A stretch of DNA of 64,000 bases from Thalassospira xiamenensis M-5 = DSM 17429 (GCF_000300235.2 NZ_CP004388.1:3666001-3730000), one strand, 5' to 3'. Shown: positions 1-64,000, counted from the first letter of the stretch. A program made the numbers and translations. The notes: generated by a model from the letters alone, not told the origin.

Positions 1-2111
<2,111 letters not shown>

Positions 2112-2190
2112 TCAATCATTCCGCCCGGCCGGATCGCGATTTCGAAACAGATCGCCTCGCATCGACGGCACGGGAAATTTTCATATAACA

Positions 2191-2227
2191 CATAAAACAA
2201 GGGAGGAATGATTGCTCATTCCTCCCT
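2191..2227 (-). terminator. Rho-independent terminator of rplU-rpmA
   Basis: A perfect 12-bp stem (arms 2200-2211 and 2216-2227, AGGGAGGAATGA and its complement) closes a 4-base loop. Read on the minus strand it is followed by TTGTTTTAT. It lies 40 bases after the rpmA stop. It should end the ribosomal protein transcript ahead of obgE, although partial read-through cannot be excluded. Confidence 0.85.
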
Positions 2228-2266
2228 CGAAATCTTTGCTACGGATGAGCGCAGCCGACGGGAGGC

Positions 2267-2527
2267 TTACGCCTCGGCCGGAACGACACATACATAGGTA
2301 CGACCCTTGAAGCCCGACTTGAACTGGACGTTGCCGCCAGCCGTCGCAAACAGGGTGTGGTCTTTGGCCAGGCCAACATTGTCGCCGGCATGGAACTTGG
2401 TGCCACGCTGACGAACGAGAATGTTACCTGCAACAACCGTCTGGCCGCCGAATTTCTTGACGCCGAGGCGCCGACCTTCGGAGTCGCGACCGTTACGGGA
2501 GCTACCACCAGCTTTCTTATGAGCCAT
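2267..2527 (-). CDS. rpmA: 50S ribosomal protein L27
   Basis: Small basic large-subunit protein (86 residues) whose N-terminus reaches the peptidyl transferase centre. The N-terminal [18 protein letters not shown] is the family signature, followed by GVKKFGGQ and [14 protein letters not shown]. The protein begins directly with MAHKKAGG, so there is no sign of the cleaved N-terminal extension seen in some Firmicutes. It follows rplU after a 30-base gap in the same transcript. Confidence 0.98.
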
Positions 2528-2557
2528 GAAACTCTCCTAAAACTGCATCCCGGCCGA

Positions 2558-2869
2558 TCAGGCCGTGATGTCCGTGATGCGCAGAACAGTCAGGTTCTGG
2601 CGATGACCATTTTTGCGACGGTAGTTGTGCCGGCGCTTTTTCTTGAAAACGATCACCTTGTCGCCCTTGGTCTGCTCGAGAACTTCTGCATTCACAAAAG
2701 CCCCTTTGACCAACGGAGCACCAACCTTCGGCGCACCGTCGCCAGCAACCATGAGAACTTCTTCAAGTTTCACGGTGTCACCAGCCTGGGCAGCGATCTT
2801 TTCGACTTTGATAACGTCGTTGGCAGCAACTTTATACTGTTTGCCGCCAGTTTTGATGATTGCATACAT
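2558..2869 (-). CDS. rplU: 50S ribosomal protein L21
   Basis: Large-subunit rRNA-binding protein, 103 residues. It begins [14 protein letters not shown], the typical L21 start, and carries [15 protein letters not shown] near the end, the conserved rRNA-contacting basic segment. The ATG at 2869 is preferred over a longer frame beginning at 2905, because L21 proteins start at this point and an AGGA sits about ten bases upstream of it. First gene of the rplU-rpmA transcript. Confidence 0.97.
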
Positions 2870-2959
2870 CGATATAGTTCCTGAAAAATCATTCTGGAAA
2901 CGCACACGCGCGCTTCGGTGTCGCTGCTAACTGAAACCGAACCGCTGCGAGAGACGGCT

Positions 2960-2988
2960 GAAATACCTTTTTCCCCCGTCAGAGTCAA
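2960..2988 (-). promoter_or_regulatory. candidate sigma-70 promoter for rplU-rpmA
   Basis: On the minus strand TTGACT (2988-2983) and TATTTC (2965-2960) are separated by 17 bases, about 90 bases upstream of the rplU ATG. The -35 is near consensus and the -10 is weak. Nothing else of note is seen between rplU and tRNA-Ser. Confidence 0.4.
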
Positions 2989-3161
2989 CCGCAAAGCATG
3001 CCTTTTCCGGGCTTTGGCCATGGCCGGGGCGCATGGCAGAGGTTTGCTTCCCAACCCAACCCGGCCCAACCGGCAAAAGAGTTCGTGGAAAATACGTTTT
3101 CCCTCTTGCATTCTGGCTTAAGGATCGTTAAACAGCGCCTCGAACGCCAGACCACACATGC

Positions 3162-3251
<90 letters not shown>

Positions 3252-3345
3252 TTTTTCGCGCTTCGAACTTCAAAAAAAAAGCAAATATTCAGGCAAGCTC
3301 AGTACCTTTTGCCTCTCATCACGTAAGTGCGAGAAATCACAACTT

Positions 3346-3777
3346 TTACGCCTTACGCTCAAAGCTCGCAAAAACCGCCAAAGTTTCCTCACTCACGTGA
3401 TGCTCGATCCCCTCGGCATCAAATTCGGCAATCGCGGGATCGACGCCCAATGCGATCAGGAAATTATAGACGATCTCGTGGCGTTTGCGACATTTCTCGG
3501 CAAGCTCCTTACCCTGATCGGTCAAGAAAATCGAACGGTATGGGCGTGAGGTGACAAAACCGTCACGCTCCAGGCGTTTGATCGTGTTATTGACCGTGGC
3601 CGCCGTCACGCCAAAGCGTTCGGCAAGGGCGACGGATCGCGCCTCGCCTTCTTCCTCGATCAGGTCGGCGATCATTTCTACGTAATCCTCGGTCACTTCG
3701 CGCGCATGGGCGTCGCGCAATTGCGCGAAAACTTCGGCCTTGTTGTGTCGCGGATGACGCGCAGTCGGATCGCCCAT
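3346..3777 (-). CDS. mntR: manganese-responsive DtxR-family regulator MntR
   Basis: Metal-dependent transcriptional repressor, 143 residues. A winged-helix DNA-binding domain spans about 25-95 (EDYVEMIADLIEEEGEAR, VTAATVNNTIKRLERDGFV, YRSIFLTDQGKELA), followed by a helical metal-binding and dimerisation domain (KRHEIVYNFLIALGV, DAEGIEHHVSEETLA) with the His and Glu residues expected of MntR/DtxR metal sites. The SH3-like third domain of the long DtxR/IdeR form is absent, as in MntR. It diverges from the metal ABC importer at 3921, and a dyad lies between them (3833-3852), so it most likely represses that importer when Mn(II) is abundant. Confidence 0.9.
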   Translation of the reverse strand: MGDPTARHPRHNKAEVFAQLRDAHAREVTEDYVEMIADLIEEEGEARSVALAERFGVTAATVNNTIKRLERDGFVTSRPYRSIFLTDQGKELAEKCRKRHEIVYNFLIALGVDPAIAEFDAEGIEHHVSEETLAVFASFERKA

Positions 3778-3832
3778 TCACAGCTCCTTTGAAATCCCCA
3801 AGCTCTTCATATCAACATAGTGCGCAAAAATC

Positions 3833-3870
3833 AATTTAGCCTTGACTAACTTTAAAAGTCCGCACATAAA
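3833..3870 (+). promoter_or_regulatory. candidate promoter and MntR operator of the metal ABC importer
   Basis: TTGACT (3842-3847) and CATAAA (3865-3870) with a 17-base spacer form a plausible sigma-70 promoter for the importer genes. An imperfect dyad AAnTTAG-N6-CTAAnTT (3833-3852) overlaps the -35 element, where a repressor would block RNA polymerase. Assignment to MntR is inferred from the divergent mntR gene. Confidence 0.45.
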
Positions 3871-3920
3871 TAGAGGATATTGGCAGACTGATTTTAACTT
3901 GCATCACAGGACCGTCTCAC

Positions 3921-4895
3921 ATGTCGCTTCGCCGCATCGCCCGGAATTTCGGTTTTGCCCTTGCTGCCGTCTGCGGCTTTGTTGCCGTTTCGGTGACAGC
4001 TGCCTCTGCCAAGCCGATTGATGTTGTCGCCACGACATCCATGATCGCCGACGCGGCGCGTCAGGTTGCAGGCGACCGCGCAAAGGTCACCGCCCTGATG
4101 GGCCCCGGGGTTGATCCGCATTCCTATCGCCAGACACGCAGCGACATTGCCGCCATGGCGCGCGCCGATCTGGTTTTGTGGCATGGCCTGTATCTTGAGG
4201 CACAGCTTGAGGAATTCTTCCTTGATCTGGAAAAGCGCCGCAATGTCATTGCCGTCGGCGAAGCAATCGACAAGTCAAAGCTTCTGAGCCACGCACAATA
4301 TAAAGGCCGCTATGACCCGCATGTCTGGATGGATCCGCAATTGTGGGAAACCGTGGTGCTGGCCGTGCGTGACGCGCTGATCAAGACCGATCCCGAGGGC
4401 GAGGCCACCTATCGCGCCAATGCCGACAAGCATATTGCCGATATCGAAAAGCTGATTACCTACATGCAATCGGTCACCAAAACCGTGCCGGAAAAAAGCC
4501 GTGTGCTGTTGACCGCACATGATGCCTTCAGCTATTTCGGGCGCGGCTATGATTTCGAGGTTCTGGGCATTCAGGGCATTTCAACAGAATCCGAAGCCGG
4601 CCTTCGTCGGGTCGAGGAACTGGTCGACACCATTGTTGATCGCAAGATTGCCGCGGTCTTTGTTGAAAGTTCCGTGCCGGAGCGTAATGTGCGCGCCCTG
4701 ATCGAGGGGGCCGCCGCACGCGGCCAGAAAGTTGAAATCGGCGGCACGCTGTTTTCCGATGCCATGGGAGAGCCCGGAACTTATGACGGCACCTATATCG
4801 GCATGATCGACCATAACGCGACCCTGATCACCCGTGCGCTTGGCGGCGATGCCCCGGCCACCGGAATGCAGGGCAAACTGGCCGCCGGCTCCTGA
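3921..4895 (+). CDS. Mn/Zn-type ABC transporter substrate-binding protein (TroA/SitA class)
   Basis: Periplasmic cluster A-I metal-binding lipoprotein-like or soluble protein, 324 residues. A signal peptide covers about 1-30, ending TAASA-KP, with no lipobox cysteine. Likely metal ligands are H67 (GVDPHSY), H134 (YDPHVWMDP), H200 (TAHDAFSYF) and D297 (GMIDHN). The His3-Asp pattern and the [12 protein letters not shown] segment resemble TroA more than the His2-Glu-Asp pattern of PsaA/MntC. First gene of a four-gene importer locus divergent from mntR, which argues for manganese as the physiological substrate, with iron or zinc possible. Spacing to the ATPase gene is 23 bases. Confidence 0.9.
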
Positions 4896-4918
4896 GCCGC
4901 GCCACCGAAGGAACTGTC

Positions 4919-5719
4919 ATGAGCAACGCAGAACTGATTGCAGAAGCCGGAAAGATCGTTGATGTCGCGGGCAAGGATGCGCCGCTGACGGTGCGTGGCC
5001 TTACGGTATCCTATGGCAACAAACCGGCGGTCTTTTCCGTCGATGCCTCTATCCCGGCGGGCTCCATGACCGCAATCATCGGGCCGAACGGGGCGGGCAA
5101 ATCGACCTTCCTGAAAGGGACGCTGGGCGTCATTCCCCGCCTATCTGGCGAAATACGCATTTTCGGCAAACCGTTTCACGAGGCACGCGACCGGGTGGCC
5201 TATGTCCCGCAACGCGCCAGTGTTGACTGGGATTTCCCCGCACGCGTTATCGATGTCGTCCTGATGGGGCTTTATGGCTCGGTCGGGCTGTTTCGTTTCT
5301 GGCGGGCGCGCCACCGCCAACAGGCCATGGGATGCCTTGATCGGGTTGGCATGAGCGACTTCGCCACCCGTCAGATCGGGCAGCTTTCCGGCGGTCAGCA
5401 GCAACGCGTATTCCTTGCACGCGCATTGGCGCAAAATGCCGAATTTTACCTGCTGGACGAACCCTTTGCCGGGGTCGATGCCGCAACCGAACGGGCCATT
5501 GTCGCCGTCCTTAAGGACCTTAAGTCCGAAGGCCGGACAGTTGTTTGCGTGCATCATGACCTATCCACGGTTGCCGAGTATTTTGACCGCGTGCTTCTGA
5601 TCAATGTGCGCCGCATAGCCGAAGGCCCGGTCGATACCACCTTTACCGCCGCCAATTTGCAGGAAACCTATGGCGGGCGACTGGCGACCACGCATATCGA
5701 TGAATTGCGTCTTGCCTGA
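4919..5719 (+). CDS. metal ABC transporter ATP-binding protein
   Basis: Cytoplasmic ATPase of the importer, 266 residues. Walker A is GPNGAGKST at 55-63, the Q-loop lies near [10 protein letters not shown], the signature is LSGGQ at 156-160, Walker B is [11 protein letters not shown] from 177, and the H-loop is in [13 protein letters not shown]. The [13 protein letters not shown] stretch is characteristic of the Mn/Zn/Fe (MntB/SitB/TroB) ATPases. About 20 extra N-terminal residues precede the conserved domain. Located between the binding protein and the two permeases in the same direction. Confidence 0.94.
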
Positions 5720-5758
5720 TCACACGCCCGTCTCGGCAAAGCCATCGGAACCACTCAG

Positions 5759-6979
5759 ATGAGTTTTCTTGATTACTTCATAAGCGCCCTGTTCCTTCAG
5801 GCCGGATATAACAGCGCCCTTGTCGCGGTTGGGGCCGGGTTGCTGGGCCTTGCCGGGGGTGGTGCCGGTGCGTTTATTTTCCTGCGCAAACGCGCCCTTG
5901 TTTCTGATGCGATCAGTCACGCCACCCTGCCCGGTGTCGGTATTGCGTTCATGTTGATGGTGGCCCTTGGCGGGGATGGCCGCTGGTTACCCGGCCTGAT
6001 CATCGGATCGGCCATTTCATCGGGCATCGGGCTTTTGATGGTCGAATGGATTACCCGCCAGACCCGCCTGACCGAGGATGCGGCTATCGGGGCGGTTCTG
6101 TCGGTTTTCTTTGGGCTTGGCATCGTTTTGCTGACGATTATTCAAACCATGTCTTCGGGGCGTCAGGCCGGGCTTGAAAACTTCCTGCTGGGATCGACCG
6201 CTGGCATGCTGATCAGCGAGGCAACCACAATCGCCATTGCCGGCGCCCTTGCCACCGCCTTTGTCTTCATGCTGCGCCGTCCGATGACGCTGGTGGCATT
6301 TGATCCGGAATATGCCGCAACAACCGGCATCAATGTCCGCCATATTGATCTGGCAATGATGGGGCTGGCGCTGATTGTTACCGTGATCGGGCTTAAGATT
6401 GTTGGTCTGATCCTGATTGTCGCCCTTCTGATCATTCCGCCGGTTACCGCCCGGTTCTGGACCAATCAGGTCGGACCGATGATCGGTATTGCCGCCGCCA
6501 TTGGCGGACTTGCCGGTTATATCGGGGCAGTGTTTTCGGCCGCCGCCGCGTCGCTCCCGACCGGGCCGATCATTGTTCTGGTGGCGTTTGGGTTCTTTGT
6601 CTTTTCCGCATTGTTTTCACCGCTTCGTGGCGGTCTGGCATCGGCCCTGCGTCATTGGCGTTTCCAGCGCCGCGTGCATCGCCGTCAGGGGCTTTTGGCA
6701 CTGGCGCGACGCGAACCGATCTATGACGGATTTACCCTTCGCATCCTGCATCAGTCCGGCATGATACGGCCTGACGGGGTGGCAACCCTGCGCGGTAAAG
6801 CCGCATCACAAAAGGCCGCCCATGACGAAGCAAGATGGGCGATGGCGCGGCGCATCCTGCCCGATGATTCAGCGATTGAACGCTATGACGGTCTGACCCC
6901 GATCGAGGATATGATGACACAGGATCAGATCGACGAAATCGACCGCGTGATTGCCGAACAGACCGGAGCCCCCGCATGA
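5759..6979 (+). CDS. metal ABC transporter permease with C-terminal cytoplasmic extension (TroC/SitC-like)
   Basis: Inner-membrane ABC-3 family permease, 406 residues. Residues ~1-290 contain about eight or nine hydrophobic segments with the family sequences LVSDAISHATLPG and LIVALLIIPPVTARF. Residues ~295-406 form a charged soluble tail (from HWRFQRRVHRRQG through YDGFTLRILHQSGMI to the end), a long extension known in TroC/MntC-type permeases and absent from ZnuB. The tail looks like a winged-helix-type fold but I could not assign it firmly. The stop overlaps the next permease start by four bases (ATGA), so the two membrane subunits are coupled. Confidence 0.92.
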   Translation: MSFLDYFISALFLQAGYNSALVAVGAGLLGLAGGGAGAFIFLRKRALVSDAISHATLPGVGIAFMLMVALGGDGRWLPGLIIGSAISSGIGLLMVEWITRQTRLTEDAAIGAVLSVFFGLGIVLLTIIQTMSSGRQAGLENFLLGSTAGMLISEATTIAIAGALATAFVFMLRRPMTLVAFDPEYAATTGINVRHIDLAMMGLALIVTVIGLKIVGLILIVALLIIPPVTARFWTNQVGPMIGIAAAIGGLAGYIGAVFSAAAASLPTGPIIVLVAFGFFVFSALFSPLRGGLASALRHWRFQRRVHRRQGLLALARREPIYDGFTLRILHQSGMIRPDGVATLRGKAASQKAAHDEARWAMARRILPDDSAIERYDGLTPIEDMMTQDQIDEIDRVIAEQTGAPA

Positions 6980-7926
6980 TCGACAATCTGATCACCGCCC
7001 TGGGGGCTGAATTTGTGCAACTCAGCCTGACACCAATCGTGATCGGTATTCTGGGTGCGGTTGCCTGCGCCCTGCCCGGGAATTTCCTTTTGCTGCGCCG
7101 CCAGGCCCTGATCGGAGATGCGATCAGTCATGTCGTACTACCCGGTATTGTCGTGGCATTTCTGGTAACCGGCACCATCACGGCCGTACCGATGATGATC
7201 GGTGCGGGCTGTGCCGCCATTGTTGCCGTCATCGTGATCGAGCTTGTCAAACGGCTTGGCCGGGTTGAGCCGGGGGCCGCGATGGGGCTTGTTTTTACAA
7301 CCCTTTTTGCCGCCGGCGTGCTGCTGCTTGAAATCACAGACACCAGTTCGGTGCACATCGATGTGCAACATGCGTTGCTGGGCAATCTTGAAAGCCTGAT
7401 CTGGTTTGATGCCGAAGGCTGGCAATCGTTGCTTGACCCGGCGGCTCTGGCAACACTTCCGCCTCAGTTACCGCGACTGGCGGTCGTTCTTTTGGGGATC
7501 GTGCTGTTCATCACGCTATTCTGGAAAGAATTGAAAATATCGACCTTTGATGCCGCCTTTGCCGAGGCGATTGGCATTCGAACCCGTGCGCTTGGATTTG
7601 CGCTGGTTGTCGCCACCGCAATTGCCGCAGTTGCCGCCTTTGATGCGGTCGGATCGATCATTGTGATTGCGATGTTTGTCTGCCCGCCTGCCGCAGCCCG
7701 CCTGATGACCAACCAGCTTGGCCGGCAGATCGGATGGAGCGTTGTGTTTGCCGTAATTTCGGCAGTTCTGGGTTATGTCTTTGCCGGATACGGGCTGGGC
7801 TGGTTCGGGTCGCCCTATGCGGTCAGCGCGGCGGGCATGATTGCCACGATTTCCGGTATTATCCTGTTGCTGGCCTGTCTGTTCGGACCGCAACGCAAAC
7901 GCACCGGCCAGCGCGCCGAAGCGTAA
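6976..7926 (+). CDS. metal ABC transporter permease (TroD/SitD-like)
   Basis: Second ABC-3 family membrane subunit, 316 residues without the long C-terminal tail of its partner. Family sequences LIGDAISHVVLPG and VIAMFVCPPAAARLM are present among about eight or nine hydrophobic segments. It presumably forms a heterodimeric channel with the permease encoded immediately upstream. Ends 11 bases before a small ORF with a strong Shine-Dalgarno sequence. Confidence 0.92.
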   Translation: MIDNLITALGAEFVQLSLTPIVIGILGAVACALPGNFLLLRRQALIGDAISHVVLPGIVVAFLVTGTITAVPMMIGAGCAAIVAVIVIELVKRLGRVEPGAAMGLVFTTLFAAGVLLLEITDTSSVHIDVQHALLGNLESLIWFDAEGWQSLLDPAALATLPPQLPRLAVVLLGIVLFITLFWKELKISTFDAAFAEAIGIRTRALGFALVVATAIAAVAAFDAVGSIIVIAMFVCPPAAARLMTNQLGRQIGWSVVFAVISAVLGYVFAGYGLGWFGSPYAVSAAGMIATISGIILLLACLFGPQRKRTGQRAEA

Positions 7927-7937
7927 AGGAGGCTTGC

Positions 7938-8045
7938 ATGACAATGACAAAACGGACCGGATCAACACTTGATCTCAAACGGGCATCGCGCCGATTGGCA
8001 AAAATCCGCCGCGCGATTGCCGCCGCCCGCAAGCTGGGTGCCTGA
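7938..8045 (+). CDS. small basic protein of unknown function (35 aa)
   Basis: Short ORF immediately after the metal importer. AAAGGAGG ends six bases before the ATG at 7938, one of the best ribosome-binding sites in the window. The product is MTMTKRTGSTLDLKRASRRL followed by 15 residues ending RKLGA. It has 11 Lys/Arg in 35 residues, no hydrophobic segment, and is probably largely helical from residue 11. The position suggests co-transcription with the importer and hence manganese-dependent expression. No homologue is recognised; E. coli MntS is a small Mn-related protein, but I see no similarity to it. Confidence 0.6.
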   Translation: MTMTKRTGSTLDLKRASRRLAKIRRAIAAARKLGA

Positions 8046-8099
8046 AACCGGCACCAGTTTGATCTCGCCCTGAGCCTTCCAGAACGGCATACTGGGAGC

Positions 8100-9020
8100 A
8101 TGGTGAAATCTGCATTCTATCGCTATCTGTCGGCTGCCTGTTTTAGCTGTCTGCTGTCGGGCATGGCGGGTGGCATAGCATTACCTGCAAAAGCACAGGA
8201 ATTCAGAACCCTTGCAGACATCGAACGTGACCTGAACCGTTATGGAAAGGTTGCCCTGCACAGTTTCGCCGACCGTGTTTCCTTTCTATCGATCATTGAT
8301 CGGACGCTTGGCCTTGATAACATAAAAGGTGCGGATCTGCTGTTTGCCAAACTGCCGCAGTCACCCTTTACCGTATCGGGACGCCGCGGCAACAATCAGG
8401 CAGTACCGTGCCAGATTTTCATTCCGGCAAAAATCGCACCGGGTAGCGGGACTGAAATTTTTGCCGACCTGATGCGCGGCTGGTTTGGCAATCAGCTTCA
8501 CTATTCCAGCAGTGCCGATCTGACCTATGGCTGGTTGATGCGCCACGAAGTGCGCCATTGCGATCCGTCACATTTTGGCGATGGCGGCAACAAGGAACGT
8601 GATAACGAAATCGAAGCAGATCTTTTCGCGCTAAACGTTATCACCGATCCGGTTGTTCGTAAAAAGCTGGCGCAGGATGCGCTGGCATTTCGCATGATCA
8701 CCGCGACCCTGCTTGCCAGCAGCAGCCATATGACCGGCCTGTCACTGAAACGTGCCTTGCATGACACACAATCAGGAAACGATCCGACGGCTGCCGACGA
8801 AATCGCAGCCCTTCTTGCGGCGCGACAACAAGTCTTCGATCACGCCAAAGCCATCACCACAGGTGCCCGTCCGACCAATCACGATATCATTCGCGCCGTG
8901 ATCGAACTGGCAGGCACGCAACAAGGCAATCTGCTGGTTGCGGAAATTCTGGTAGACCTTGATCAGGCCATCGCCCATTTCGCCCCCGAACTGCACGACC
9001 GGAACAAATCAGTCCAATAG
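8100..9020 (+). CDS. secreted protein with HExxH metallopeptidase-like motif
   Basis: Exported protein of unknown role, 306 residues. A signal peptide spans about 1-32 (hydrophobic core SAACFSCLLSGMAGG, ending PAKA). HEVRH at 149-153 has the HExxH zinc-site pattern, and downstream acidic residues (E170, E172 in NEIEADLFALN) could supply a third ligand. The HExxH plus E-x-x-AD arrangement resembles gluzincins with a ~20-residue gap. The remainder is helical and not recognised. The start has GGGAG close to the ATG; GTG at 8103 is an alternative. It follows the importer by 54 bases but need not be in that operon. Enzymatic activity is inferred from the motif only. Confidence 0.75.
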   Translation: MVKSAFYRYLSAACFSCLLSGMAGGIALPAKAQEFRTLADIERDLNRYGKVALHSFADRVSFLSIIDRTLGLDNIKGADLLFAKLPQSPFTVSGRRGNNQAVPCQIFIPAKIAPGSGTEIFADLMRGWFGNQLHYSSSADLTYGWLMRHEVRHCDPSHFGDGGNKERDNEIEADLFALNVITDPVVRKKLAQDALAFRMITATLLASSSHMTGLSLKRALHDTQSGNDPTAADEIAALLAARQQVFDHAKAITTGARPTNHDIIRAVIELAGTQQGNLLVAEILVDLDQAIAHFAPELHDRNKSVQ

Positions 9021-9034
9021 CACCTGAACAAAAA

Positions 9035-10108
9035 TCAGGCCGTCTTGCGCCAGAAAGTCATCGCCAGACACTGATCACGGTCAAGGCCGACTTCCTTGCG
9101 CCATATCTGATGAATGGATTTATAGCTGGCCTGCTCGACCCCGGCCCAGCAATAGACACGCGCCCGATCCTTGGGCACTTCGATACGACTGACCGCCTCG
9201 CGGATCGGACTGGTATCGGTTGCGGGATGGGTATCACGACACACCCATTCAATCGCGATCCGGCTTTTGGTGGCCAGATCGATGATGTCAGCCGAACTTT
9301 GTATCTCGATCAATGCATGGCCGCTGGCATGTTCGGGCAGTTCTTCAAGATAACGGCCAATCGCCGGAAGGGCGGTTTCGTCACCTGCAAACAGGAACCA
9401 GTCGGCATCGGGCAGTTCCCCACCCAGCGGCCCGGTCATGCCGATCCGGTCCCCCGGTTGCGCATGAAGCGCAAAGGCAGACCCGGGGCCGTTATCGCCA
9501 TGCATGACAAAGTCCACCTCGACCCAGCCTGCCTTGGCATCGATCCGGCGGATGGTGTAAACCCTTGGCGCAACCGCATTTTCACCTTCGGGCCAAACCA
9601 CCATGCCATTGGGGGCCAAGGTCGGCCATTGTGGCTCGACAACATCACGTGGCGGGATCAGAAGGCGCATGTGAATGCCATCGCCGTCGTAAAATTGCAG
9701 ATCATCCCCCGCCAGCCGCAATCGGCGCATATGCGATGACAGGTCCGTCACACCAATTACACGAAGTTCCCGGAAGTTCGGCAGCTTGCCGTTGCTTTCC
9801 CCCGCCCCCTTCCAGCGGCAGTCAAGATCGGCTTCGGGTACGATGCTTTGCAGGATGGCAATAAGTGCTGCCTTCATCTGCGCAACACCGGCCTCGCTTT
9901 TTGAGCCGACTTCGATATCAAGGTGCTTTTCACCGGGCCGCAAAATCAGGTGCCCGACCGAAAGTGAAATCTTCGCACCGTTGTCATCGTTCGTCACATC
10001 ACAATCGTGTTCGGCATAATAGGCCGCAACCGCATTTGCGGCATCGGCACTTGCGCTCAGAACGATGCGGGTTTTGGCAATCAGCGGGCTGTCAGACTTT
10101 ACAGGCAT
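9035..10108 (-). CDS. siderophore-interacting protein with N-terminal DUF2218 domain
   Basis: Predicted FAD-dependent ferric-siderophore reductase, about 357 residues. Residues ~5-95 match DUF2218 in layout (ISLSVGHLILRPGEKHLDIEV). The remainder is the SIP family: an FAD-binding barrel with RVYTIRRID and DFVMHGDNGPGSAFA, then an NAD(P)-binding half with FAGDETALPAIGRYLE and the C-terminal aromatic YCWAGVEQASYKSIHQIWR. ATG 10108 is chosen because GAAAG lies seven bases upstream; the longer frame from 10156 would start without a ribosome-binding site and almost on top of a Fur-like box. Iron repression is likely from that box. Convergent with the upstream secreted protein gene. Confidence 0.9.
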   Translation of the reverse strand: MPVKSDSPLIAKTRIVLSASADAANAVAAYYAEHDCDVTNDDNGAKISLSVGHLILRPGEKHLDIEVGSKSEAGVAQMKAALIAILQSIVPEADLDCRWKGAGESNGKLPNFRELRVIGVTDLSSHMRRLRLAGDDLQFYDGDGIHMRLLIPPRDVVEPQWPTLAPNGMVVWPEGENAVAPRVYTIRRIDAKAGWVEVDFVMHGDNGPGSAFALHAQPGDRIGMTGPLGGELPDADWFLFAGDETALPAIGRYLEELPEHASGHALIEIQSSADIIDLATKSRIAIEWVCRDTHPATDTSPIREAVSRIEVPKDRARVYCWAGVEQASYKSIHQIWRKEVGLDRDQCLAMTFWRKTA

Positions 10109-10168
10109 TAGATGACTTTCGGTGGCGGTTGGCGGCAAAGATTGACCGTGCATCATTGATAATAAAAC

Positions 10169-10183
10169 TGATAGGCATTCTCA
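10169..10183 (-). promoter_or_regulatory. candidate Fur box
   Basis: TGAGAATGCCTATCA on the minus strand matches 11 of 14 specified positions of the 7-1-7 Fur consensus TGATAAT-N-ATTATCA. A second, weaker match (TGACAATAATTTTAT, 10 of 14) overlaps just upstream, giving the array-like appearance typical of Fur sites. It lies about 60 bases upstream of the preferred start of the siderophore-interacting protein. Confidence 0.5.
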
Positions 10184-10306
10184 ATAAAATTATTGTCATT
10201 GCAATCGCCGGGTCATGTTACATCATGGCCTGAACCGCACCGGCCCGATGCATGCCAGACACATGAGCGGCCGGAAGTCCATGATCCATAAAGACGAAAC
10301 AATGCC

Positions 10307-11158
10307 ATGACCGATAAAATCCGCCGCCTGAAGTCCTTTGAATTCGCCACTGCCGTTGATTGGGCCGCACAGGAAGGCTGGAATCCGGGTTTTTCGGACG
10401 CGGATGCGTTTTTCAATACCGACCCGCTGGGCTTCTGGGGGACGTTTGACAAACAGGGGCTGGCCGCCGTGATTTCAGCCGTGCATTACAATTCGGATTA
10501 CGGATTTGTCGGCTTTTACATCTGCCGCCCTGATCGTCGCGGCGAAGGCCTTGGTTTGCGGCTTTGGGAAACCGTGCTGGGCGAGGCGGTTGCCAAAACA
10601 ATCGGTCTTGATGGCGTTGTCGATCAGCAGGAAAACTATCGTAAATCCGGCTTTGAGTTGGCCCATCGCAACCTGCGCTTTGGCGGCGTGGTTACGGCAC
10701 AAAACCCGCAAAACGACGACCTGTTCGAACTTCTGATCAATGATATCGCCATCATTGATGCCTTCGAACAGACCTGCAACCTGTTCCCCGAAAGCCGGAT
10801 CGAGTTTCTGCGCGGCTGGATTTCTGCGGAAAAGCACATCGCACTGGCCCTTCGCGGCCCGATGGGATTGCGCGGCTATGGCGTGATCCGGCCGTGTCGC
10901 ACAGGGCATAAGGTCGGGCCGCTTTTTGCCGACAATATCGACGATGCCCGCAGCCTTTTCCATGCCCTGCTTGCCACCCGCAAGGAACAGGATCAGCCGG
11001 TCTATCTGGATATTCCCGATGGAAATGAGGCTGCACGTGTGCTCGTTGAAGAACACGGCATGCAGGCGGAATTTGAAACCGCGCGCATGTATCGCGGCAA
11101 AGCCCCAGAACTGAATCTTGAAATGACGTTTGGCATTACATCGTTTGAATTAGGCTGA
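10307..11158 (+). CDS. GNAT family N-acetyltransferase, two-domain
   Basis: Acyl-CoA-dependent acetyltransferase of unknown substrate, 283 residues. The N-terminal GNAT fold (about 1-130) has GFYICRPDRRGEGLGLRLW, containing the R/Q-x-x-G-x-G/A acetyl-CoA loop. The C-terminal half (from about 150) contains LRGYGVIRPCRTGHKVGPL and VYLDIPDGNEAARVLVEEHG, matching the second GNAT-like domain found in YitI-type proteins. Divergent from the siderophore-interacting protein gene, with about 200 bases between the starts containing the Fur-like box, so iron regulation cannot be excluded. Confidence 0.85.
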   Translation: MTDKIRRLKSFEFATAVDWAAQEGWNPGFSDADAFFNTDPLGFWGTFDKQGLAAVISAVHYNSDYGFVGFYICRPDRRGEGLGLRLWETVLGEAVAKTIGLDGVVDQQENYRKSGFELAHRNLRFGGVVTAQNPQNDDLFELLINDIAIIDAFEQTCNLFPESRIEFLRGWISAEKHIALALRGPMGLRGYGVIRPCRTGHKVGPLFADNIDDARSLFHALLATRKEQDQPVYLDIPDGNEAARVLVEEHGMQAEFETARMYRGKAPELNLEMTFGITSFELG

Positions 11159-11241
11159 CTATCCTTACCGGTGGGTTGAGCCCCCGACAAAAGTCGACTA
11201 ACAAACGTATAGTATGTCCTAGACATTCGCGATAAGCATAT

Positions 11242-11313
11242 AAGCGGATCGGGAAGGCACAGACATGGATTGTTCGCGCCGAGCGAACGAATTATGCCGG
11301 ATTTTATCCGCTT
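11242..11313 (+). other. nested inverted repeats in the gap before motA
   Basis: The 365-base gap 11159-11523 has no ORF I can support. It contains an outer 8-bp inverted repeat (AAGCGGAT 11242-11249, ATCCGCTT 11306-11313) around a perfect inner hairpin (GTTCGC 11272-11277, GCGAAC 11283-11288). No T-tract follows, so this is not an ordinary terminator. It could be a leader structure, a protein-binding site or a small RNA. The motA promoter must also lie in this gap but no convincing element was recognised. Confidence 0.4.
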
Positions 11314-11523
11314 GCTATGGAAAATCCGTCTGCAACCTCCCAATTTGATGGATTGAAACGGAAAATATAACCGCCAACACCATGACACGTATCAGGGGTA
11401 CCGCGTTTTGATGTTTGCCAGAACAGAATGGCTGCCTGACAGCCTGGAAGAAAGATTGCCTTTTTCGATCCCGAACCAGCTTTTGCCGCATGAATTCATA
11501 ACGCCGGAAAACGTATAAGCATC

Positions 11524-12297
11524 ATGGATATTGCAACACTTATCGGGATCGTCGCCGGTATGGGGGTTATCTTTGGCGCCATCCTTATGGGCGGCAGCCT
11601 GAATGCCTTTGTCGATCTGCCATCGATCATGGTTGTTTTTGGCGGCACGGCGGCGGCAACGCTGATTAAATTCCCGATGCGTGATGTGATCAAGTCGCTG
11701 AAGATCGGGATCAGGATCGCCTTCAAGAATCCAAAGGAAGATCCGCTGTCGATCTATGAAAAGGCCATCGAACTTTCAACACTGGTGCGCAAGAACGGCC
11801 TTCTGGGGCTTGAGAATGTCGAGATTGAAAACGACATCATGGCACGCGGCATTCGCATGTGTGTCGACGGCCACAGTGGCGAAGTCATTCGAAGCTCGAT
11901 CTCGAGCGAGGTCGAAAAATCGATCCAGAATGACGAGCTAGGCGAACTGATGTTCCGCGGGATTGGTGATACCGCCCCGGCCTTTGGCATGATCGGCACA
12001 CTGGTCGGTCTGGTGCAGATGCTGGCCAACCTGTCGGACCCCGATGCCATCGGCCCGGCCATGGCGATTGCGATGCTGACCACTTTTTATGGTGCGGTTC
12101 TAGCCAACCTGATTGCGCTTCCGGTTGCCGACAAATTGGCCCTTAAGGTCGAACAGCTTAAAAGCACCAAGCAGCTGATTATCGAATCTGTGGTCCAGAT
12201 TCAATCAAGCCAAAGCCCATTGGTGATGAAGGAAATTCTTGGTCCCTATTTGCCGGGCGGTATTCCCAAAGATACCGACAGCGAAGGCGGCGAATAA
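11524..12297 (+). CDS. motA: flagellar motor stator protein MotA/PomA
   Basis: Inner-membrane stator subunit that converts ion flux into flagellar rotation, 257 residues. Four hydrophobic segments are seen: near 1-22, 30-47, and the pair TAPAFGMIGTLVGLVQML and AIAMLTTFYGAVLANLIALP with the family proline. The cytoplasmic loop contains charged residues (around 85-110) for FliG contact. The short, PomA-like length (257 rather than about 290) suggests the sodium-driven PomA or MotP subgroup, an inference consistent with a marine organism. motB follows 50 bases later. Confidence 0.92.
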   Translation: MDIATLIGIVAGMGVIFGAILMGGSLNAFVDLPSIMVVFGGTAAATLIKFPMRDVIKSLKIGIRIAFKNPKEDPLSIYEKAIELSTLVRKNGLLGLENVEIENDIMARGIRMCVDGHSGEVIRSSISSEVEKSIQNDELGELMFRGIGDTAPAFGMIGTLVGLVQMLANLSDPDAIGPAMAIAMLTTFYGAVLANLIALPVADKLALKVEQLKSTKQLIIESVVQIQSSQSPLVMKEILGPYLPGGIPKDTDSEGGE

Positions 12298-12347
12298 ACC
12301 GCGCAACATTCATTGACGACAGATACATAAGGCAACAGGCGTAGAAG

Positions 12348-13244
12348 ATGGCAAAGAAACCGGCAGCAGGAGCTCCCGCATGGATGGCGACATTCGCCGA
12401 TCTCATGTCATTGCTGCTTGTGCTGTTTGTTCTGTTGCTCACCTTTGCCGAAATGGATGTCATCAAATACAAACAGATTGCCGGATCGGTCAAAACCGCG
12501 TTTGGCTTTAGCAAGCAGGACGAACTGGCCGGTGTTGTCGAACTTGATGGTTCGATCCTTGGCAAGGCGCTGAAACAGCCGACCCCTGACACCCCCCGCA
12601 TTGTTTCCAATATCCCGCCCGTCGAAACGCCGGAGGTCGAGATAAAGGAAGGCGACAGCAAATCTGAAAAGGCCGAGGCCCTCGAAGAAACACTGGAAAC
12701 CGTGCTTCATAAAATGGGCATGACAAACCAGATCGGCGTTGATCGAAAAGACGGCGACGTGGTTGTCCGTTTTCCAAACGAGATTGCCTTTCCATCCGGC
12801 TCGTCGGGGATGACAGCGGAATTTGCGGCCATCCTGAACCGGCTTGTACCGGTCATCAACCAGACCGAAGGTCAGGTCGTGGTTTCCGGCCACACCGATA
12901 ACATTCCGGTATCGTCAAATTCGCCCTATATCTCGAACTGGGATTTATCGGCGGCGCGGGCCACATCGGTCATCCATTACATGATTGATCAGAATGGCAC
13001 CGACCCGGCCCGCATGGTTGTGCAGGGCCACGGTGACAGCCGCCCGATTGCCGACAACAGCACCCCCGAAGGCCGGGCACAAAACCGACGCGTCGAAATC
13101 ATGATCGAAATGGTCGATGACGCCGGAAACAATAGCGGCGCGACGACATCCGGACCGACCGGTGGCACAAACACGGAAACAGGCAGTGGTGGCATTCCAT
13201 CACCCGAACAACGTCGAAGCTTTTCAGTACCGGGCAACCAGTAA
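12348..13244 (+). CDS. motB: flagellar motor stator protein MotB/PomB
   Basis: Peptidoglycan-anchored stator subunit, 298 residues. A single membrane helix near the N-terminus (WMATFADLMSLLLVLFVLLL) carries the ion-binding aspartate D18, followed by a plug-like segment (MDVIKYKQIAG). The OmpA/MotB domain occupies about 145-262, with VVVSGHTDNIPV and NRRVEIMI. A Ser/Gly/Thr-rich tail follows. Partner of the preceding motA gene. Ion type cannot be settled from the sequence alone. Confidence 0.93.
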   Translation: MAKKPAAGAPAWMATFADLMSLLLVLFVLLLTFAEMDVIKYKQIAGSVKTAFGFSKQDELAGVVELDGSILGKALKQPTPDTPRIVSNIPPVETPEVEIKEGDSKSEKAEALEETLETVLHKMGMTNQIGVDRKDGDVVVRFPNEIAFPSGSSGMTAEFAAILNRLVPVINQTEGQVVVSGHTDNIPVSSNSPYISNWDLSAARATSVIHYMIDQNGTDPARMVVQGHGDSRPIADNSTPEGRAQNRRVEIMIEMVDDAGNNSGATTSGPTGGTNTETGSGGIPSPEQRRSFSVPGNQ

Positions 13245-13261
13245 TCATCGGATGCAACCGG

Positions 13262-14716
13262 GTGACAAAACCCGATAAAGCAGGCAAGCTTGGTGGAATG
13301 ACAACGCGGTCGCCAAAAAAACTATCCGTCCTGTATGCCGATTACAGTGATCGGAACATCAAGGCAGTGCAGACAGCACTTGAACCGCTGCATCTGGCGG
13401 CCTTTCATGCCAGTGACGACCGCGACGCCATCATCGAACTGACCCGTACGCACCGCCCGGATCTGATTCTGATCGGTCTTTATCTGGACGGTATTCGCGG
13501 TATTTCGACCATTCGCGACCTGCGTCAAAGCGCGTCGGATGCCGATCCATTCTGCAATCAGGTCCCGGTCTTGCTAGGCGCGCCAAAACTGGATCGTCGC
13601 GCCATGCGCGATGCGGTCGAAGCCGGGATTGAAGGCGTCTTTCGCCAGCCGGTCGACGCCGACCGTTTGCGCAAGATCGTTCAAACCGTGATTAAAAAGC
13701 CGCGCCGCTTCGTATTCGAAGGCAATTATTTCGGCCCGGCACGCGAAGGCGATAATGTCGCCGAACCATCGCGCAAAATACGCCAGCCCCGCAATGCCAG
13801 CGCCCTGATCGACCGCGAGACTGAAAAACCGGCCCGACGTCATGACGACATCAAATCGCCTGAACCTGCCGAGGAACCGGCATCGGACCAGAATGGCGAA
13901 AAGCCCGCAGCCAAACCGCGACCGTCGCGGTCCGTCACCCTGAAACCTGCGATGCACTCCAAAACATCATCACGCAACGCTGCCACGGTCACACAGACGT
14001 TGGACACCAAACGCCCCACCAGTGCCAAGATCGGCATTGAAACCTCTGATGCCAAACCGGGGAAAACGCAGCGCGATTATAACCTTGATGCGGCAGAATC
14101 CGTGCGCGCGGTGCTTTCCACCGTGCCGCAACCGGTTGAAACCGCCAAACTGACCGATGACAGGGCAGAAGACACAGACCCGGTCGAGACCAGCATTGAT
14201 GAAAAGCTGGTTGAAATCGATCTGACCGAAGCCCTTAAGGGGCATCGGCTTTGGGTTGATACCGGCGGCAAGGAGGGGGCGATGATGTCGATCCGGCACG
14301 CCGATCTGCGCGATGCCGATCTTGAAGGCATCGACCTGACCCGATGTGCCTTGCCGCATGTGTCATTTCGCAATGCCAATTGCAAAAAGGCGGTGCTGCG
14401 TCGTTGCGATATGACGGCGGGCGATTTCATCGGCTGCAATCTGGATCATGCCGTGCTTGCCGCCACCCGTCTTTCCGGTGCCAGCTTTACCGATGCCATC
14501 TTGCGCAACACGGTGTTTCTCGGCTCTGATCTGGCAGGTGCGTCATTTCGCGCCATGACACTGCACAATTGCGATCTGAGCGGTGCCAATCTTGCCCAAA
14601 CCGATTTCCGCGATGCCGATCTGTCCACGGCGAAGGGATTGTTCGCCGAACAGATCCAAGGCGCACGGATCAACGCCAATACCCGCCTGCCGCGTGACAT
14701 GAAGCTCAAGGATTAA
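13262..14716 (+). CDS. pseudo-receiver and pentapeptide-repeat protein
   Basis: Cytoplasmic protein of unknown function, 484 residues from a GTG at 13262 (an ATG at 13298 is an alternative; neither has a good ribosome-binding site). Residues ~20-150 fold like a CheY receiver (LSVLYADYSDRN, PDLILIGLYLDGIRG, VFRQPVDADRL), but the phospho-acceptor Asp position is G72 and the conserved Lys is Q129, so it should not be phosphorylated in the standard way. Residues ~155-320 are Glu/Lys/Pro/Thr rich and probably disordered. Residues ~345-465 are pentapeptide repeats (ADLRDADLEGIDL, SGANLAQTDFRDADL). It starts 18 bases after motB in the same direction, which suggests a motor-associated role, but this is inference. 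Confidence 0.85.
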   Translation: MTKPDKAGKLGGMTTRSPKKLSVLYADYSDRNIKAVQTALEPLHLAAFHASDDRDAIIELTRTHRPDLILIGLYLDGIRGISTIRDLRQSASDADPFCNQVPVLLGAPKLDRRAMRDAVEAGIEGVFRQPVDADRLRKIVQTVIKKPRRFVFEGNYFGPAREGDNVAEPSRKIRQPRNASALIDRETEKPARRHDDIKSPEPAEEPASDQNGEKPAAKPRPSRSVTLKPAMHSKTSSRNAATVTQTLDTKRPTSAKIGIETSDAKPGKTQRDYNLDAAESVRAVLSTVPQPVETAKLTDDRAEDTDPVETSIDEKLVEIDLTEALKGHRLWVDTGGKEGAMMSIRHADLRDADLEGIDLTRCALPHVSFRNANCKKAVLRRCDMTAGDFIGCNLDHAVLAATRLSGASFTDAILRNTVFLGSDLAGASFRAMTLHNCDLSGANLAQTDFRDADLSTAKGLFAEQIQGARINANTRLPRDMKLKD

Positions 14717-14732
14717 GGATCAGGCTTAAAGC

Positions 14733-16676
14733 CTAGCGCCGACCAAACATCTTTTCGATGTCGTGCAGTTTCAGTTCAACATAGGTCGGGCGGCCATGGT
14801 TGCACTGCCCTGAATGCGGGGTGGCTTCCATCTGGCGCAATAGTGCATTCATTTCATCAGCATTGAGCTTCCGCCCGGACCGCACCGACCCATGGCACGC
14901 CATGGTCGCACAGACATACATCAGCCGGTCCTTAAGGGCCATGCCCTGCCCCAGTTCGACGATCTCGTCGGCCAGATCGCGCACCAGCCCCGCAACATCA
15001 ACCTTGCCCAGCATCGCGGGCACTTCGCGCACCACCAGCGCACCGGGGCCAAACGGCTCGATCACCAACCCCAATTCGGCAAATTCTTCGGCACGCTCAG
15101 CCACCCGTTCGGCAGATGCCTCGTCCAGTTCGACGACTTCGGGCAACAGCAATCCCTGCCGTTTAACGCCATTTTCCGCCAGATCGGCCTTCATGCGTTC
15201 ATAGACAATACGTTCGTGGGCGGCATGCTGATCAACAATCACCAAGCCATCGCGGGTCTGGGCGATGATATAATTGGCATGCACCTGCCCGCGCGCAGCA
15301 CCCAGCGGATGATCAACAAATTTGGCGACATCAGTGTCATCAATCCGTCCCGACGGGGCGGCACCGGCATACCCGCCACCATATCCCCCGGCCAGCGCAC
15401 TGGCCGCAGCCGCGGCAAAACCACCATTATCACCGCCGGTCTCTCCACCGGCAAAATCACGCCCGCGATCAAACAGGCCACCAAACGAGGTTGCCGGTGC
15501 CTGTGCCGCGTAATCGCGCTGTATGGCTGCCGAACCTGGATGGCTGGGTTGATAGAACCCGAAATTATACCCGCCCGAGGCGGGGCGCCCGCCGCCATAG
15601 GGCAAAGAGGGTCCGTCACCTTCGCGCCGGGCTGCGCCCAGCGCCATATCGGCCACCGTGGTCGATGCCCGGTGCCCGGCCCCGGCCAAGGCGTGTTTGA
15701 GCGCGCCGACGATCAACCCACGAACCATGCCCGGATCACGGAACCGGACCTCGGTTTTGCCAGGATGGACGTTGACGTCAACATCACGGGGCGAAAGTTC
15801 AAAAAACAGCGCCAGCAACGGATGACGGTCGCGCGCCAGAAAATCCTGATAGGCCCCGCGCACAGCACCCTGCAACAGCCGGTCCTTGACCGGGCGGCCA
15901 TTGACAAACATGAACTGCATCTGCGCATTGCCACGGTTCAATGTCGGCACCCCGGCATAGCCGGTCAGGCGAATGCCTTCGCGCTCCGCCTCGATCTGAA
16001 GCGCGTTATCCTGAAATTCACGGCCCATGACGGCCCCCAGCCGTTTCAGGCGGGCATCGAACAAATCACCTTCGCAGGCCGGGTAATTCAAAATCTGCTT
16101 GTTGCCGTCCCCCGACAGGGTAAAGCCAACATCGGGCCGGGCCATCGCCAGCCGATCCATGATTTCGCGCGCATACATCTGTTCCGTCCGCGCGGTTTTA
16201 AGAAACTTCAGGCGCGCGGGTGTCGCATAGAAAAGGTCGCGTACCTCAACCCGCGTACCAAACGGGTGGGCCGCCGGTTCCGGTACGCTTTTCGCCCCGC
16301 CTTCGACCGTCAACGTCCAGGCATTTTCCGCCCCGCGCACCCGGCTGGTCAGGCGCATCCGCGATACCGATCCGATGGATGGCAAGGCTTCGCCGCGAAA
16401 CCCCATAAAACCGATATTGAACAGATCATCATCGGGCAGCTTGGACGTCGCGTGACGCTCAACCGCAAGGCCAAGTTCATCGGGCGTCATGCCCTTGCCA
16501 TCGTCAGTCACCGACAACAGGGTCCGCCCGCCATCGCGCAAGGTTACGTCTACCCGCGTTGCCCCGGCATCCAGGGCATTTTCCACCAGTTCCTTCAACG
16601 CCGCGGCCGGGCGTTCAACCACCTCACCGGCGGCAATCTGGTTGATCAGGTTCTGGGGCAGGACGCGCAAGGTCAT
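14733..16676 (-). CDS. mutL: DNA mismatch repair protein MutL
   Basis: Mismatch repair ATPase and nicking endonuclease, 647 residues. The N-terminal GHKL ATPase has [18 protein letters not shown] and [11 protein letters not shown] Gly/Ala-rich linker lies at about 360-440. The C-terminal domain has [12 protein letters not shown], the intact DQHA-x2-E-x4-E endonuclease motif, and CNHGRPT near the end. The endonuclease motif is expected in bacteria that lack MutH-directed nicking. Convergent with the pentapeptide-repeat gene (16 bases apart) and separated from the M16 operon by a terminator. Confidence 0.97.
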
Positions 16677-16736
16677 GAAGGGAAATGCTCGTTATACGGG
16701 GTGATATTATTGTGATTGAAACGAACCTATCAAAGC

Positions 16737-16772
16737 ACAAAGCGCGGCGAAATGCCTTTCACCGCGCTTTGT
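16737..16772 (-). terminator. terminator downstream of the M16 peptidase pair
   Basis: An 11-bp stem (ACAAAGCGCGG 16737-16747 with CCGCGCTTTGT 16762-16772) around a 14-base loop, 22 bases after the stop of the second M16 gene. The minus-strand sequence after it is moderately T-rich. Confidence 0.6.
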
Positions 16773-16794
16773 ACATTTTAAAGTCAGGATCGGC

Positions 16795-18153
16795 TTAAAA
16801 CGCCAGATCGCCTTCGGGTTTACCCACCACCGTCACGGTAACATTGGCCGGATCAAGCAGTTCGCTGGCAACCCTATTGACGTCATCAAGGGTGACGGCC
16901 TCGACAAGGCTGTTGCGTTTATCAAGGAAGTCCATACCCAGATCCTGCATCTGCATACCGACCAGCATGCCCGACAGATTGCCAAGGCTGGTAAAGCGCA
17001 GCGGAAAGGCCCCGGTCAGATAGGATTTGGCGTTATCGAGTTCTTCCTGCGACACGCCTTTGTCCTTCATCTTCTGCCATTCATCGCCAATAATCGACAG
17101 GCTTTGGCCGATGGCATCGTTGCGCGTCGCAACCCCACCGGTGATCAGTTCCGCCTTGTCCATATCGGCCAGATAGCTGTAAACGCCGTAAGCAAGACCG
17201 CGCTTTTCACGCACTTCTTCGGTCAGGCGCGATGAAAAACCGCCCCCGCCAAGAATATAGTTCATGACATAGGCGGCATAGAAATCCGGGTCCTTGCGCG
17301 CAATGCCCTTCTGGCCCCAGACTGCCTGGCTTTGCGGAATGTCCTGCTGGATGACCTCGACCCCGCCAAATTTCGGCGTGACTTCAGGAATGGCCGGAAG
17401 GTCGCTTTTGTCCGGCAATCCTCCAAAGGCTTCGTCAAGCAATGGGCCGAGTTCCTCGGCCGTGATATCGCCCGCGACCCCGATCACCAGATTGTCACGC
17501 GCCATGGCATGACGGACAAATTCACGGAAATCATTGGCGTTCAGGCTGCTGACCGATGCCATCGTGCCCGATACCGGATTGGCATAGGGATGATCGCCAA
17601 AGATCGATTTGAAAAACGCCTTGCCGGCAATATCGCCCGGATCATTTTCCGCCCGGCGCAGGCCCGAAATCACCTGTGCACGGATGCGTTCAACCGCCTC
17701 GTCGTCAAAGCGCGGCTCGGTAAGCGCCAGACGCAGAAGGTCAATCGCCGTGTCACGTTCGCGCGTCAATGTCACCATCGATCCGGAAAAATCATCGCGA
17801 CCGGCATCAAAGGAAATGCTGATCGACCGATCTTCCATTTCGGTGCGGAAGGTCTGGCTGTCCATTTCGCCAGCCCCCTCGTCGATCAGGCCCGACACCA
17901 TATTGGCAAGGCCCCTCTTGCCTTCCGGGTCGGTCGCGGAACCGGCCCCCTTGAAGGCAAAATCAACCGTCAGAAGCGGGTTCAGGTGATCTTCGATCAG
18001 CCATGCGGTAATGCCGCCATCCGATGTGACTTCCTGTACTTCGACAGCCCTTGCGTGGCTGGCAAATGACGTCATCAACAGGGTGGCCGATGCCAGCCCC
18101 AGCAGGGTTTTGCGCATTTTCATCACCGGGATTGTCTTTGCAATATAGCTCAT
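16795..18153 (-). CDS. M16 family peptidase-like subunit lacking the zinc motif
   Basis: Periplasmic partner subunit of an M16 (pitrilysin/MPP-like) pair, 452 residues. A signal peptide is present (MRKTLLGLASATLLMTSFA region, ending SHARA). The position of the HxxEH zinc motif reads RGLANMVSGLIDEG, so His and Glu ligands are lost and the subunit should be catalytically inactive. It keeps the substrate-handling RKxxR-like C-terminal half (GGFSSRLTEEVREKRGLAYG). ATG 18153 is chosen because AGGAGG lies ten bases upstream; a TTG at 18159 overlapping the upstream stop is possible. It directly follows the active M16 gene. Confidence 0.9.
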   Translation of the reverse strand: MSYIAKTIPVMKMRKTLLGLASATLLMTSFASHARAVEVQEVTSDGGITAWLIEDHLNPLLTVDFAFKGAGSATDPEGKRGLANMVSGLIDEGAGEMDSQTFRTEMEDRSISISFDAGRDDFSGSMVTLTRERDTAIDLLRLALTEPRFDDEAVERIRAQVISGLRRAENDPGDIAGKAFFKSIFGDHPYANPVSGTMASVSSLNANDFREFVRHAMARDNLVIGVAGDITAEELGPLLDEAFGGLPDKSDLPAIPEVTPKFGGVEVIQQDIPQSQAVWGQKGIARKDPDFYAAYVMNYILGGGGFSSRLTEEVREKRGLAYGVYSYLADMDKAELITGGVATRNDAIGQSLSIIGDEWQKMKDKGVSQEELDNAKSYLTGAFPLRFTSLGNLSGMLVGMQMQDLGMDFLDKRNSLVEAVTLDDVNRVASELLDPANVTVTVVGKPEGDLAF

Positions 18154-18155
18154 GA

Positions 18156-19577
18156 TCAATGCACCTCCTGCTCGCCGGTGACCGGCGCGGTTGGCATGCC
18201 GTTCACCGGGCCGCCTTCGGGCGGCTGCAACCAGCCGGTTACTGAACGTTTATCGTCAAATACCGATTTGGCAGCTTCGTTGACCTGCTCGACCGTTACC
18301 GACTTGATCCGATCCGGCCAGCTTTCAACCTGATCGACGGTCAAACCAACCGCCAGCGCTTCGCCCAGGGTACGCGCAGCCGCCGAAAGGGAGTCACGGG
18401 CAAAAACCGCACTATCAAGAAGCTTCTGCTTGGCACGCGCCAGTTCTTCCTCGGTCACGCCATTTTCCGCAACCTTGGCAATTTCGGCATCAACCGCCTT
18501 TTCGAGATCGGCCAATTCGACACCGTCGCGCGGGACGGCATACAGGCCAAAGCTTGCCAGATCAACCGCAACCGGGTCATAGAAAGTCCCGGCACTGGTC
18601 GCAATCGACTGATCGACAACAAGCGAGCGGAAGAAACGGCTGGTCGTGCCCGATCCAAGGATTTCGCTCAGGACCTCAAGCGGGGCGGCCTGATCGGCAT
18701 TTTCGCTGTTGTAGGACGGTGCAAGGCAATAGCGCGACATGGATGCCTGCCCGACGCGCGGATCGGTCAGCGTTACCTTGCGCGGGGCATGCTGGGTCGG
18801 TTCCTTGACACGGTGGCGGGTGGCAACGTCGCCCGCCGGAATGACACCATAATATTTTTCGGCCAGCGGTTTAAGCTGATCCATGGCGATGTCCCCGGCC
18901 ACGACCAGAATGGCGTTATTGGGCGCATACCATTTGCGATAAAACGCCAGCGCGTCATCGGTCGACAGGGTTTCCATCTCATTGAGCCAGCCGATGATCG
19001 ACCGGCCATAGGGATGGGCCATATAAAGGGCAGCCCGCATCTGTTCACCCAGAAGCGCACCGGGGTTGTTATCAATCCGTGATCTGCGTTCTTCGATGAT
19101 CACGTCGCGTTCGGGTAAAACCACATCATCGGAAAGCTGAAGATTCTGCATCCGGTCGGCTTCCATCTGCATGACCATTTCAAGCCGGTCGCGCGCGATA
19201 TTCTGGAAATAGCCGGTATAGTCCCATGCGGTGAATGCATTGTCATTGCCGCCATTGCGCGCAACGATCTTGGAAAAATCACCCGGGGCAATGTCCTTCG
19301 TACCTTTGAACATCAGATGTTCAAGGAAATGGGCAATCCCTGATACACCCTCAGTCTCGTCGGCGGATCCGACCTTGTACCAGACCATATGGGTTACGAC
19401 CGGGGCGCGGTGATTTTCCACCAGCACAACCTGCATGCCGTTATCAAGGGTCATGGTTTGCGGGCTGAAAACCGCCGCCCCGGCCAAATGGGGGCTTAGG
19501 ATCATAAGAACAGCGGCAAGCAGGCCAATTGGCCCGCGCGCAAATATCGAAATCGGGGATCGGGTCGGAAATGTCAT
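18156..19577 (-). CDS. M16 family zinc metallopeptidase, catalytic subunit
   Basis: Secreted zinc peptidase, 473 residues. An N-terminal signal peptide ends around HLAGA. The zinc motif HFLEH occupies 83-87 (GIAHFLEHLMFKGT), with the downstream Glu-rich segment EADRMQNL typical of the family. The C-terminal half has SRFFRSLVVDQ. It pairs with the inactive subunit encoded next, in the manner of mitochondrial processing peptidase-like heterodimers. Transcribed in the same direction as the ribF-ileS-lspA genes but separated from them by a terminator at 19682-19704. Confidence 0.93.
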   Translation of the reverse strand: MTFPTRSPISIFARGPIGLLAAVLMILSPHLAGAAVFSPQTMTLDNGMQVVLVENHRAPVVTHMVWYKVGSADETEGVSGIAHFLEHLMFKGTKDIAPGDFSKIVARNGGNDNAFTAWDYTGYFQNIARDRLEMVMQMEADRMQNLQLSDDVVLPERDVIIEERRSRIDNNPGALLGEQMRAALYMAHPYGRSIIGWLNEMETLSTDDALAFYRKWYAPNNAILVVAGDIAMDQLKPLAEKYYGVIPAGDVATRHRVKEPTQHAPRKVTLTDPRVGQASMSRYCLAPSYNSENADQAAPLEVLSEILGSGTTSRFFRSLVVDQSIATSAGTFYDPVAVDLASFGLYAVPRDGVELADLEKAVDAEIAKVAENGVTEEELARAKQKLLDSAVFARDSLSAAARTLGEALAVGLTVDQVESWPDRIKSVTVEQVNEAAKSVFDDKRSVTGWLQPPEGGPVNGMPTAPVTGEQEVH

Positions 19578-19681
19578 TACGTCATCCCAATGCTATAAGC
19601 AGGATCGCCAGGAAGCAGGCAGGGTGCCTGATCTATACGGCAACGGACAAGTTTTGATTAAGAACTGAATATGACAGAACA

Positions 19682-19704
19682 AGGGCGCGGAAAGACCGCG
19701 CCCT
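19682..19704 (-). terminator. terminator after the DUF3035 lipoprotein gene
   Basis: A perfect 9-bp stem AGGGCGCGG/CCGCGCCCT around a 5-base loop. On the minus strand it is followed by TTGTTCTGTC. It should end the ribF-ileS-lspA-lipoprotein transcript before the M16 pair. Confidence 0.65.
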
Positions 19705-19764
19705 GCCATAATTCGAATTTTGTTCTATTTCCGGGACAACTCACCGGAAAGTGACCGCAACACC

Positions 19765-20343
19765 CTAGAAGATATCTTCCAGCCAGCCTTTCTGACGGCG
19801 TTCGATGACCGGTGTTTCACCTTCGGAAACCGACTCACCCAATGCCTGCTGATCGCGGATGCGCTTGGCTTCGGCTTCGGCGTCGACCTGGGTACCAAAT
19901 TGCGGCTTTTCCTGCCAGAAGATCAGCTTGTCGACGACGCTGTCGCTTTCTTCGATAAAGATCGATGTTTCACGATCAACCGTGGTGCGGATTGCCGGAT
20001 CGGCATATTGCGCACCCGACTGCGACAGCAGGGCAACCTGCCCCTGACTGCGATTGCCATCGGTGATATCACGCTTGACCGCGTCCGGGTCTTCACCGGT
20101 CAGGATACGACGCGCCTGATCGGTGGTCGTGCCGGTCTGCGGGCGCGGTGCGCCCGGTTCCGGAACACGCAGCGTGAAATCAGGCGGCAGGCTCAGCGGT
20201 GCACGGGAAACAACCTGAAACTCGTCCGGAGCCGTTTTGTTCAGACCAAACGTTTCACGCGTTGATTCACAACCGGACACGGCAAATGCCAAACCGCCCA
20301 GCAGCGCAACTTTGAAAATCGATGTCGATAGTTTCCGGGCCAT
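19765..20343 (-). CDS. DUF3035 family lipoprotein
   Basis: Probable outer-membrane or periplasmic lipoprotein of unknown role, 192 residues. A signal peptide with lipobox FAVSGC puts the lipidated cysteine near residue 25. The mature part has TAPDEFQVVSRAPLSLPPDF, the conserved core of the DUF3035 family, then a charged helical tail. In alphaproteobacteria this gene typically follows lspA and precedes M16 peptidases, as here. AGAGG in front of the ATG supports the start. Confidence 0.88.
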   Translation of the reverse strand: MARKLSTSIFKVALLGGLAFAVSGCESTRETFGLNKTAPDEFQVVSRAPLSLPPDFTLRVPEPGAPRPQTGTTTDQARRILTGEDPDAVKRDITDGNRSQGQVALLSQSGAQYADPAIRTTVDRETSIFIEESDSVVDKLIFWQEKPQFGTQVDAEAEAKRIRDQQALGESVSEGETPVIERRQKGWLEDIF

Positions 20344-20393
20344 TGATGCCTCTTTACCACTCAGTCTCCGGCACGCAAATGCCGGATCAAAAA

Positions 20394-20867
20394 TTACCTG
20401 GATGATTTTTTACCGCCAAACAGGGAATCGATCAACAAAAGGACTGCACCAATCGTAATTGCGCTGTCCGCAATGTTGAAAACCGGCCAATGATAGCCTG
20501 CAACATGCATATCGATAAAGTCGGTTACCGCCCCGTGACGCAACCGGTCAACAAGGTTGCCAACCGCCCCGCCAACCACAAGCGCCAGCGCAATGCCCAA
20601 CAACCGGTCGCGCGTCCGCCACATCCAGATCAGGAAGCCGACGGTAATTGCCGCCGTCGCCAAAATCATGACCCACGGCGCCTGCCCCTGGAACAGGCCG
20701 AATGAAACGCCACTGTTCCATGCCAGCAGGAAATTCATGAACGGCGTGACTTCGATCACGCGATGCGGGTTTGACAATCCGTCAATCGCCAGCTGCTTGG
20801 TCCACTGATCGACGGCAAAGACAACCGCAATAATGACCAGCCCAAAGACAAAGGCACGATGTTTCAT
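20394..20867 (-). CDS. lspA: lipoprotein signal peptidase (signal peptidase II)
   Basis: Inner-membrane aspartyl protease that removes signal peptides from prolipoproteins, 157 residues. Four hydrophobic segments are present. The catalytic aspartates are in GGAVGNLVDRLRHGAVTDF and FNIADSAI. VTPFMNFLLAWNSGVSFG is the conserved periplasmic segment. ATG 20867 is preferred; in-frame GTG and TTG codons lie six and three bases upstream. Directly followed by a lipoprotein that would be a substrate. Confidence 0.96.
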   Translation of the reverse strand: MKHRAFVFGLVIIAVVFAVDQWTKQLAIDGLSNPHRVIEVTPFMNFLLAWNSGVSFGLFQGQAPWVMILATAAITVGFLIWMWRTRDRLLGIALALVVGGAVGNLVDRLRHGAVTDFIDMHVAGYHWPVFNIADSAITIGAVLLLIDSLFGGKKSSR

Positions 20868-20936
20868 CAACACTCTTTCTGTCTTGCCTGAACACGGTCT
20901 TCCGAATGGACAGACCAGAACCGGAAACGGGCCGCC

Positions 20937-23777
20937 TTATTGGGCGGCCTCGATCCCCATTTCATCAACGGCATCAGCACAGCGCAGGCACACGGTTTTG
21001 TGCACCGGGTGGCTGCCGACTTCGGGCAATGTCTGCCAGCAACGCTCGCATTTCTCGCCCTCGGCCAATGCCGGAACCACACCAACGCCTGCGACTTCCT
21101 CGAGGGTATAGGCCCCTTCGGGCGCACCGCCGGTGATCAGTTCGACATCAGATGTGATGGCGATTTCGGCAAGATTAAGGCCGTTAAGCGCTTCGACATA
21201 TTCCGTCGTCGCATAGACCTTTGGCGCGGCATCAAGGCTGGCGCCAATGCGTTTTTCCGCACGTTCAAGTTCCAGCGCACCAGTCACGACACGGCGCAGT
21301 TTGCGGATTTTTTCCCACTTGGCAGCCAGTGCCTCGTTCTTCCAGCCATCCGAAACCGTGTTGAAGGTTTCCGAATGAACCGAACTGTCGGCACCATAGC
21401 GCGCGCGCCATGCCTCGTCGGCGGTAAAGCACAGAACCGGTGCCAGCCAGCGCACCAGACTGTCAAACACGCGGTCCATAACGGTACGCGCCGCACGGCG
21501 TTTGGCACTGCTTGGCGCGTCGCAATAAAGCGCGTCCTTGCGGATATCGAGGTAAAACGCCGACATATCAAGCGCACAGAAGTTATGCAGTTCGATAAAC
21601 AGCGTATGGAAATCGAAATCCGCCGTCGTCTTGCGCACCAGATCGTCCAGCTTGCTCAGACGATGCAGGACCCAGCGTTCCAGTTCCGGCAATTCGTTAT
21701 CCGCGACCTTTTCCGCCTCGGTAAAGCCGTCAAGATTGCCCAGCAGGAAACGCAGCGTATTACGCAGGCGGCGATAGATGTCCGAATGACGTTCGATGAT
21801 CTCGTGGCTGATGCGCAGGTCATCGTGATAGTCGGAACTGACCACCCAAAGACGCAGGATATCCGCACCAAGCTTGTTGATGATGTCCTGGGGCGCGATG
21901 ACGTTGCCAAGCGACTTGGACATCTTGCGGCCTTCGCCGTCCAGAACGAAACCGTGCGTCAGAACCGCGTCATACGGCGCACGACCGCGGGTACCGCACG
22001 ATTCGAGCAAAGAGCTATGGAACCAGCCGCGATGCTGATCCGATCCTTCAAGATAAAGATCAGCCGGCCATTTCAGGTCCTGACGTTCTTCCAGCACGAA
22101 GGCATGGGTCGAACCGGAATCAAACCAGACGTCAAGAACGTCGGTGACCTGTTCGAAATCCTTGGCATCATATTTGTCGCCCAGGAAATATTGCGCATCG
22201 CGGGTGAACCATGCATCGGCACCTTCTTCGCAGAAGGCGTCGTAAACACGGTTCAGCACGTCCTGATCGCGCAGCGGTTCACGGGTGTTTTTATTGATGA
22301 ACACCGTGATCGGCACACCCCAGGCACGCTGGCGCGAAACGCACCAGTCCGGGCGGTTGGCAATCATCGAATGCAGACGGTTACGCCCGCCTTCCGGCAC
22401 AAAGCGGGTTTCATCAATTGCTTTAAGTGCCTTCTCGCGCAGGTCATTATCCTTCATGGAAATGAACCATTGCGGTGTGGTGCGATAGATAATCGGGGCC
22501 TTGGATCGCCAGGAGCACGGATAGGAGTGCTTCAGACGCCCGCGCGACAGCAACGCGCCAACCTCGACCAGCTTGGCAATGACCGCTTCGTTGGCATCGG
22601 CTTCCTTGCCGTTTTCATCATAGATGCGTTTGCCGGCAAACAGCGGCACGGTCGGGTAATAAGCCCCTTCACCATCCACCATTTCCGGGATTTCAAGACC
22701 GTATTTCAGACCGGTTTGGTAATCGTCCGGGCCGTGCGTCGGCGCAGTATGGACAAAGCCGGTACCGGTATCGGTCGTGACATAATCCGCCGCCAGAAGC
22801 GGCACGTCAAATTCATAACCCTGCCCACGGAACGGATGGGCAGCAATGGTGCCTTCAAGGTCGGCCCCCTTGAAGCTACCAACGACCTTGTGCCCGGTGA
22901 TGCGACCGTTTTTGCAAACGTCTTCGACCAGATCGGCACAGATCGCCATTTTCTCGCCGACCTTGGCCCAGGCGTCTTCGGCGGTTTCGGTCACTTCAAT
23001 CACGACATAGTCGATCTCCGCCCCGTACGAAATCGCGCGGTTGCCCGGAATGGTCCAGGGGGTCGTCGTCCAGATCAGGATCGTCGCATCGGAAAGGGCT
23101 TCGACCTTGGATGAAACAACCGGGAACCGGACATGGATCGTTTTGCTGGTGTGGTCGTGATATTCGACCTCGGCCTCGGCCAGGGCGGTTTTTTCAACCA
23201 CCGACCACATGACCGGCTTCGAGCCCATATAGAGCGAGCCGTTCATAAGGAACTTGCCAAGCTCGCGGGCAATCGATGCCTCGGCCTTGTAATCCATGGT
23301 GACATAGGGATTGTCCCAGTCGCCCATCACGCCAAGCCGCTTGAATTCCTCGCGCTGGATATCAAGCCATTTCTGGGCGAACTCGCGGCATTCCTTGCGG
23401 AATTCGGCAATCGGCACGTCGTCCTTGTTCTTGCCTTTGGCACGGTATTGTTCTTCGATCTTCCATTCGATCGGAAGCCCGTGGCAATCCCAGCCCGGAA
23501 CATAAACCGCGTTCTTGCCCAGCATCTGCTGCGAACGGGTGATCACGTCTTTCAGGATTTTGTTGAGTGCATGACCAATATGCAGATGGCCATTGGCATA
23601 GGGCGGGCCATCATGCAGGACAAACATTTCACGATCCGCCGAAATACCGCGAATTTTGCCATAGAGGTCCTCTTTCGCCCACTGTTCCAGCAGGGTCGGC
23701 TCCATCTTTGGCAAACCCGCCCGCATCGGAAAATCGGTCTTGGGCAGGATAACGGTCTTTTTGTATTCGACACTCAT
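20937..23777 (-). CDS. ileS: isoleucyl-tRNA synthetase
   Basis: Class I aminoacyl-tRNA synthetase, 946 residues. The HIGH motif lies in PYANGHLHIGHALNK, the KMSKS motif in GRKMSKSLGN, the CP1 editing domain lies between them (TTPWTIPGNRAIS), and a C-terminal zinc site has CERCWQ and CLRCADAV. ATG 23777 (MSVEYKKTVILPKTDFPMR) is chosen over a frame reaching 23912, because it matches the usual IleS N-terminus and has AGGA upstream. Downstream of ribF in the standard ribF-ileS-lspA order. Confidence 0.98.
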   Translation of the reverse strand: MSVEYKKTVILPKTDFPMRAGLPKMEPTLLEQWAKEDLYGKIRGISADREMFVLHDGPPYANGHLHIGHALNKILKDVITRSQQMLGKNAVYVPGWDCHGLPIEWKIEEQYRAKGKNKDDVPIAEFRKECREFAQKWLDIQREEFKRLGVMGDWDNPYVTMDYKAEASIARELGKFLMNGSLYMGSKPVMWSVVEKTALAEAEVEYHDHTSKTIHVRFPVVSSKVEALSDATILIWTTTPWTIPGNRAISYGAEIDYVVIEVTETAEDAWAKVGEKMAICADLVEDVCKNGRITGHKVVGSFKGADLEGTIAAHPFRGQGYEFDVPLLAADYVTTDTGTGFVHTAPTHGPDDYQTGLKYGLEIPEMVDGEGAYYPTVPLFAGKRIYDENGKEADANEAVIAKLVEVGALLSRGRLKHSYPCSWRSKAPIIYRTTPQWFISMKDNDLREKALKAIDETRFVPEGGRNRLHSMIANRPDWCVSRQRAWGVPITVFINKNTREPLRDQDVLNRVYDAFCEEGADAWFTRDAQYFLGDKYDAKDFEQVTDVLDVWFDSGSTHAFVLEERQDLKWPADLYLEGSDQHRGWFHSSLLESCGTRGRAPYDAVLTHGFVLDGEGRKMSKSLGNVIAPQDIINKLGADILRLWVVSSDYHDDLRISHEIIERHSDIYRRLRNTLRFLLGNLDGFTEAEKVADNELPELERWVLHRLSKLDDLVRKTTADFDFHTLFIELHNFCALDMSAFYLDIRKDALYCDAPSSAKRRAARTVMDRVFDSLVRWLAPVLCFTADEAWRARYGADSSVHSETFNTVSDGWKNEALAAKWEKIRKLRRVVTGALELERAEKRIGASLDAAPKVYATTEYVEALNGLNLAEIAITSDVELITGGAPEGAYTLEEVAGVGVVPALAEGEKCERCWQTLPEVGSHPVHKTVCLRCADAVDEMGIEAAQ

Positions 23778-23880
23778 CGTGACGGTCCTGTCGTCTTTAA
23801 ACAAATTACAAGGGCGAACCCCCGGTGATACTGGCTGCCCCCGTAAAGGCGCGCGGATCATAACGGGTTCGTCGACAAAT

Positions 23881-24837
23881 TCAAATCTTGCCGAGAATCT
23901 CTTTGGCGGCAATCACATCCGCGGCGATCTGGGCTTTCAGTGCATCAAGCCCGTCGAACTTCTGTTCGCCCCGGATAAAGCCGTGCAAACGCACGCGAAC
24001 GCGACGGCCATAGATGTCCTGATCGAAATCGAACAGGTGGGCTTCAAGCCCGGCATCCGCATCCCCGCCAAAGCTGGGGCGAACACCAATATTTGCGACT
24101 CCGTCGATCCAGCGTTCAACGGTTTCGTCATTTGCGTCCGATATCAGGCCAAGCTGAACGGCATAAACACCAAATTTCGGACGCAGATGATTGCCAAGTG
24201 CAACATTGGCGGTCGGGAAACCAATCGTCCGGCCGCGCTGATCGCCCTTGATCACCACACCGGCTACTTCCCACGGGCGCCCCAGCAAATGGGTCGCATC
24301 CTGCGGGCGGCCATCGCGCAGCGCCTGTCGGATCGCGGTCGAGGAATAGATGATCCCGTTATCATGCGTCACCGCCTCAATCGCCATCACGCCAAAACCC
24401 GATTTTTCGCCAATTTCGCGCAGCAGATCGACATTGCCTGCCCGGCCCTTGCCAAAGCAGAAATCCCAGCCAACGACAACATGGCGCACACCAAGCCCGT
24501 TCACCAGAATGCGCTCGATGAATTCTTCGGCGCTCATGGCAGCAAAATCGCGGTCAAAGCGGGCTTCGAAAAACAGCTCAATATCCAGATCAGACGCCGC
24601 CGTAATCCTGTCATCAGCCGATGTCAGGCGGAATTCCGGTTCGCCCGCCCGGAACAGCATCCGGGGATGGGGCTCAAACGTAAGGATCCCCAGCGGCGCA
24701 TCCAGATCGCGGGCGATTTCGCGCGCATGATCAAGCAATGTCTGATGGCCTAGGTGAAGGCCGTCAAAATTACCAATCGCAACGACCGCACCGCGTGCGT
24801 CATCTGTCAGATTGTCAAAAGATCGAAAAACGCGCAT
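23881..24837 (-). CDS. ribF: bifunctional riboflavin kinase/FAD synthetase
   Basis: Converts riboflavin to FMN and FMN to FAD, 318 residues. The N-terminal nucleotidyltransferase domain has VVAIGNFDGLHLGHQTLL with the GNFDGxHxGH motif, and VVGWDFCFGKGRAG. The C-terminal flavokinase domain has GRTIGFPTANV and RPSFGGD, ending with ADVIAAKEIL. ATG 24837 (MRVFRSFDNL) gives a family-typical length; the frame stays open to 24885, with further ATG codons lacking ribosome-binding sites. Confidence 0.96.
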   Translation of the reverse strand: MRVFRSFDNLTDDARGAVVAIGNFDGLHLGHQTLLDHAREIARDLDAPLGILTFEPHPRMLFRAGEPEFRLTSADDRITAASDLDIELFFEARFDRDFAAMSAEEFIERILVNGLGVRHVVVGWDFCFGKGRAGNVDLLREIGEKSGFGVMAIEAVTHDNGIIYSSTAIRQALRDGRPQDATHLLGRPWEVAGVVIKGDQRGRTIGFPTANVALGNHLRPKFGVYAVQLGLISDANDETVERWIDGVANIGVRPSFGGDADAGLEAHLFDFDQDIYGRRVRVRLHGFIRGEQKFDGLDALKAQIAADVIAAKEILGKI

Positions 24838-24957
24838 CCGCGCCGGTCTCTCTTTTTTGCTCGTCATCATGCCGGCAGATCGCATATCCGCACGGTCCAG
24901 CGGGCAGCTATAAAGCGCGCAAGCCCGAAGCGTAAAGACTTTTCCGACAAAAGATGC

Positions 24958-25386
24958 TTATTGGCGTGACGGCACCATCACCATCGCCTCGCCCGCAATC
25001 ACGCATTTATCACCGACATAACAATTGGTTTCCAGAACCACACGGCGCTTGGGCGCGATGATTTCGCGCACCGTGACCTTTGCGGTAACGGTATCGCCAA
25101 TGCGGACCGGTGCCTTGAACTGCAAATTCTGCGACAGGTAAATCGTGCCCGGCCCCGGAAGACGCGTGCCCAGAACGGTTGAAATGAAACCGGCCGACAG
25201 CATGCCGTGCGCAATGCGGCCTTCAAACATCGTGGTTTCGGCAAATTCCTGATTAAGATGAACCGGATTTGTATCGCCGGACAATCCGGCAAACATCACG
25301 ATATCGGTTTCCGTCACGGTTTTGGCGTAACTTCCGACCATGCCGATCTCGATATCTTCAAGATAAAGCCCTTCCAGTCCGTTCAT
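24958..25386 (-). CDS. MaoC-like (R)-enoyl-CoA hydratase
   Basis: Single hot-dog-fold hydratase, 142 residues, of the PhaJ/(R)-specific enoyl-CoA hydratase type. The hydratase motif is FAGLSGDTNPVHLNQEFA, with Asp and His spaced as in the D-x4-H dyad, followed by GRIAHGMLSAGFIS. It may feed (R)-3-hydroxyacyl-CoA into polyhydroxyalkanoate synthesis or act on other acyl-CoAs; the neighbours do not decide this. ATG 25386 has AGGA ten bases upstream, while the ATG at 25395 is too close to it. Confidence 0.88.
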   Translation of the reverse strand: MNGLEGLYLEDIEIGMVGSYAKTVTETDIVMFAGLSGDTNPVHLNQEFAETTMFEGRIAHGMLSAGFISTVLGTRLPGPGTIYLSQNLQFKAPVRIGDTVTAKVTVREIIAPKRRVVLETNCYVGDKCVIAGEAMVMVPSRQ

Positions 25387-25628
25387 CTCTCTCATTTCCT
25401 GACTTTCCTTGCCTGTTTCTGATCGCCGCGCCTGACTTGTGATTTATTTTTGCGCCGCAGCATTCGCAATATTATTTCGTGTTTTCTTTTTTCGGCAATG
25501 GATAATTGGTTGAACAGGGTAATTTAACCGGCTTGCCATATCGGCTATGCCTGCCCAAATGGGAACTTCCGTCACGCCCCGTCACGGTGCAAACTGCCTC
25601 TCAGAACAACAAATTGCGGAAAACGTCC

Positions 25629-26420
25629 ATGAATGCGACCACTGCTGACATCTATGAAATCGCCATGGGCCGATGGAGCCGCCGCCTGTCGCGCAGCTTC
25701 CTTGATTTCGTTGCCGCCCCATCCTGCGGTGCGCTGATTGATGTCGGTTGCGGTACCGGGAGCCTCACACTTGCCGCCGCCACGCGCTATCCCAAGGCCC
25801 GGATTGTCGGGGTGGACCTGATCCCCGACTACCTGTCCGAAGCCCTTCTCAGTGCTGCCGAAAATGTCAGCTTTGAAACCGGCGACGCCAGCAACCTGCC
25901 CTTTGCCGATGACAGTTTCGACACCGCCTTTTCGCAATTGCTGTTAAACGATCTGGATGGTCCGGCGGGTGCTGTTTCGGAAATGGTCCGGGTCACGAAA
26001 CCGGGCGGGCGGATTGCGGCAAGTGTCTGGGACCGTGCCGGGGGATTATCCTTTATCCGGCTGTTTCTGGATGCTGCCGCGGTTGTCGCCTATCCATCAG
26101 GCGATGAATTGCGCAGCAGGATTTTTGATATCCCCTATCAAAGCGAAGACGCGCTTTTTGATCTTTGGTCCGATGCGGGTTTGGGCGATGTTGATACCGC
26201 GACCCTGTCGATCCGCATGGATTTTCTCGATTTCGAAGATTACTGGCAGTCGCTTCTGGGGGCACACAGCCTGATCCGCGATTTCTTTAACGATCTTGAT
26301 CCGGAACTGGCCCACCAACTGCGCACCGCCACCGAAAGGTCCTATCTGGGGGGCAAGGATGATGGCCGCCGGTCGCTGGTGGCATCCGCCATGGTCGTAC
26401 GCGGGATCGTCGGGGAATAA
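25629..26420 (+). CDS. class I SAM-dependent methyltransferase
   Basis: Cytoplasmic methyltransferase of unknown substrate, 263 residues. Motif I is LIDVGCGTGSLTLAAA, then IVGVDLIPDYL, motif II region LLNDLDGPAGAVSEMVRV, and motif III VTKPGGRIAASVWD. The MGRWSRRLSRSFLDF N-terminus is common in UbiE/Methyltransf_11 family small-molecule methyltransferases. ATG 25629 matches this N-terminus; the frame is open upstream to 25506. Convergent with the sterol-desaturase-like gene, 12 bases apart. Confidence 0.85.
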   Translation: MNATTADIYEIAMGRWSRRLSRSFLDFVAAPSCGALIDVGCGTGSLTLAAATRYPKARIVGVDLIPDYLSEALLSAAENVSFETGDASNLPFADDSFDTAFSQLLLNDLDGPAGAVSEMVRVTKPGGRIAASVWDRAGGLSFIRLFLDAAAVVAYPSGDELRSRIFDIPYQSEDALFDLWSDAGLGDVDTATLSIRMDFLDFEDYWQSLLGAHSLIRDFFNDLDPELAHQLRTATERSYLGGKDDGRRSLVASAMVVRGIVGE

Positions 26421-26432
26421 GCGGCGATCCCA

Positions 26433-27239
26433 TCAAGAACGGCGAAATGGCATCCACAACACCGCCCAAAGGCTTTGGCTGCGTTTGTCGCGAAAATCTT
26501 CAAGTCCGATCTGCATGTCATGATCATTGGTTTGCGTGTGATCGACATAGCTGGCAAACAGCCGGTCCCACACCGACAGGATATTTCCGTAATTGCTGTT
26601 GGTTTCACGCATCAGGCTGGAATGATGGACCCGGTGCATATCGGGCGTCACAATCAATCGGCGCAATACCCGGTCAAACCCGCCCGGCAAATGAACATTA
26701 CCATGATTAAACAGCGCAAAACCGCTTAGCATGCTTTCATAAATCACCACCGCCCACGGATCGGCCCCCAGCACGATCACAAAGGTCGATTTGTAAATTG
26801 CTGACGCGACGATTTCGAACGGATGAAACCGAACGGCGGTCGAGACATCAAATTCGATATCGCAATGATGCACCCGATGAAACCGCCAGAAAACCGGTAT
26901 GATATGGGTCAGGCGATGCTGCCAGTAAACCGCACAATCCAGAACGACAATCGCGATCAAACCGCCAAGCCACTCCGGAAGCCCGATCAATGCTTTGGCC
27001 TGATTGATCACGCCCCAGCCATGCTGACCTGCCAGAATGGCGGCCGCAATCATCGCCGCACCAACGGTAAACCGGCTAAGCGCGGCCCCCATCAGCAACA
27101 AACCGAAATTGGTCAGCCACCGCCCCGGATGGCGAAGCCCGCCCGCCGGACGATAGGGGGCAAATGCCTCCCACATTGTCATAACGACAAGGATGGCGGC
27201 AAAGATGCCCAATCTTAAAAACCCTGCCTGTTGATCCAT
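26433..27239 (-). CDS. sterol desaturase/fatty acid hydroxylase family protein
   Basis: Membrane di-iron oxygenase, 268 residues with about four or five hydrophobic segments. The eight-histidine pattern is visible: HRLTHIIP, HRVHHCD, HGNVH and HRVHHSS. The family hydroxylates or desaturates lipids or sterol-like substrates; the actual substrate is unknown. ATG 27239 (MDQQAGFLRLG) is preceded by AGGAA with good spacing, while the longer frame from 27419 crosses the promoter region and overlaps the M23 gene frame. Confidence 0.9.
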   Translation of the reverse strand: MDQQAGFLRLGIFAAILVVMTMWEAFAPYRPAGGLRHPGRWLTNFGLLLMGAALSRFTVGAAMIAAAILAGQHGWGVINQAKALIGLPEWLGGLIAIVVLDCAVYWQHRLTHIIPVFWRFHRVHHCDIEFDVSTAVRFHPFEIVASAIYKSTFVIVLGADPWAVVIYESMLSGFALFNHGNVHLPGGFDRVLRRLIVTPDMHRVHHSSLMRETNSNYGNILSVWDRLFASYVDHTQTNDHDMQIGLEDFRDKRSQSLWAVLWMPFRRS

Positions 27240-27434
27240 CTTGTTCCTGCCAAACACCACGCACTGCAACGACGACTGTGTCTTTATGGTCATAGTCGAT
27301 GATATTGAAACAATACAGTACCTTGCCCATCGCAAGTCCATCACCATTATGTTAGATGAAGGATGTGTGACGAAGCAGTCCTGCCAAAAACCGTTTCTGA
27401 ACCGGTTGTCGCGGGGCACCGGCAGGAGGATTTG

Positions 27435-28463
27435 ATGGGTCAGGCGACAGGACGTATTGCGGCAATGCTATTCGGGGTTCTGATCCTCGTGCCGTTCGCG
27501 ACCATCGCCCGCGCTGATGGCCCGCCTTTTGACCTGCCGGTCGATTGCCTTTATGGCCAGTGCGATGTGGTTCATTATGTCGATCACGATCCCGGCCCTG
27601 AAATCCGTGATTTTGCCTGTGGCACCACCACCTATGAAGGCCATCGCGGAACCGATTTTTCCATTCCTGACGAAGCCACCATGATTGGCGGGGTCGAGGT
27701 CAATGCAGTTGCCGCCGGAACCGTGATCGCCACCCGCGACGGGGTTGAGGATATCGACGCCGGCCGTCTGGTCGGGGATGCGCTTAAGGGGATCGAATGC
27801 GGCAATGGCATTCTGATCAACCATGATGACGGCTGGCAAAGCCAGTATTGCCATCTGCGCCGCGGATCGCTGGCGGTGAAAAAAGGTGATACGGTCGAAC
27901 GCGGTCAGACAATCGGACTGATCGGCATGTCCGGTCAGGCCACCTTCCCGCATCTTCATTTCAACCTGCGCAAGGATAACCAGCTGGTCGATCCGTTCAG
28001 CGGTACTCCGATGGGTGCCGTCACCCCGCAGGATTGCAATGCCAGTAACGCCGTTCTTTGGACCGAGGCCGCCAAGGAACAGATGTCCTATCGCGCCATA
28101 ACGCTTTATGCGTCGGGATTTTCGTCGGCCAAACCCAATGCCACCGACATTAAACGCGGCTATGGCAAAAGCAGCGAACTCCCCGCCTCAAGCCCCGGCC
28201 TGTTTTTCTGGGCTTATCTGATTGGTGCCAGCAACGGCGATATCATCCGATTAAGCATGGATGGCCCGAACGGCATTGGCGGACACCGCGATTTCACCAT
28301 AAATGTCGAAAACGATAACGGCCCGCGCGCCAAGTGGTTTTACGTCAATATCAACCGCCCCGGTGATCGCTGGCCCGCAGGGGCCTATCGCGGTGAAGTC
28401 ACCTTTACCCGCCCCGGCCAACCACCCAGGGAAATCGGCATCACCGAGCTTGCCATTCGCTGA
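27435..28463 (+). CDS. secreted M23 family peptidase (LytM domain)
   Basis: Exported peptidoglycan endopeptidase-like protein, 342 residues. A signal peptide spans ~1-28 (AAMLFGVLILVPFATIARA). The M23 domain occupies ~55-200, with zinc ligands in GHRGTDFSI (His, Asp) and FPHLHFNL (His-x-His). Two cysteine-containing segments (DCLYGQCDVVHY, CGTTTYEG) may form disulfides. The C-terminal ~140 residues look like a beta-rich accessory domain (GDRWPAGAYRGEVTF). GGAGG lies five bases before the ATG at 27435. All catalytic ligands are present. Confidence 0.9.
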   Translation: MGQATGRIAAMLFGVLILVPFATIARADGPPFDLPVDCLYGQCDVVHYVDHDPGPEIRDFACGTTTYEGHRGTDFSIPDEATMIGGVEVNAVAAGTVIATRDGVEDIDAGRLVGDALKGIECGNGILINHDDGWQSQYCHLRRGSLAVKKGDTVERGQTIGLIGMSGQATFPHLHFNLRKDNQLVDPFSGTPMGAVTPQDCNASNAVLWTEAAKEQMSYRAITLYASGFSSAKPNATDIKRGYGKSSELPASSPGLFFWAYLIGASNGDIIRLSMDGPNGIGGHRDFTINVENDNGPRAKWFYVNINRPGDRWPAGAYRGEVTFTRPGQPPREIGITELAIR

Positions 28464-28670
28464 CAACGCCGCCGATAACGCTGCGGATAACATGGACATT
28501 GCCGACGGGTATCGCAGCACAGCATGCCAATATCGCGGGAATCGGCAGCAACTGAGCCACGTGCCAATTCCGATTCTCGCGTTTTTCATGCGCCGCACCA
28601 TCAACCTTTGGTTATTTGTGACCAAAACAGGTGCAGAAAAGCTGGCCTTTTCCATCAGGTTGAAAGTTTT

Positions 28671-28700
28671 TTGACGTTTTTATCAGGACAGCACTTGTAT
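28671..28700 (+). promoter_or_regulatory. candidate promoter upstream of the 40-aa ORF
   Basis: TTGACG (28671-28676) and TTGTAT (28695-28700) with an 18-base spacer lie about 80 bases before the small ORF at 28780. The 316-base stretch 28464-28779 otherwise holds no gene I can support. Confidence 0.4.
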
Positions 28701-28779
28701 CGGGACCATATGCCTGCATATATTTCAGTCGTGCACCGTGTGGTGCATTAAAAGATACCTGTCATAAGACGGAGTAAAA

Positions 28780-28902
28780 ATGATGAATAAGCGCAAAGCC
28801 GTTGCTATCGCCATTGCTCGTGAACAGCAGATCGCCCGTTCGATGGAAATCCTGTTTGCTGGCACCATTCTGGCCCTGATTGCATCGCTCCTGATCCTCT
28901 GA
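28780..28902 (+). CDS. small single-helix membrane protein (40 aa)
   Basis: Short ORF not covered by ordinary length thresholds. GGAG lies five bases before the ATG; a second in-frame ATG follows at 28783. The product has a positively charged, helical N-terminus (MMNKRKAVAIAIAREQQIAR) and a C-terminal hydrophobic segment, EILFAGTILALIASLLIL, long enough to span the membrane, ending directly at the stop. The layout suggests a small inner-membrane protein with a cytoplasmic basic N-terminus. An 8-bp hairpin follows at 28932-28959. No homologue is recognised. Confidence 0.6.
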   Translation: MMNKRKAVAIAIAREQQIARSMEILFAGTILALIASLLIL

Positions 28903-28931
28903 TCTTTATCCAAGCGCTTTGTCATTTTACC

Positions 28932-28959
28932 GGTCGTTAGCCAATCGGGGATAACGACC
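28932..28959 (+). other. 8-bp inverted repeat after the 40-aa ORF
   Basis: GGTCGTTA (28932-28939) and TAACGACC (28952-28959) form a perfect stem with a 12-base loop. There is no T-tract on the plus strand, so it is a weak terminator candidate, or an RNA structure between the small ORF and the ACT-domain gene. Confidence 0.4.
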
Positions 28960-29098
28960 CGAAAGCTCAAGAACATCTTCATGAACAACCGCCGCCTTTT
29001 CATCGTTGCCATTACGCGAATTACCAGCCCGGTGGTCTGAGGACCCCGGGACGTGTCTTTTCGCCTACTGGATGCAATGAAAATGTGTGTGCATTGTC

Positions 29099-29425
29099 AT
29101 GACCGATCATGCCTTTCTCGCGCCGCTTGAAAGCGCGCAGCCGACCAAATCCGTTTATTGTTTCGCCGTTCACGCCGCCGCAGAACCCGATGTTATGCCG
29201 CGTGTGCTTGAACTGTTTTCCAAACGCAATCTTGTCCCCGCAAGCTGGCATTCCACCGTCGCCGACAGCCATGCCGGTTTCAGCGAATTGCAGATCGATA
29301 TCCAGATTCAGCAACTCGAAACCAAAGTTGCCGAACATATCGCGCGTTGCCTGCGTCAGATCGTGCATGTGAATACGGTTCTGACCTCAGAAAAGGGTTA
29401 TTCCAACTCTGCCCTTGGCGCTTAG
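29099..29425 (+). CDS. ACT domain-containing protein
   Basis: Small protein, 108 residues, made of one ACT-like ligand-binding domain: SVYCFAVHAAAEPDVMPRVL then ELFSKRNLVPASWHS follow the N-terminal ACT pattern of acetolactate synthase small subunits. There is no catalytic domain. It may bind an amino acid and regulate a partner in trans. ATG 29099 is chosen, with GTG 29087 an alternative; neither has a clear ribosome-binding site. Followed by a perfect 11-bp inverted repeat before the Nudix gene. Confidence 0.75.
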   Translation: MTDHAFLAPLESAQPTKSVYCFAVHAAAEPDVMPRVLELFSKRNLVPASWHSTVADSHAGFSELQIDIQIQQLETKVAEHIARCLRQIVHVNTVLTSEKGYSNSALGA

Positions 29426-29455
29426 GCCTTGCACGCTTAGTCTGTCTGGGTCGCG

Positions 29456-29483
29456 GCACTGCAACATGATCGTGTTGCAGTGC
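29456..29483 (+). promoter_or_regulatory. perfect 11-bp inverted repeat before the Nudix gene
   Basis: GCACTGCAACA (29456-29466) and TGTTGCAGTGC (29473-29483) surround a 6-base loop. No T-tract follows. It ends 22 bases before the TTG start of the Nudix gene and 12 bases before its GGAG, so it could be an operator or an RNA hairpin affecting translation as well as a terminator of the ACT gene. Confidence 0.55.
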
Positions 29484-29505
29484 GCCCCAACCGACGGAGC
29501 CCGTC

Positions 29506-30369
29506 TTGACCTATCTTGATCATATCAAAGCCTGCAACAACGCCAATCCATCGCGCTATGTGCCATTCCGCATTGATGGAATGTCTCTGGGTGCCTTGCG
29601 TCCGGACTTTGCCACCGCCCTGTCCGCACTTGGCCCGGACTTTGTCCGCGATGAAAATGGCGAATTTTGCTTTGCGCCACATATCGGAACCCTTGATGAC
29701 CGCAACCGTTCGCTCGATACCGCCACCAAGGCGCTTTGCGATCAGGGCGTCATCCGTCGTCTGCATGGCGAACGGTTCGATATTCGCCCGACACTGGGTC
29801 ACGATCCCCTGTGTCAGTTGGATCGGTCCGCCATGCCCTATTTCGGGTTCCGGTCCTGGGGGGTGCATATGAACGGCTATGTGCAAAAAGATGATGGCAT
29901 CCATATGTGGATTGCCCACCGCGCCAAGGACAAACCGACCTATCCCGGCATGCTCGACAATATGGTTGCAGGCGGCCAGCCGACCGGACTTGGTTTTCTT
30001 GAAAACATGATCAAGGAATGTGCCGAAGAAGCCGCCATCCCCGAAAACCTCTCCAGAAATTTGAAACCGGTCGGTACCGTTTCCTATCTTTACGAAACCA
30101 CCGAAGGGCTAAAGCCCGATGTCATGGTCAATTATGATCTGGAATTGCCCGCCGATTTCGTGCCGCGATGTGCGGACGGCGAAGTCGAACGGTTTGAATT
30201 GATGCCTTTGGCCGAGGTTGCCGAAATCGTACGCAGCAGTTTTGATTTCAAATTCAATTGCGCGCTGGTGATCATCGATTTCCTGATTCGCCACGGCTTC
30301 CTGACCGCCGACAATGAACCGGATTACAGCCAGCTGACCACCGGGCTGCATCGCAATATTTTCCGATAG
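29506..30369 (+). CDS. DUF4743/Nudix hydrolase
   Basis: Predicted nucleotide-diphosphate hydrolase, 287 residues. Residues ~1-120 match the DUF4743 domain layout found before Nudix domains in Tnr3/thiamine-pyrophosphokinase-like proteins. The Nudix box lies around 160-185, GGQPTGLGFLENMIKECAEE, with the Glu residues required for Mg binding. GGVHMNGYV-like WGVHMNGYVQKDDGIHMWI precedes it. TTG start with GGAG six bases upstream. The substrate is unknown; a role on damaged thiamine diphosphate is known for eukaryotic relatives. Confidence 0.88.
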   Translation: MTYLDHIKACNNANPSRYVPFRIDGMSLGALRPDFATALSALGPDFVRDENGEFCFAPHIGTLDDRNRSLDTATKALCDQGVIRRLHGERFDIRPTLGHDPLCQLDRSAMPYFGFRSWGVHMNGYVQKDDGIHMWIAHRAKDKPTYPGMLDNMVAGGQPTGLGFLENMIKECAEEAAIPENLSRNLKPVGTVSYLYETTEGLKPDVMVNYDLELPADFVPRCADGEVERFELMPLAEVAEIVRSSFDFKFNCALVIIDFLIRHGFLTADNEPDYSQLTTGLHRNIFR

Positions 30370-30407
30370 GGATTTGTTGATTTGTCCCGCGCAAAAGCGC
30401 CCCAAAC

Positions 30408-30887
30408 TTACTGTTTGGTCGGCGGACCGCCCATAAGCGCCCCAACCGCCATCAGGGTCAATTTGGCGCGCAATTCCGGATCAAGCTTGTCCAGATCTTC
30501 CTGCTTGTTGCGGATGGCAACCAATGCTTCGGAAATCAGTTTGGCGCGCGCATCGTCGGCTGCACTTGGCATCCGGCTTTTCTTTTTGCCGATCTTGGCA
30601 TCGGCGGCTTCAAGAGCCTTAAGGATCGCGGCCTGCGGATTATCCGACTGTTCTGTCAGGGTCTCGGCCAAGGCCTGTGCGCGGGCCTCCTCAAAGGACA
30701 TGCCACTTTCCTGATAGGCCATCGCGCGGTCTTCGATCCGGCGTGCCTGTTTGGCCTGGGCAGCACTGCGTGCTGCCAGCTCGGGATCAGTGAGTTGAAG
30801 GGACTGTGCATCGCTATAGGCCTTAAGGGCCTCCCGTCCGCGTTTTCCTACGAAAACGCGCAGCAGCGTCTCCTTTAGCATTCCCAT
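30408..30887 (-). CDS. conserved hypothetical helical protein (159 aa)
   Basis: Soluble, mostly helical protein without signal peptide. The N-terminus is amphipathic (MGMLKETLLRVFVGKRGREA). The middle is rich in Ala, Glu, Arg and Lys with coiled-coil potential (ARSAAQAKQARRIEDRAMAY), and a C-terminal hydrophobic stretch LTLMAVGALMGG is too short to be certain of membrane insertion. The ATG at 30887 has GGGAA upstream; a TTG directly before it is unlikely to be used. No function is recognised. Its stop lies 39 bases from the convergent Nudix gene. Confidence 0.65.
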   Translation of the reverse strand: MGMLKETLLRVFVGKRGREALKAYSDAQSLQLTDPELAARSAAQAKQARRIEDRAMAYQESGMSFEEARAQALAETLTEQSDNPQAAILKALEAADAKIGKKKSRMPSAADDARAKLISEALVAIRNKQEDLDKLDPELRAKLTLMAVGALMGGPPTKQ

Positions 30888-30993
30888 CAATCGTTCCCGT
30901 TATGGTTTGGTTGCCCGCATCACAAGGCAACCATCATGCACCCAAAGGGTTTCAAAATCATTGCCTGCGGCCGGCAAGAAATATCGCAACGCC

Positions 30994-31455
30994 TTATATA
31001 TGTTGCGCAACCCGGTCTTCTTCAATCTCAAGAATGTAACCAACCAGCGCCTCGCAATCATCCGTTCCCAGATGTTCAAGATCAAAGACGAAATCAACAT
31101 TGTCACGCGCCGGGTCATCGGTTTTCCCGACAATGCCGAATTTGATATATTCCGCATCAAGGGCGGCCAGCGACGATATCACATCGGCCACCCCCACCCG
31201 GTCTTCGGCCGTCAGCGACAAACGGATCAGAACCAGAATATCGGCATCGCAATCAACCGCCTGACGGGCAATCGATTGTGCGTCGGAATTTTTCGGGGCG
31301 ATATCAACGTCAAACCCGCCATCGGCAAACAGGGTCGCGACATGCTTGTGATGGGGTTCTTCCGCCGACGATGCCGTCGCCAGAAGCAGTCTGGGGTGGC
31401 GGCCTTCCATCTCGGCGAAACGGGCAAGATTGGTCGCAAGTTCAGGAGACGTCAT
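30994..31455 (-). CDS. degenerate cobalamin-binding-like domain protein (153 aa)
   Basis: Soluble protein resembling the small C-terminal domain of methylmalonyl-CoA mutase: PRLLLATASS, then KHVATLFADGGFDVDIAPKN and ARQAVDCDADILVLI align with its Rossmann-like B12 fold. The cobalamin-anchoring DxHxxG motif is replaced by EEPHHKH-type sequence, so the axial histidine arrangement is lost. It may have adopted another ligand or a protein-interaction role. No mutase large domain is nearby. GAGG in front of the ATG supports the start. Same strand as the 159-aa gene downstream. Confidence 0.65.
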   Translation of the reverse strand: MTSPELATNLARFAEMEGRHPRLLLATASSAEEPHHKHVATLFADGGFDVDIAPKNSDAQSIARQAVDCDADILVLIRLSLTAEDRVGVADVISSLAALDAEYIKFGIVGKTDDPARDNVDFVFDLEHLGTDDCEALVGYILEIEEDRVAQHI

Positions 31456-31590
31456 AACACCTCACAGAAATAACCTGTCCAGGATGGACATTCTGCGAAC
31501 CAGTATCCCAATGAAGCCTTGGAACTTCAAGCATTGCGGCAAGGTTTTCTGCATCAGACCTCACAACCGCAAAATGCGGTCAATGGTGGT

Positions 31591-32253
31591 TCAGCCGCCG
31601 ATTACCGCCGATGGATCAACCCCGATGACATAGGGATGCGCCCAAAGGAGCACGACATACAGCAAAATTCCCAGCCCGATATCGCGCCAGCCAAGCGCGC
31701 CTTTGGCAAGCCCCGCGACGTCAAACCGTCGAGTCCCGTCAAGGATTGCCTTGTATTCGGCCACGTCCATGTGGCGGGCGCGGATTTTTTCCATCCGCCA
31801 GAACCCGGCAATGGCAAAAACCGTCGCCCCGCCGAAGAACATGAAAGCCACCAGATCACCATTGGGCACGATATGCCCAAGTCCCCACAACATCATGCCC
31901 AAAAGCAGCGGATGACGGGTCAAACGGTTGATCCCCGGGCGCGCCGGATCAAAGCCCTTTTTTCGTCCTATCGACAAAGGACAGGGTTGAATAATCGCCG
32001 CAGCCCACAAAATACAGGCAGGCAGCATGAAGGTCAGCGTCACATGGTTTTGCCAGATTTCGTAGGGCCACAGCGCGATGAAGTCCGCATGACGCACTTC
32101 ATAAATGACCCACCCCAGCAGGAACAGCGACGTGACCGAAAACGTTATAATATATGCCGTGTGACCGATCCTTGCCGTGATCGCACCGCGCAGAAGACCG
32201 GGCACGATATGCCCCGCCATAAACACCGCGACTGAAACGAAAAACCATGTCAA
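31591..32253 (-). CDS. NnrU family membrane protein
   Basis: Integral membrane protein with about six hydrophobic segments, 220 residues. NRLTRHPLLLGMMLWGLGHI and NGDLVAFMFFGG match the NnrU family, which is linked to nitrite/nitric oxide metabolism in denitrifiers but widespread and of unclear biochemical function. The start is a TTG at 32253 with GGGGAG eight bases upstream. No denitrification genes are nearby. The 224-base gap to gcrA shows no gene. Confidence 0.85.
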   Translation of the reverse strand: MTWFFVSVAVFMAGHIVPGLLRGAITARIGHTAYIITFSVTSLFLLGWVIYEVRHADFIALWPYEIWQNHVTLTFMLPACILWAAAIIQPCPLSIGRKKGFDPARPGINRLTRHPLLLGMMLWGLGHIVPNGDLVAFMFFGGATVFAIAGFWRMEKIRARHMDVAEYKAILDGTRRFDVAGLAKGALGWRDIGLGILLYVVLLWAHPYVIGVDPSAVIGG

Positions 32254-32477
32254 ATGACGATCTCCCCTTTACATTGACGCGCTGTCATGCAAATTGCGCA
32301 TCTTTCCGCGTGCAGCAAACCGGTCGTCAAACTGGTCCCGATTGGTCCAAAATGGCTAAGACCCTTGCGCCGCGTGATATTAGCGGATACGTCTGTATCC
32401 CTGTTTGACTTCGGACAATAAGCACCTGCCTATGGATTTTCCACCGGGCAGACAAAGAAACACGGAATATACTCGAA

Positions 32478-32918
32478 ATGAGCTGGACGCCGGAAAAGAT
32501 TGAACTGCTGACCTCGCTCTGGAATCAGGGCTGGACCACAGCACGCATCGGTGAAGAACTGGGCGTTGGCAAAAACGCCGTCGTTGGCAAGGCACACCGC
32601 CTTGGCCTGCCCAAGCGCCCCTCCCCGATCCAGCGCCGCGCCGAAGAGAGCGAGCCGAAAAAGGCACCGACCCCGAAAGTGCAGAGCAAAGGCATCAGCA
32701 TCTTTGATCTCGGTGCCGGTATGTGCCGCTGGCCGTTCGGTGATCCGGGCGATGAAGACTTCCATTTCTGCGGCAAGAAATCTGTGCCGAGCAAACCTTA
32801 CTGCGACGAACATTGCGCAGCCGCCTATCTGAACGGCAAAAACCCGCGCGAAGACGGCCCGCGGAATGTTCCGGGTCGCCCGAATGCGCCGCATATGTCG
32901 CACGGTCCCAAAAAGTAA
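32478..32918 (+). CDS. gcrA: GcrA family cell cycle regulator
   Basis: Sigma-70-interacting transcription factor of alphaproteobacteria that acts at promoters carrying CcrM-methylated GANTC sites, 146 residues. The N-terminal DNA-binding segment MSWTPEKIELLTSLWNQGWT through GVGKNAVVGKAHRLGLPKRP is the family hallmark. The C-terminal part CRWPFGDPGDEDFHFCG and PYCDEHCAAAY contains the RNA-polymerase-binding region. A bidirectional terminator follows at 32965-32997. Confidence 0.95.
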   Translation: MSWTPEKIELLTSLWNQGWTTARIGEELGVGKNAVVGKAHRLGLPKRPSPIQRRAEESEPKKAPTPKVQSKGISIFDLGAGMCRWPFGDPGDEDFHFCGKKSVPSKPYCDEHCAAAYLNGKNPREDGPRNVPGRPNAPHMSHGPKK

Positions 32919-32964
32919 CAGTCTGGCTGTCGCTGACCTTAACGGTCTTCGCGCACGCCCAATT

Positions 32965-32997
32965 AAAAAGCCGCCCTCTTCCGATGGGCGGCTTTTT
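32965..32997. terminator. bidirectional terminator between gcrA and cpdB
   Basis: AAAAAGCCGCCC (32965-32976) pairs with GGGCGGCTTTTT (32986-32997) around a 9-base loop. A-tract and T-tract flank the stem, so it can stop transcription from both the plus-strand gcrA and the minus-strand phosphodiesterase gene. Confidence 0.9.
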
Positions 32998-33014
32998 CTG
33001 TTTCGGGTCCAGTC

Positions 33015-34997
33015 CTATTTCGACTGAAGGACATATTGGGCAAAACCGTTTTCATCCTCGCCGACAAAGCTGATATTGTCGGGTGCGTTCATTGCCGAGG
33101 ATGCCTTGGGACTGGTGACAAACGTCACCTTGGATGCCTCCCCGATGGGGGCCAGGCTCCAGTTGCCGTCGGCCTTCGGATCGATTTCCTTTTCCTCAAG
33201 GATATAGTTCGCCAGAACCGTACGGTTTTCATCGGGTGCTTCGATGATGATGCTTGAACCATCAAGTCCCGGGAAATTGCCCCCGCCGCCAGCACGGTAA
33301 TTATTGGTCGCAACCACGAATTTCTGATCGTCGGCAACCGGCTTGCCATCATAGGTCAGATTGATGACGCGGTGTGCATCCTTGTTTACCACCTCGCCCG
33401 ATGCGTTGTATCGGGCCGGTTGGGTTACATCGATCTGGTAATTGACCCCGTCGATAACATCAAAGTTATAGGTCGGGAATGTCTCGTTGATCAGCGGCTG
33501 CTCTTCCCGGCTGTTCGGGTCAATCTGATTGAACTGTACGGCCGACATTTCCAACCATTCACGGACCTGCGCACCATCAAGCAGCACCGCCCGCAATGTA
33601 TTGGGATAGATATAAAGATCGGCAACGTTCTTTAGTGCGATCTTGCCTTCGGGGATGTCGGTGAAATATTCCGGGCCGCCACGGCCACCGGCCTTGAACG
33701 GTGCCCCCGCCGACAGGATCGGCATCCCGTCATATTCCGATCCCTTCAGGATACGTTCCAGATACCATTTCTGGGCATTGGTCACGATCTGGATCGACGG
33801 ATCATCCGCCACCAGTGCAAAGAAACTGTTGATCGGGGCGACCGTCGTACCGACACCTTCGCGCATATAGGCAATGGTTGCCTCGTGCTCTTCTTTAACC
33901 GCCTCTATTACCTCCGGGTCGGCATCGACCAGCGGGGTGATATCACGGCCTTCGCGGTGATAAATCGGACGTGCTTCCGAAAAGCTGTCGGTCACCTTCC
34001 ATTCCCCGGCATCATTGACCGAAAGTGTCAGGTCAATCACGCCAAGGTGGCTGCCCCAAAAGCCCGGCATAACGGCGGCCACACCATTGATCGTGCCTTT
34101 GGCAAGGTCGACACCGTCTATATTTGCATAGGCATCGGACGGGAACACCGTATGGGCATGGCCAAACAAGATGGCATCAATGCCGTCAACCTGGCTCAGA
34201 TAATAGGTGGCGTTTTCTTCCATACCTTCACGTGCCAGTGTCGACAGGCCCGAATGCGGCACCGCAATCACGATGTCCGCGCCCTTTTCGCGCATTTCCG
34301 GCACGTATTTTCTGGCCATTTCGACAATGTCCTTGGTCACGACATTGCCTTCCAGATTGGCCTTGTCCCACTGCATGATCTGCGGCGGGACAAACCCGAT
34401 CACGCCGACCTTGGCCTTGTGCTTTTTGCCGTCGCCATCGGTAAATTCACGATCAAGGATCACATAGGGCTGGAAATACGGTTTGTCATTTTCGGCATCA
34501 TTATCGCCGTCATCGGCAAAAACATTGGCACTGACATAGGGGAATTTGGCCCCAGAAAGACTTTTGCCCAGGAAATCGAGACCATAGTTGAATTCATGAT
34601 TGCCGATATTGGCCGCGTCATAACCCAAAAGGTTCATCGCCTTGTAAACCGGATGCACCTCGCCCTCTTTCAGGCCGTGGCGCTTTGCCATGTAATCGCC
34701 AAGCGGGTTGCCCTGGATCAGGTCACCATTATCGATCAGGACGACGTTTTCGGCCTCACCGCGCGCGTTTTTCAACAGGGTCGCGACCTTGGCCAGACCA
34801 ACCGTATCCGACGAACTGTCGCGATAATAATCGTAATTGACCAGATGCGTGTGGATATCGGTGGTTTCCAGAATGCGCAACGATACGGCGCTGTCGGCCA
34901 ATGCCGTGCCGCTAGCAAGTGCGACCGTCAGCGACAAGACTGATCCCGCAACTGCACGACCAAAAACTGCACGACCGGCCAGACGAAAATATGACAT
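33015..34997 (-). CDS. cpdB: 2',3'-cyclic-nucleotide 2'-phosphodiesterase/3'-nucleotidase
   Basis: Periplasmic enzyme that hydrolyses 2',3'-cyclic nucleotides and 3'-nucleotides for nucleoside and phosphate scavenging, 660 residues. A signal peptide ends near GTALA. The metallophosphatase domain has TTDIHTHLVNYDYY, DNGDLIQGNP, GNHEFNYGLDFL, VPHSGLS and GHAHTVFP, all metal ligands present. The 5'-nucleotidase C-terminal domain (about 370-600) has NNYRAGGGGNFPG. The DYYRD after the first motif favours CpdB over UshA. Confidence 0.92.
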   Translation of the reverse strand: MSYFRLAGRAVFGRAVAGSVLSLTVALASGTALADSAVSLRILETTDIHTHLVNYDYYRDSSSDTVGLAKVATLLKNARGEAENVVLIDNGDLIQGNPLGDYMAKRHGLKEGEVHPVYKAMNLLGYDAANIGNHEFNYGLDFLGKSLSGAKFPYVSANVFADDGDNDAENDKPYFQPYVILDREFTDGDGKKHKAKVGVIGFVPPQIMQWDKANLEGNVVTKDIVEMARKYVPEMREKGADIVIAVPHSGLSTLAREGMEENATYYLSQVDGIDAILFGHAHTVFPSDAYANIDGVDLAKGTINGVAAVMPGFWGSHLGVIDLTLSVNDAGEWKVTDSFSEARPIYHREGRDITPLVDADPEVIEAVKEEHEATIAYMREGVGTTVAPINSFFALVADDPSIQIVTNAQKWYLERILKGSEYDGMPILSAGAPFKAGGRGGPEYFTDIPEGKIALKNVADLYIYPNTLRAVLLDGAQVREWLEMSAVQFNQIDPNSREEQPLINETFPTYNFDVIDGVNYQIDVTQPARYNASGEVVNKDAHRVINLTYDGKPVADDQKFVVATNNYRAGGGGNFPGLDGSSIIIEAPDENRTVLANYILEEKEIDPKADGNWSLAPIGEASKVTFVTSPKASSAMNAPDNISFVGEDENGFAQYVLQSK

Positions 34998-35100
34998 GTG
35001 AAAGGGTCCCTGTTGAAGCGATGCTCGTGCCTGACATTATGATTGTTCGTTTGGTCAGGATTTGAAGATTTTGCGAAAATAGCAAGGCAAACACAAATGA

Positions 35101-35129
35101 AAACGCCCGCAAGATGATCGCGGGCGTTT
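35101..35129 (-). terminator. terminator after the MFS transporter gene
   Basis: A 10-bp stem AAACGCCCGC/GCGGGCGTTT around a 9-base loop, 38 bases after the MFS stop. On the minus strand it runs into TTTTCATTTG. It separates the MFS gene from cpdB. Confidence 0.8.
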
Positions 35130-35166
35130 GACATATTGAAATTCTGCACCAGTTAAGGCGGCTTTT

Positions 35167-36453
35167 CTATTCTGCCGGGCGCAGCACCGGTTGATCGGAC
35201 TTGTATCCCATAACCACCTCGTTCCCCGGCTCCGGGTCATCGGGCACATTCAGCGCCAGGACCAGTGACACCAGCGCCATCGCCGCCCCGGCCAGAAACA
35301 CCGCTGACGGCGAAATCAGCCACAACAACCCGAACGCCACCGGAATGAACACTGCGGCAATATGGTTGATGGTAAAGCTGACACCCGCCGTCGATGAAAT
35401 GTCGGCCGGGTCGGCGATCTTCTGGAAATAGGTTTTGATCGCAATCGCCATCGCAAAGAACAGATGATCGATGACATAAAGCGCCCCGGCCAGCTTGTCG
35501 CTTTCGACAAAGGCATAAGACACAAATACAATGAACAGACCTATATATTCAAATGTCAGGGCCTTGCGTTCGCCCCACTTGCCGATCAGCTTCCCGATCT
35601 TGGGGGCCATCACCATATTGATCGCATGGTTCAGAAGGAACAGAAGCGTAATGGTGGCGGCATCATAACCAAACTTCTCGACCATCAGGAACCCGGCAAA
35701 CACGGTGAAAATCTGGCGGCGTGCCCCGCTCATGAAGGTCAGGGCGTAATAAAGCCAGTACCGTTTACGCAGGATCAGTTTCTTGGTCTGCGGGTGGGCA
35801 TCGGCAAATTTCGGGAACGCCATCCAGGCAAACAGCGCGGCAATAATCGTCAAGGCCCCGCCAAACAGATAGACATAGCGATATTCGACATCGAGAAGTT
35901 CCAGCATCGCCCAGACAATGCCAAACATCACCAGCGACGATAACGATTTCGCCGAAAGCTGTCGGCCCATCACCATCGCGGTGCGGTCCTTTTTCACCCA
36001 TTGCAACGACAATGCCTGCTGCATGGTTTCAAAATAATGGAACCCGATCGACATCAGGACCGTGGTGCAATAAAGCCCGACAACGGTGGGGAAATAGCCA
36101 GAAATCGCCACCCCAATCCCCAACACCAGCAGCGAAATCAGGGCAAAGGTCTGTTCGCGCAGGATGATGAGGACGAAAATCGCGGTGAAGGCCATAAAGC
36201 CCGGAATTTCGCGCAACGACTGCAAAATCCCGATCTCGCGACCGGTAAAATCCGCCATCTCGACCGAAAAGTTGTTTAACAACGCCATCCAGGTCGAAAA
36301 CGACAACGGCATCGCAGCCGCCATGAAAATCAGCAACACTTCCGGGTTGCGCCATCCCTTGTGCGCAACCGCCCCACCCGACAGATCGGGATTGCCCGGC
36401 ACCTCGATGGGGGCGGCATGGGTGCTTGTTTCCGGTGGTAAATCCTTGGACAT
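35167..36453 (-). CDS. MFS transporter
   Basis: Inner-membrane major facilitator of unknown substrate, 428 residues with about 11-12 hydrophobic segments. The N-terminal ~45 residues are polar, then LLIFMAAAMPLSFSTWMALL begins the first helix. The second half begins after KKLILRKRYWLYYALTFMSG. Divergent from an AraC regulator (139 bases between starts), which may control it. ATG 36453 has GGGGA upstream, so the five extra residues of the longer frame are not needed. Confidence 0.85.
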   Translation of the reverse strand: MSKDLPPETSTHAAPIEVPGNPDLSGGAVAHKGWRNPEVLLIFMAAAMPLSFSTWMALLNNFSVEMADFTGREIGILQSLREIPGFMAFTAIFVLIILREQTFALISLLVLGIGVAISGYFPTVVGLYCTTVLMSIGFHYFETMQQALSLQWVKKDRTAMVMGRQLSAKSLSSLVMFGIVWAMLELLDVEYRYVYLFGGALTIIAALFAWMAFPKFADAHPQTKKLILRKRYWLYYALTFMSGARRQIFTVFAGFLMVEKFGYDAATITLLFLLNHAINMVMAPKIGKLIGKWGERKALTFEYIGLFIVFVSYAFVESDKLAGALYVIDHLFFAMAIAIKTYFQKIADPADISSTAGVSFTINHIAAVFIPVAFGLLWLISPSAVFLAGAAMALVSLVLALNVPDDPEPGNEVVMGYKSDQPVLRPAE

Positions 36454-36591
36454 GATGTTTCCCCGCACGGAACCGGTGGCAATCGGGGCACGTGCTTTTA
36501 TCTGTTTGGTTGGAAGGACTTCAAACTAGCGTTGCCGCACACGTCTGTCTTGCGATAATCTGCCATCATATAGCGCAAACAGGACATTCTT

Positions 36592-37383
36592 ATGGATGGA
36601 TCACGGGATATCCCGAAATATCCGCAACATTCCCGTCCCCGGCCCGATCATCTGCCGCGTCCGGTTTATGTCCGCATGAGCGACCTTCCCGCCGGATACA
36701 GCATCGGCGCGCACAGTCACGACTGGCATCAGCTGATTTTTGCCATCGAAGGCACCATGACCGTCACCACCAAAGCTGGCATCTGGGTCGTCCCGCCCCA
36801 GCGCGCGGTCTGGGTGCCGCCGGGCGTTGAACATGCCGTCAGTCACGCCACCTTCACCCGTGCGCGCCATATCTATATCGATAAAAATGCCCCGGTCGAT
36901 TTGCCGGATCGCTGCACGGTGCTGGATGTAAGCCCGCTTCTGCGTGAACTGATCCGGGCCGCAACCGAAATCCCGATTGAATATGACGAAGCCGGGGCTG
37001 AGGGGCGGCTGATCCGCGTGCTGCTTGATCAGCTTAAACCACCCAGAGACGATAACCTGCATCTGCCCGCCCCCAAGGACCCGCGCCTGGCGCGCATCTG
37101 CGAACAGTTGCAGGCCAATCCGTCTGATAACCGAACCCTTGATAACTGGTCGCGCGATTGCGGTGCATCGTCACGCACGCTGGCCCGCCTGTTTCAACGC
37201 GAAACCGGCATGCCGTTTCGCGACTGGCGGCAAAAGCTGCGCCTGCTTTACGCGCTTGAAAAACTGGCCCATCATCGACCGGTCACCGAGGTTGCCCTTG
37301 ATCTCGGTTATGAAAACACCTCGGCCTTTATCGCGATGTTTCGCAAGGCCACCGGCAAAACGCCGGGTGGGTATTTCCGGTAA
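36592..37383 (+). CDS. AraC family transcriptional regulator
   Basis: Regulator of 263 residues. The N-terminal cupin-like sensor domain has SHDWHQLIFAIEGTMTV and PPQRAVWVPPGVEHAV. The C-terminal double helix-turn-helix has LDNWSRDCGASSRTLARLFQ then EVALDLGYENTSAFIAMFRK, the second HTH being the AraC signature. Divergent from the MFS transporter, the likely target. The next gene (GFA family) follows after 14 bases in the same direction. Confidence 0.92.
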   Translation: MDGSRDIPKYPQHSRPRPDHLPRPVYVRMSDLPAGYSIGAHSHDWHQLIFAIEGTMTVTTKAGIWVVPPQRAVWVPPGVEHAVSHATFTRARHIYIDKNAPVDLPDRCTVLDVSPLLRELIRAATEIPIEYDEAGAEGRLIRVLLDQLKPPRDDNLHLPAPKDPRLARICEQLQANPSDNRTLDNWSRDCGASSRTLARLFQRETGMPFRDWRQKLRLLYALEKLAHHRPVTEVALDLGYENTSAFIAMFRKATGKTPGGYFR

Positions 37384-37397
37384 CGCAGGAGGATAAA

Positions 37398-37757
37398 ATG
37401 AGCGAGAAATCATACAAAGGCGGCTGCCAGTGCGGTGCGGTGCGTTATCGTGTCGACAAGCTTGATCTGGATAAATCGATCACCTGCAATTGTTCACGCT
37501 GCCAGAAACTCGGATCGGTTCTGGCCTTTACCCCGCGCGATAATTTCGTGCTGAAATCCGGCGGGCAGAACCTGACCGAATATCTTTTCAACGATAAAAA
37601 GATCAATCACCAGTTCTGCAAAACCTGCGGCATCCAAAGCTTTGCCTATGGCCAACTGCCCGACGGCAGCAAAATGGCCGCCATCAACGTCAACTGCCTT
37701 GACGATGTCGACCCGCGCAGCCTGACCCCGCATCATGTCGATGGCAAAAGTCACTAA
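37398..37757 (+). CDS. GFA family zinc-binding protein (glutathione-dependent formaldehyde-activating enzyme-like)
   Basis: Small zinc protein, 119 residues. Cysteines GGCQCGAVRYRV, CNCSRCQKLG and FCKTCGIQSF form the two zinc sites of the Gfa/CENP-V fold. Members catalyse S-(hydroxymethyl)glutathione formation only in some cases, so the reaction is not certain. AGGAGG lies six bases before the ATG. Probably co-transcribed with the AraC gene. A second paralogue lies at 47844. Confidence 0.88.
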   Translation: MSEKSYKGGCQCGAVRYRVDKLDLDKSITCNCSRCQKLGSVLAFTPRDNFVLKSGGQNLTEYLFNDKKINHQFCKTCGIQSFAYGQLPDGSKMAAINVNCLDDVDPRSLTPHHVDGKSH

Positions 37758-37775
37758 TTATCCCCTCACAATCAT

Positions 37776-37815
37776 CATTCCTGCGAAGGCATGAATCCAG
37801 ACGGGTCCGCAGGAA
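37776..37815. repeat. REP-like interspersed palindromic element
   Basis: The sequence CATTCCTGCGAAGGCATGAA is close to a widespread proteobacterial REP element whose minus-strand translation gives the familiar spurious peptide W-I-x-A-F-A-G-M. Outer arms TTCCTGCG (37778-37785) and CGCAGGAA (37808-37815) pair perfectly. It lies in the gap between the GFA and DMT genes and could act as an mRNA 3' end. Confidence 0.5.
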
Positions 37816-37958
37816 CAGCTGGCAAATTGGTGTATCGACGGCGCGCGATCCTCAAAACCGACCACTGAGTTTCGCTCGACCCTGATATGAAAAAATCTCA
37901 GTATTTCATACGACTTATTCAGGGTACTGCTTGATAAGCGGGACATCCTTCCCGCCAA

Positions 37959-38906
37959 ATGCAGGGTAATCCCGAAATGGGCAGTGTATGGTCCGGGATC
38001 GGCTTGCGGCTTGCCGCCACCGGTCTGTTTGCAGTGATGAGTTTGTTTGTCCGTCTGGCCTCGTTCGAGGCACCGGTCGGCCAAATCATGTTCTGGCGAA
38101 GCTCTGTCGCCCTGATCCCTATCGTCCTGTATCTGATGTGGCGACGCCAGTTTCCGCGCGGCCTTCGCACCGCCCGGCCGTTCGGGCATCTTAAACGCAG
38201 CACCTTCGGCCTTGTGTCGATGTTCTTTTCGTTCCTATCGCTGGCCTATCTGCCGCTTGCCCTTGCGACGGCTCTTGGCTTCCTCGCCCCGCTTCTCGTC
38301 CTGCCGGTCGCGATGATAATGTTGCGTGAAAAGCCCGGCATGGCGGTCTTTACCGCGACCTTTGCCGGTTTTGGCGGGGTGTTCCTGATGCTGTGGCCAA
38401 CATTCTCGACACCGGGGATCGATACCGGCGTTCTGATCGGCATCGGGGCGGGTCTTGCCATGGCGGTCACCACCGCCTTTGCCAAGGTGCAGATCAAGGC
38501 CCTGACCAGCACGGAATCATCGGGCACCATCGCATTTTATTTTGCCGTGATCTGCTCGCTTGGCGGTTTGCTGACCCTGCCGTTCGGCTGGGCCGATCCG
38601 TCGCCTGAAATCCTGATGTGGCTGATCGGGGCGGGTCTTACCGGCGGTCTTGCCCATATCTTCATGACCGAGGCACTCGCACGTGCGCCCGCATCCACAT
38701 TGGCGGCATTCGAATATACCGCAATGATCTGGGCATTGTTGCTGGATGTCACGGTATTTGGCCTGCTGCCCGAACCGGTTTCCCTGTTTGGTGCCTTCCT
38801 GATCGTGCTGGCCGCCGCCATCGTGATGTTTGGGGACAAGCTCGGTGTGCCCGTTCCCAAACCCGATATCACAGCCGCCCAAGCACAGGGAAAGCCGGGG
38901 GAATAG
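37959..38906 (+). CDS. EamA/DMT family transporter
   Basis: Ten-helix drug/metabolite transporter, 315 residues, with two EamA repeats (LFAVMSLFVRLASFEAPVGQ, and AGLTGGLAHIFMTEALARAP). An ELQ-type conserved stretch IVLAAAIVMFGDKLG ends the second repeat. The substrate is unknown; relatives export amino acids or small metabolites. The start may be ATG 37959 or 37977; the second has AGGG upstream. Convergent with the panE-like gene; the gap holds an 8-bp GC-rich stem (38894-38901 with 38919-38926) but no T-tract. Confidence 0.88.
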   Translation: MQGNPEMGSVWSGIGLRLAATGLFAVMSLFVRLASFEAPVGQIMFWRSSVALIPIVLYLMWRRQFPRGLRTARPFGHLKRSTFGLVSMFFSFLSLAYLPLALATALGFLAPLLVLPVAMIMLREKPGMAVFTATFAGFGGVFLMLWPTFSTPGIDTGVLIGIGAGLAMAVTTAFAKVQIKALTSTESSGTIAFYFAVICSLGGLLTLPFGWADPSPEILMWLIGAGLTGGLAHIFMTEALARAPASTLAAFEYTAMIWALLLDVTVFGLLPEPVSLFGAFLIVLAAAIVMFGDKLGVPVPKPDITAAQAQGKPGE

Positions 38907-38943
38907 CCCCCAAAATAGCCCCCGGCCCATTACAAAGCCCGGA

Positions 38944-39834
38944 TCAATCCCGGCTTTCGCGCAATTTGGTCATCGCATGCAGGGCAAGATTGGTGGGGGT
39001 TGGAATGCCAAGTTCCGCCCCCTTGCGCACGATATAGCCGTTCAGGAAATCGATCTCGCTGGTTTTGCCCCGCGCCAGATCCTGTGCGGTGGATGAATAT
39101 TGCCCCGGCATGGTTTCGGCGATCTTTTCAATCGCCCCCCAGACATCGCCGGGTACGGTCACTCCGCATCCCTTGGCGACCGCAAGGCATTCATCAACCG
39201 CATTGCGCATGACATCCCAAATGCCTTCGCCCTGAACCAGACGGCCATAGGGCATCTGCGAGATCGCTGATAACGCGTTATAGGCACAGTTCAAAATCAT
39301 CTTGGCCCAAAGCGCACCTTCGGCATTATCCGAAATCTCGACCGGGATATGCGCCGGGCGCAGCGTTTCGGCAACGGTTGCACTTTGCGCAGACTGCCCG
39401 ATTACCAGTTCGCCGCGCCCATGATGTTTGACATGCCCCGGCCCTTCCATGCTGGTCGCGACATACACCACTGTCGGGATCACCGGCAATCCAATGACGG
39501 CCGATAAACGTTCGGCGTTATCAACCCCGTTCTGAAGACTCATGACAATGGTATCAGGGGCCAGAAACGGCTTGATCTGCGCCCCGGCATCATTGGTATC
39601 GGTGGATTTGACACAAAACAGAACCAGACCGGCACCAGAAATTGCTGCCGCGTCGGCGCAGGCATTCATTTCAATATACTGCTGCGTTCCACCAAATTCC
39701 AGAAGCAGTCCATCTCGATTGACAGCATCGACATGGGCTGGCCGTCCGATCAGGGTCACATCATGCCCGGCCCGCGCCAGCATCGCCCCGTAATAACAGC
39801 CAACAGCCCCTGCCCCCATCACCGCGATTTTCAT
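38944..39834 (-). CDS. panE: 2-dehydropantoate 2-reductase (ketopantoate reductase) family
   Basis: NADPH-dependent reductase, 296 residues. The Rossmann motif MKIAVMGAGAVGCYYGAMLA starts the protein, LFCVKSTDTN and SLQNGVDN are the substrate/cofactor loops, and KMILNCAYNALSAI carries the catalytic Lys and Asn region. The family contains several paralogues besides true PanE, so the substrate is not certain; location beside acyl-CoA catabolic genes could indicate a different 2-oxo acid. AGGA precedes the ATG. Confidence 0.85.
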   Translation of the reverse strand: MKIAVMGAGAVGCYYGAMLARAGHDVTLIGRPAHVDAVNRDGLLLEFGGTQQYIEMNACADAAAISGAGLVLFCVKSTDTNDAGAQIKPFLAPDTIVMSLQNGVDNAERLSAVIGLPVIPTVVYVATSMEGPGHVKHHGRGELVIGQSAQSATVAETLRPAHIPVEISDNAEGALWAKMILNCAYNALSAISQMPYGRLVQGEGIWDVMRNAVDECLAVAKGCGVTVPGDVWGAIEKIAETMPGQYSSTAQDLARGKTSEIDFLNGYIVRKGAELGIPTPTNLALHAMTKLRESRD

Positions 39835-39915
39835 GTCCGGTATCCTGTCCTGAATGAATGTTCCTGCCGTTACCTTTTCATACCGGCGGGCATTCTGCCA
39901 AGCAGGAAGACGGCG

Positions 39916-41142
39916 TCAGATAATTCCGGCTTCGCGCAATCTGGCAATCTGCGCGTCGCTCAGATCAGCCACCTGACGCAGGATGTCATCGCTATGCTGG
40001 CCCAGCATCGGCGGGGCAGTTTCACCGGCAATTGGCGTTTTGGAAAATTTGATCGGATTGGCAACTGTGGGCACCTTGCCCGCGGTTGGATGATCAAGAT
40101 ATCGCACCGTATCGCGATGTTTGACCTGCGGGTTATCAAACACCCGATCCAGCGTATTGATCGGGCCGCATGGCACATTGGCGGTTTCCAGAATGGCGAT
40201 CCAGTCATCGGTGGTTTTCATCACCATCGCCTGACGGATTTGCGGCACCAGCGTTTCGCGGTTGGCGACCCGGGACCGGTTGGAGGCATATCGTGCGTCA
40301 TCGGGCAAATGCCCGATCCCGGCAACGTGGCAAAAGCTTCTGAACTGGCTGTCATTGCCGACCGCAAGGATGATGTAACCATCCGCCGTCGGGAACGCTT
40401 CGTAGGGCACGATATTGGGATGCGCATTGCCAAGTCGCCCAGGCGCCTTGCCCGTCGTCAGGTAATTCATCGCCTGATTGGCAAGGATCGCGGTCTGAAC
40501 ATCCAGCAGTGCCAGATCGACATGCTGTCCCTCGCCCGTCGCATCACGGTGGCGAAGGGCGGCAAGGATGCCAATCGTCGCATAAAGCCCGGTAAAGATA
40601 TCGGCAACCGCCACACCAACCTTCATCGGCTGGCCGCCCGGTTCCTGATCGGGTGCGCCGGTGATGCTCATAAGCCCGCCCATGGCCTGGATCATGAAAT
40701 CATAACCCGGCCGGTCCTTATAGGGGCCATCCTGCCCAAAACCGGTGATCGAACAATAGACGATCTTTGGATTGATTTCCGACAGTGATGCGTAATCCAG
40801 CCGGTATTTGGCAAGGCCACCGACCTTGAAATTCTCGATCACCACGTCGCATTCAGCGGCAAGTTTATGCAGGATTTCCTGCCCCTCGGGCTTGGTCATA
40901 TCAATCGTCAGCGACTTTTTGCCGCGATTGGCCGACAGGTAATAGGCCGCCTCGCTGGTATCGTTACCTGTAACGTCCTTGGCATAGGGCGGCCCCCAGC
41001 CACGCGTGTCGTCGCCCGCACCCGGACGTTCGATCTTGATCACCTCGGCCCCCATATCGGCCAGTGTCTGGCTGGCCCAAGGCCCCGCCAAGACACGCGA
41101 AAGATCAAGCACACGAAGTCCAGAAAGCGCGCTGGTCATCAT
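39916..41142 (-). CDS. family III CoA-transferase (CaiB/Frc type), probable glutarate CoA-transferase
   Basis: CoA-transferase of 408 residues. GLRVLDLSRVLAGPWASQTL, DMGAEVIKIERPGAGDDTRG and YYLSANRGKKSLTIDM match the family, and the catalytic Asp lies in DLALLDVQTA. Adjacent to glutaryl-CoA dehydrogenase, it resembles the SUGCT-type succinate/hydroxymethylglutarate:glutarate CoA-transferase that activates free glutarate; the assignment rests on context. A hairpin terminator separates it from gcdH upstream, so it may use its own or read-through transcription. Confidence 0.85.
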   Translation of the reverse strand: MMTSALSGLRVLDLSRVLAGPWASQTLADMGAEVIKIERPGAGDDTRGWGPPYAKDVTGNDTSEAAYYLSANRGKKSLTIDMTKPEGQEILHKLAAECDVVIENFKVGGLAKYRLDYASLSEINPKIVYCSITGFGQDGPYKDRPGYDFMIQAMGGLMSITGAPDQEPGGQPMKVGVAVADIFTGLYATIGILAALRHRDATGEGQHVDLALLDVQTAILANQAMNYLTTGKAPGRLGNAHPNIVPYEAFPTADGYIILAVGNDSQFRSFCHVAGIGHLPDDARYASNRSRVANRETLVPQIRQAMVMKTTDDWIAILETANVPCGPINTLDRVFDNPQVKHRDTVRYLDHPTAGKVPTVANPIKFSKTPIAGETAPPMLGQHSDDILRQVADLSDAQIARLREAGII

Positions 41143-41170
41143 TCCATCCCGGGATCGTCGTCAAAAAGGA

Positions 41171-41201
41171 AAAAGGGCGACGCCAAAGATCGGTGCCGCC
41201 C
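41171..41201 (-). terminator. terminator or attenuator after gcdH
   Basis: An interrupted stem GGGCG-x-CC/GG-x-CGCCC spanning 41175-41201, followed on the minus strand by CTTTTTCCTTTTTG. It lies between gcdH and the CoA-transferase. Confidence 0.6.
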
Positions 41202-41214
41202 GTAATCGAAGTCC

Positions 41215-42405
41215 TCAGCCCTCGGCGCTGAACGCCTGAATGCCGGTCTGGGCACGGCCAAGGATCAGGGCATGCACATCATGCGTACCTTCATAGGTAT
41301 TGACCGCTTCAAGGTTCATCACATGGCGGATGACATGGAATTCATCGGCAATGCCGTTGCCGCCATGCATGTCACGGGCAACACGCGCGATATCAAGCGC
41401 CTTGCCGCAGTTATTACGCTTCATCAGGGAAATGGCTTCCGGTGCGGCTTTTTCTGCATCCAGCAAACGGCCCAACTGAAGCGCGCCCTGAAGACCAAGG
41501 GTAATTTCGGTCTGCATGTTCGCCAGTTTCAGCTGGATCAGTTGATTGGCGGCCAGCGGACGACCGAACTGTTTGCGATCAAGAGTATATTGACGTGCCG
41601 CATGCCAGCAGAATTCAGCAGCCCCCATCGCCCCCCATGCAATGCCGTAACGTGCCTTGTTCAGGCAACCGAACGGCCCGCCAAGGCCCTTGGCATTGGG
41701 CAGCATGTTTTCCGCCGGGACAAAGACGTTATCCATCACGATTTCACCGGTGATCGACGCACGCAGCGAAAACTTGCCTTCGATCTTTGGCGCACTCAGG
41801 CCCTTCATGCCTTTTTCAAGGATGAAGCCACGAATGACATCTTCGTCATCCTTGCCCCAGACGACAAACACATCGGCGATCGGGCTGTTGGTGATCCACA
41901 TTTTCGATCCCGACAGGGTGAAACCGCCATCGGCCTTGCGGGCACGCGTTTTCATGCCGCCCGGATCGGACCCGTGGTCCGGCTCGGTCAAACCAAAACA
42001 GCCGACCCATTCACCGGTCGCCAGTTTCGGAAGGTATTTCTTGCGCTGTTCTTCGCTGCCATAGGCATAGATCGGATGCATCACAAGCGAGCTTTGCACC
42101 GACATTGCCGAACGATAACCGCTATCGACGCGTTCGACTTCGCGCGCGACAAGACCATAGGCGACATGGTTGACACCCGGTCCGCCGTATTCTTCGGGGA
42201 TGGTCGGGCCAAGCAGGCCAAGTTCGCCCATCTCGGTCATGATTTCGCGATGGAAAATCTCGTGCCGGTTGGCTTCGAGAACGCGGGTCTGAAGGTTTTC
42301 CTGACAATAGGCGCGCGCCGCGTCACGGATCATGCGTTCTTCTTCGCTCAGCTGATCTTCAATCAGCAGCGGGTCTTCCCAGTGAAAAGGTGCGCGGCCT
42401 GCCAT
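41215..42405 (-). CDS. gcdH: glutaryl-CoA dehydrogenase
   Basis: FAD enzyme that oxidatively decarboxylates glutaryl-CoA to crotonyl-CoA in lysine and tryptophan catabolism, 396 residues. [19 protein letters not shown] and [17 protein letters not shown] are acyl-CoA dehydrogenase signatures; the catalytic Glu is E372 in [17 protein letters not shown], a GCDH-typical context. [15 protein letters not shown] near the N-terminus fits the family. AGGA precedes the ATG. Divergent from a LysR regulator across a perfect inverted repeat, so its expression is probably controlled by it. Confidence 0.95.
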
Positions 42406-42546
42406 CGTCCTGATCCCTTATGAAATTTTTGAAACCAAAGCAGGGATGACGCCATAGAAGGGCGAGACGGCATCATCCCTGAAAGCTTATCGCTTCTGGG
42501 CTAAAGCTAGGGATTGGCAGGCAAGCTTGCAAATGATAAATCGGAT

Positions 42547-42575
42547 ATAGTTTATGCGTAAGACTCATAAACTAT
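42547..42575. promoter_or_regulatory. perfect inverted repeat, probable LysR operator
   Basis: ATAGTTTATG (42547-42556) and CATAAACTAT (42566-42575) are perfect complements around a 9-base centre. It lies between divergent gcdH and the LysR gene, 55 bases upstream of the latter. The T-N11-A geometry expected of LysR-type sites is satisfied within it. Confidence 0.65.
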
Positions 42576-42629
42576 CGACAACAAGTCCAGATAAAACGCA
42601 AATATCGCCATATTTCGAGCAATCAGATC

Positions 42630-43535
42630 ATGAGCCGCCGCATCCCGAGCCTCAAAGCGCTGAGTTGTTTTGAGCAGACCGCCCGCTTTGGCAGCGCATC
42701 ACGCGCCGCCGAGGAGCTTTACCTGACGCAAAGTGCCGTCAGCCGCCAGATACAGGGGCTTGAAGACTGGCTGGGCTGCAAACTGTTTGCCCGCCAGAAG
42801 CAGCGCCTCGTCCTGACAGTCGAAGGCGAAAGTTATTTACAGGCAATCCGCCCCGCACTTGATCAGCTGGAAACCGCCACCCTGACATTCCTGTCTGGCG
42901 GGGCCGAGGGCGGGGTTCTGACCATTGCTGCCCCGCCGACTTTCGGGTCACGCTGCCTGATCCCGTTGCTGCCCGATTTTCGCGGCCGCCATCCCGATAT
43001 CGTAATCAATTTCATTTCACGGATCGGCATTCCCGATTTTGACCGCGAACAGATCGATATTGCGGTGCTGTTTGGCGATGGCAACTGGCCGGGGCTGGAT
43101 GCGCATTTGCTGCATGGCGAGGAAATGGTCCCGATCTGCAGCCCGAAGCTGATCGAGAATCTCGATTACTCACCAAAACCAAATAATCTTCGTGATTATT
43201 CACTTTTACACATAGCCACCCGCCCCCGCGGATGGAGCGACTGGCTGGCCGCGAGTGACCTTACCGATATTGATGGGGAAAACGGTCCGAAGTTCGAACA
43301 TTTCACCATGGCGATGCAAGCCGCCATAGCAGGCCTTGGGGTGGCGTTGCTGCCGACATTCGCGATTGAGGATGAATTGGCCAATGGCCGGATCGTTGCA
43401 CCCTTTGGCCCGCCACGCGCAAGCCCGTTTCATTATTACGCGACAAGCCCGGTCGGCCGGTCACGCAATCCGAAAATCCGGGCTTTCATGACCTGGCTTG
43501 ATCAGCGCAAAAAACAGGAAGAACTGACGGCATAA
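42630..43535 (+). CDS. LysR family regulator (GcvA/GcdR-like)
   Basis: LysR-type activator/repressor, 301 residues. The N-terminal winged helix is LKALSCFEQTARFGSASRAA, then LYLTQSAVSRQIQGLEDWLG. The effector-binding domain begins near 90 (GGVLTIAAPPTFGSRCLIPL) and has the GcvA-like MAMQAAIAGLGVALLPTFAI. It diverges from gcdH, and a perfect 10-bp inverted repeat lies between them, so it most likely controls glutaryl-CoA degradation, perhaps in response to glutarate or glutaryl-CoA. Confidence 0.9.
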   Translation: MSRRIPSLKALSCFEQTARFGSASRAAEELYLTQSAVSRQIQGLEDWLGCKLFARQKQRLVLTVEGESYLQAIRPALDQLETATLTFLSGGAEGGVLTIAAPPTFGSRCLIPLLPDFRGRHPDIVINFISRIGIPDFDREQIDIAVLFGDGNWPGLDAHLLHGEEMVPICSPKLIENLDYSPKPNNLRDYSLLHIATRPRGWSDWLAASDLTDIDGENGPKFEHFTMAMQAAIAGLGVALLPTFAIEDELANGRIVAPFGPPRASPFHYYATSPVGRSRNPKIRAFMTWLDQRKKQEELTA

Positions 43536-43544
43536 AAGGCAGCC

Positions 43545-44990
43545 TCAACTTGCCTTTCTGCCTTCAAGCGCGCGCAGCGCATTCATGCCGCGACGGCGCA
43601 GAAGATCGGCTTCTTCGGGGCCATCGATGATTTCAAGCAGCCGGACAATCGCCATCATGTTGCGCTGGGCATTATCCAGTTCGTCGGCATCAAGCCGCCC
43701 CATGCCATCCACCCCGGCACGCCCGATCTGGTTGAGCTTTTTCTTGAGTTCTACCACCGCCTTTGTCGCCGAACTTTGCGCGGCCAGAACATGCGAAATG
43801 CGCGCGGTTTCGGCAATCGCCTCGGCTGATTGTTCGGCGGCCAGAACCTTTTCCTCGTCAAACGGCTGGGCAAAGATCGGACGCACACCCTGCCGGCCGG
43901 ACCCCGGGCCCTGCTTGGTTTCGATCTGTGGCAGGGCATCGATGATGCGATCAGGGCTGGCACCAAACATGGTATTGGCCATCGCCTTGGACACCCGACG
44001 ACGCGTTTCCAGAAGCTTCTCGCCCCAGCGGCCATCCTTGCGGATGTTAAATTCACGCGTGATGCGGGTAAATTCCGACGCATACCAACGCGCAAGCGAC
44101 AGGATGTGATGTTCGCCCTTGCCCGCACCGACCCCCTGTTCGATCTCGATCACGGTTTCCGCCAGAAGATCGATGATCAGATCACCGGTGGTCGCAAGAT
44201 TGGTGCTGGAAATCGTTCGGTCATCGGCCTTGCTTGATAGCACGCGGATCAGTTTGAAAAGTTCGCTTGGCCGAAGCAGCCGGGCCAGAACAGCCAAAAG
44301 GTAAACCGGCTCGTATCCCGGTTTTTCTTCGGAAATCTCAACAAACCGGTCGCGCAGCCAACTGATATCGGCCGTGCCCAGACTTCTGATCGGGGCCGAT
44401 GGGAACCGTTTGCGCATCGCAGTGATTTCTTCGCCAACATTCAGGATTTTGCCGATCTGCTCGAATGCGGGAAGATGGCTGCGCGAACCAAGCCGCGTTG
44501 CCAATGCGCGTTCGGTCTTGACCCCGTTCAGCGAATTTTCGATTTCCTGCGCAATGCACACCGACGCCAGCTTCCACATCCGGCGTTCTGCCTGCTCAAG
44601 CATATCCTGATCACGTTTGGCCGCCGCCTTTTCGATATCGGCAATCGCCTTGGTCATGTCAGGGCCGCCCGTGGCCTCGACCACCTTCCAGATCGGCATC
44701 AGGGATGAACGGCTGATACGGATACTTTTCTCGACCGGTGGTGCCGAAGTCAGCAGATCTTCGAAAGGATCGCAGAACTGGCGCATCGGCGTCGGATAGC
44801 GTTCAGGCTTCAGCGACGCCAGACGCGGGCGCAGGATTTGCAAAATCTGTTCATGCGGCAGCGGCAGCTTGGGATCGGCGCGGTCACTTTCGATTGCGCG
44901 GGTAAAACGGGCAATTTCCGAACTGCTCAGCGATTCAAACAGATCACCAAGCTGGGAAACACCCATATTTGCGGCATTTTCAACCTTCAC
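43545..44990 (-). CDS. hypothetical protein, second gene of an unknown overlapping pair (481 aa)
   Basis: Unrecognised protein without signal peptide or membrane segment. It is strongly helical: leucine-rich N-terminal region (LGDLFESLSSSEIARFTRAI), a middle part with LLAVLARLLRPSELFKLIRV and DLIIDLLAETVIEIEQGVG, and a C-terminal coiled-coil-like segment (ATKAVVELKKKLNQIGRAG) ending in RRRGMNALRALEGRKAS. The start is GTG with GGAGG eight bases upstream, overlapping the stop of the preceding gene by four bases, so the two are translated together and probably interact. No function is proposed. Confidence 0.75.
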   Translation of the reverse strand: MKVENAANMGVSQLGDLFESLSSSEIARFTRAIESDRADPKLPLPHEQILQILRPRLASLKPERYPTPMRQFCDPFEDLLTSAPPVEKSIRISRSSLMPIWKVVEATGGPDMTKAIADIEKAAAKRDQDMLEQAERRMWKLASVCIAQEIENSLNGVKTERALATRLGSRSHLPAFEQIGKILNVGEEITAMRKRFPSAPIRSLGTADISWLRDRFVEISEEKPGYEPVYLLAVLARLLRPSELFKLIRVLSSKADDRTISSTNLATTGDLIIDLLAETVIEIEQGVGAGKGEHHILSLARWYASEFTRITREFNIRKDGRWGEKLLETRRRVSKAMANTMFGASPDRIIDALPQIETKQGPGSGRQGVRPIFAQPFDEEKVLAAEQSAEAIAETARISHVLAAQSSATKAVVELKKKLNQIGRAGVDGMGRLDADELDNAQRNMMAIVRLLEIIDGPEEADLLRRRGMNALRALEGRKAS

Positions 44991-46153
44991 GCCGACTGCC
45001 TCCGGAACCGCTCCAGCCGGTCGACCATGTCGGCGTCAATTTCACCACTGCCCAGTTTGCGCAACTCGGACGCCCACAGCATCTGGTTAACACGGACATC
45101 GACCCAGAATTCATATTCAATTTTCTCTAGTGCCTCGATCGGCAGGACCGGCGCAAAACTTGCGATTTCCTCGACAATCTCGCGCTGGCGTACCCGATCA
45201 TGTTGCGGACGCGACCGCCACAGATCAATCAGCTCCTGCCACCCGTCAAGCACCCACCACAAGCGGTCAATATGCTTTTGCATATCTTCCTTGGCCTTGG
45301 CCCAGTCTTGCAGGACCTTGCCCAGTTCATTGTTCCACAAATCAATCTTGCGCAGCAACCGCAAGGCATGGTCCTTTGTGGCGCTGGCGGCATTGATCAC
45401 GCGGGTCGCCATAAAGCGGAAATCGGATTGTTCGGAAATCGACCATTCCTCGACCTCACCGGCAAGTTTCTGCAAACCGAATGTCAAATGACGCAGCGGC
45501 CCTTCGCAACCCTCTATCGCAAGGCCTACCGGCGCGCTCAGGATGCTCCAGTCACCCAGGGTATCGATGATCGAATCATTTTCCAAACCGGTCGATGTCG
45601 CAAAACGGTTCAGCGCCTTGCGCGCCCTGATCTGACCATCCATGGTCAGCAGGTCTTCGCGCTTCATGTCCTGAACGTCATTGCCGCCAAGCTGGCGCAG
45701 CGCCTGATAGAGCAGCGTCAGTTGCCCCAGTTCACGTGCAGCCTTTTCGTCCTTGTTGCCGGTAATACCGGCACGGGCCAGCGCAACACCGCCAACACCG
45801 GTGACCGCCACCGCGCGCGCATGCTCGCGCACCATTTCCGGGGTGAATTTTTCAAGTGTGATCAACCGGTCAAACAGCATCCGGTCATGAACCGACAGAT
45901 CAAAAACCTCGCGCAGGGTTTCAAGCGGCATTTCATAGGTGCCAAGCCCGCCCGAAAGCCCCGGAAGACTGACAAGCGTGCGACCGCTTTGGCCGATCAA
46001 TACGCGCGAATAGCGCAAGCTTTTGGTCGTGAATGGTGTCCGTACGCCGCGCGACGCAAAAGATGCGGGCAAACAGGACAAGGCATCGGGCTGCCCTGCA
46101 CCGATTTTGGGGGAACTACCTGCCCCTTTATTTGCAAGCTGCTGTCTGGTCAT
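44987..46153 (-). CDS. hypothetical protein, first gene of an unknown overlapping pair (388 aa)
   Basis: Unrecognised soluble protein. The N-terminal ~70 residues are low in charge and possibly flexible, followed by LPGLSGGLGTYEMPLETLRE. A small hydrophobic helix AVAVTGVGGVALARAGI lies near 120. The C-terminal half is helical and tryptophan-rich (RLWWVLDGWQELIDLWR) and ends in charged helices. Partner of the 481-aa gene through a GTGA overlap. The upstream gap 46154-46449 holds no supported gene; a TATAAG at 46254 on the minus strand is a possible -10 element. Confidence 0.75.
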   Translation of the reverse strand: MTRQQLANKGAGSSPKIGAGQPDALSCLPASFASRGVRTPFTTKSLRYSRVLIGQSGRTLVSLPGLSGGLGTYEMPLETLREVFDLSVHDRMLFDRLITLEKFTPEMVREHARAVAVTGVGGVALARAGITGNKDEKAARELGQLTLLYQALRQLGGNDVQDMKREDLLTMDGQIRARKALNRFATSTGLENDSIIDTLGDWSILSAPVGLAIEGCEGPLRHLTFGLQKLAGEVEEWSISEQSDFRFMATRVINAASATKDHALRLLRKIDLWNNELGKVLQDWAKAKEDMQKHIDRLWWVLDGWQELIDLWRSRPQHDRVRQREIVEEIASFAPVLPIEALEKIEYEFWVDVRVNQMLWASELRKLGSGEIDADMVDRLERFRRQSA

Positions 46154-46449
46154 TCTCGGCTTTGATCAACCCATCCCGACTAATCTATTCTTCGGTCCAT
46201 CTGCTTTTGGCCTTTCGCGCTCTCAGCTCACGCCATCAGTACCGCTGCCAAGCTTATACTAACGCGCAGGCCAGTCCACGACAAAGGAACCGGTTTTGCG
46301 AACTTGCAGGTTACCGGGACAAGCTGATGAAACCCTTAACGCTTCGGATAGGTCAAACAGGCCGGAAGATCAATGATCAATAACCGCAAAAGTGCAGAAA
46401 TCCGCCCCAAAACAACTTTTGCCCCCTGCGCCCGGGGTCAGATCGAACA

Positions 46450-47607
46450 TCAAAGTGTTTCCTTCGCCTTTTCCCAGGTATTGACATAAGCCTTCCATTC
46501 CGCGCCATCGGGGATGCTTTCATCGATATTGACCATGTCGGCACAGTCGATCATCACCGCCACCTCGTCGGTTTCAACCGGCACCTTGATCATGGTTTTC
46601 TGATAGGAACACGGATGCGGACCATGCGGGAAACCGCTGGGGTGGAAGGTTGCCATACCGGGCTTGATATTGCCCCGGCTGTAAAACTCGCCCCGGTGAT
46701 AGAAGATGAACTCGTCGTAATCCTCGTTCGAATGATAAAACGGCACGCGAAGCGTCCCTGATTCACCTTCGCCAATTTTCGGCACAAAGGTACTGATGGC
46801 AAACCGGTTGGCGACAAAGGTGCTGTGTGCCGCGGGCGGCACCGGTTGGCCCGGTTGGCGGTCCTGTCGCAAGTCGCGCCAGTTCAACCTTACGACACTC
46901 AGGTCGCCCTGCCAGCCCACCGCATCCAGCGGATTATAGGGATAGGTCAGGGTCGAAATCGCATTGCGACGCTTGATGTGAATTTCCCAATAGGCTTCGT
47001 CCTGCTGGGCACGGAATTTGTCATCAAGTCGCGGCACTTCGAAACTGGTCGGGTTGATCGACGGATGACCTGCCGACTGGGTGTCGTTTGGCAGGCCAAA
47101 GGCATCGTTGGTGGCCTCGATAAACAGGAATTCGGACGGATCGGTTGCCTCGAAACGCCAGGCCGTGCCGCGTGGCAGCAGGATGTAATCCCCATCACGA
47201 TACGGCATGTGGCCGTAATCGCAATAAAGCGCGCCGCTGCCATTGTGAACAAAAGCCAGCGTATCACCATCGGCATTGCGCGCCAGCGCATGCATTTTGC
47301 CATCAAGCCGCCAATAGCGGACTTCCATCACGGCATTATGTACAATACGGCGCGCCTGCAACGGGCAATCCGGCCCGGCGGCCAACTTGTTCAGATCGAA
47401 CGCCCGCGGTCGAAGCGGCCCTTCGAAAGAGGCCCAGCCTGCCGGTGGGTGTTTATGATAAATGTGGGCTGATGGCCCAAGGAACCCGTTACGCCCTATT
47501 TCGCGTTCATGAACGGTAACGGATGGGGAATTTGTTGAACCTGCGGCATTCTTGGACGCTGCAACGCAATTGCCTTCGCTGTTCGGAAGACGAATCCAGT
47601 TCTTCAC
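46450..47607 (-). CDS. hmgA: homogentisate 1,2-dioxygenase family protein
   Basis: Ring-cleaving iron dioxygenase of tyrosine/phenylalanine catabolism, 385 residues. Conserved HIYHKHPPAGWASFEGPLRP near the N-terminus; iron ligands lie in VPFYHSNEDYDEFIFYHRGE (His, Glu) and SGFPHGPHP (His). It is shorter than the ~430-residue human/Pseudomonas enzymes but keeps the metal site. GTG 47607 is chosen because GGAGG lies six bases upstream; the frame continues to an ATG at 47634. No maleylacetoacetate isomerase or fumarylacetoacetase gene is in the window, so the pathway assignment rests on the family alone. Confidence 0.85.
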   Translation of the reverse strand: MKNWIRLPNSEGNCVAASKNAAGSTNSPSVTVHEREIGRNGFLGPSAHIYHKHPPAGWASFEGPLRPRAFDLNKLAAGPDCPLQARRIVHNAVMEVRYWRLDGKMHALARNADGDTLAFVHNGSGALYCDYGHMPYRDGDYILLPRGTAWRFEATDPSEFLFIEATNDAFGLPNDTQSAGHPSINPTSFEVPRLDDKFRAQQDEAYWEIHIKRRNAISTLTYPYNPLDAVGWQGDLSVVRLNWRDLRQDRQPGQPVPPAAHSTFVANRFAISTFVPKIGEGESGTLRVPFYHSNEDYDEFIFYHRGEFYSRGNIKPGMATFHPSGFPHGPHPCSYQKTMIKVPVETDEVAVMIDCADMVNIDESIPDGAEWKAYVNTWEKAKETL

Positions 47608-47843
47608 CTGACACCTCCCGGCCGGATCGGCCATATAAAAGGGCTTGTCGGATTTGCCCGTTATATAAGGATATGTGCAGACCCGGAGGTCATTTCAAGG
47701 CGTGCAGGAAATTGCAAAAATACAACTTTTAGCTGCACCCGCGACAAGGAAGCCGTCAGGACGAAAATCGGCCGAAATCGGCAATGGACGCCCGCATGAC
47801 CAAGGCACTAAACTTCCCGCTCCCTGATTGACTGGAGAAACCT

Positions 47844-48236
47844 ATGGATAAAATCACCGGTGGCTGCCTATGCGGCAAAGTCCGGCTTGTGGCAACGGGA
47901 AAACCGTACCGGGTTGGCCTGTGTCATTGCCTTGATTGCCGGAAACACCATGGCACGCTTTTTCACGCGTCGGCGGTTTATCCAAAGAACGCGGTAACGG
48001 TCGAAGGCGACGTGCGTGATTATCAGGGGCGCTATTTCTGCCCGACCTGCGGATCATCGGTTTTCGGCCATAGCGGGGACGAGATCGAGGTGAATATCGG
48101 GTCGCTCGACGCGCCCGATCAGTTAAAGCCCACCTACGAGCTTTGGACCATCCGCCGCGAGGGGTGGCTGCCGGAATTTCCGCTTGCGAAACACTATGAG
48201 CGGGACCGGGAAGGCACGGATCGTTCGGAGGAATAG
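47844..48236 (+). CDS. GFA family zinc-binding protein
   Basis: 130-residue zinc protein of the Gfa/CENP-V fold: GGCLCGKVRLVA, LCHCLDCRKHHG and FCPTCGSSVFG supply the cysteines. TGGAGA lies nine bases before the ATG. The middle and C-terminal parts (LDAPDQLKPTYELWTIRREG) resemble members that are not proven glutathione-formaldehyde enzymes. It is a paralogue of the gene at 37398 but is divergent from the dioxygenase gene and stands alone. Confidence 0.88.
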   Translation: MDKITGGCLCGKVRLVATGKPYRVGLCHCLDCRKHHGTLFHASAVYPKNAVTVEGDVRDYQGRYFCPTCGSSVFGHSGDEIEVNIGSLDAPDQLKPTYELWTIRREGWLPEFPLAKHYERDREGTDRSEE

Positions 48237-48247
48237 GGGAACAGAAA

Positions 48248-48324
48248 TGGTGCGCCCGACAGGATTCGAACCTGTGGCCCCCAGATTAGGAATCTGGTGC
48301 TCTATCCTGCTGAGCTACGGGCGC
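48248..48324 (-). tRNA. tRNA-Arg (anticodon CCU)
   Basis: 77-base tRNA on the minus strand with acceptor stem GCGCCCG/CGGGCGC, discriminator A and encoded CCA. The D-arm is TAGCTCAGCAGGATAGAGC, the anticodon loop TTCCTAA gives CCT, and the T-arm is ACAGG/CCTGT around TTCGAAT. It decodes AGG. No integrase or direct repeat of its 3' end is seen nearby. Confidence 0.96.
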
Positions 48325-48416
48325 ACTTTATCGGCAAGAGGCATTCAATTAGCAGCTTCGATAGCTGCGATCAATCCGCCAGCGCCGCAAATATGTCGTA
48401 CCATGGCCAGAAAAGC

Positions 48417-48442
48417 AAAAAGCCCCGCAAAATGCAGGGCTT
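48417..48442 (-). terminator. terminator of the PagL-like gene
   Basis: AAGCCCTGC pairs with GCGGGGCTT (one mismatch) around an ATTTT-type loop on the minus strand, followed by TTTTGC. It lies 25 bases after the stop. Confidence 0.75.
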
Positions 48443-48466
48443 GAAGCGGCATTCCGGAACGTCGGA

Positions 48467-48991
48467 TCACTCAAAGATCGCGTCGATCGGAATGGCATAG
48501 GTCAGAGACAGGATTTCCGTGCCCGGGTTTTCGTCGCCGATGCTGGCGTTCGAAATGTGGGCGATACCGAGGCTCAGACGTTCGCGGCTGTCAAAGCGGA
48601 AGCCGAGCTCAAGACCGGAACGGAATTCGATCCAGTGACCGAGGTCTTCGCCGTCACCCTGATGGTAGGCACCAACCGAGGTATAAATGCTGGAAACGAA
48701 GTGATCGCCCCACAGCACATCCATCGCCAGACCGCCATAACCGTGTGCTGCCTTGTCGCTGGTGACCATCACGCCGGTGATCGGACGCAGAACGCCAAAC
48801 ATCGCGTGCTGGAAACGGTAATCAAGACGGAATTCAGCGGCTTCTTCATCCTGCGTGATATCGACCATACCGGTCGAGAATTCCAGCAGGCCGCTGTCAT
48901 TGTTATTGCCAAGAAACTGCTGTGCGTTTGCCGCACCTGCAAATCCTGCGACCAAAAGCAGGGCCAGGATTTTCCCCAAAACCAACCGCAT
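48467..48991 (-). CDS. PagL-like lipid A 3-O-deacylase/acyloxyacyl hydrolase
   Basis: Outer-membrane beta-barrel enzyme that removes the 3-O acyl chain of lipid A, 174 residues. A signal peptide ends at GAANA (about residue 23). Alternating hydrophobic strands fill the mature part. The catalytic segment GIAHISNASIGDENPGTE matches the PagL H-x-S-N pattern, with H145, S147 and probably E159 as the triad. AGG upstream of the ATG supports the start. Acts on LPS at the cell surface if active. Confidence 0.85.
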   Translation of the reverse strand: MRLVLGKILALLLVAGFAGAANAQQFLGNNNDSGLLEFSTGMVDITQDEEAAEFRLDYRFQHAMFGVLRPITGVMVTSDKAAHGYGGLAMDVLWGDHFVSSIYTSVGAYHQGDGEDLGHWIEFRSGLELGFRFDSRERLSLGIAHISNASIGDENPGTEILSLTYAIPIDAIFE

Positions 48992-49074
48992 TAACCTAAG
49001 TCCCCTCTAGGATAAATTTGGGCATATACTACCCAACCGTATGATATAAACAACAAAACAATGACACGACTGTT

Positions 49075-50037
49075 TTAATTTTTATCAAAGCCGGTGCCAT
49101 TAAAGGAATTCGTGGCACGCACAAGTTCGCGCACGATCCCCGGTTCACTTGCCGCGTGACCGGCATCCTCAACGATATTCATTTCAGCACCCGGCCATTG
49201 CGCGTGCAGCTCAAACGCGGAAACCGGCGGACAGACAACGTCATAGCGGCCCTGAACAATGCGGGCCGGCAGATGACGGATTCGATCCATATTCCGAAGA
49301 AGCTGGTCAGGGGCAAAGAACCCCTTATTGACGAAATAATGATGTTCAAGCCGCGCCAGCGCCAATGCGATCCCGTCACCTTCGAAATCCGCGACCAAGC
49401 CATCATCGGGCAGCAACGTGCAGCAGGTCGCCTCGAACCCGGACCATGCGCGCGCCGCTGCAACCGCAGCAGCTTCGCCGTCCCTGCCAGCAAAGACATC
49501 GCCATAGCGATCCAGCAGGGCAGCACTTCCGGGGTTGCGATCAAACCCGACAGCGGCGAGGAATTTTTTCTCGGCCTCGGCAAAGAATTTGCCCATGCCA
49601 TCCATGAACCAGTCGATTTCCTGATCCCGGCACAGGAATATCCCGCGCAGAACAAAACCAAGCACCTGTTCCGGGTGGGCCTGCCCATAGGCAAGCGCCA
49701 GCGTTGACCCCCACGAACCGCCAAACACCAGCCATTTATCAATGCCGCGATCCTGACGGAGCGCTTCGATATCGCCAATCAGATGGTCGGTGGTATTGTT
49801 TTCAAGGCTGCCGAACGGGCGGGATTTACCGGCACCGCGCTGGTCATGCAGGATCACCCGGTATTTTTCGGGATCAAAGAAGCGGCGCGACTTGGGCGAT
49901 ATCCCACCGCCGGGCCCGCCATGCAGGAAAATCACCGGAATGCCGTCGGGATTGCCGACTTCCTCCCAATAGATCGCATGCCCGTCGGGCCGTTCCAGCC
50001 AGCCGGAATAAGCAGGTTCGATCTCGGGATAAAGCAT
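49075..50037 (-). CDS. pip: prolyl iminopeptidase
   Basis: Cytoplasmic alpha/beta-hydrolase that removes N-terminal proline from peptides, 320 residues. The oxyanion motif is HGGPGGG (39-45), followed by HDQRGAGKSRP, the nucleophile elbow is GGSWGS with S108, the acid lies in GRYDVVCP and the histidine in EDAGHAASEPG. The LEHHYFVNKGFF segment belongs to the S33 cap that binds the substrate N-terminus. GAGG precedes the ATG. Confidence 0.95.
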   Translation of the reverse strand: MLYPEIEPAYSGWLERPDGHAIYWEEVGNPDGIPVIFLHGGPGGGISPKSRRFFDPEKYRVILHDQRGAGKSRPFGSLENNTTDHLIGDIEALRQDRGIDKWLVFGGSWGSTLALAYGQAHPEQVLGFVLRGIFLCRDQEIDWFMDGMGKFFAEAEKKFLAAVGFDRNPGSAALLDRYGDVFAGRDGEAAAVAAARAWSGFEATCCTLLPDDGLVADFEGDGIALALARLEHHYFVNKGFFAPDQLLRNMDRIRHLPARIVQGRYDVVCPPVSAFELHAQWPGAEMNIVEDAGHAASEPGIVRELVRATNSFNGTGFDKN

Positions 50038-50110
50038 TGGGGAGCCTCTTGGAATCTAGCGGTTCATTCTTCTACACGTCCAGAGTGTAATTGGACAAGT
50101 CCAAAGCCGT

Positions 50111-50935
50111 TTACGGTTGACCGACAGACTGTTCCACACATAGGGACGCCGGATTGGTCAGTTCCAGGTACGGTCCGCCGCGATCTTCGATCATGCCGCG
50201 CACACGGATTTTATGGCCAATCCAGTCTTCCATATGCTGTCCGGCCGTTTTGATCGCATCGCGCAGATCGCGATCGACCATCACGGTGAAATCGTTGCGC
50301 CAGTCGGAACCAAAATTAAGGTAGCTGCGCCATTCCCGGTCTTCGATGCGTTGAAGGATGCCATCAATTACGGCAAATCTTCCAACGGCCCGCGCCGCAT
50401 CGGGAAGATCACCATCAATTTCCGAGGACCCGGCATAATGATAAGCCGGGCTCTGGCCCGGTGCCCAAAGCCCGATTTGCTGCGACATGGCCGATTGCTC
50501 GGCCGCAAGCAAAGCATCAATCGGACGGCCTGTTTCGGGCAAAAGCATCACAAGCCCTGCTTCAAGCAGCTTTTCCTGCCAGAGTTGACCAAAACCATCC
50601 CGCATATCGGCCAGATGCCGCCCGGCGAAATCGGGCGTTTGATCATAGGCAAGAAGGTCGGTGATGGCAGAAGCCCCGTTTTGCATGACACTTAAAGCCG
50701 CATCCTCGAATTCCGGAACAAAGGCGACATCGGCCAGCCGCCAAAGGATATCTGGCCGGGAGGTCGCAATCAGCGCATCGACGGTTTCGGGCTTTGCCAA
50801 CCGGATCGGCATCGACCTGACATCACTTCCACGAGCATTGACGGAACCAAAGGACGGCCCGCACAGCCATTGATCCGCCTTTGCCGGGATGCCAAAGGCC
50901 AGAATTCCGGCAATCAGACATAAAAACAGCGACAT
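50111..50935 (-). CDS. secreted thermonuclease-like protein with C-terminal OB-fold domain
   Basis: Exported protein, 274 residues. A signal peptide (MSLFLCLIAGILAFGIPAKA) is followed by a region containing LLEAGLVMLLPETG and LLAAEQSAMSQQIGLWAPG, which look like the last strands and helices of a staphylococcal nuclease fold; the calcium/catalytic Arg-Asp-Glu core is not evident. The C-terminal part (AVGRFAVIDGILQRIEDREW, YLNFGSDWRNDFTVMV, HKIRVRGMIEDRGGPYLEL) is the OB-like domain often fused to such nucleases. ATG 50935 is preferred over GTG 51013 because it starts at the signal peptide. Nuclease activity is doubtful. Confidence 0.7.
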   Translation of the reverse strand: MSLFLCLIAGILAFGIPAKADQWLCGPSFGSVNARGSDVRSMPIRLAKPETVDALIATSRPDILWRLADVAFVPEFEDAALSVMQNGASAITDLLAYDQTPDFAGRHLADMRDGFGQLWQEKLLEAGLVMLLPETGRPIDALLAAEQSAMSQQIGLWAPGQSPAYHYAGSSEIDGDLPDAARAVGRFAVIDGILQRIEDREWRSYLNFGSDWRNDFTVMVDRDLRDAIKTAGQHMEDWIGHKIRVRGMIEDRGGPYLELTNPASLCVEQSVGQP

Positions 50936-51090
50936 ATGGCAGATCGCCGCAAAATTTCCCGATTTTTGCGAATAGGTTTGATTGTTGCGAGATATTGATT
51001 GGCAAGCCAACACGCGCTACCACATCGTAAGGGATAAAATTGCGGTTCCGGCAAAGGATACGCATCGCGGGCACAAGAGGAAAGACTTCA

Positions 51091-52572
51091 ATGAGCTGGC
51101 TTTTTCATCGCAAGACAAGACGATTGACAACCGCCCTTGGCGCGCTGGGTCTGGTGGCAACCCTTGCGGGCTGTTCGACCAACCGCGCGACCGGCGAGGA
51201 CAGCTTTACCGCCTTTATGTCCCCCGATCAGGAAAAACAGGTCGGCGCGGAAGAACATCCGAAAATCGTGCGCGAATTTGGCGGCGATTATGACGAGAAG
51301 AATATAGAGGCCTATGTGACCGAAATCGGCAACAAGCTGGTGGCGGTTTCCGAAGCCCCCGACGAGAAATTTACCTTCACCGTCCTTGATTCACCCGTGA
51401 TCAACGCCTTTGCCTTACCGGGCGGCTATGTTTACATCACGCGCGGACTGGCTTCGCTTGCCTCGAACGAGGCGGAGCTTGCCGGGGTTCTCGCCCATGA
51501 AATCGGCCATGTCGTTGCACGCCATTCCGCCCAGCGTTACAGCCGTGGTGTCCTGACCCAGATTCTGGCCGGTGGCCTTTCGGCGGCCCTTGGCAATGGT
51601 GCTGGCGATATCGTCGGTGTCGGCGCGAACGCCTATCTGAAGTCATTTTCGCGCGAACATGAATTCGAAGCCGACATGCTGGGCGTGCGTTACATCACGC
51701 GCGCCGGATACGACCCCGAAGGCATGGCGTCATTCCTGAAAAAACTGCGCGCCCATTCGCGCCTTCAGGCAAAACTGGCAGGCCGGTCGCCCGATGAAAT
51801 CGATCAGTTTGACTTCATGGCCACCCACCCGCGCACCGTTGACCGCATCGAACAGGCCCACAAGGCCGCCAATGTTACACCGGTCGCAAATCCCGAAGTC
51901 GGCAGTGTCCGCTATATGCGCGCCATTGACGGGATTATTTACGGTGACGGCCCTGATAACGGTTATGTCCGTGGAACGTCGTTTATCCATGTGCCGCTTG
52001 ATTTCCGGTTCGAGGTGCCCGACGGATTTTCGATGATCAACCAGCCCGATGCGGTGATTGCACAGGATGAGGGCGGCGCACAGATCGTGTTTGAAGGCGC
52101 ACCAAAGGCCAAGGGTGTCGCGCTTGATCAATATCTGGCGCGCGGTTTTTCCAGCAAGATCGCCATCACCAATATCGAAAAGATCGATATCAACGGTCAG
52201 GAAGCCGCCACCGGATATGCCGATGTCAACCTGAATTCCGGTGGCAAGGCGCGCCTTCGGGTGGTTGCCATCCGGCACGGCGATAACGCCTATCAGTTCC
52301 TGTTCATCATGCCGCTTGATCAGGTTGATGCCTATAACGTTGCACTTCGCCGCACGACATACAGCTTCCGCCCACTGACCCGCGAAGAGCAGCAGAAATA
52401 CCATCCGCTGCGCATCAAGGTGCGCGCCGTGAACCCGGAATATGATCTTTCGACCTTTGTCGGCCAGATGGCGGTATCACGTGAACCGGCCGAAACCTTT
52501 GCCGTACTGAACGGGCTTGAACCCGGGCAGCCACCGGCAACCAATTCGATGGTCAAGGTTGTCATCGACTAA
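51091..52572 (+). CDS. M48 family lipoprotein metallopeptidase
   Basis: Periplasmic or outer-membrane-anchored zinc peptidase, 493 residues, related to BepA/LoiP-like quality-control proteases. The lipobox VATLAGC gives a lipidated cysteine around residue 28. The zinc site is LAHEIGHVVARHS with the third ligand in REHEFEADMLGVRY. The C-terminal ~170 residues (SFRPLTREEQQKYHPLRIKV) form an extra domain after the peptidase. The ATG at 51091 has GAGG upstream; the frame is open back to 51040. A strong terminator follows. Confidence 0.92.
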   Translation: MSWLFHRKTRRLTTALGALGLVATLAGCSTNRATGEDSFTAFMSPDQEKQVGAEEHPKIVREFGGDYDEKNIEAYVTEIGNKLVAVSEAPDEKFTFTVLDSPVINAFALPGGYVYITRGLASLASNEAELAGVLAHEIGHVVARHSAQRYSRGVLTQILAGGLSAALGNGAGDIVGVGANAYLKSFSREHEFEADMLGVRYITRAGYDPEGMASFLKKLRAHSRLQAKLAGRSPDEIDQFDFMATHPRTVDRIEQAHKAANVTPVANPEVGSVRYMRAIDGIIYGDGPDNGYVRGTSFIHVPLDFRFEVPDGFSMINQPDAVIAQDEGGAQIVFEGAPKAKGVALDQYLARGFSSKIAITNIEKIDINGQEAATGYADVNLNSGGKARLRVVAIRHGDNAYQFLFIMPLDQVDAYNVALRRTTYSFRPLTREEQQKYHPLRIKVRAVNPEYDLSTFVGQMAVSREPAETFAVLNGLEPGQPPATNSMVKVVID

Positions 52573-52579
52573 CCAGAAC

Positions 52580-52613
52580 AAAGGGGCAGCAAATCCGGTT
52601 TGCTGCCCCTTTT
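52580..52613 (+). terminator. strong terminator after the M48 peptidase gene
   Basis: A 14-bp stem AAAGGGGCAGCAAA/TTTGCTGCCCCTTT with a 5-base loop, 8 bases after the stop, followed by T. It may also serve the convergent metallophosphatase-like gene. Confidence 0.9.
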
Positions 52614-52650
52614 GGTATCTAAAGCGTTTTGTGTTTAATGCCCTGAAAAA

Positions 52651-53457
52651 TCAGCTTTCGATGTGATCGACAATCCTGCCGTCGCGCCCGATGGCAACCG
52701 CAATCAATGGGCCACCGCGCCCTGCCCCGCCGTCAATCGACAGGGTAAATTCGCGTTCCTGAAGGCCAAGATTGGCCAAGGCCGATCCGCGCACGATCCG
52801 GCGGCAATCGTAATAACGATCCGTGATGCTTTCAAACATCGACCCACCCCACCAGAAGGTATCGGTCTGTCCGGTCAGCGGACGCGACGCATCAAGCCCG
52901 GCATGCACAAAGATCAACGAACCATCCGTGGCATAGGCCGCGTGCTTCAGGTCCGACAAAAGCGAACTGTGACCAGGCCTGCGACGAAATGCTTCGCCAA
53001 ACTGGCCGGTCCATTGCGAAATCGCATGCGCACCCTGCCGCATCAGCGATTGGGTATGCGACGGATCAAAGCCATAGGCGCGCAGCGTCCCGGCAATACC
53101 GCGCGACAGCATCCAGTCGAATACCTCGCCCGGGTTCGGGGCAAAGTGAATCTGTTGCAGTTTGCTCAGCATTTCTTCGGTGGAACCGCGCAAAAAGGCG
53201 ATATCGGCAATATCAACGCCTTCTTTCGCCAGGAAGTAACGCCGGAACAGCAGTAATTCATTGATAGCACCCGATACGGCCTCGGCCGTGCCATCGCCCC
53301 AGTAATTGCCAAGATAGATCAGGCGATCACCGGCTGTGATTTTGCCCCGAAGCTTGCCATGAACGGCTTGCAGCGCGGCAAGATCGCCATTGATCGCCCC
53401 GACGGTCCATATTTTATCCGCCGGTTTTATCGGTGCCAGAACTGCGCTCATCGCCAT
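52651..53457 (-). CDS. metallophosphatase-fold protein with degenerate active site
   Basis: Calcineurin-like phosphoesterase fold, 268 residues, related in outline to ApaH/PP1-type serine-threonine phosphatases. Each metal motif is altered: GDxHG reads GAING (20-24), GDxxDRG reads GNYWGDG (50-56), and GNHE reads RGSTE (90-94), while VHAGLD (184-189) survives. Loss of the Asp and His ligands argues against standard phosphatase activity. It may be a regulatory or binding relative. Downstream of carD with a hairpin between, same strand. Confidence 0.75.
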   Translation of the reverse strand: MAMSAVLAPIKPADKIWTVGAINGDLAALQAVHGKLRGKITAGDRLIYLGNYWGDGTAEAVSGAINELLLFRRYFLAKEGVDIADIAFLRGSTEEMLSKLQQIHFAPNPGEVFDWMLSRGIAGTLRAYGFDPSHTQSLMRQGAHAISQWTGQFGEAFRRRPGHSSLLSDLKHAAYATDGSLIFVHAGLDASRPLTGQTDTFWWGGSMFESITDRYYDCRRIVRGSALANLGLQEREFTLSIDGGAGRGGPLIAVAIGRDGRIVDHIES

Positions 53458-53475
53458 AACGTGCCCAAAATAAAC

Positions 53476-53511
53476 AAAACCGGCCCAAGATTACCTTGTA
53501 GGCCGGTTTTT
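53476..53511. terminator. terminator between carD and the metallophosphatase-like gene
   Basis: AAAACCGGCC (53476-53485) pairs with GGCCGGTTTT (53501-53510) around a 15-base loop that contains CAAG/CTTG. Flanking A- and T-tracts allow it to end the minus-strand carD transcript. Confidence 0.75.
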
Positions 53512-53549
53512 AAAAAGAGGTCTCTGTATAACAAAGCTGTACAGGCGTA

Positions 53550-54050
53550 TCAGGCAGCTTTCTGCAACAGTTTTTCAAGCTTGCCCGAAGCCTTGTCCTT
53601 GTCGATCTTTTCGATCGCGGCCAGTTCATCCACGAGGCGTTCAAACGCTGCTTCGTAAATCTGGCGTTCGGAGAACGACTGTTCAGGCTGGGTGGCGGTG
53701 CGGTGCAGGTCACGAACCACTTCGGCGATCGAAACCGGGTCACCGGAATTGATCTTTGCCTCATATTCCTGCGCACGGCGCGACCACATGGTGCGTTTGA
53801 CGCGCGCACGGCCTTTAAGGGTGATAAGCGCCGAGTCCATCTGTTTTTTAGAGGACAGCTTGCGCAGCCCGGAGTTACCCACCTTGTTGACCGGCACGCG
53901 CAAGGTCATGCGGCTCGAATCAAAAGTGATGATGTAAAGGCGTAATTCCTGACCCGCGATTTCCTGGGTCTCCAGGCCATCAACACGGCCAACACCGTGT
54001 GCGGGGTAAACAACGTAATCGCCAACAGCAAAGGGCAACTTATCCGACAT
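53550..54050 (-). CDS. carD: CarD family transcriptional regulator
   Basis: RNA-polymerase-binding protein that stabilises open promoter complexes, 166 residues. The N-terminal Tudor-like RID domain has FAVGDYVVYPAHGVGRVDGL; the C-terminal helical DNA-binding domain has LKGRARVKRTMWSRRAQEYE and SFSERQIYEAAFERLVDELA. ATG 54050 has AGGAAG upstream; an in-frame TTG precedes it. Directly downstream of fdxA, an order common in alphaproteobacteria. Confidence 0.95.
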   Translation of the reverse strand: MSDKLPFAVGDYVVYPAHGVGRVDGLETQEIAGQELRLYIITFDSSRMTLRVPVNKVGNSGLRKLSSKKQMDSALITLKGRARVKRTMWSRRAQEYEAKINSGDPVSIAEVVRDLHRTATQPEQSFSERQIYEAAFERLVDELAAIEKIDKDKASGKLEKLLQKAA

Positions 54051-54240
54051 CAAGCTTCCTTCCGGCCCAAACAGGCCTGGTCATTCAACTGTAACACTAT
54101 AGACCCAGCGACACGAAGAGCTGCACACGACGATGCTTTTGGCGAAGTCGCGGTTTTTGACAGGATATAATAGCGGAGATCCGACTGCGCGGAGCGAGCC
54201 TGCCGAGCCCTTGAACGCGAGTTGCCCACAATAACACAAA

Positions 54241-54279
54241 GAGCCGGCCTATCACAGATTTTTTCCGTGCGACCGGCTC
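54241..54279 (-). terminator. probable terminator of fdxA
   Basis: GAGCCGG/CCGGCTC form a 7-bp stem with a 25-base loop, followed on the minus strand by TTTGTGTTAT. The long loop makes it a moderate candidate. The rest of the 54051-54347 gap has a plus-strand TATAAT at 54166-54171 without a spaced -35, and no convincing ORF. Confidence 0.5.
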
Positions 54280-54347
54280 AATGCAGCCATGCGCCAATAA
54301 AATCAGGGCGCAAAAACATTGGTTTTACAGGCGTTTAACGCGTTTTA

Positions 54348-54683
54348 TCAATCACCGGTTCCCGGTGCTTCGCTGAGCAATTCAGTCTTGCCCGACTTGC
54401 CATTCCATTCGTCGGCATCGGCCGGTGCATCACCCTTGCGCGTAATATTCGGCCAGACTTCCGCGAATTTGCGGTTGATCTCAAGCCAGTTATCCAGATT
54501 CGGTTCCGTATCGGGAATAATGGCCTCGGCCGGACATTCAGGTTCGCAGACACCGCAATCAATGCATTCGTCCGGGTGAATAACCAGGAAGTTTTCACCT
54601 TCATAGAAGCAATCGACGGGGCAAACCTCGACGCAGTCCTGATACTTACACTTGATGCAGTTTTCTGTCACCACATAGGTCAT
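54348..54683 (-). CDS. fdxA: 7Fe ferredoxin FdxA
   Basis: Electron carrier with one [3Fe-4S] and one [4Fe-4S] cluster, 111 residues. Cysteines C9, C12, C17, C21 and C40, C43, C46, C50 lie in [18 protein letters not shown] and [14 protein letters not shown]. The extra helical tail ([18 protein letters not shown]) is typical of FdxA. GGAG precedes the ATG. Located upstream of carD on the same strand, with its own terminator. Confidence 0.96.
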
Positions 54684-54972
54684 GGTGTAACTCCGTTCAG
54701 GTTGCGAGGCCGTGATGCGGCTGCGCCCGCGCTCGGCCTTGTTCTCTCTCGGGGCATTGGGTTATCACGCAGTGCGGTTGTGTGCAACTCCAATAAAATC
54801 CCATTTTTTTTAGTAGTATTGCCGTTTCGGTGCATTGCGATATCGCAGTTAAACAGACCGCATCGGACGTTCAAACCGGCTTTGGCGGGAAAATACATAA
54901 ATCCCGGCAATTTTCCAGTATTAGAACCCGCGCAACAATTGCTTTTGCGGTGCCAAGCACATAGTCTGGACT

Positions 54973-57486
54973 GTGAAACATGGTCATAGAGCCATGCAGG
55001 GGTGTGGATTGGCGGAGGGTAGCCTGAAAACACAACGGCTCAGATGGCGTGACCGCTTGTCTGTCAAACAGGCACGTGCCGCTGTCGTTATCACCCTTCT
55101 GATTGGCCTGTTTTTCAGTGTCGTACAGATTGTCTGGGATCTTTATGAAGAACGCAGCCTGATTGACCGAACCGTTAATCAGGTTTTGTCGACGTTGCGC
55201 GAATCCGCAACACAGGCGGCCTATGGCCTTGACGAAACGCTTGCCGCACGCGTGGTGTCGGGCCTGTTTGAATATGAACCGGTTTACAGCGCGACGCTGC
55301 GCGACAATTTCGGAAATGTTCTGGCGCAAAAATCGCGTGCCCCCTCATCATCGGGGCGGTCCGCATTTAGCGAAGTGATGTTTGGCAACAACCAGCAATA
55401 TAACGTGCCGTTGCTGACCGGTGAAAGCCGTGATCTTGTCGGCCATCTGGTCGTTCGGATCGATACCGACTTGATTGCCGATGGTTTCATCAATCGCGCC
55501 ACCCGCATCCTGACGTCGGGCATTTTGCGCAACTTCCTGCTGGGGCTTGCGCTGGTGGCATTCTTTTACCTGACACTCACCAAACCGCTTTTGCGCATTT
55601 CACAGGCCGTCACCGGCATTGATCCAGACAGTCCCGATGCAACCGGGCTGACCGTTCCCCGTCATCATCAACGCGATGAACTGGGCCTTTTGTCTCGGTC
55701 CGTTGCCACACTGGTCGAAGGGATTGCATCAACACTTGGCAAATTGCGCCAGGCCGAACAGCAGATGCGTGATAACGAGTCCCGCCTGCGCGCGATTGTT
55801 CAGAACGTGGCCGATGGCATTCTGACCATCACGCCGAACGGCACCATTGTTGAGTTTAACAATGCATCCTATCCCCTGCTGGGCCTGAAAGAAGGTGAAA
55901 CACCAAAGGGACGGTCGCTTCTGGAATTTATCGCCCCGCGCGCCATTCCGAATTTCGAGGAAAGCCTTGCCGAGCTTTCGGGTCTGGACCTGCGTCATCA
56001 TATCGCAGAGCAGCGCCTGACGCTGCCGCTGGTACGGATGGACAAGACCGAGATCGAGGTAAGCGCCGCATTTCGCCCGATCCCCGATGCGCAAACACCG
56101 CTGATTACGGTTGTTCTTCACGATATCACCGCGCGCAAACGCTATGAGGAACAACTGGTCTATATGGCCAATCACGATGCGCTGACCAACCTGCCCAATC
56201 GCAGCATGCTGGAATACAGCCTTAAATCAGCACTTGAGAATCACAAACGTGATGCCGCGAGCCCGCATGACCGGGCAACCGCGATCCTGTTTATCGATCT
56301 GGACCGGTTCAAGCTGATCAATGACAGCCTTGGTCACAATGTCGGTGATTTGCTGCTTAAGGCCGTGGCGGACCGTTTGCGCCGGGTGATCAGCCGACAG
56401 GAAATCATCGGCCGACTGGGCGGGGACGAGTTCCTGATTATCATCCCGCGCCTGCGCGAAACACAGGATGCCGCCACACTTTCGCAGGCGGTTCTGGATG
56501 CGCTGGCCCCGGCCTTTGATATTCAGGGGCGGCACTTGTTCATCACACCGTCAATCGGCATCGCCCTTTGCCCGGCGGATGGCGATGATTTCCCGACCCT
56601 GATGCGCAATGCCGATACGGCGATGTATAGTGCAAAGGCCCGTGGCGGCGGGACCTATCACTTCTTTACCAAGACGATGAATGAAAGTGCGGTTGCGCGG
56701 CTTGCCATTGAAAATGACCTGCGCGAAGCCCTGAAAGAGGGACAGTTCGAACTTTATTACCAGCCAAAGATCGAACTGCTATCAGGCAAGCTTGCCGGGC
56801 TTGAGGCCTTGATCCGCTGGAACCAGCCGGGGCGTGGCTTTATATCACCAATGCAGTTCATCCCGGTGGCCGAGGAAACCGGACTGATTGGCAAGATCGG
56901 CGAATGGGTATTGCGCCGGGTCTGTGATCAGATCCGCGAATGGGATCTGCTGGGTCTGCCGCCGGTCAGCATTGCGGTCAATCTGTCCCCCAGACAATTG
57001 ATCGAAGGCCGGATCACAGAAACGATTTCCCGCATCCTTGATGAAACCGCAACACCGGCATCACGCATCGTTCTTGAAATCACTGAAACCGTGATGATGC
57101 ATGAAATCAAACGATCGGCATCAATCCTTGATGAATTGCGCAAGCTTGGCCTGCAGATCGCAATTGACGATTTCGGGACGGGTTATTCGTCGCTGGCCTA
57201 TCTGAAACGATTGCCGATCAATTCGATCAAGATCGACCGGTCGTTTGTCCGCGATGTGACGACCGATCCCGACGATGCGGCGATCACCAACACGATTATC
57301 ATCATGGGGCACAATCTTGGCCTGAAGGTGGTTGCAGAAGGGGTTGAAACACAGGAACAGCTTGAATTCCTTCGCGAACATGGCTGCGACGAAATCCAGG
57401 GCTTCCTGATTTCCGAACCACGACCGGCCAATATCACAGCCAGACAGATCGAACAGCTTTCGCGCACGGTTGCGTCTATTCTATAA
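54973..57486 (+). CDS. membrane GGDEF-EAL cyclic di-GMP protein with PAS domain
   Basis: Putative diguanylate cyclase/phosphodiesterase, 837 residues. TM1 lies at about 36-56, a periplasmic sensor region up to ~185, TM2 near 186-206, a linker/HAMP-like segment, a PAS domain about 265-395 (AIVQNVADGILTITPNGTIV), the GGDEF domain about 395-565 with GRLGGDEF (GGDEF at ~482-486, intact) and the EAL domain from ~575 with EAL at 611-613 and DDFGTGYSS. Both domains look active. The GTG start is uncertain (ATG 54994 possible). First gene of a signalling cluster with CheY-like, CheC-like and kinase genes. Confidence 0.92.
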   Translation: MKHGHRAMQGCGLAEGSLKTQRLRWRDRLSVKQARAAVVITLLIGLFFSVVQIVWDLYEERSLIDRTVNQVLSTLRESATQAAYGLDETLAARVVSGLFEYEPVYSATLRDNFGNVLAQKSRAPSSSGRSAFSEVMFGNNQQYNVPLLTGESRDLVGHLVVRIDTDLIADGFINRATRILTSGILRNFLLGLALVAFFYLTLTKPLLRISQAVTGIDPDSPDATGLTVPRHHQRDELGLLSRSVATLVEGIASTLGKLRQAEQQMRDNESRLRAIVQNVADGILTITPNGTIVEFNNASYPLLGLKEGETPKGRSLLEFIAPRAIPNFEESLAELSGLDLRHHIAEQRLTLPLVRMDKTEIEVSAAFRPIPDAQTPLITVVLHDITARKRYEEQLVYMANHDALTNLPNRSMLEYSLKSALENHKRDAASPHDRATAILFIDLDRFKLINDSLGHNVGDLLLKAVADRLRRVISRQEIIGRLGGDEFLIIIPRLRETQDAATLSQAVLDALAPAFDIQGRHLFITPSIGIALCPADGDDFPTLMRNADTAMYSAKARGGGTYHFFTKTMNESAVARLAIENDLREALKEGQFELYYQPKIELLSGKLAGLEALIRWNQPGRGFISPMQFIPVAEETGLIGKIGEWVLRRVCDQIREWDLLGLPPVSIAVNLSPRQLIEGRITETISRILDETATPASRIVLEITETVMMHEIKRSASILDELRKLGLQIAIDDFGTGYSSLAYLKRLPINSIKIDRSFVRDVTTDPDDAAITNTIIIMGHNLGLKVVAEGVETQEQLEFLREHGCDEIQGFLISEPRPANITARQIEQLSRTVASIL

Positions 57487-57551
57487 TCGGCCCTATCCTT
57501 GCGGATGATGCCTGATACAACAAGAACACAAACCGAAAATCAGAGAAAAAC

Positions 57552-57926
57552 ATGTCCCAGAATCGATCCGTCCTGCTTGTCGATGACAGCAAATTTGCCA
57601 GACTGCTGGTAAAGGCCTTTATCACCAGCAACTATGCCGACTGGCGGGTGGACGAGGCCGAAGAAGCCGAAAAAGCCCAGGCAATGGCCGCCGAGCATGC
57701 CTATGATTACCTTCTGATCGATTTCAACATGCCGGGCATGAACGGGCTCGAATTGGGGGAAAAGCTGCGCGCGGCTTATCCCGATGCTGCAATTGCGCTT
57801 CTGACAGCCAATATACAGAAGGAAATCCAGAACAAGGCCCACGGGCTTGGCATGGACTTTCTGGCAAAACCGCCAACCGAAGAAAAGATTTGCGATTATC
57901 TGAAGGGCAAGGAAGCCGGGCGATGA
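57552..57926 (+). CDS. CheY-like single-domain response regulator
   Basis: Stand-alone receiver, 124 residues. It has the acidic pair DD at 11-12, the phospho-acceptor D57 (LLIDFNMPGMNG), T84 in LLTAN and K106 in FLAKPP. No output domain is present, so it acts by protein binding. It overlaps the CheC-like gene by four bases (ATGA), so the two are translated together; the CheC-like protein is the likely phosphatase or partner. The kinase at 58564 is the likely phosphodonor. Confidence 0.92.
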   Translation: MSQNRSVLLVDDSKFARLLVKAFITSNYADWRVDEAEEAEKAQAMAAEHAYDYLLIDFNMPGMNGLELGEKLRAAYPDAAIALLTANIQKEIQNKAHGLGMDFLAKPPTEEKICDYLKGKEAGR

Positions 57927-58549
57927 TCGACCTTAGCGAGCTTGAACACGACACAATCAGCGAATTGATCAATATCGGGGTCGGCCGTGCTGCCGCGTCC
58001 CTGTCGGAAATGGTTGATCAGCCGGTGGAACTGACAGTTCCGACGATCACCTTTGTCGAAAGGTTTTCCGATTCAAACCTGACATCTTCGCCCGAAGAAG
58101 TGGTTTCCGCCGTCAGCCAGTCATTCGATGGCCCGTTCAAGGGCGAGGCGATGCTGGTTTTCCCGGAAAAGCGCAGCCTTGAACTGGTGCGGCGGTTGCT
58201 TAAGGTTGATGTGCCGCTCGATACCCTGACCGATCTTGAACAGGAAGCCCTGATGGAGGTCGGCAACATCATCCTCAATGCCTGCCTTGGCAGCATTGCC
58301 AACGTGCTGGGCGAGCCGATCAATTGTTCGATGCCGACATTTCGCAAACGCGAAACCCGTGCATTGTTAAATGAAGACACCGCATTTGATGCCGCGTCTG
58401 GCAAGATGCCGGTTCTGATGATCCTGCATGTGCAATTCATGCTGCGCCAGAACGATATTGATGGCTATGTGCTGTTTGTCATGGATCTTGACTCCATCCA
58501 AACCCTGAAGGAACTGGTACGACGCTTCCTTGAAAACGCACTTGGTTGA
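57923..58549 (+). CDS. CheC-like phosphatase
   Basis: CheC/CheX/FliY-type chemotaxis phosphatase family, 208 residues. Two active-site helices are present: the first has E14 and N17 in ISELINIGVGRAA, the second has E112 and N115 in LMEVGNIILNA. These are the residues that dephosphorylate CheY-P. AAGGAAG lies seven bases before the ATG at 57923; the longer frame from 57890 lies inside the receiver gene. Coupled to the CheY-like gene; no MCP, CheA or CheW gene is in the window. Confidence 0.88.
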   Translation: MIDLSELEHDTISELINIGVGRAAASLSEMVDQPVELTVPTITFVERFSDSNLTSSPEEVVSAVSQSFDGPFKGEAMLVFPEKRSLELVRRLLKVDVPLDTLTDLEQEALMEVGNIILNACLGSIANVLGEPINCSMPTFRKRETRALLNEDTAFDAASGKMPVLMILHVQFMLRQNDIDGYVLFVMDLDSIQTLKELVRRFLENALG

Positions 58550-58563
58550 CGGGCAGCGCCAAG

Positions 58564-60165
58564 ATGACAAACCCTACCCCCCCGATTGTCGATATCAAGA
58601 ATGCCGCCGAGGCCGCCGACCTATACAGCAATCTGCTTGATACTGCCGATGTCGGATTGGTGGTGATCGGGTCGGATCATGCCATCTGTCACTGGAACCA
58701 GTGGATGCAAAGCCGGTCGGGTATTCCGGCCGATCAGGCCATTGGCAAACGGCTGAGTGCGGTTTTCACCGAAACACGTTTGGGGCGGCTCTGCCAAGCA
58801 ATCAAGGATTGCCTGGAATTCGGCATGCCTGCGGTGATTTCGCCGTCACTTAATCAAGGTGCGCTGCCGCTTCGCCCATTGCCGCAATTTGCCGCAACAT
58901 TTGACCGCATGGAACAATCCATTCGCGTTCATCCGATTACGACATCGCGCGGCGAAAAGCTGTGTTCACTGACCGTGCGTGATGTGACCCTTGCCGTGCA
59001 GCGTGACCGGCTTTTGCGCCAACAGGCTGCCGAACTGGCCGACCTGGTCACCCAGACCCGACGTAGCGAGGACCGCACGCGCGCGATTTTGCAAAACACA
59101 ATTGATGCCATTCTGGTCGCATCTGATGACGGCAACATAGAACCGCTGAATGCCCGCGCACAGGAACTTTGCGGCCCGGAAGGCGACCCGGAACTCAGCA
59201 ACATTATCCGGTTTCTGCTGCCTGATAGCGAACATACCCCGCCACAACGCCCGACCGCCGACAGGTTACTGACCGATCTGGGGACCGGCGTGATCGAGGT
59301 TCTGGCATGCACCCCAAATGGCCGCAACGTGCCGCTTGAAGTTGCGATCAGTCATTTTTCGGCAGACGGGCGATATCATTACATCATCACGCTTCGCGAT
59401 ATTTCCCAGCGCAAACGCCATGAAATGGAAATCCAGCGCACCATGGCGGAACTGGAACGTTCCAACAGCGAACTTGAACAATTCGCCTATGCGGCGTCCC
59501 ACGATTTGCAGGAACCGCTTCGCATGGTGTCAAGCTATACACAGCTGATTGCGCGGCGATACAAGGATCAGCTTGACGAAACCGCAGATGAATTCATCCA
59601 TTATGCGGTTGATGGCACCCAGCGCATGCAGCGCATGATCGACGACCTTCTGACCCTGTCGCGGGTCGGACGGCATGGCAAACCGTTCAATGCGGTCCCC
59701 CTTGATAGTCTGTTTGATGCGATTGCCGCCAATTTCCGGCGCGCAGGCCTTGGTCCGGCGGGCAATATCGTGCGTGACGGGTTCCTGCCAACCGTAACCG
59801 GGGATGCCAGCCAGCTTTTGCTGCTGTTTCAGAATCTTGTTTCGAATGGCCTTAAATACAGCGACCCTGACAAGGGTGAAGTCCGGATTTATGCCACCGA
59901 AACCGATGAAAGCTGGAAGGTTTTCGTTGCCGATAACGGCATCGGGATCGAACCGCAATATCACGCGACAATCTTTGAAATCTTCAAACGCCTGCACGGT
60001 TATGGTGAATATGCCGGGACAGGGATCGGTCTTGCGATCTGCAAAAAGATCGTCGACCGGCATGGCGGAACGATTTCGGTAGAAAGTGAACCGGGCAAAG
60101 GCAGCACGTTCTGCGTTGAATTGCCGAAAGAATTGCCGATTGTGATCCCGCCAGAAAGCATGTAG
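58564..60165 (+). CDS. soluble PAS-domain sensor histidine kinase
   Basis: Cytoplasmic kinase, 533 residues, no membrane segment. PAS 1 spans about 20-145 (LLDTADVGLVVIGSDHAICH), PAS 2 about 175-285 (ILQNTIDAILVASDDGNIEP), HisKA has H313 in FAYAASHDLQEPLRM, and the ATPase domain has LVSNGLKYSD (N box), VADNGIGIEP (G1) and GTGIGLAICKK (G2). A DLQEP-type H-box is characteristic of the HisKA subgroup found with phytochromes and many soluble kinases. Follows the CheC-like gene after 15 bases and is the likely kinase of the CheY-like receiver. Start at ATG 58564; TTG 58546 possible. Confidence 0.92.
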   Translation: MTNPTPPIVDIKNAAEAADLYSNLLDTADVGLVVIGSDHAICHWNQWMQSRSGIPADQAIGKRLSAVFTETRLGRLCQAIKDCLEFGMPAVISPSLNQGALPLRPLPQFAATFDRMEQSIRVHPITTSRGEKLCSLTVRDVTLAVQRDRLLRQQAAELADLVTQTRRSEDRTRAILQNTIDAILVASDDGNIEPLNARAQELCGPEGDPELSNIIRFLLPDSEHTPPQRPTADRLLTDLGTGVIEVLACTPNGRNVPLEVAISHFSADGRYHYIITLRDISQRKRHEMEIQRTMAELERSNSELEQFAYAASHDLQEPLRMVSSYTQLIARRYKDQLDETADEFIHYAVDGTQRMQRMIDDLLTLSRVGRHGKPFNAVPLDSLFDAIAANFRRAGLGPAGNIVRDGFLPTVTGDASQLLLLFQNLVSNGLKYSDPDKGEVRIYATETDESWKVFVADNGIGIEPQYHATIFEIFKRLHGYGEYAGTGIGLAICKKIVDRHGGTISVESEPGKGSTFCVELPKELPIVIPPESM

Positions 60166-60170
60166 CTTTC

Positions 60171-60188
60171 GTTTACGTAAGCGTAAAC
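60171..60188. promoter_or_regulatory. perfect palindromic operator upstream of the MerR gene
   Basis: GTTTACG (60171-60177) and CGTAAAC (60182-60188) with a 4-base spacer. The TTTACG/CGTAAA half-sites resemble LiuR operators of proteobacteria. It lies 14 bases before the MerR ATG and just after the kinase stop, suggesting autoregulation. Confidence 0.65.
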
Positions 60189-60202
60189 CTGAACGGGATG
60201 TC

Positions 60203-60586
60203 ATGAGCGACAATTATTCCATCACCGACCTTGCCCGCGAGTTCGACGTCACGACCCGTACCATCCGTTTTTACGAGGATCAGGAACTGATCGCCCCGGC
60301 CCGTCAGGGGCAGACCCGCATTTACAGCCATCGCGACCGGGTGCGCCTGCGCCTGATCATGCGGGGCAAGCGGCTTGGCTTTTCGCTTAAGGAAATCCGC
60401 GATCTGCTTGATCTCTATGACACCGACCGCAGCGAAATCATGCAGTTGACCATCCTTGTCGACAAGATCAATGAACGCCGCGACACGCTGCGCAAACAGC
60501 GTCAGGATATCGATGCGACACTTGATGAGCTCGATAAGCTTGAAGAAACCTGTCAGGAAGAATTGACCCGCAAATCGGGGAACTGA
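60203..60586 (+). CDS. MerR family regulator, LiuR-like
   Basis: DNA-distorting regulator, 127 residues. The N-terminal MerR winged helix (SITDLAREFDVTTRTIRFYE, then DQELIAPARQGQTRIYSHRD) is followed by a helical dimerisation coiled coil (LDLYDTDRSEIMQLTILVDK). There are no metal-binding cysteines, which fits the LiuR-type subgroup that controls branched-chain amino acid and acyl-CoA degradation. No liu genes are in the window, so targets are elsewhere. GGGA precedes the ATG. Confidence 0.88.
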   Translation: MSDNYSITDLAREFDVTTRTIRFYEDQELIAPARQGQTRIYSHRDRVRLRLIMRGKRLGFSLKEIRDLLDLYDTDRSEIMQLTILVDKINERRDTLRKQRQDIDATLDELDKLEETCQEELTRKSGN

Positions 60587-60614
60587 TCTGCACTGTTGTG
60601 TGCCTTGACGTGGT

Positions 60615-60647
60615 CAGGGGGCAGGGGGCAGGGGTCAGGGGTCAGGA
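60615..60647 (+). repeat. tandem heptanucleotide repeat
   Basis: Four copies of CAGGGGG/CAGGGGT (60615-60642) plus a partial fifth (CAGGA). It lies downstream of MerR and covers the stop codon of the minus-strand DUF454 gene (60642-60644). The array is too short for certainty that it varies, but its period and purity are unusual in this window. Confidence 0.7.
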
Positions 60648-61064
60648 GCCTGCACCCGGCTCCCCGCCCTGCGTCTGTACCTGTGCCATCGGCATCGATG
60701 CGGGCAGACGCGACGGGCGCGACAGGATAAAACAGCTGACCGGGATCGCGACAAGCAACTGGATCATCACCACCCAGCGGTTTTCGACAAAGATCAGGGA
60801 TGCGGCAATCACCACGACAAAGGCCGACATCGCCATGATCTTGGCCCGGCGATGGATCACGCCATGTTCGTTCCAGTGCCGGATCGACGGACCAAAATGC
60901 GGATGATTGTAAATCCACGCATGCAGGCGCGGTGACCCTTTGCTAAACAGCCAGGCGGCCAGCAGCATGAAGGGGGTGGTCGGCAGAATTGGCAGAAATG
61001 CGCCAATAATTCCAAGCCCTACCGAAAGCCAGCCCAAGGCCAGATAAAGATACGATACCTGCAC
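60642..61064 (-). CDS. DUF454 (YbaN) family membrane protein
   Basis: Small inner-membrane protein, 140 residues, with hydrophobic segments LYLALGWLSVGLGIIGAFLP, TTPFMLLAAWLF and the pair near 78-110. The motif FLPILPTTPFMLLAA and the soluble loop RLHAWIYNHPHFGP are characteristic of the family, whose function is unknown. The C-terminal tail is Pro/Gln/Gly rich and ends within the first heptamer of a tandem repeat. Convergent with the MerR gene. Confidence 0.88.
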   Translation of the reverse strand: MQVSYLYLALGWLSVGLGIIGAFLPILPTTPFMLLAAWLFSKGSPRLHAWIYNHPHFGPSIRHWNEHGVIHRRAKIMAMSAFVVVIAASLIFVENRWVVMIQLLVAIPVSCFILSRPSRLPASMPMAQVQTQGGEPGAGS

Positions 61065-61228
61065 GTCTTATTTCCTGTTTACAGCCCTGCCCGCCCCTGA
61101 CAGGGTAAGTGCCTTCAATGTAGGTGGAATGCCATTGTTTTTCAATCAACAGCACCCACCGGTTTTCGGGCTTCTGCCGTGCGGGTTCGCCGCATAACTT
61201 GCCGCCCCTATTACTTAGACGATCCGCC

Positions 61229-61645
61229 ATGCTCGAAATCTCAAATGATCTTTATCTTGATGAACGCCATCTGCAATTCCAGTTCGTGCGCGCATCCGGA
61301 CCGGGCGGCCAGAACGTCAACAAAGTATCGACCGCGGTACAGATGCGCGTGCGTATTGATGACCTGACGGAATTGCCGCAACGCGTGCGTGATCGCCTGC
61401 GTGAATTGGCTGGCAGCAGGCTGACCAATGACGGGGAAATCATCTTTGACGCGCAGCGTTATCGCACCCAGGAACGGAACAAGCAGGATGCCATCGAACG
61501 GCTTCTGGCCCTGTTGCGCAAGGCCGCCGAACGCAAGAAATTCCGCGTCAAAACCCGCCCGTCTCTATCGGCCAAACGCAAACGGGTCGACACGAAAAAG
61601 AAACGCGGCGACGTAAAGAAAATGCGCCAGAGGCCGATGGATTAG
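61229..61645 (+). CDS. arfB: ArfB (YaeJ) peptidyl-tRNA hydrolase, ribosome rescue
   Basis: Release-factor-like hydrolase that frees ribosomes stalled at the end of broken mRNAs, 138 residues. The GGQ motif lies in SGPGGQNVNKVSTAVQMR, followed by the single catalytic domain and a long basic C-terminal tail (about 100-138, KKKRGDVKKMRQRP) that enters the mRNA channel. ATG 61229 gives the family N-terminus MLEISNDLYLDERHLQFQF; the frame opens back to a GTG at 61124. It is divergent from the DUF454 gene. Confidence 0.95.
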   Translation: MLEISNDLYLDERHLQFQFVRASGPGGQNVNKVSTAVQMRVRIDDLTELPQRVRDRLRELAGSRLTNDGEIIFDAQRYRTQERNKQDAIERLLALLRKAAERKKFRVKTRPSLSAKRKRVDTKKKRGDVKKMRQRPMD

Positions 61646-61659
61646 GCCGCAGATACCGG

Positions 61660-62253
61660 TCAGGACAGCGGGCATTTATGCAGCCAGTCATCCATCAAGG
61701 CAGCCATTTCCGAATTTTCCACACCCGCCTGTGACAGCGATTGCCAGGTCGAGAACTGCACCGCATGTCGCGCAACCGCTTGGCACATCTTGCCCTTGCG
61801 CCGTTCGGCAGGCAGGCTTGCCAGTGCATCGGCAGACAACATGTCGAGATAGCCATCAAAGCCCTTCATCTGTTCATGAAGGGCTGCGACATTTTCCCGA
61901 TCACGATAGCAATGATCCCACATATAAGCCGTTTCACCATAATAGTGATAAAGCATGCTCAGTATCGCGAGGCCCCAGTCAACTGGTGCCACCGACTCGC
62001 GCCACGATGCGGGATCGGGTGGCGGGTTAAGGCTCCGCCAATGTGACGAGCACGCATCAAGCAGTTCATTTTCTTCGGGAAAATGCCGATAGACCGTCAA
62101 ACGCTGCACCCCGGCGCGGTCTGCAATCGCGCTGATGGTGGTGCGTGCCGGGCCGACTTCGCCATGCAATTTCATCGCAGCTTCGAGAATCTTGAGGCGC
62201 GTTTCGTCTTCTTTTTCTGCGCGTAATGTCTTGTTGTATTTTCGTTTTTCCAT
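61660..62253 (-). CDS. TetR family transcriptional regulator
   Basis: Repressor of 197 residues. The N-terminal HTH (RLKILEAAMKLHGEVGPART, then ISAIADRAGVQRLTVYRHFP) matches TetR, and the C-terminal helical domain carries a ligand pocket (MLYHYYGETAYMWDHCYRDR). Divergent from the thioesterase gene across 282 bases that include a 12-bp AT-rich palindrome (62275-62286), a possible operator. No ribosome-binding site is evident before the ATG. Confidence 0.9.
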   Translation of the reverse strand: MEKRKYNKTLRAEKEDETRLKILEAAMKLHGEVGPARTTISAIADRAGVQRLTVYRHFPEENELLDACSSHWRSLNPPPDPASWRESVAPVDWGLAILSMLYHYYGETAYMWDHCYRDRENVAALHEQMKGFDGYLDMLSADALASLPAERRKGKMCQAVARHAVQFSTWQSLSQAGVENSEMAALMDDWLHKCPLS

Positions 62254-62535
62254 TTAATAAAACATCACTGTTCTTTTAAATTTAAACCAAAGGAACTGCG
62301 TTCTTCATTTTAAATGAACACATATGATCATTCACTTTTTGGCAGTTCCCCAAAGAGCCACAAAATACAAATGATGCAGCCCAACCCTGAATTTAACCAT
62401 CATCACCAGCTTTGCCGAAATGAGCAAGATGAACCTTCGGGACATCCCGGTTCGTATTGCGGATTTCCAATCCGGATTTGCAAGCAGCCAACCGGGTTTC
62501 TATAACTGTCATGGAATGACACAGGATTTGCCAAC

Positions 62536-63318
62536 ATGACAATCCAATGGGACGAAATTGCCAAGCCCGCCCTGCCCGCCAATTGCGGATGGCGCGGGAC
62601 CTACCGGGTGCGTTATTCGGAAATTGGCGATAACGGCCTTGCGATGTTGCCGGCCCTGGCCGATTACATGCAAGACGCCGCTGGTTGGGGCGCACGCATC
62701 CTGAAACTCGCCTATGACGACACGGTTGATAAAGGCATGGCATGGGTGCTGGCGCGGATGGTCATTCATGTCCGACGCTATCCCGGCAATGGCGAGGATA
62801 TCATTGTCGAAACATGGCCATCGGGTGTTGCACGGCGCGTGGCGACCCGTGATTTCCGTTTGATCGACAGCAGCGGTGATGTGATTGCGGTCGCGCAAAG
62901 CTTCTGGGTGATGTTTGACCTGCTGGAACGGCGCGCGGCAAGCTGGCCCGACTGGATCGAAGAACGGCTGCCAAAACCGCCCGGCCCGAAACTGATCGAA
63001 CCACCATTCCGGCCGCCCTTCACCACCGACCCGTTACCCGAAATCGACAGCATAAAGGCCCGCCCATCCGATCTTGACCTGTATGGGCATGTCAATAATG
63101 TGCGCCTGATGCAGTGGGTGCTTGGCGCAACCGGTGCGGATTCAAAACCGGACTTCCATCCCGAAAGCATCGATATCCAGTTCCGCACCGAATGCCGGGT
63201 TCAGGAACGGGTCACGGTGCGCCAGAAGGACGGATTTGCCGCGATTACACGTGATGGCGACGGGGTTGATCTGGTCCGTGCGCACGTCGTGCCCAAAAAC
63301 CGTACCGCATTAGCCTAG
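62536..63318 (+). CDS. acyl-ACP thioesterase family protein
   Basis: Double hot-dog fold thioesterase, 260 residues, of the FatA/FatB-like bacterial group that hydrolyses acyl-ACP or acyl-CoA. The first hot-dog has RVRYSEIGDNGLAMLPALAD and ADYMQDAAGWGA; the second has ARPSDLDLYGHVNNVRLMQW, with the catalytic Asp/His/Asn cluster. AGGA precedes the ATG. Its stop lies three bases from the convergent rnhB stop. The TetR gene is divergent and a possible regulator. Confidence 0.88.
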   Translation: MTIQWDEIAKPALPANCGWRGTYRVRYSEIGDNGLAMLPALADYMQDAAGWGARILKLAYDDTVDKGMAWVLARMVIHVRRYPGNGEDIIVETWPSGVARRVATRDFRLIDSSGDVIAVAQSFWVMFDLLERRAASWPDWIEERLPKPPGPKLIEPPFRPPFTTDPLPEIDSIKARPSDLDLYGHVNNVRLMQWVLGATGADSKPDFHPESIDIQFRTECRVQERVTVRQKDGFAAITRDGDGVDLVRAHVVPKNRTALA

Positions 63319-63320
63319 GA

Positions 63321-63935
63321 TCAGGACAGAATTCCGAGCAATTCGGCAATCGGTCTGAAACTGCGACGGTGATGCAGGGTCGGGCCAACAATGCCAAGCC
63401 CGTCCATATGCTTTTTCACCCCATAACCGGCATTGCCATCCCAGCCGAAATGCGGATAGCGCACGGCAAGGCGGGTCATGGCGCGGTCGCGCACGACCTT
63501 GGCAACGATGGATGCCGCCGCGATGGATAATGATCTGCCATCGCCCTTGATGACCGTTTCCACCGCACACGGCAGCCCCGGGTCACGATTGCCATCCACC
63601 AGCGCCTGATCGGGGCATTGCGGCAAACGCGCCACCGCGCGGCGCATGGCAACATAGGTCGCCTGAAGGATATTGATCCGGTCGATTTCACGGACCGATG
63701 CCGCGCCTATACCAACCTCGGCACATCCCATGATCAGGTCAAACAAAAGATCGCGTTTCTTGACCGACAGCTTTTTGGAATCGTTGAGTTCCCCCAGAAG
63801 GATGTCAGGCAGCCGTTCATCACGCGGCAGGATCACGGCCGCGGCAACCACCGGCCCGGCAAGCGGCCCGCGGCCGACCTCGTCGATCCCGGCGATGCGT
63901 CCGCGATATTGATCCTCGATGCTGAAATCCGGCAT
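63321..63935 (-). CDS. rnhB: ribonuclease HII
   Basis: Endonuclease that cuts RNA-DNA hybrids at misincorporated ribonucleotides, 204 residues. The N-terminal GIDEVGRGPLAGPVVAAA carries the catalytic Asp and Glu, LNDSKKLSVKKRDLL follows, and VDGN and ASIVAKVVRDRAM hold further active-site residues. The GYG-x-K-x-H motif GYGVKKHMDGL is intact. ATG 63935 has AGG six bases upstream; an earlier in-frame ATG at 63965 would add ten residues. Nothing is seen in the remaining bases to 64000. Confidence 0.95.
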   Translation of the reverse strand: MPDFSIEDQYRGRIAGIDEVGRGPLAGPVVAAAVILPRDERLPDILLGELNDSKKLSVKKRDLLFDLIMGCAEVGIGAASVREIDRINILQATYVAMRRAVARLPQCPDQALVDGNRDPGLPCAVETVIKGDGRSLSIAAASIVAKVVRDRAMTRLAVRYPHFGWDGNAGYGVKKHMDGLGIVGPTLHHRRSFRPIAELLGILS

Positions 63936-64000
63936 GTAAAACCTGTCCCTCCTGCCTTTCCTCATAACAAGGATGTAGGGCGGTCGACAATGTCATCTGT

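Follow-up and report, generated by a model that had tools for sequence, protein, structure and literature searches.

CheC-type phosphatases and their closest described relatives

The active site of CheC follows the consensus D/S-x3-E-x2-N-x22-P, and Muff and Ordal reportedly proposed in 2008 that a 'class II' of CheC proteins acts outside chemotaxis. The CheC protein described here is encoded in a 64,000-nucleotide stretch of the genome of Thalassospira xiamenensis M-5 = DSM 17429 (NZ_CP004388.1:3666001-3730000; 'the window'). It resembles CheC of Bacillus subtilis and Thermotoga maritima, FliY and CheX in its fold, its two E-x2-N sites and the adjacency of a CheY-like receiver. For CheC, an established binding partner through which it acts is CheD (PMC3513319). 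Unlike CheD-linked chemotaxis CheC, the window protein has neither a CheD nor a link to che genes, and it is tied instead to PAS1, the first PAS domain of the kinase encoded downstream, and to outputs of the kinase or c-di-GMP type.

In the available portion of PMC2222644, which lists PSPTO1039 for Pseudomonas syringae, response regulators that join a receiver to CheC are an established type, the 'CheC-like' class. According to the available portion of PMC5654926, the receiver-CheC protein Psyr_0886 was tried as a substrate of BphP1, and transfer was reported to another regulator. In this class (Psyr_0886) receiver and CheC form one protein, as in the fused cassettes described below, whereas Thalassospira has two overlapping genes, and the same portions of both papers give the protein without a PAS1 partner. 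In V. cholerae, VC1080-VC1087 is one predicted operon of receivers, sensor kinases, EAL and HD-GYP proteins (PMC4441509), and VC1084 and VC1085 are sensory-box kinases without known partners (PMC2709254). Ordinary PAS-HisKA two-component systems have kinase and receiver domains, and their adjacency, in common with the Thalassospira locus, but the cassette has a dedicated, separate phosphatase and an exchangeable output after PAS1. HmrABCX of Caulobacter, when compared, proved to be another kind of system. CheC-type phosphatases that work outside chemotaxis have been known before; the PAS1 link and the output swapping seem new, no description of the PAS1 partner or of its output swapping having been found in the openly searchable literature, although an earlier account may exist.

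The Thalassospira locus

Four genes lie on the plus strand of the window and encode a GGDEF-EAL protein, a receiver, CheC and a PAS-PAS-HisKA kinase, all real and intact as judged by open reading frames, Pfam and motifs. A sequence-only reading of the window had described the same genes and domains, with an ATGA overlap, a kinase directly after CheC and a membrane GGDEF-EAL protein upstream, and each of these features was recovered. The GGDEF-EAL gene runs from 54973 (GTG) or 54994 (ATG) to 57486 (Pfam EAL 4e-80, GGDEF 1e-44). According to motifs and hydropathy, its product has a single strong hydrophobic segment, which is N-terminal, and intact GGDEF (~56419) and EAL (~56803) motifs, preceded by a PAS domain (~55783-56127). 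After a gap of 65 bp follows the single-domain receiver (57552-57926; PF00072, E=6e-21), with the phosphoacceptor D57 at 57720-57722. The receiver stop and the CheC start overlap in the sequence ATGA (57923-57926), and the CheC-type phosphatase (57923-58549) matches PF04509 and PF13690, both above cut-off. The histidine kinase (PAS-PAS-HisKA-HATPase by Pfam; 58564-60165) is soluble, without a transmembrane segment, and its best start is the ATG at 58564, 14 bp past the CheC stop. PAS1 (residues 16-155; 58609-59028) is supported by blastp to third genes and by the specificity tests given below, and HisKA plus HATPase, the exchangeable output part in Thalassospira, span 59473-60132 by Pfam, with H313 of HisKA at 59500-59502. 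The two-component parts are catalytically intact by motif, namely H313 and the HATPase in the kinase and D57 and K106 in the receiver.

CheC was found in 29 of the 29 Thalassospira genomes searched. Wherever a Thalassospira locus was read with sufficient flank (10 genomes and 18 named contigs, with species partly overlapping), the order is GGDEF-EAL, receiver, CheC, kinase; the synteny search suggested earlier thus found the four genes together, not scattered, in close relatives. Ten of these loci, read further, have divergent ferredoxin and CarD genes upstream and a MerR gene downstream. The upstream membrane GGDEF-EAL gene is absent from loci of other genera in the same order (L037-L039) and was rejected as a core partner outside Thalassospira, since it is absent there: it is a Thalassospira-specific neighbour and no core part.

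The MerR-type regulator, the next gene after the kinase (60203-60586), is kept in 10 of 10 Thalassospira loci checked; among curated models it comes closest to those for zinc, mercury and lead responders, without reaching the cut-off of any. Within the locus, no RNA family was found, promoter and terminator scans gave matches at chance level, and the repeat scan was uninformative.

Active sites of the receiver and CheC

The receiver carries D11/D12, D57, T85 and K106. Among 70 receiver homologues, D12, D57, K106 and R17 never vary, and Q89 (T+4) is conserved at 99%; by these counts, R17 and Q89 are family marks of these receivers. In CheC, site 1 (D10-x3-E14-x2-N17-x22-P40; 57950-58042) fits the consensus exactly, and site 2 (E108-x3-E112-x2-N115-x22-P138; 58244-58336) has the same pattern except for an E where the consensus opens with D/S. 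Both E-x2-N sites are therefore intact, as had been claimed, and each is followed by a proline after 22 residues. E14, N17 and P40 of site 1 are each conserved at 99% among 75 CheC homologues, and site 2 is looser in the same set (E112 80%, with D in 20%; N115 92%; P138 99%). The conserved residues of the two proteins argue for a catalytically active CheC and a phosphorylated receiver.

The predicted fold of CheC (AF2 model) matches Thermotoga CheC 1xkr with a TM of 0.82 and an E of 1e-15, and the sequence match to the same PDB entry is 6e-13; in the model, the fold is that of a CheC-type phosphatase. Against the NCBIfam equivalog CheC_Thtogales (NF041093), CheC scores 77 bits where the curated cut-off is 250, so it is not a member, and it has no match in PHROGs.

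A receiver-CheC cassette with a variable third gene

A search with a CheC profile turned up relatives in 100 of the 397 Pseudomonadota genomes sampled (50 of 223 genera), as well as 80 loci from named genomes. The median gap between the receiver stop and the start of the CheC domain is 2 bp (118 receiver-CheC pairs), and the two form one open reading frame in at least 13 loci of gammaproteobacterial type, a label inferred from neighbours and named relatives.

The output of the third gene varies by lineage. Oxalobacteraceae have GGDEF, Magnetospirillum and other Rhodospirillales have GGDEF-EAL, and a HisKA kinase occurs in Thalassospira and in a second genus of its order; elsewhere there are hybrid kinases, some with Hpt, including a hybrid HK-REC-Hpt relay in the third-gene position at L190. 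In three genomes with a fused receiver-CheC (L195, L196, L199), the third gene consists of a PAS domain alone; the surroundings of these PAS1-only loci are unrelated, save for a hybrid kinase and an HD-GYP regulator beside L195. A kinase is absent from most homologous cassettes, the usual third gene being a GGDEF or GGDEF-EAL protein. Because most cassettes encode no kinase, transfer from kinase to receiver, which the sequence-only reading had placed at the core of the locus, is not supported as a general rule. A link to c-di-GMP, also proposed there, is likely because GGDEF or GGDEF-EAL is the usual third gene elsewhere, but the membrane protein through which it had been drawn does not belong to the core.

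Several loci depart from this layout. Two have a tandem CheC pair between the receiver and a PAS1 hybrid kinase (L177:4264-5629, L178:5298-6838), the extra copies being divergent, and two have a second CheC after the kinase, which places CheC genes on both sides of it (L186:5565-8230, L188:5616-9097). Of the pair L106 and L132, the locus assigned to a 'Stygiobacter' MAG matches that of Magnetospirillum sulfuroxidans in layout and lengths (843-aa third gene), and the two are near neighbours in the CheC tree; it is probably a binning error.

Linkage of PAS1 and CheC

PAS1 of the kinase is the constant third component of the cassette. It matches the third gene by blastp in 90 loci, at an E of 2e-15 or better, whether the output is HK, GGDEF or GGDEF-EAL, and it lies at most 900 bp downstream of CheC in 127 of 136 CheC copies (133 loci). 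PAS1 is undetectable beside the other nine copies, one of them at a contig end (L173) and some with a downstream hybrid kinase that lacks it (L176, L188). The reverse test, from PAS1 to CheC in whole genomes, is the stronger of the two: in 40 whole genomes, all 38 full-length PAS1 domains adjoin CheC, 35 beside a CheC already in the profile survey and three in additionally fetched loci. One partial, weak PAS1 match (G403:C66) is not beside CheC, and one genome (G109) has CheC without PAS1. None of 15 CheC-less genomes has PAS1 at E 1e-6, though most hold tens of PAS-like candidates. Together, the 90-locus match and the two adjacency counts reject chance adjacency, and the linkage of PAS1 to CheC is near-exclusive.

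The CheC tree (75 rows) requires no fewer than 16 changes of output class and the PAS1 tree (66 rows) no fewer than 17, both trees being of a quick kind with several long branches, so that their details are unsure. Path distances in the CheC tree correlate with those in the PAS1 tree (r=0.84; shuffle maximum 0.20) and in the receiver tree (0.76; shuffle maximum 0.18), partly owing to common species history. In the resulting picture, receiver, CheC and PAS1 are co-inherited, and the part after PAS1 has been exchanged repeatedly.

PAS1 domain structure

The AF2 model of PAS1 is a PAS fold (pLDDT 89.5), and the closest solved structure is 3mxq, a PAS domain from a sensory-box histidine kinase of V. 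cholerae. A PAS1 profile finds 3mxq in the PDB at E=1.6e-24, the next match reaching only 3e-4; 3mxq is a PAS1 domain, and it may be encoded in the VC1080-VC1087 operon. A solved PAS structure is hereby identified as a member of the receiver-CheC-PAS1 unit. Many fused-type loci carry the stretch W(E/Q)(Q/H)(R/Q)P(Y/H)-x-F-x4-RPITG in PAS1, and other groups have S-x-LN-x4-PL at this position (noted at L197, L200 and L193, L203); PAS1 therefore comprises at least two subtypes.

Proposed mechanism and alternatives

We read the Thalassospira locus as a version of a widespread receiver-CheC-PAS1 cassette with exchangeable output, in which the phospho-receiver and CheC would control PAS1 and hence the output, and we give this reading slightly better than an even chance. 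A kinase would phosphorylate D57 of the receiver, CheC would hydrolyse this phosphate, and the receiver would dock on PAS1 of the third protein, directly or together with CheC, its phosphorylation state setting the activity of whatever PAS1 carries. In most lineages the output would be c-di-GMP, since a GGDEF or GGDEF-EAL part is attached to PAS1. In Thalassospira, the HisKA kinase would probably also charge the receiver, closing a kinase-receiver-phosphatase loop, and c-di-GMP would fall to the membrane GGDEF-EAL protein encoded alongside, the likely c-di-GMP arm.

More tentatively, with somewhat less than even confidence, we suggest that PAS1 may be a dedicated dock for the phospho-receiver and CheC, and the trio a CheA-independent plug-in unit that drives diguanylate cyclases, phosphodiesterases or kinases with a fast reset of the chemotaxis type. 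Part of the chemotaxis apparatus thus seems to have turned into a general plug-in control unit. If this is true, CheC proteins outside chemotaxis gain a concrete job, and the cassette shows evolution rewiring a phosphorylation timer to c-di-GMP by a one-domain swap.

Adjacency and fusion indicate association and say nothing on the direction of control. The main alternative, which we think unlikely, reverses this direction: PAS1 would bind CheC and tune the phosphatase by ligand, in the manner of CheD, and the receiver would act elsewhere. It can draw on CheD as the binding partner of known CheC (PMC3513319), on the absence of CheD from this genome and on the loci in which PAS1 stands without an enzyme beside a receiver-CheC fusion, but leaves unexplained the enzymatic outputs fused to PAS1 in most loci. 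The kinase, cyclase and PAS-only versions of the cassette form a natural set for direct tests of the direction of control.

Equally doubtful to us is a conventional two-component pair: the kinase would phosphorylate the receiver, CheC would reset it, and the receiver would have the GGDEF-EAL protein or the flagellar motor as its target. Intact kinase and receiver genes close together, a four-gene set kept throughout Thalassospira, and the HK-REC-Hpt relay at the same place in some relatives all fit such a pair, a lone receiver being a natural acceptor; yet most homologous cassettes offer GGDEF, GGDEF-EAL or PAS only, without a kinase, and beyond Thalassospira the GGDEF-EAL gene falls outside the cassette.

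Chemotaxis genes elsewhere in the genome

The earlier statement that cheA and cheW are missing holds at the locus but not genome-wide, where a CheA-CheW-CheY-CheB-CheR operon lies at C1 ~803-810 kb, beside fliI and without cheC. The genome search returned three CheZ-family matches and no CheD, and the window CheC is the only copy of the CheC/CheX family in the genome. Gene content indicates that this is not a chemotaxis CheC, because the che operon lies elsewhere, CheZ is present three times, CheD is missing and the sole CheC is found here. It lacks the partnership with CheD in a che system that marks chemotaxis CheC, and its place beside a receiver, away from che genes, is that of class II. 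The near-invariant CheC active site, the lack of CheD and the presence of CheZ instead support, at the level of sequence, the earlier suggestion of an actively dephosphorylated receiver outside chemotaxis.

That CheC is the phosphatase of this organism's chemotaxis CheY, as the lack of any other CheC in the genome and of a cheC in the otherwise complete CheA/W/Y/B/R operon might suggest, is very improbable and was rejected, given that CheZ is present and CheD absent, that CheC overlaps its own receiver gene and that the receiver-CheC pairing recurs in genomes across the phylum. The CheZ-family matches lie at C1:3820580, C1:862866 and C1:3815483, a triplet in an alphaproteobacterium, and the match at C1:862866 contains an internal in-frame stop.
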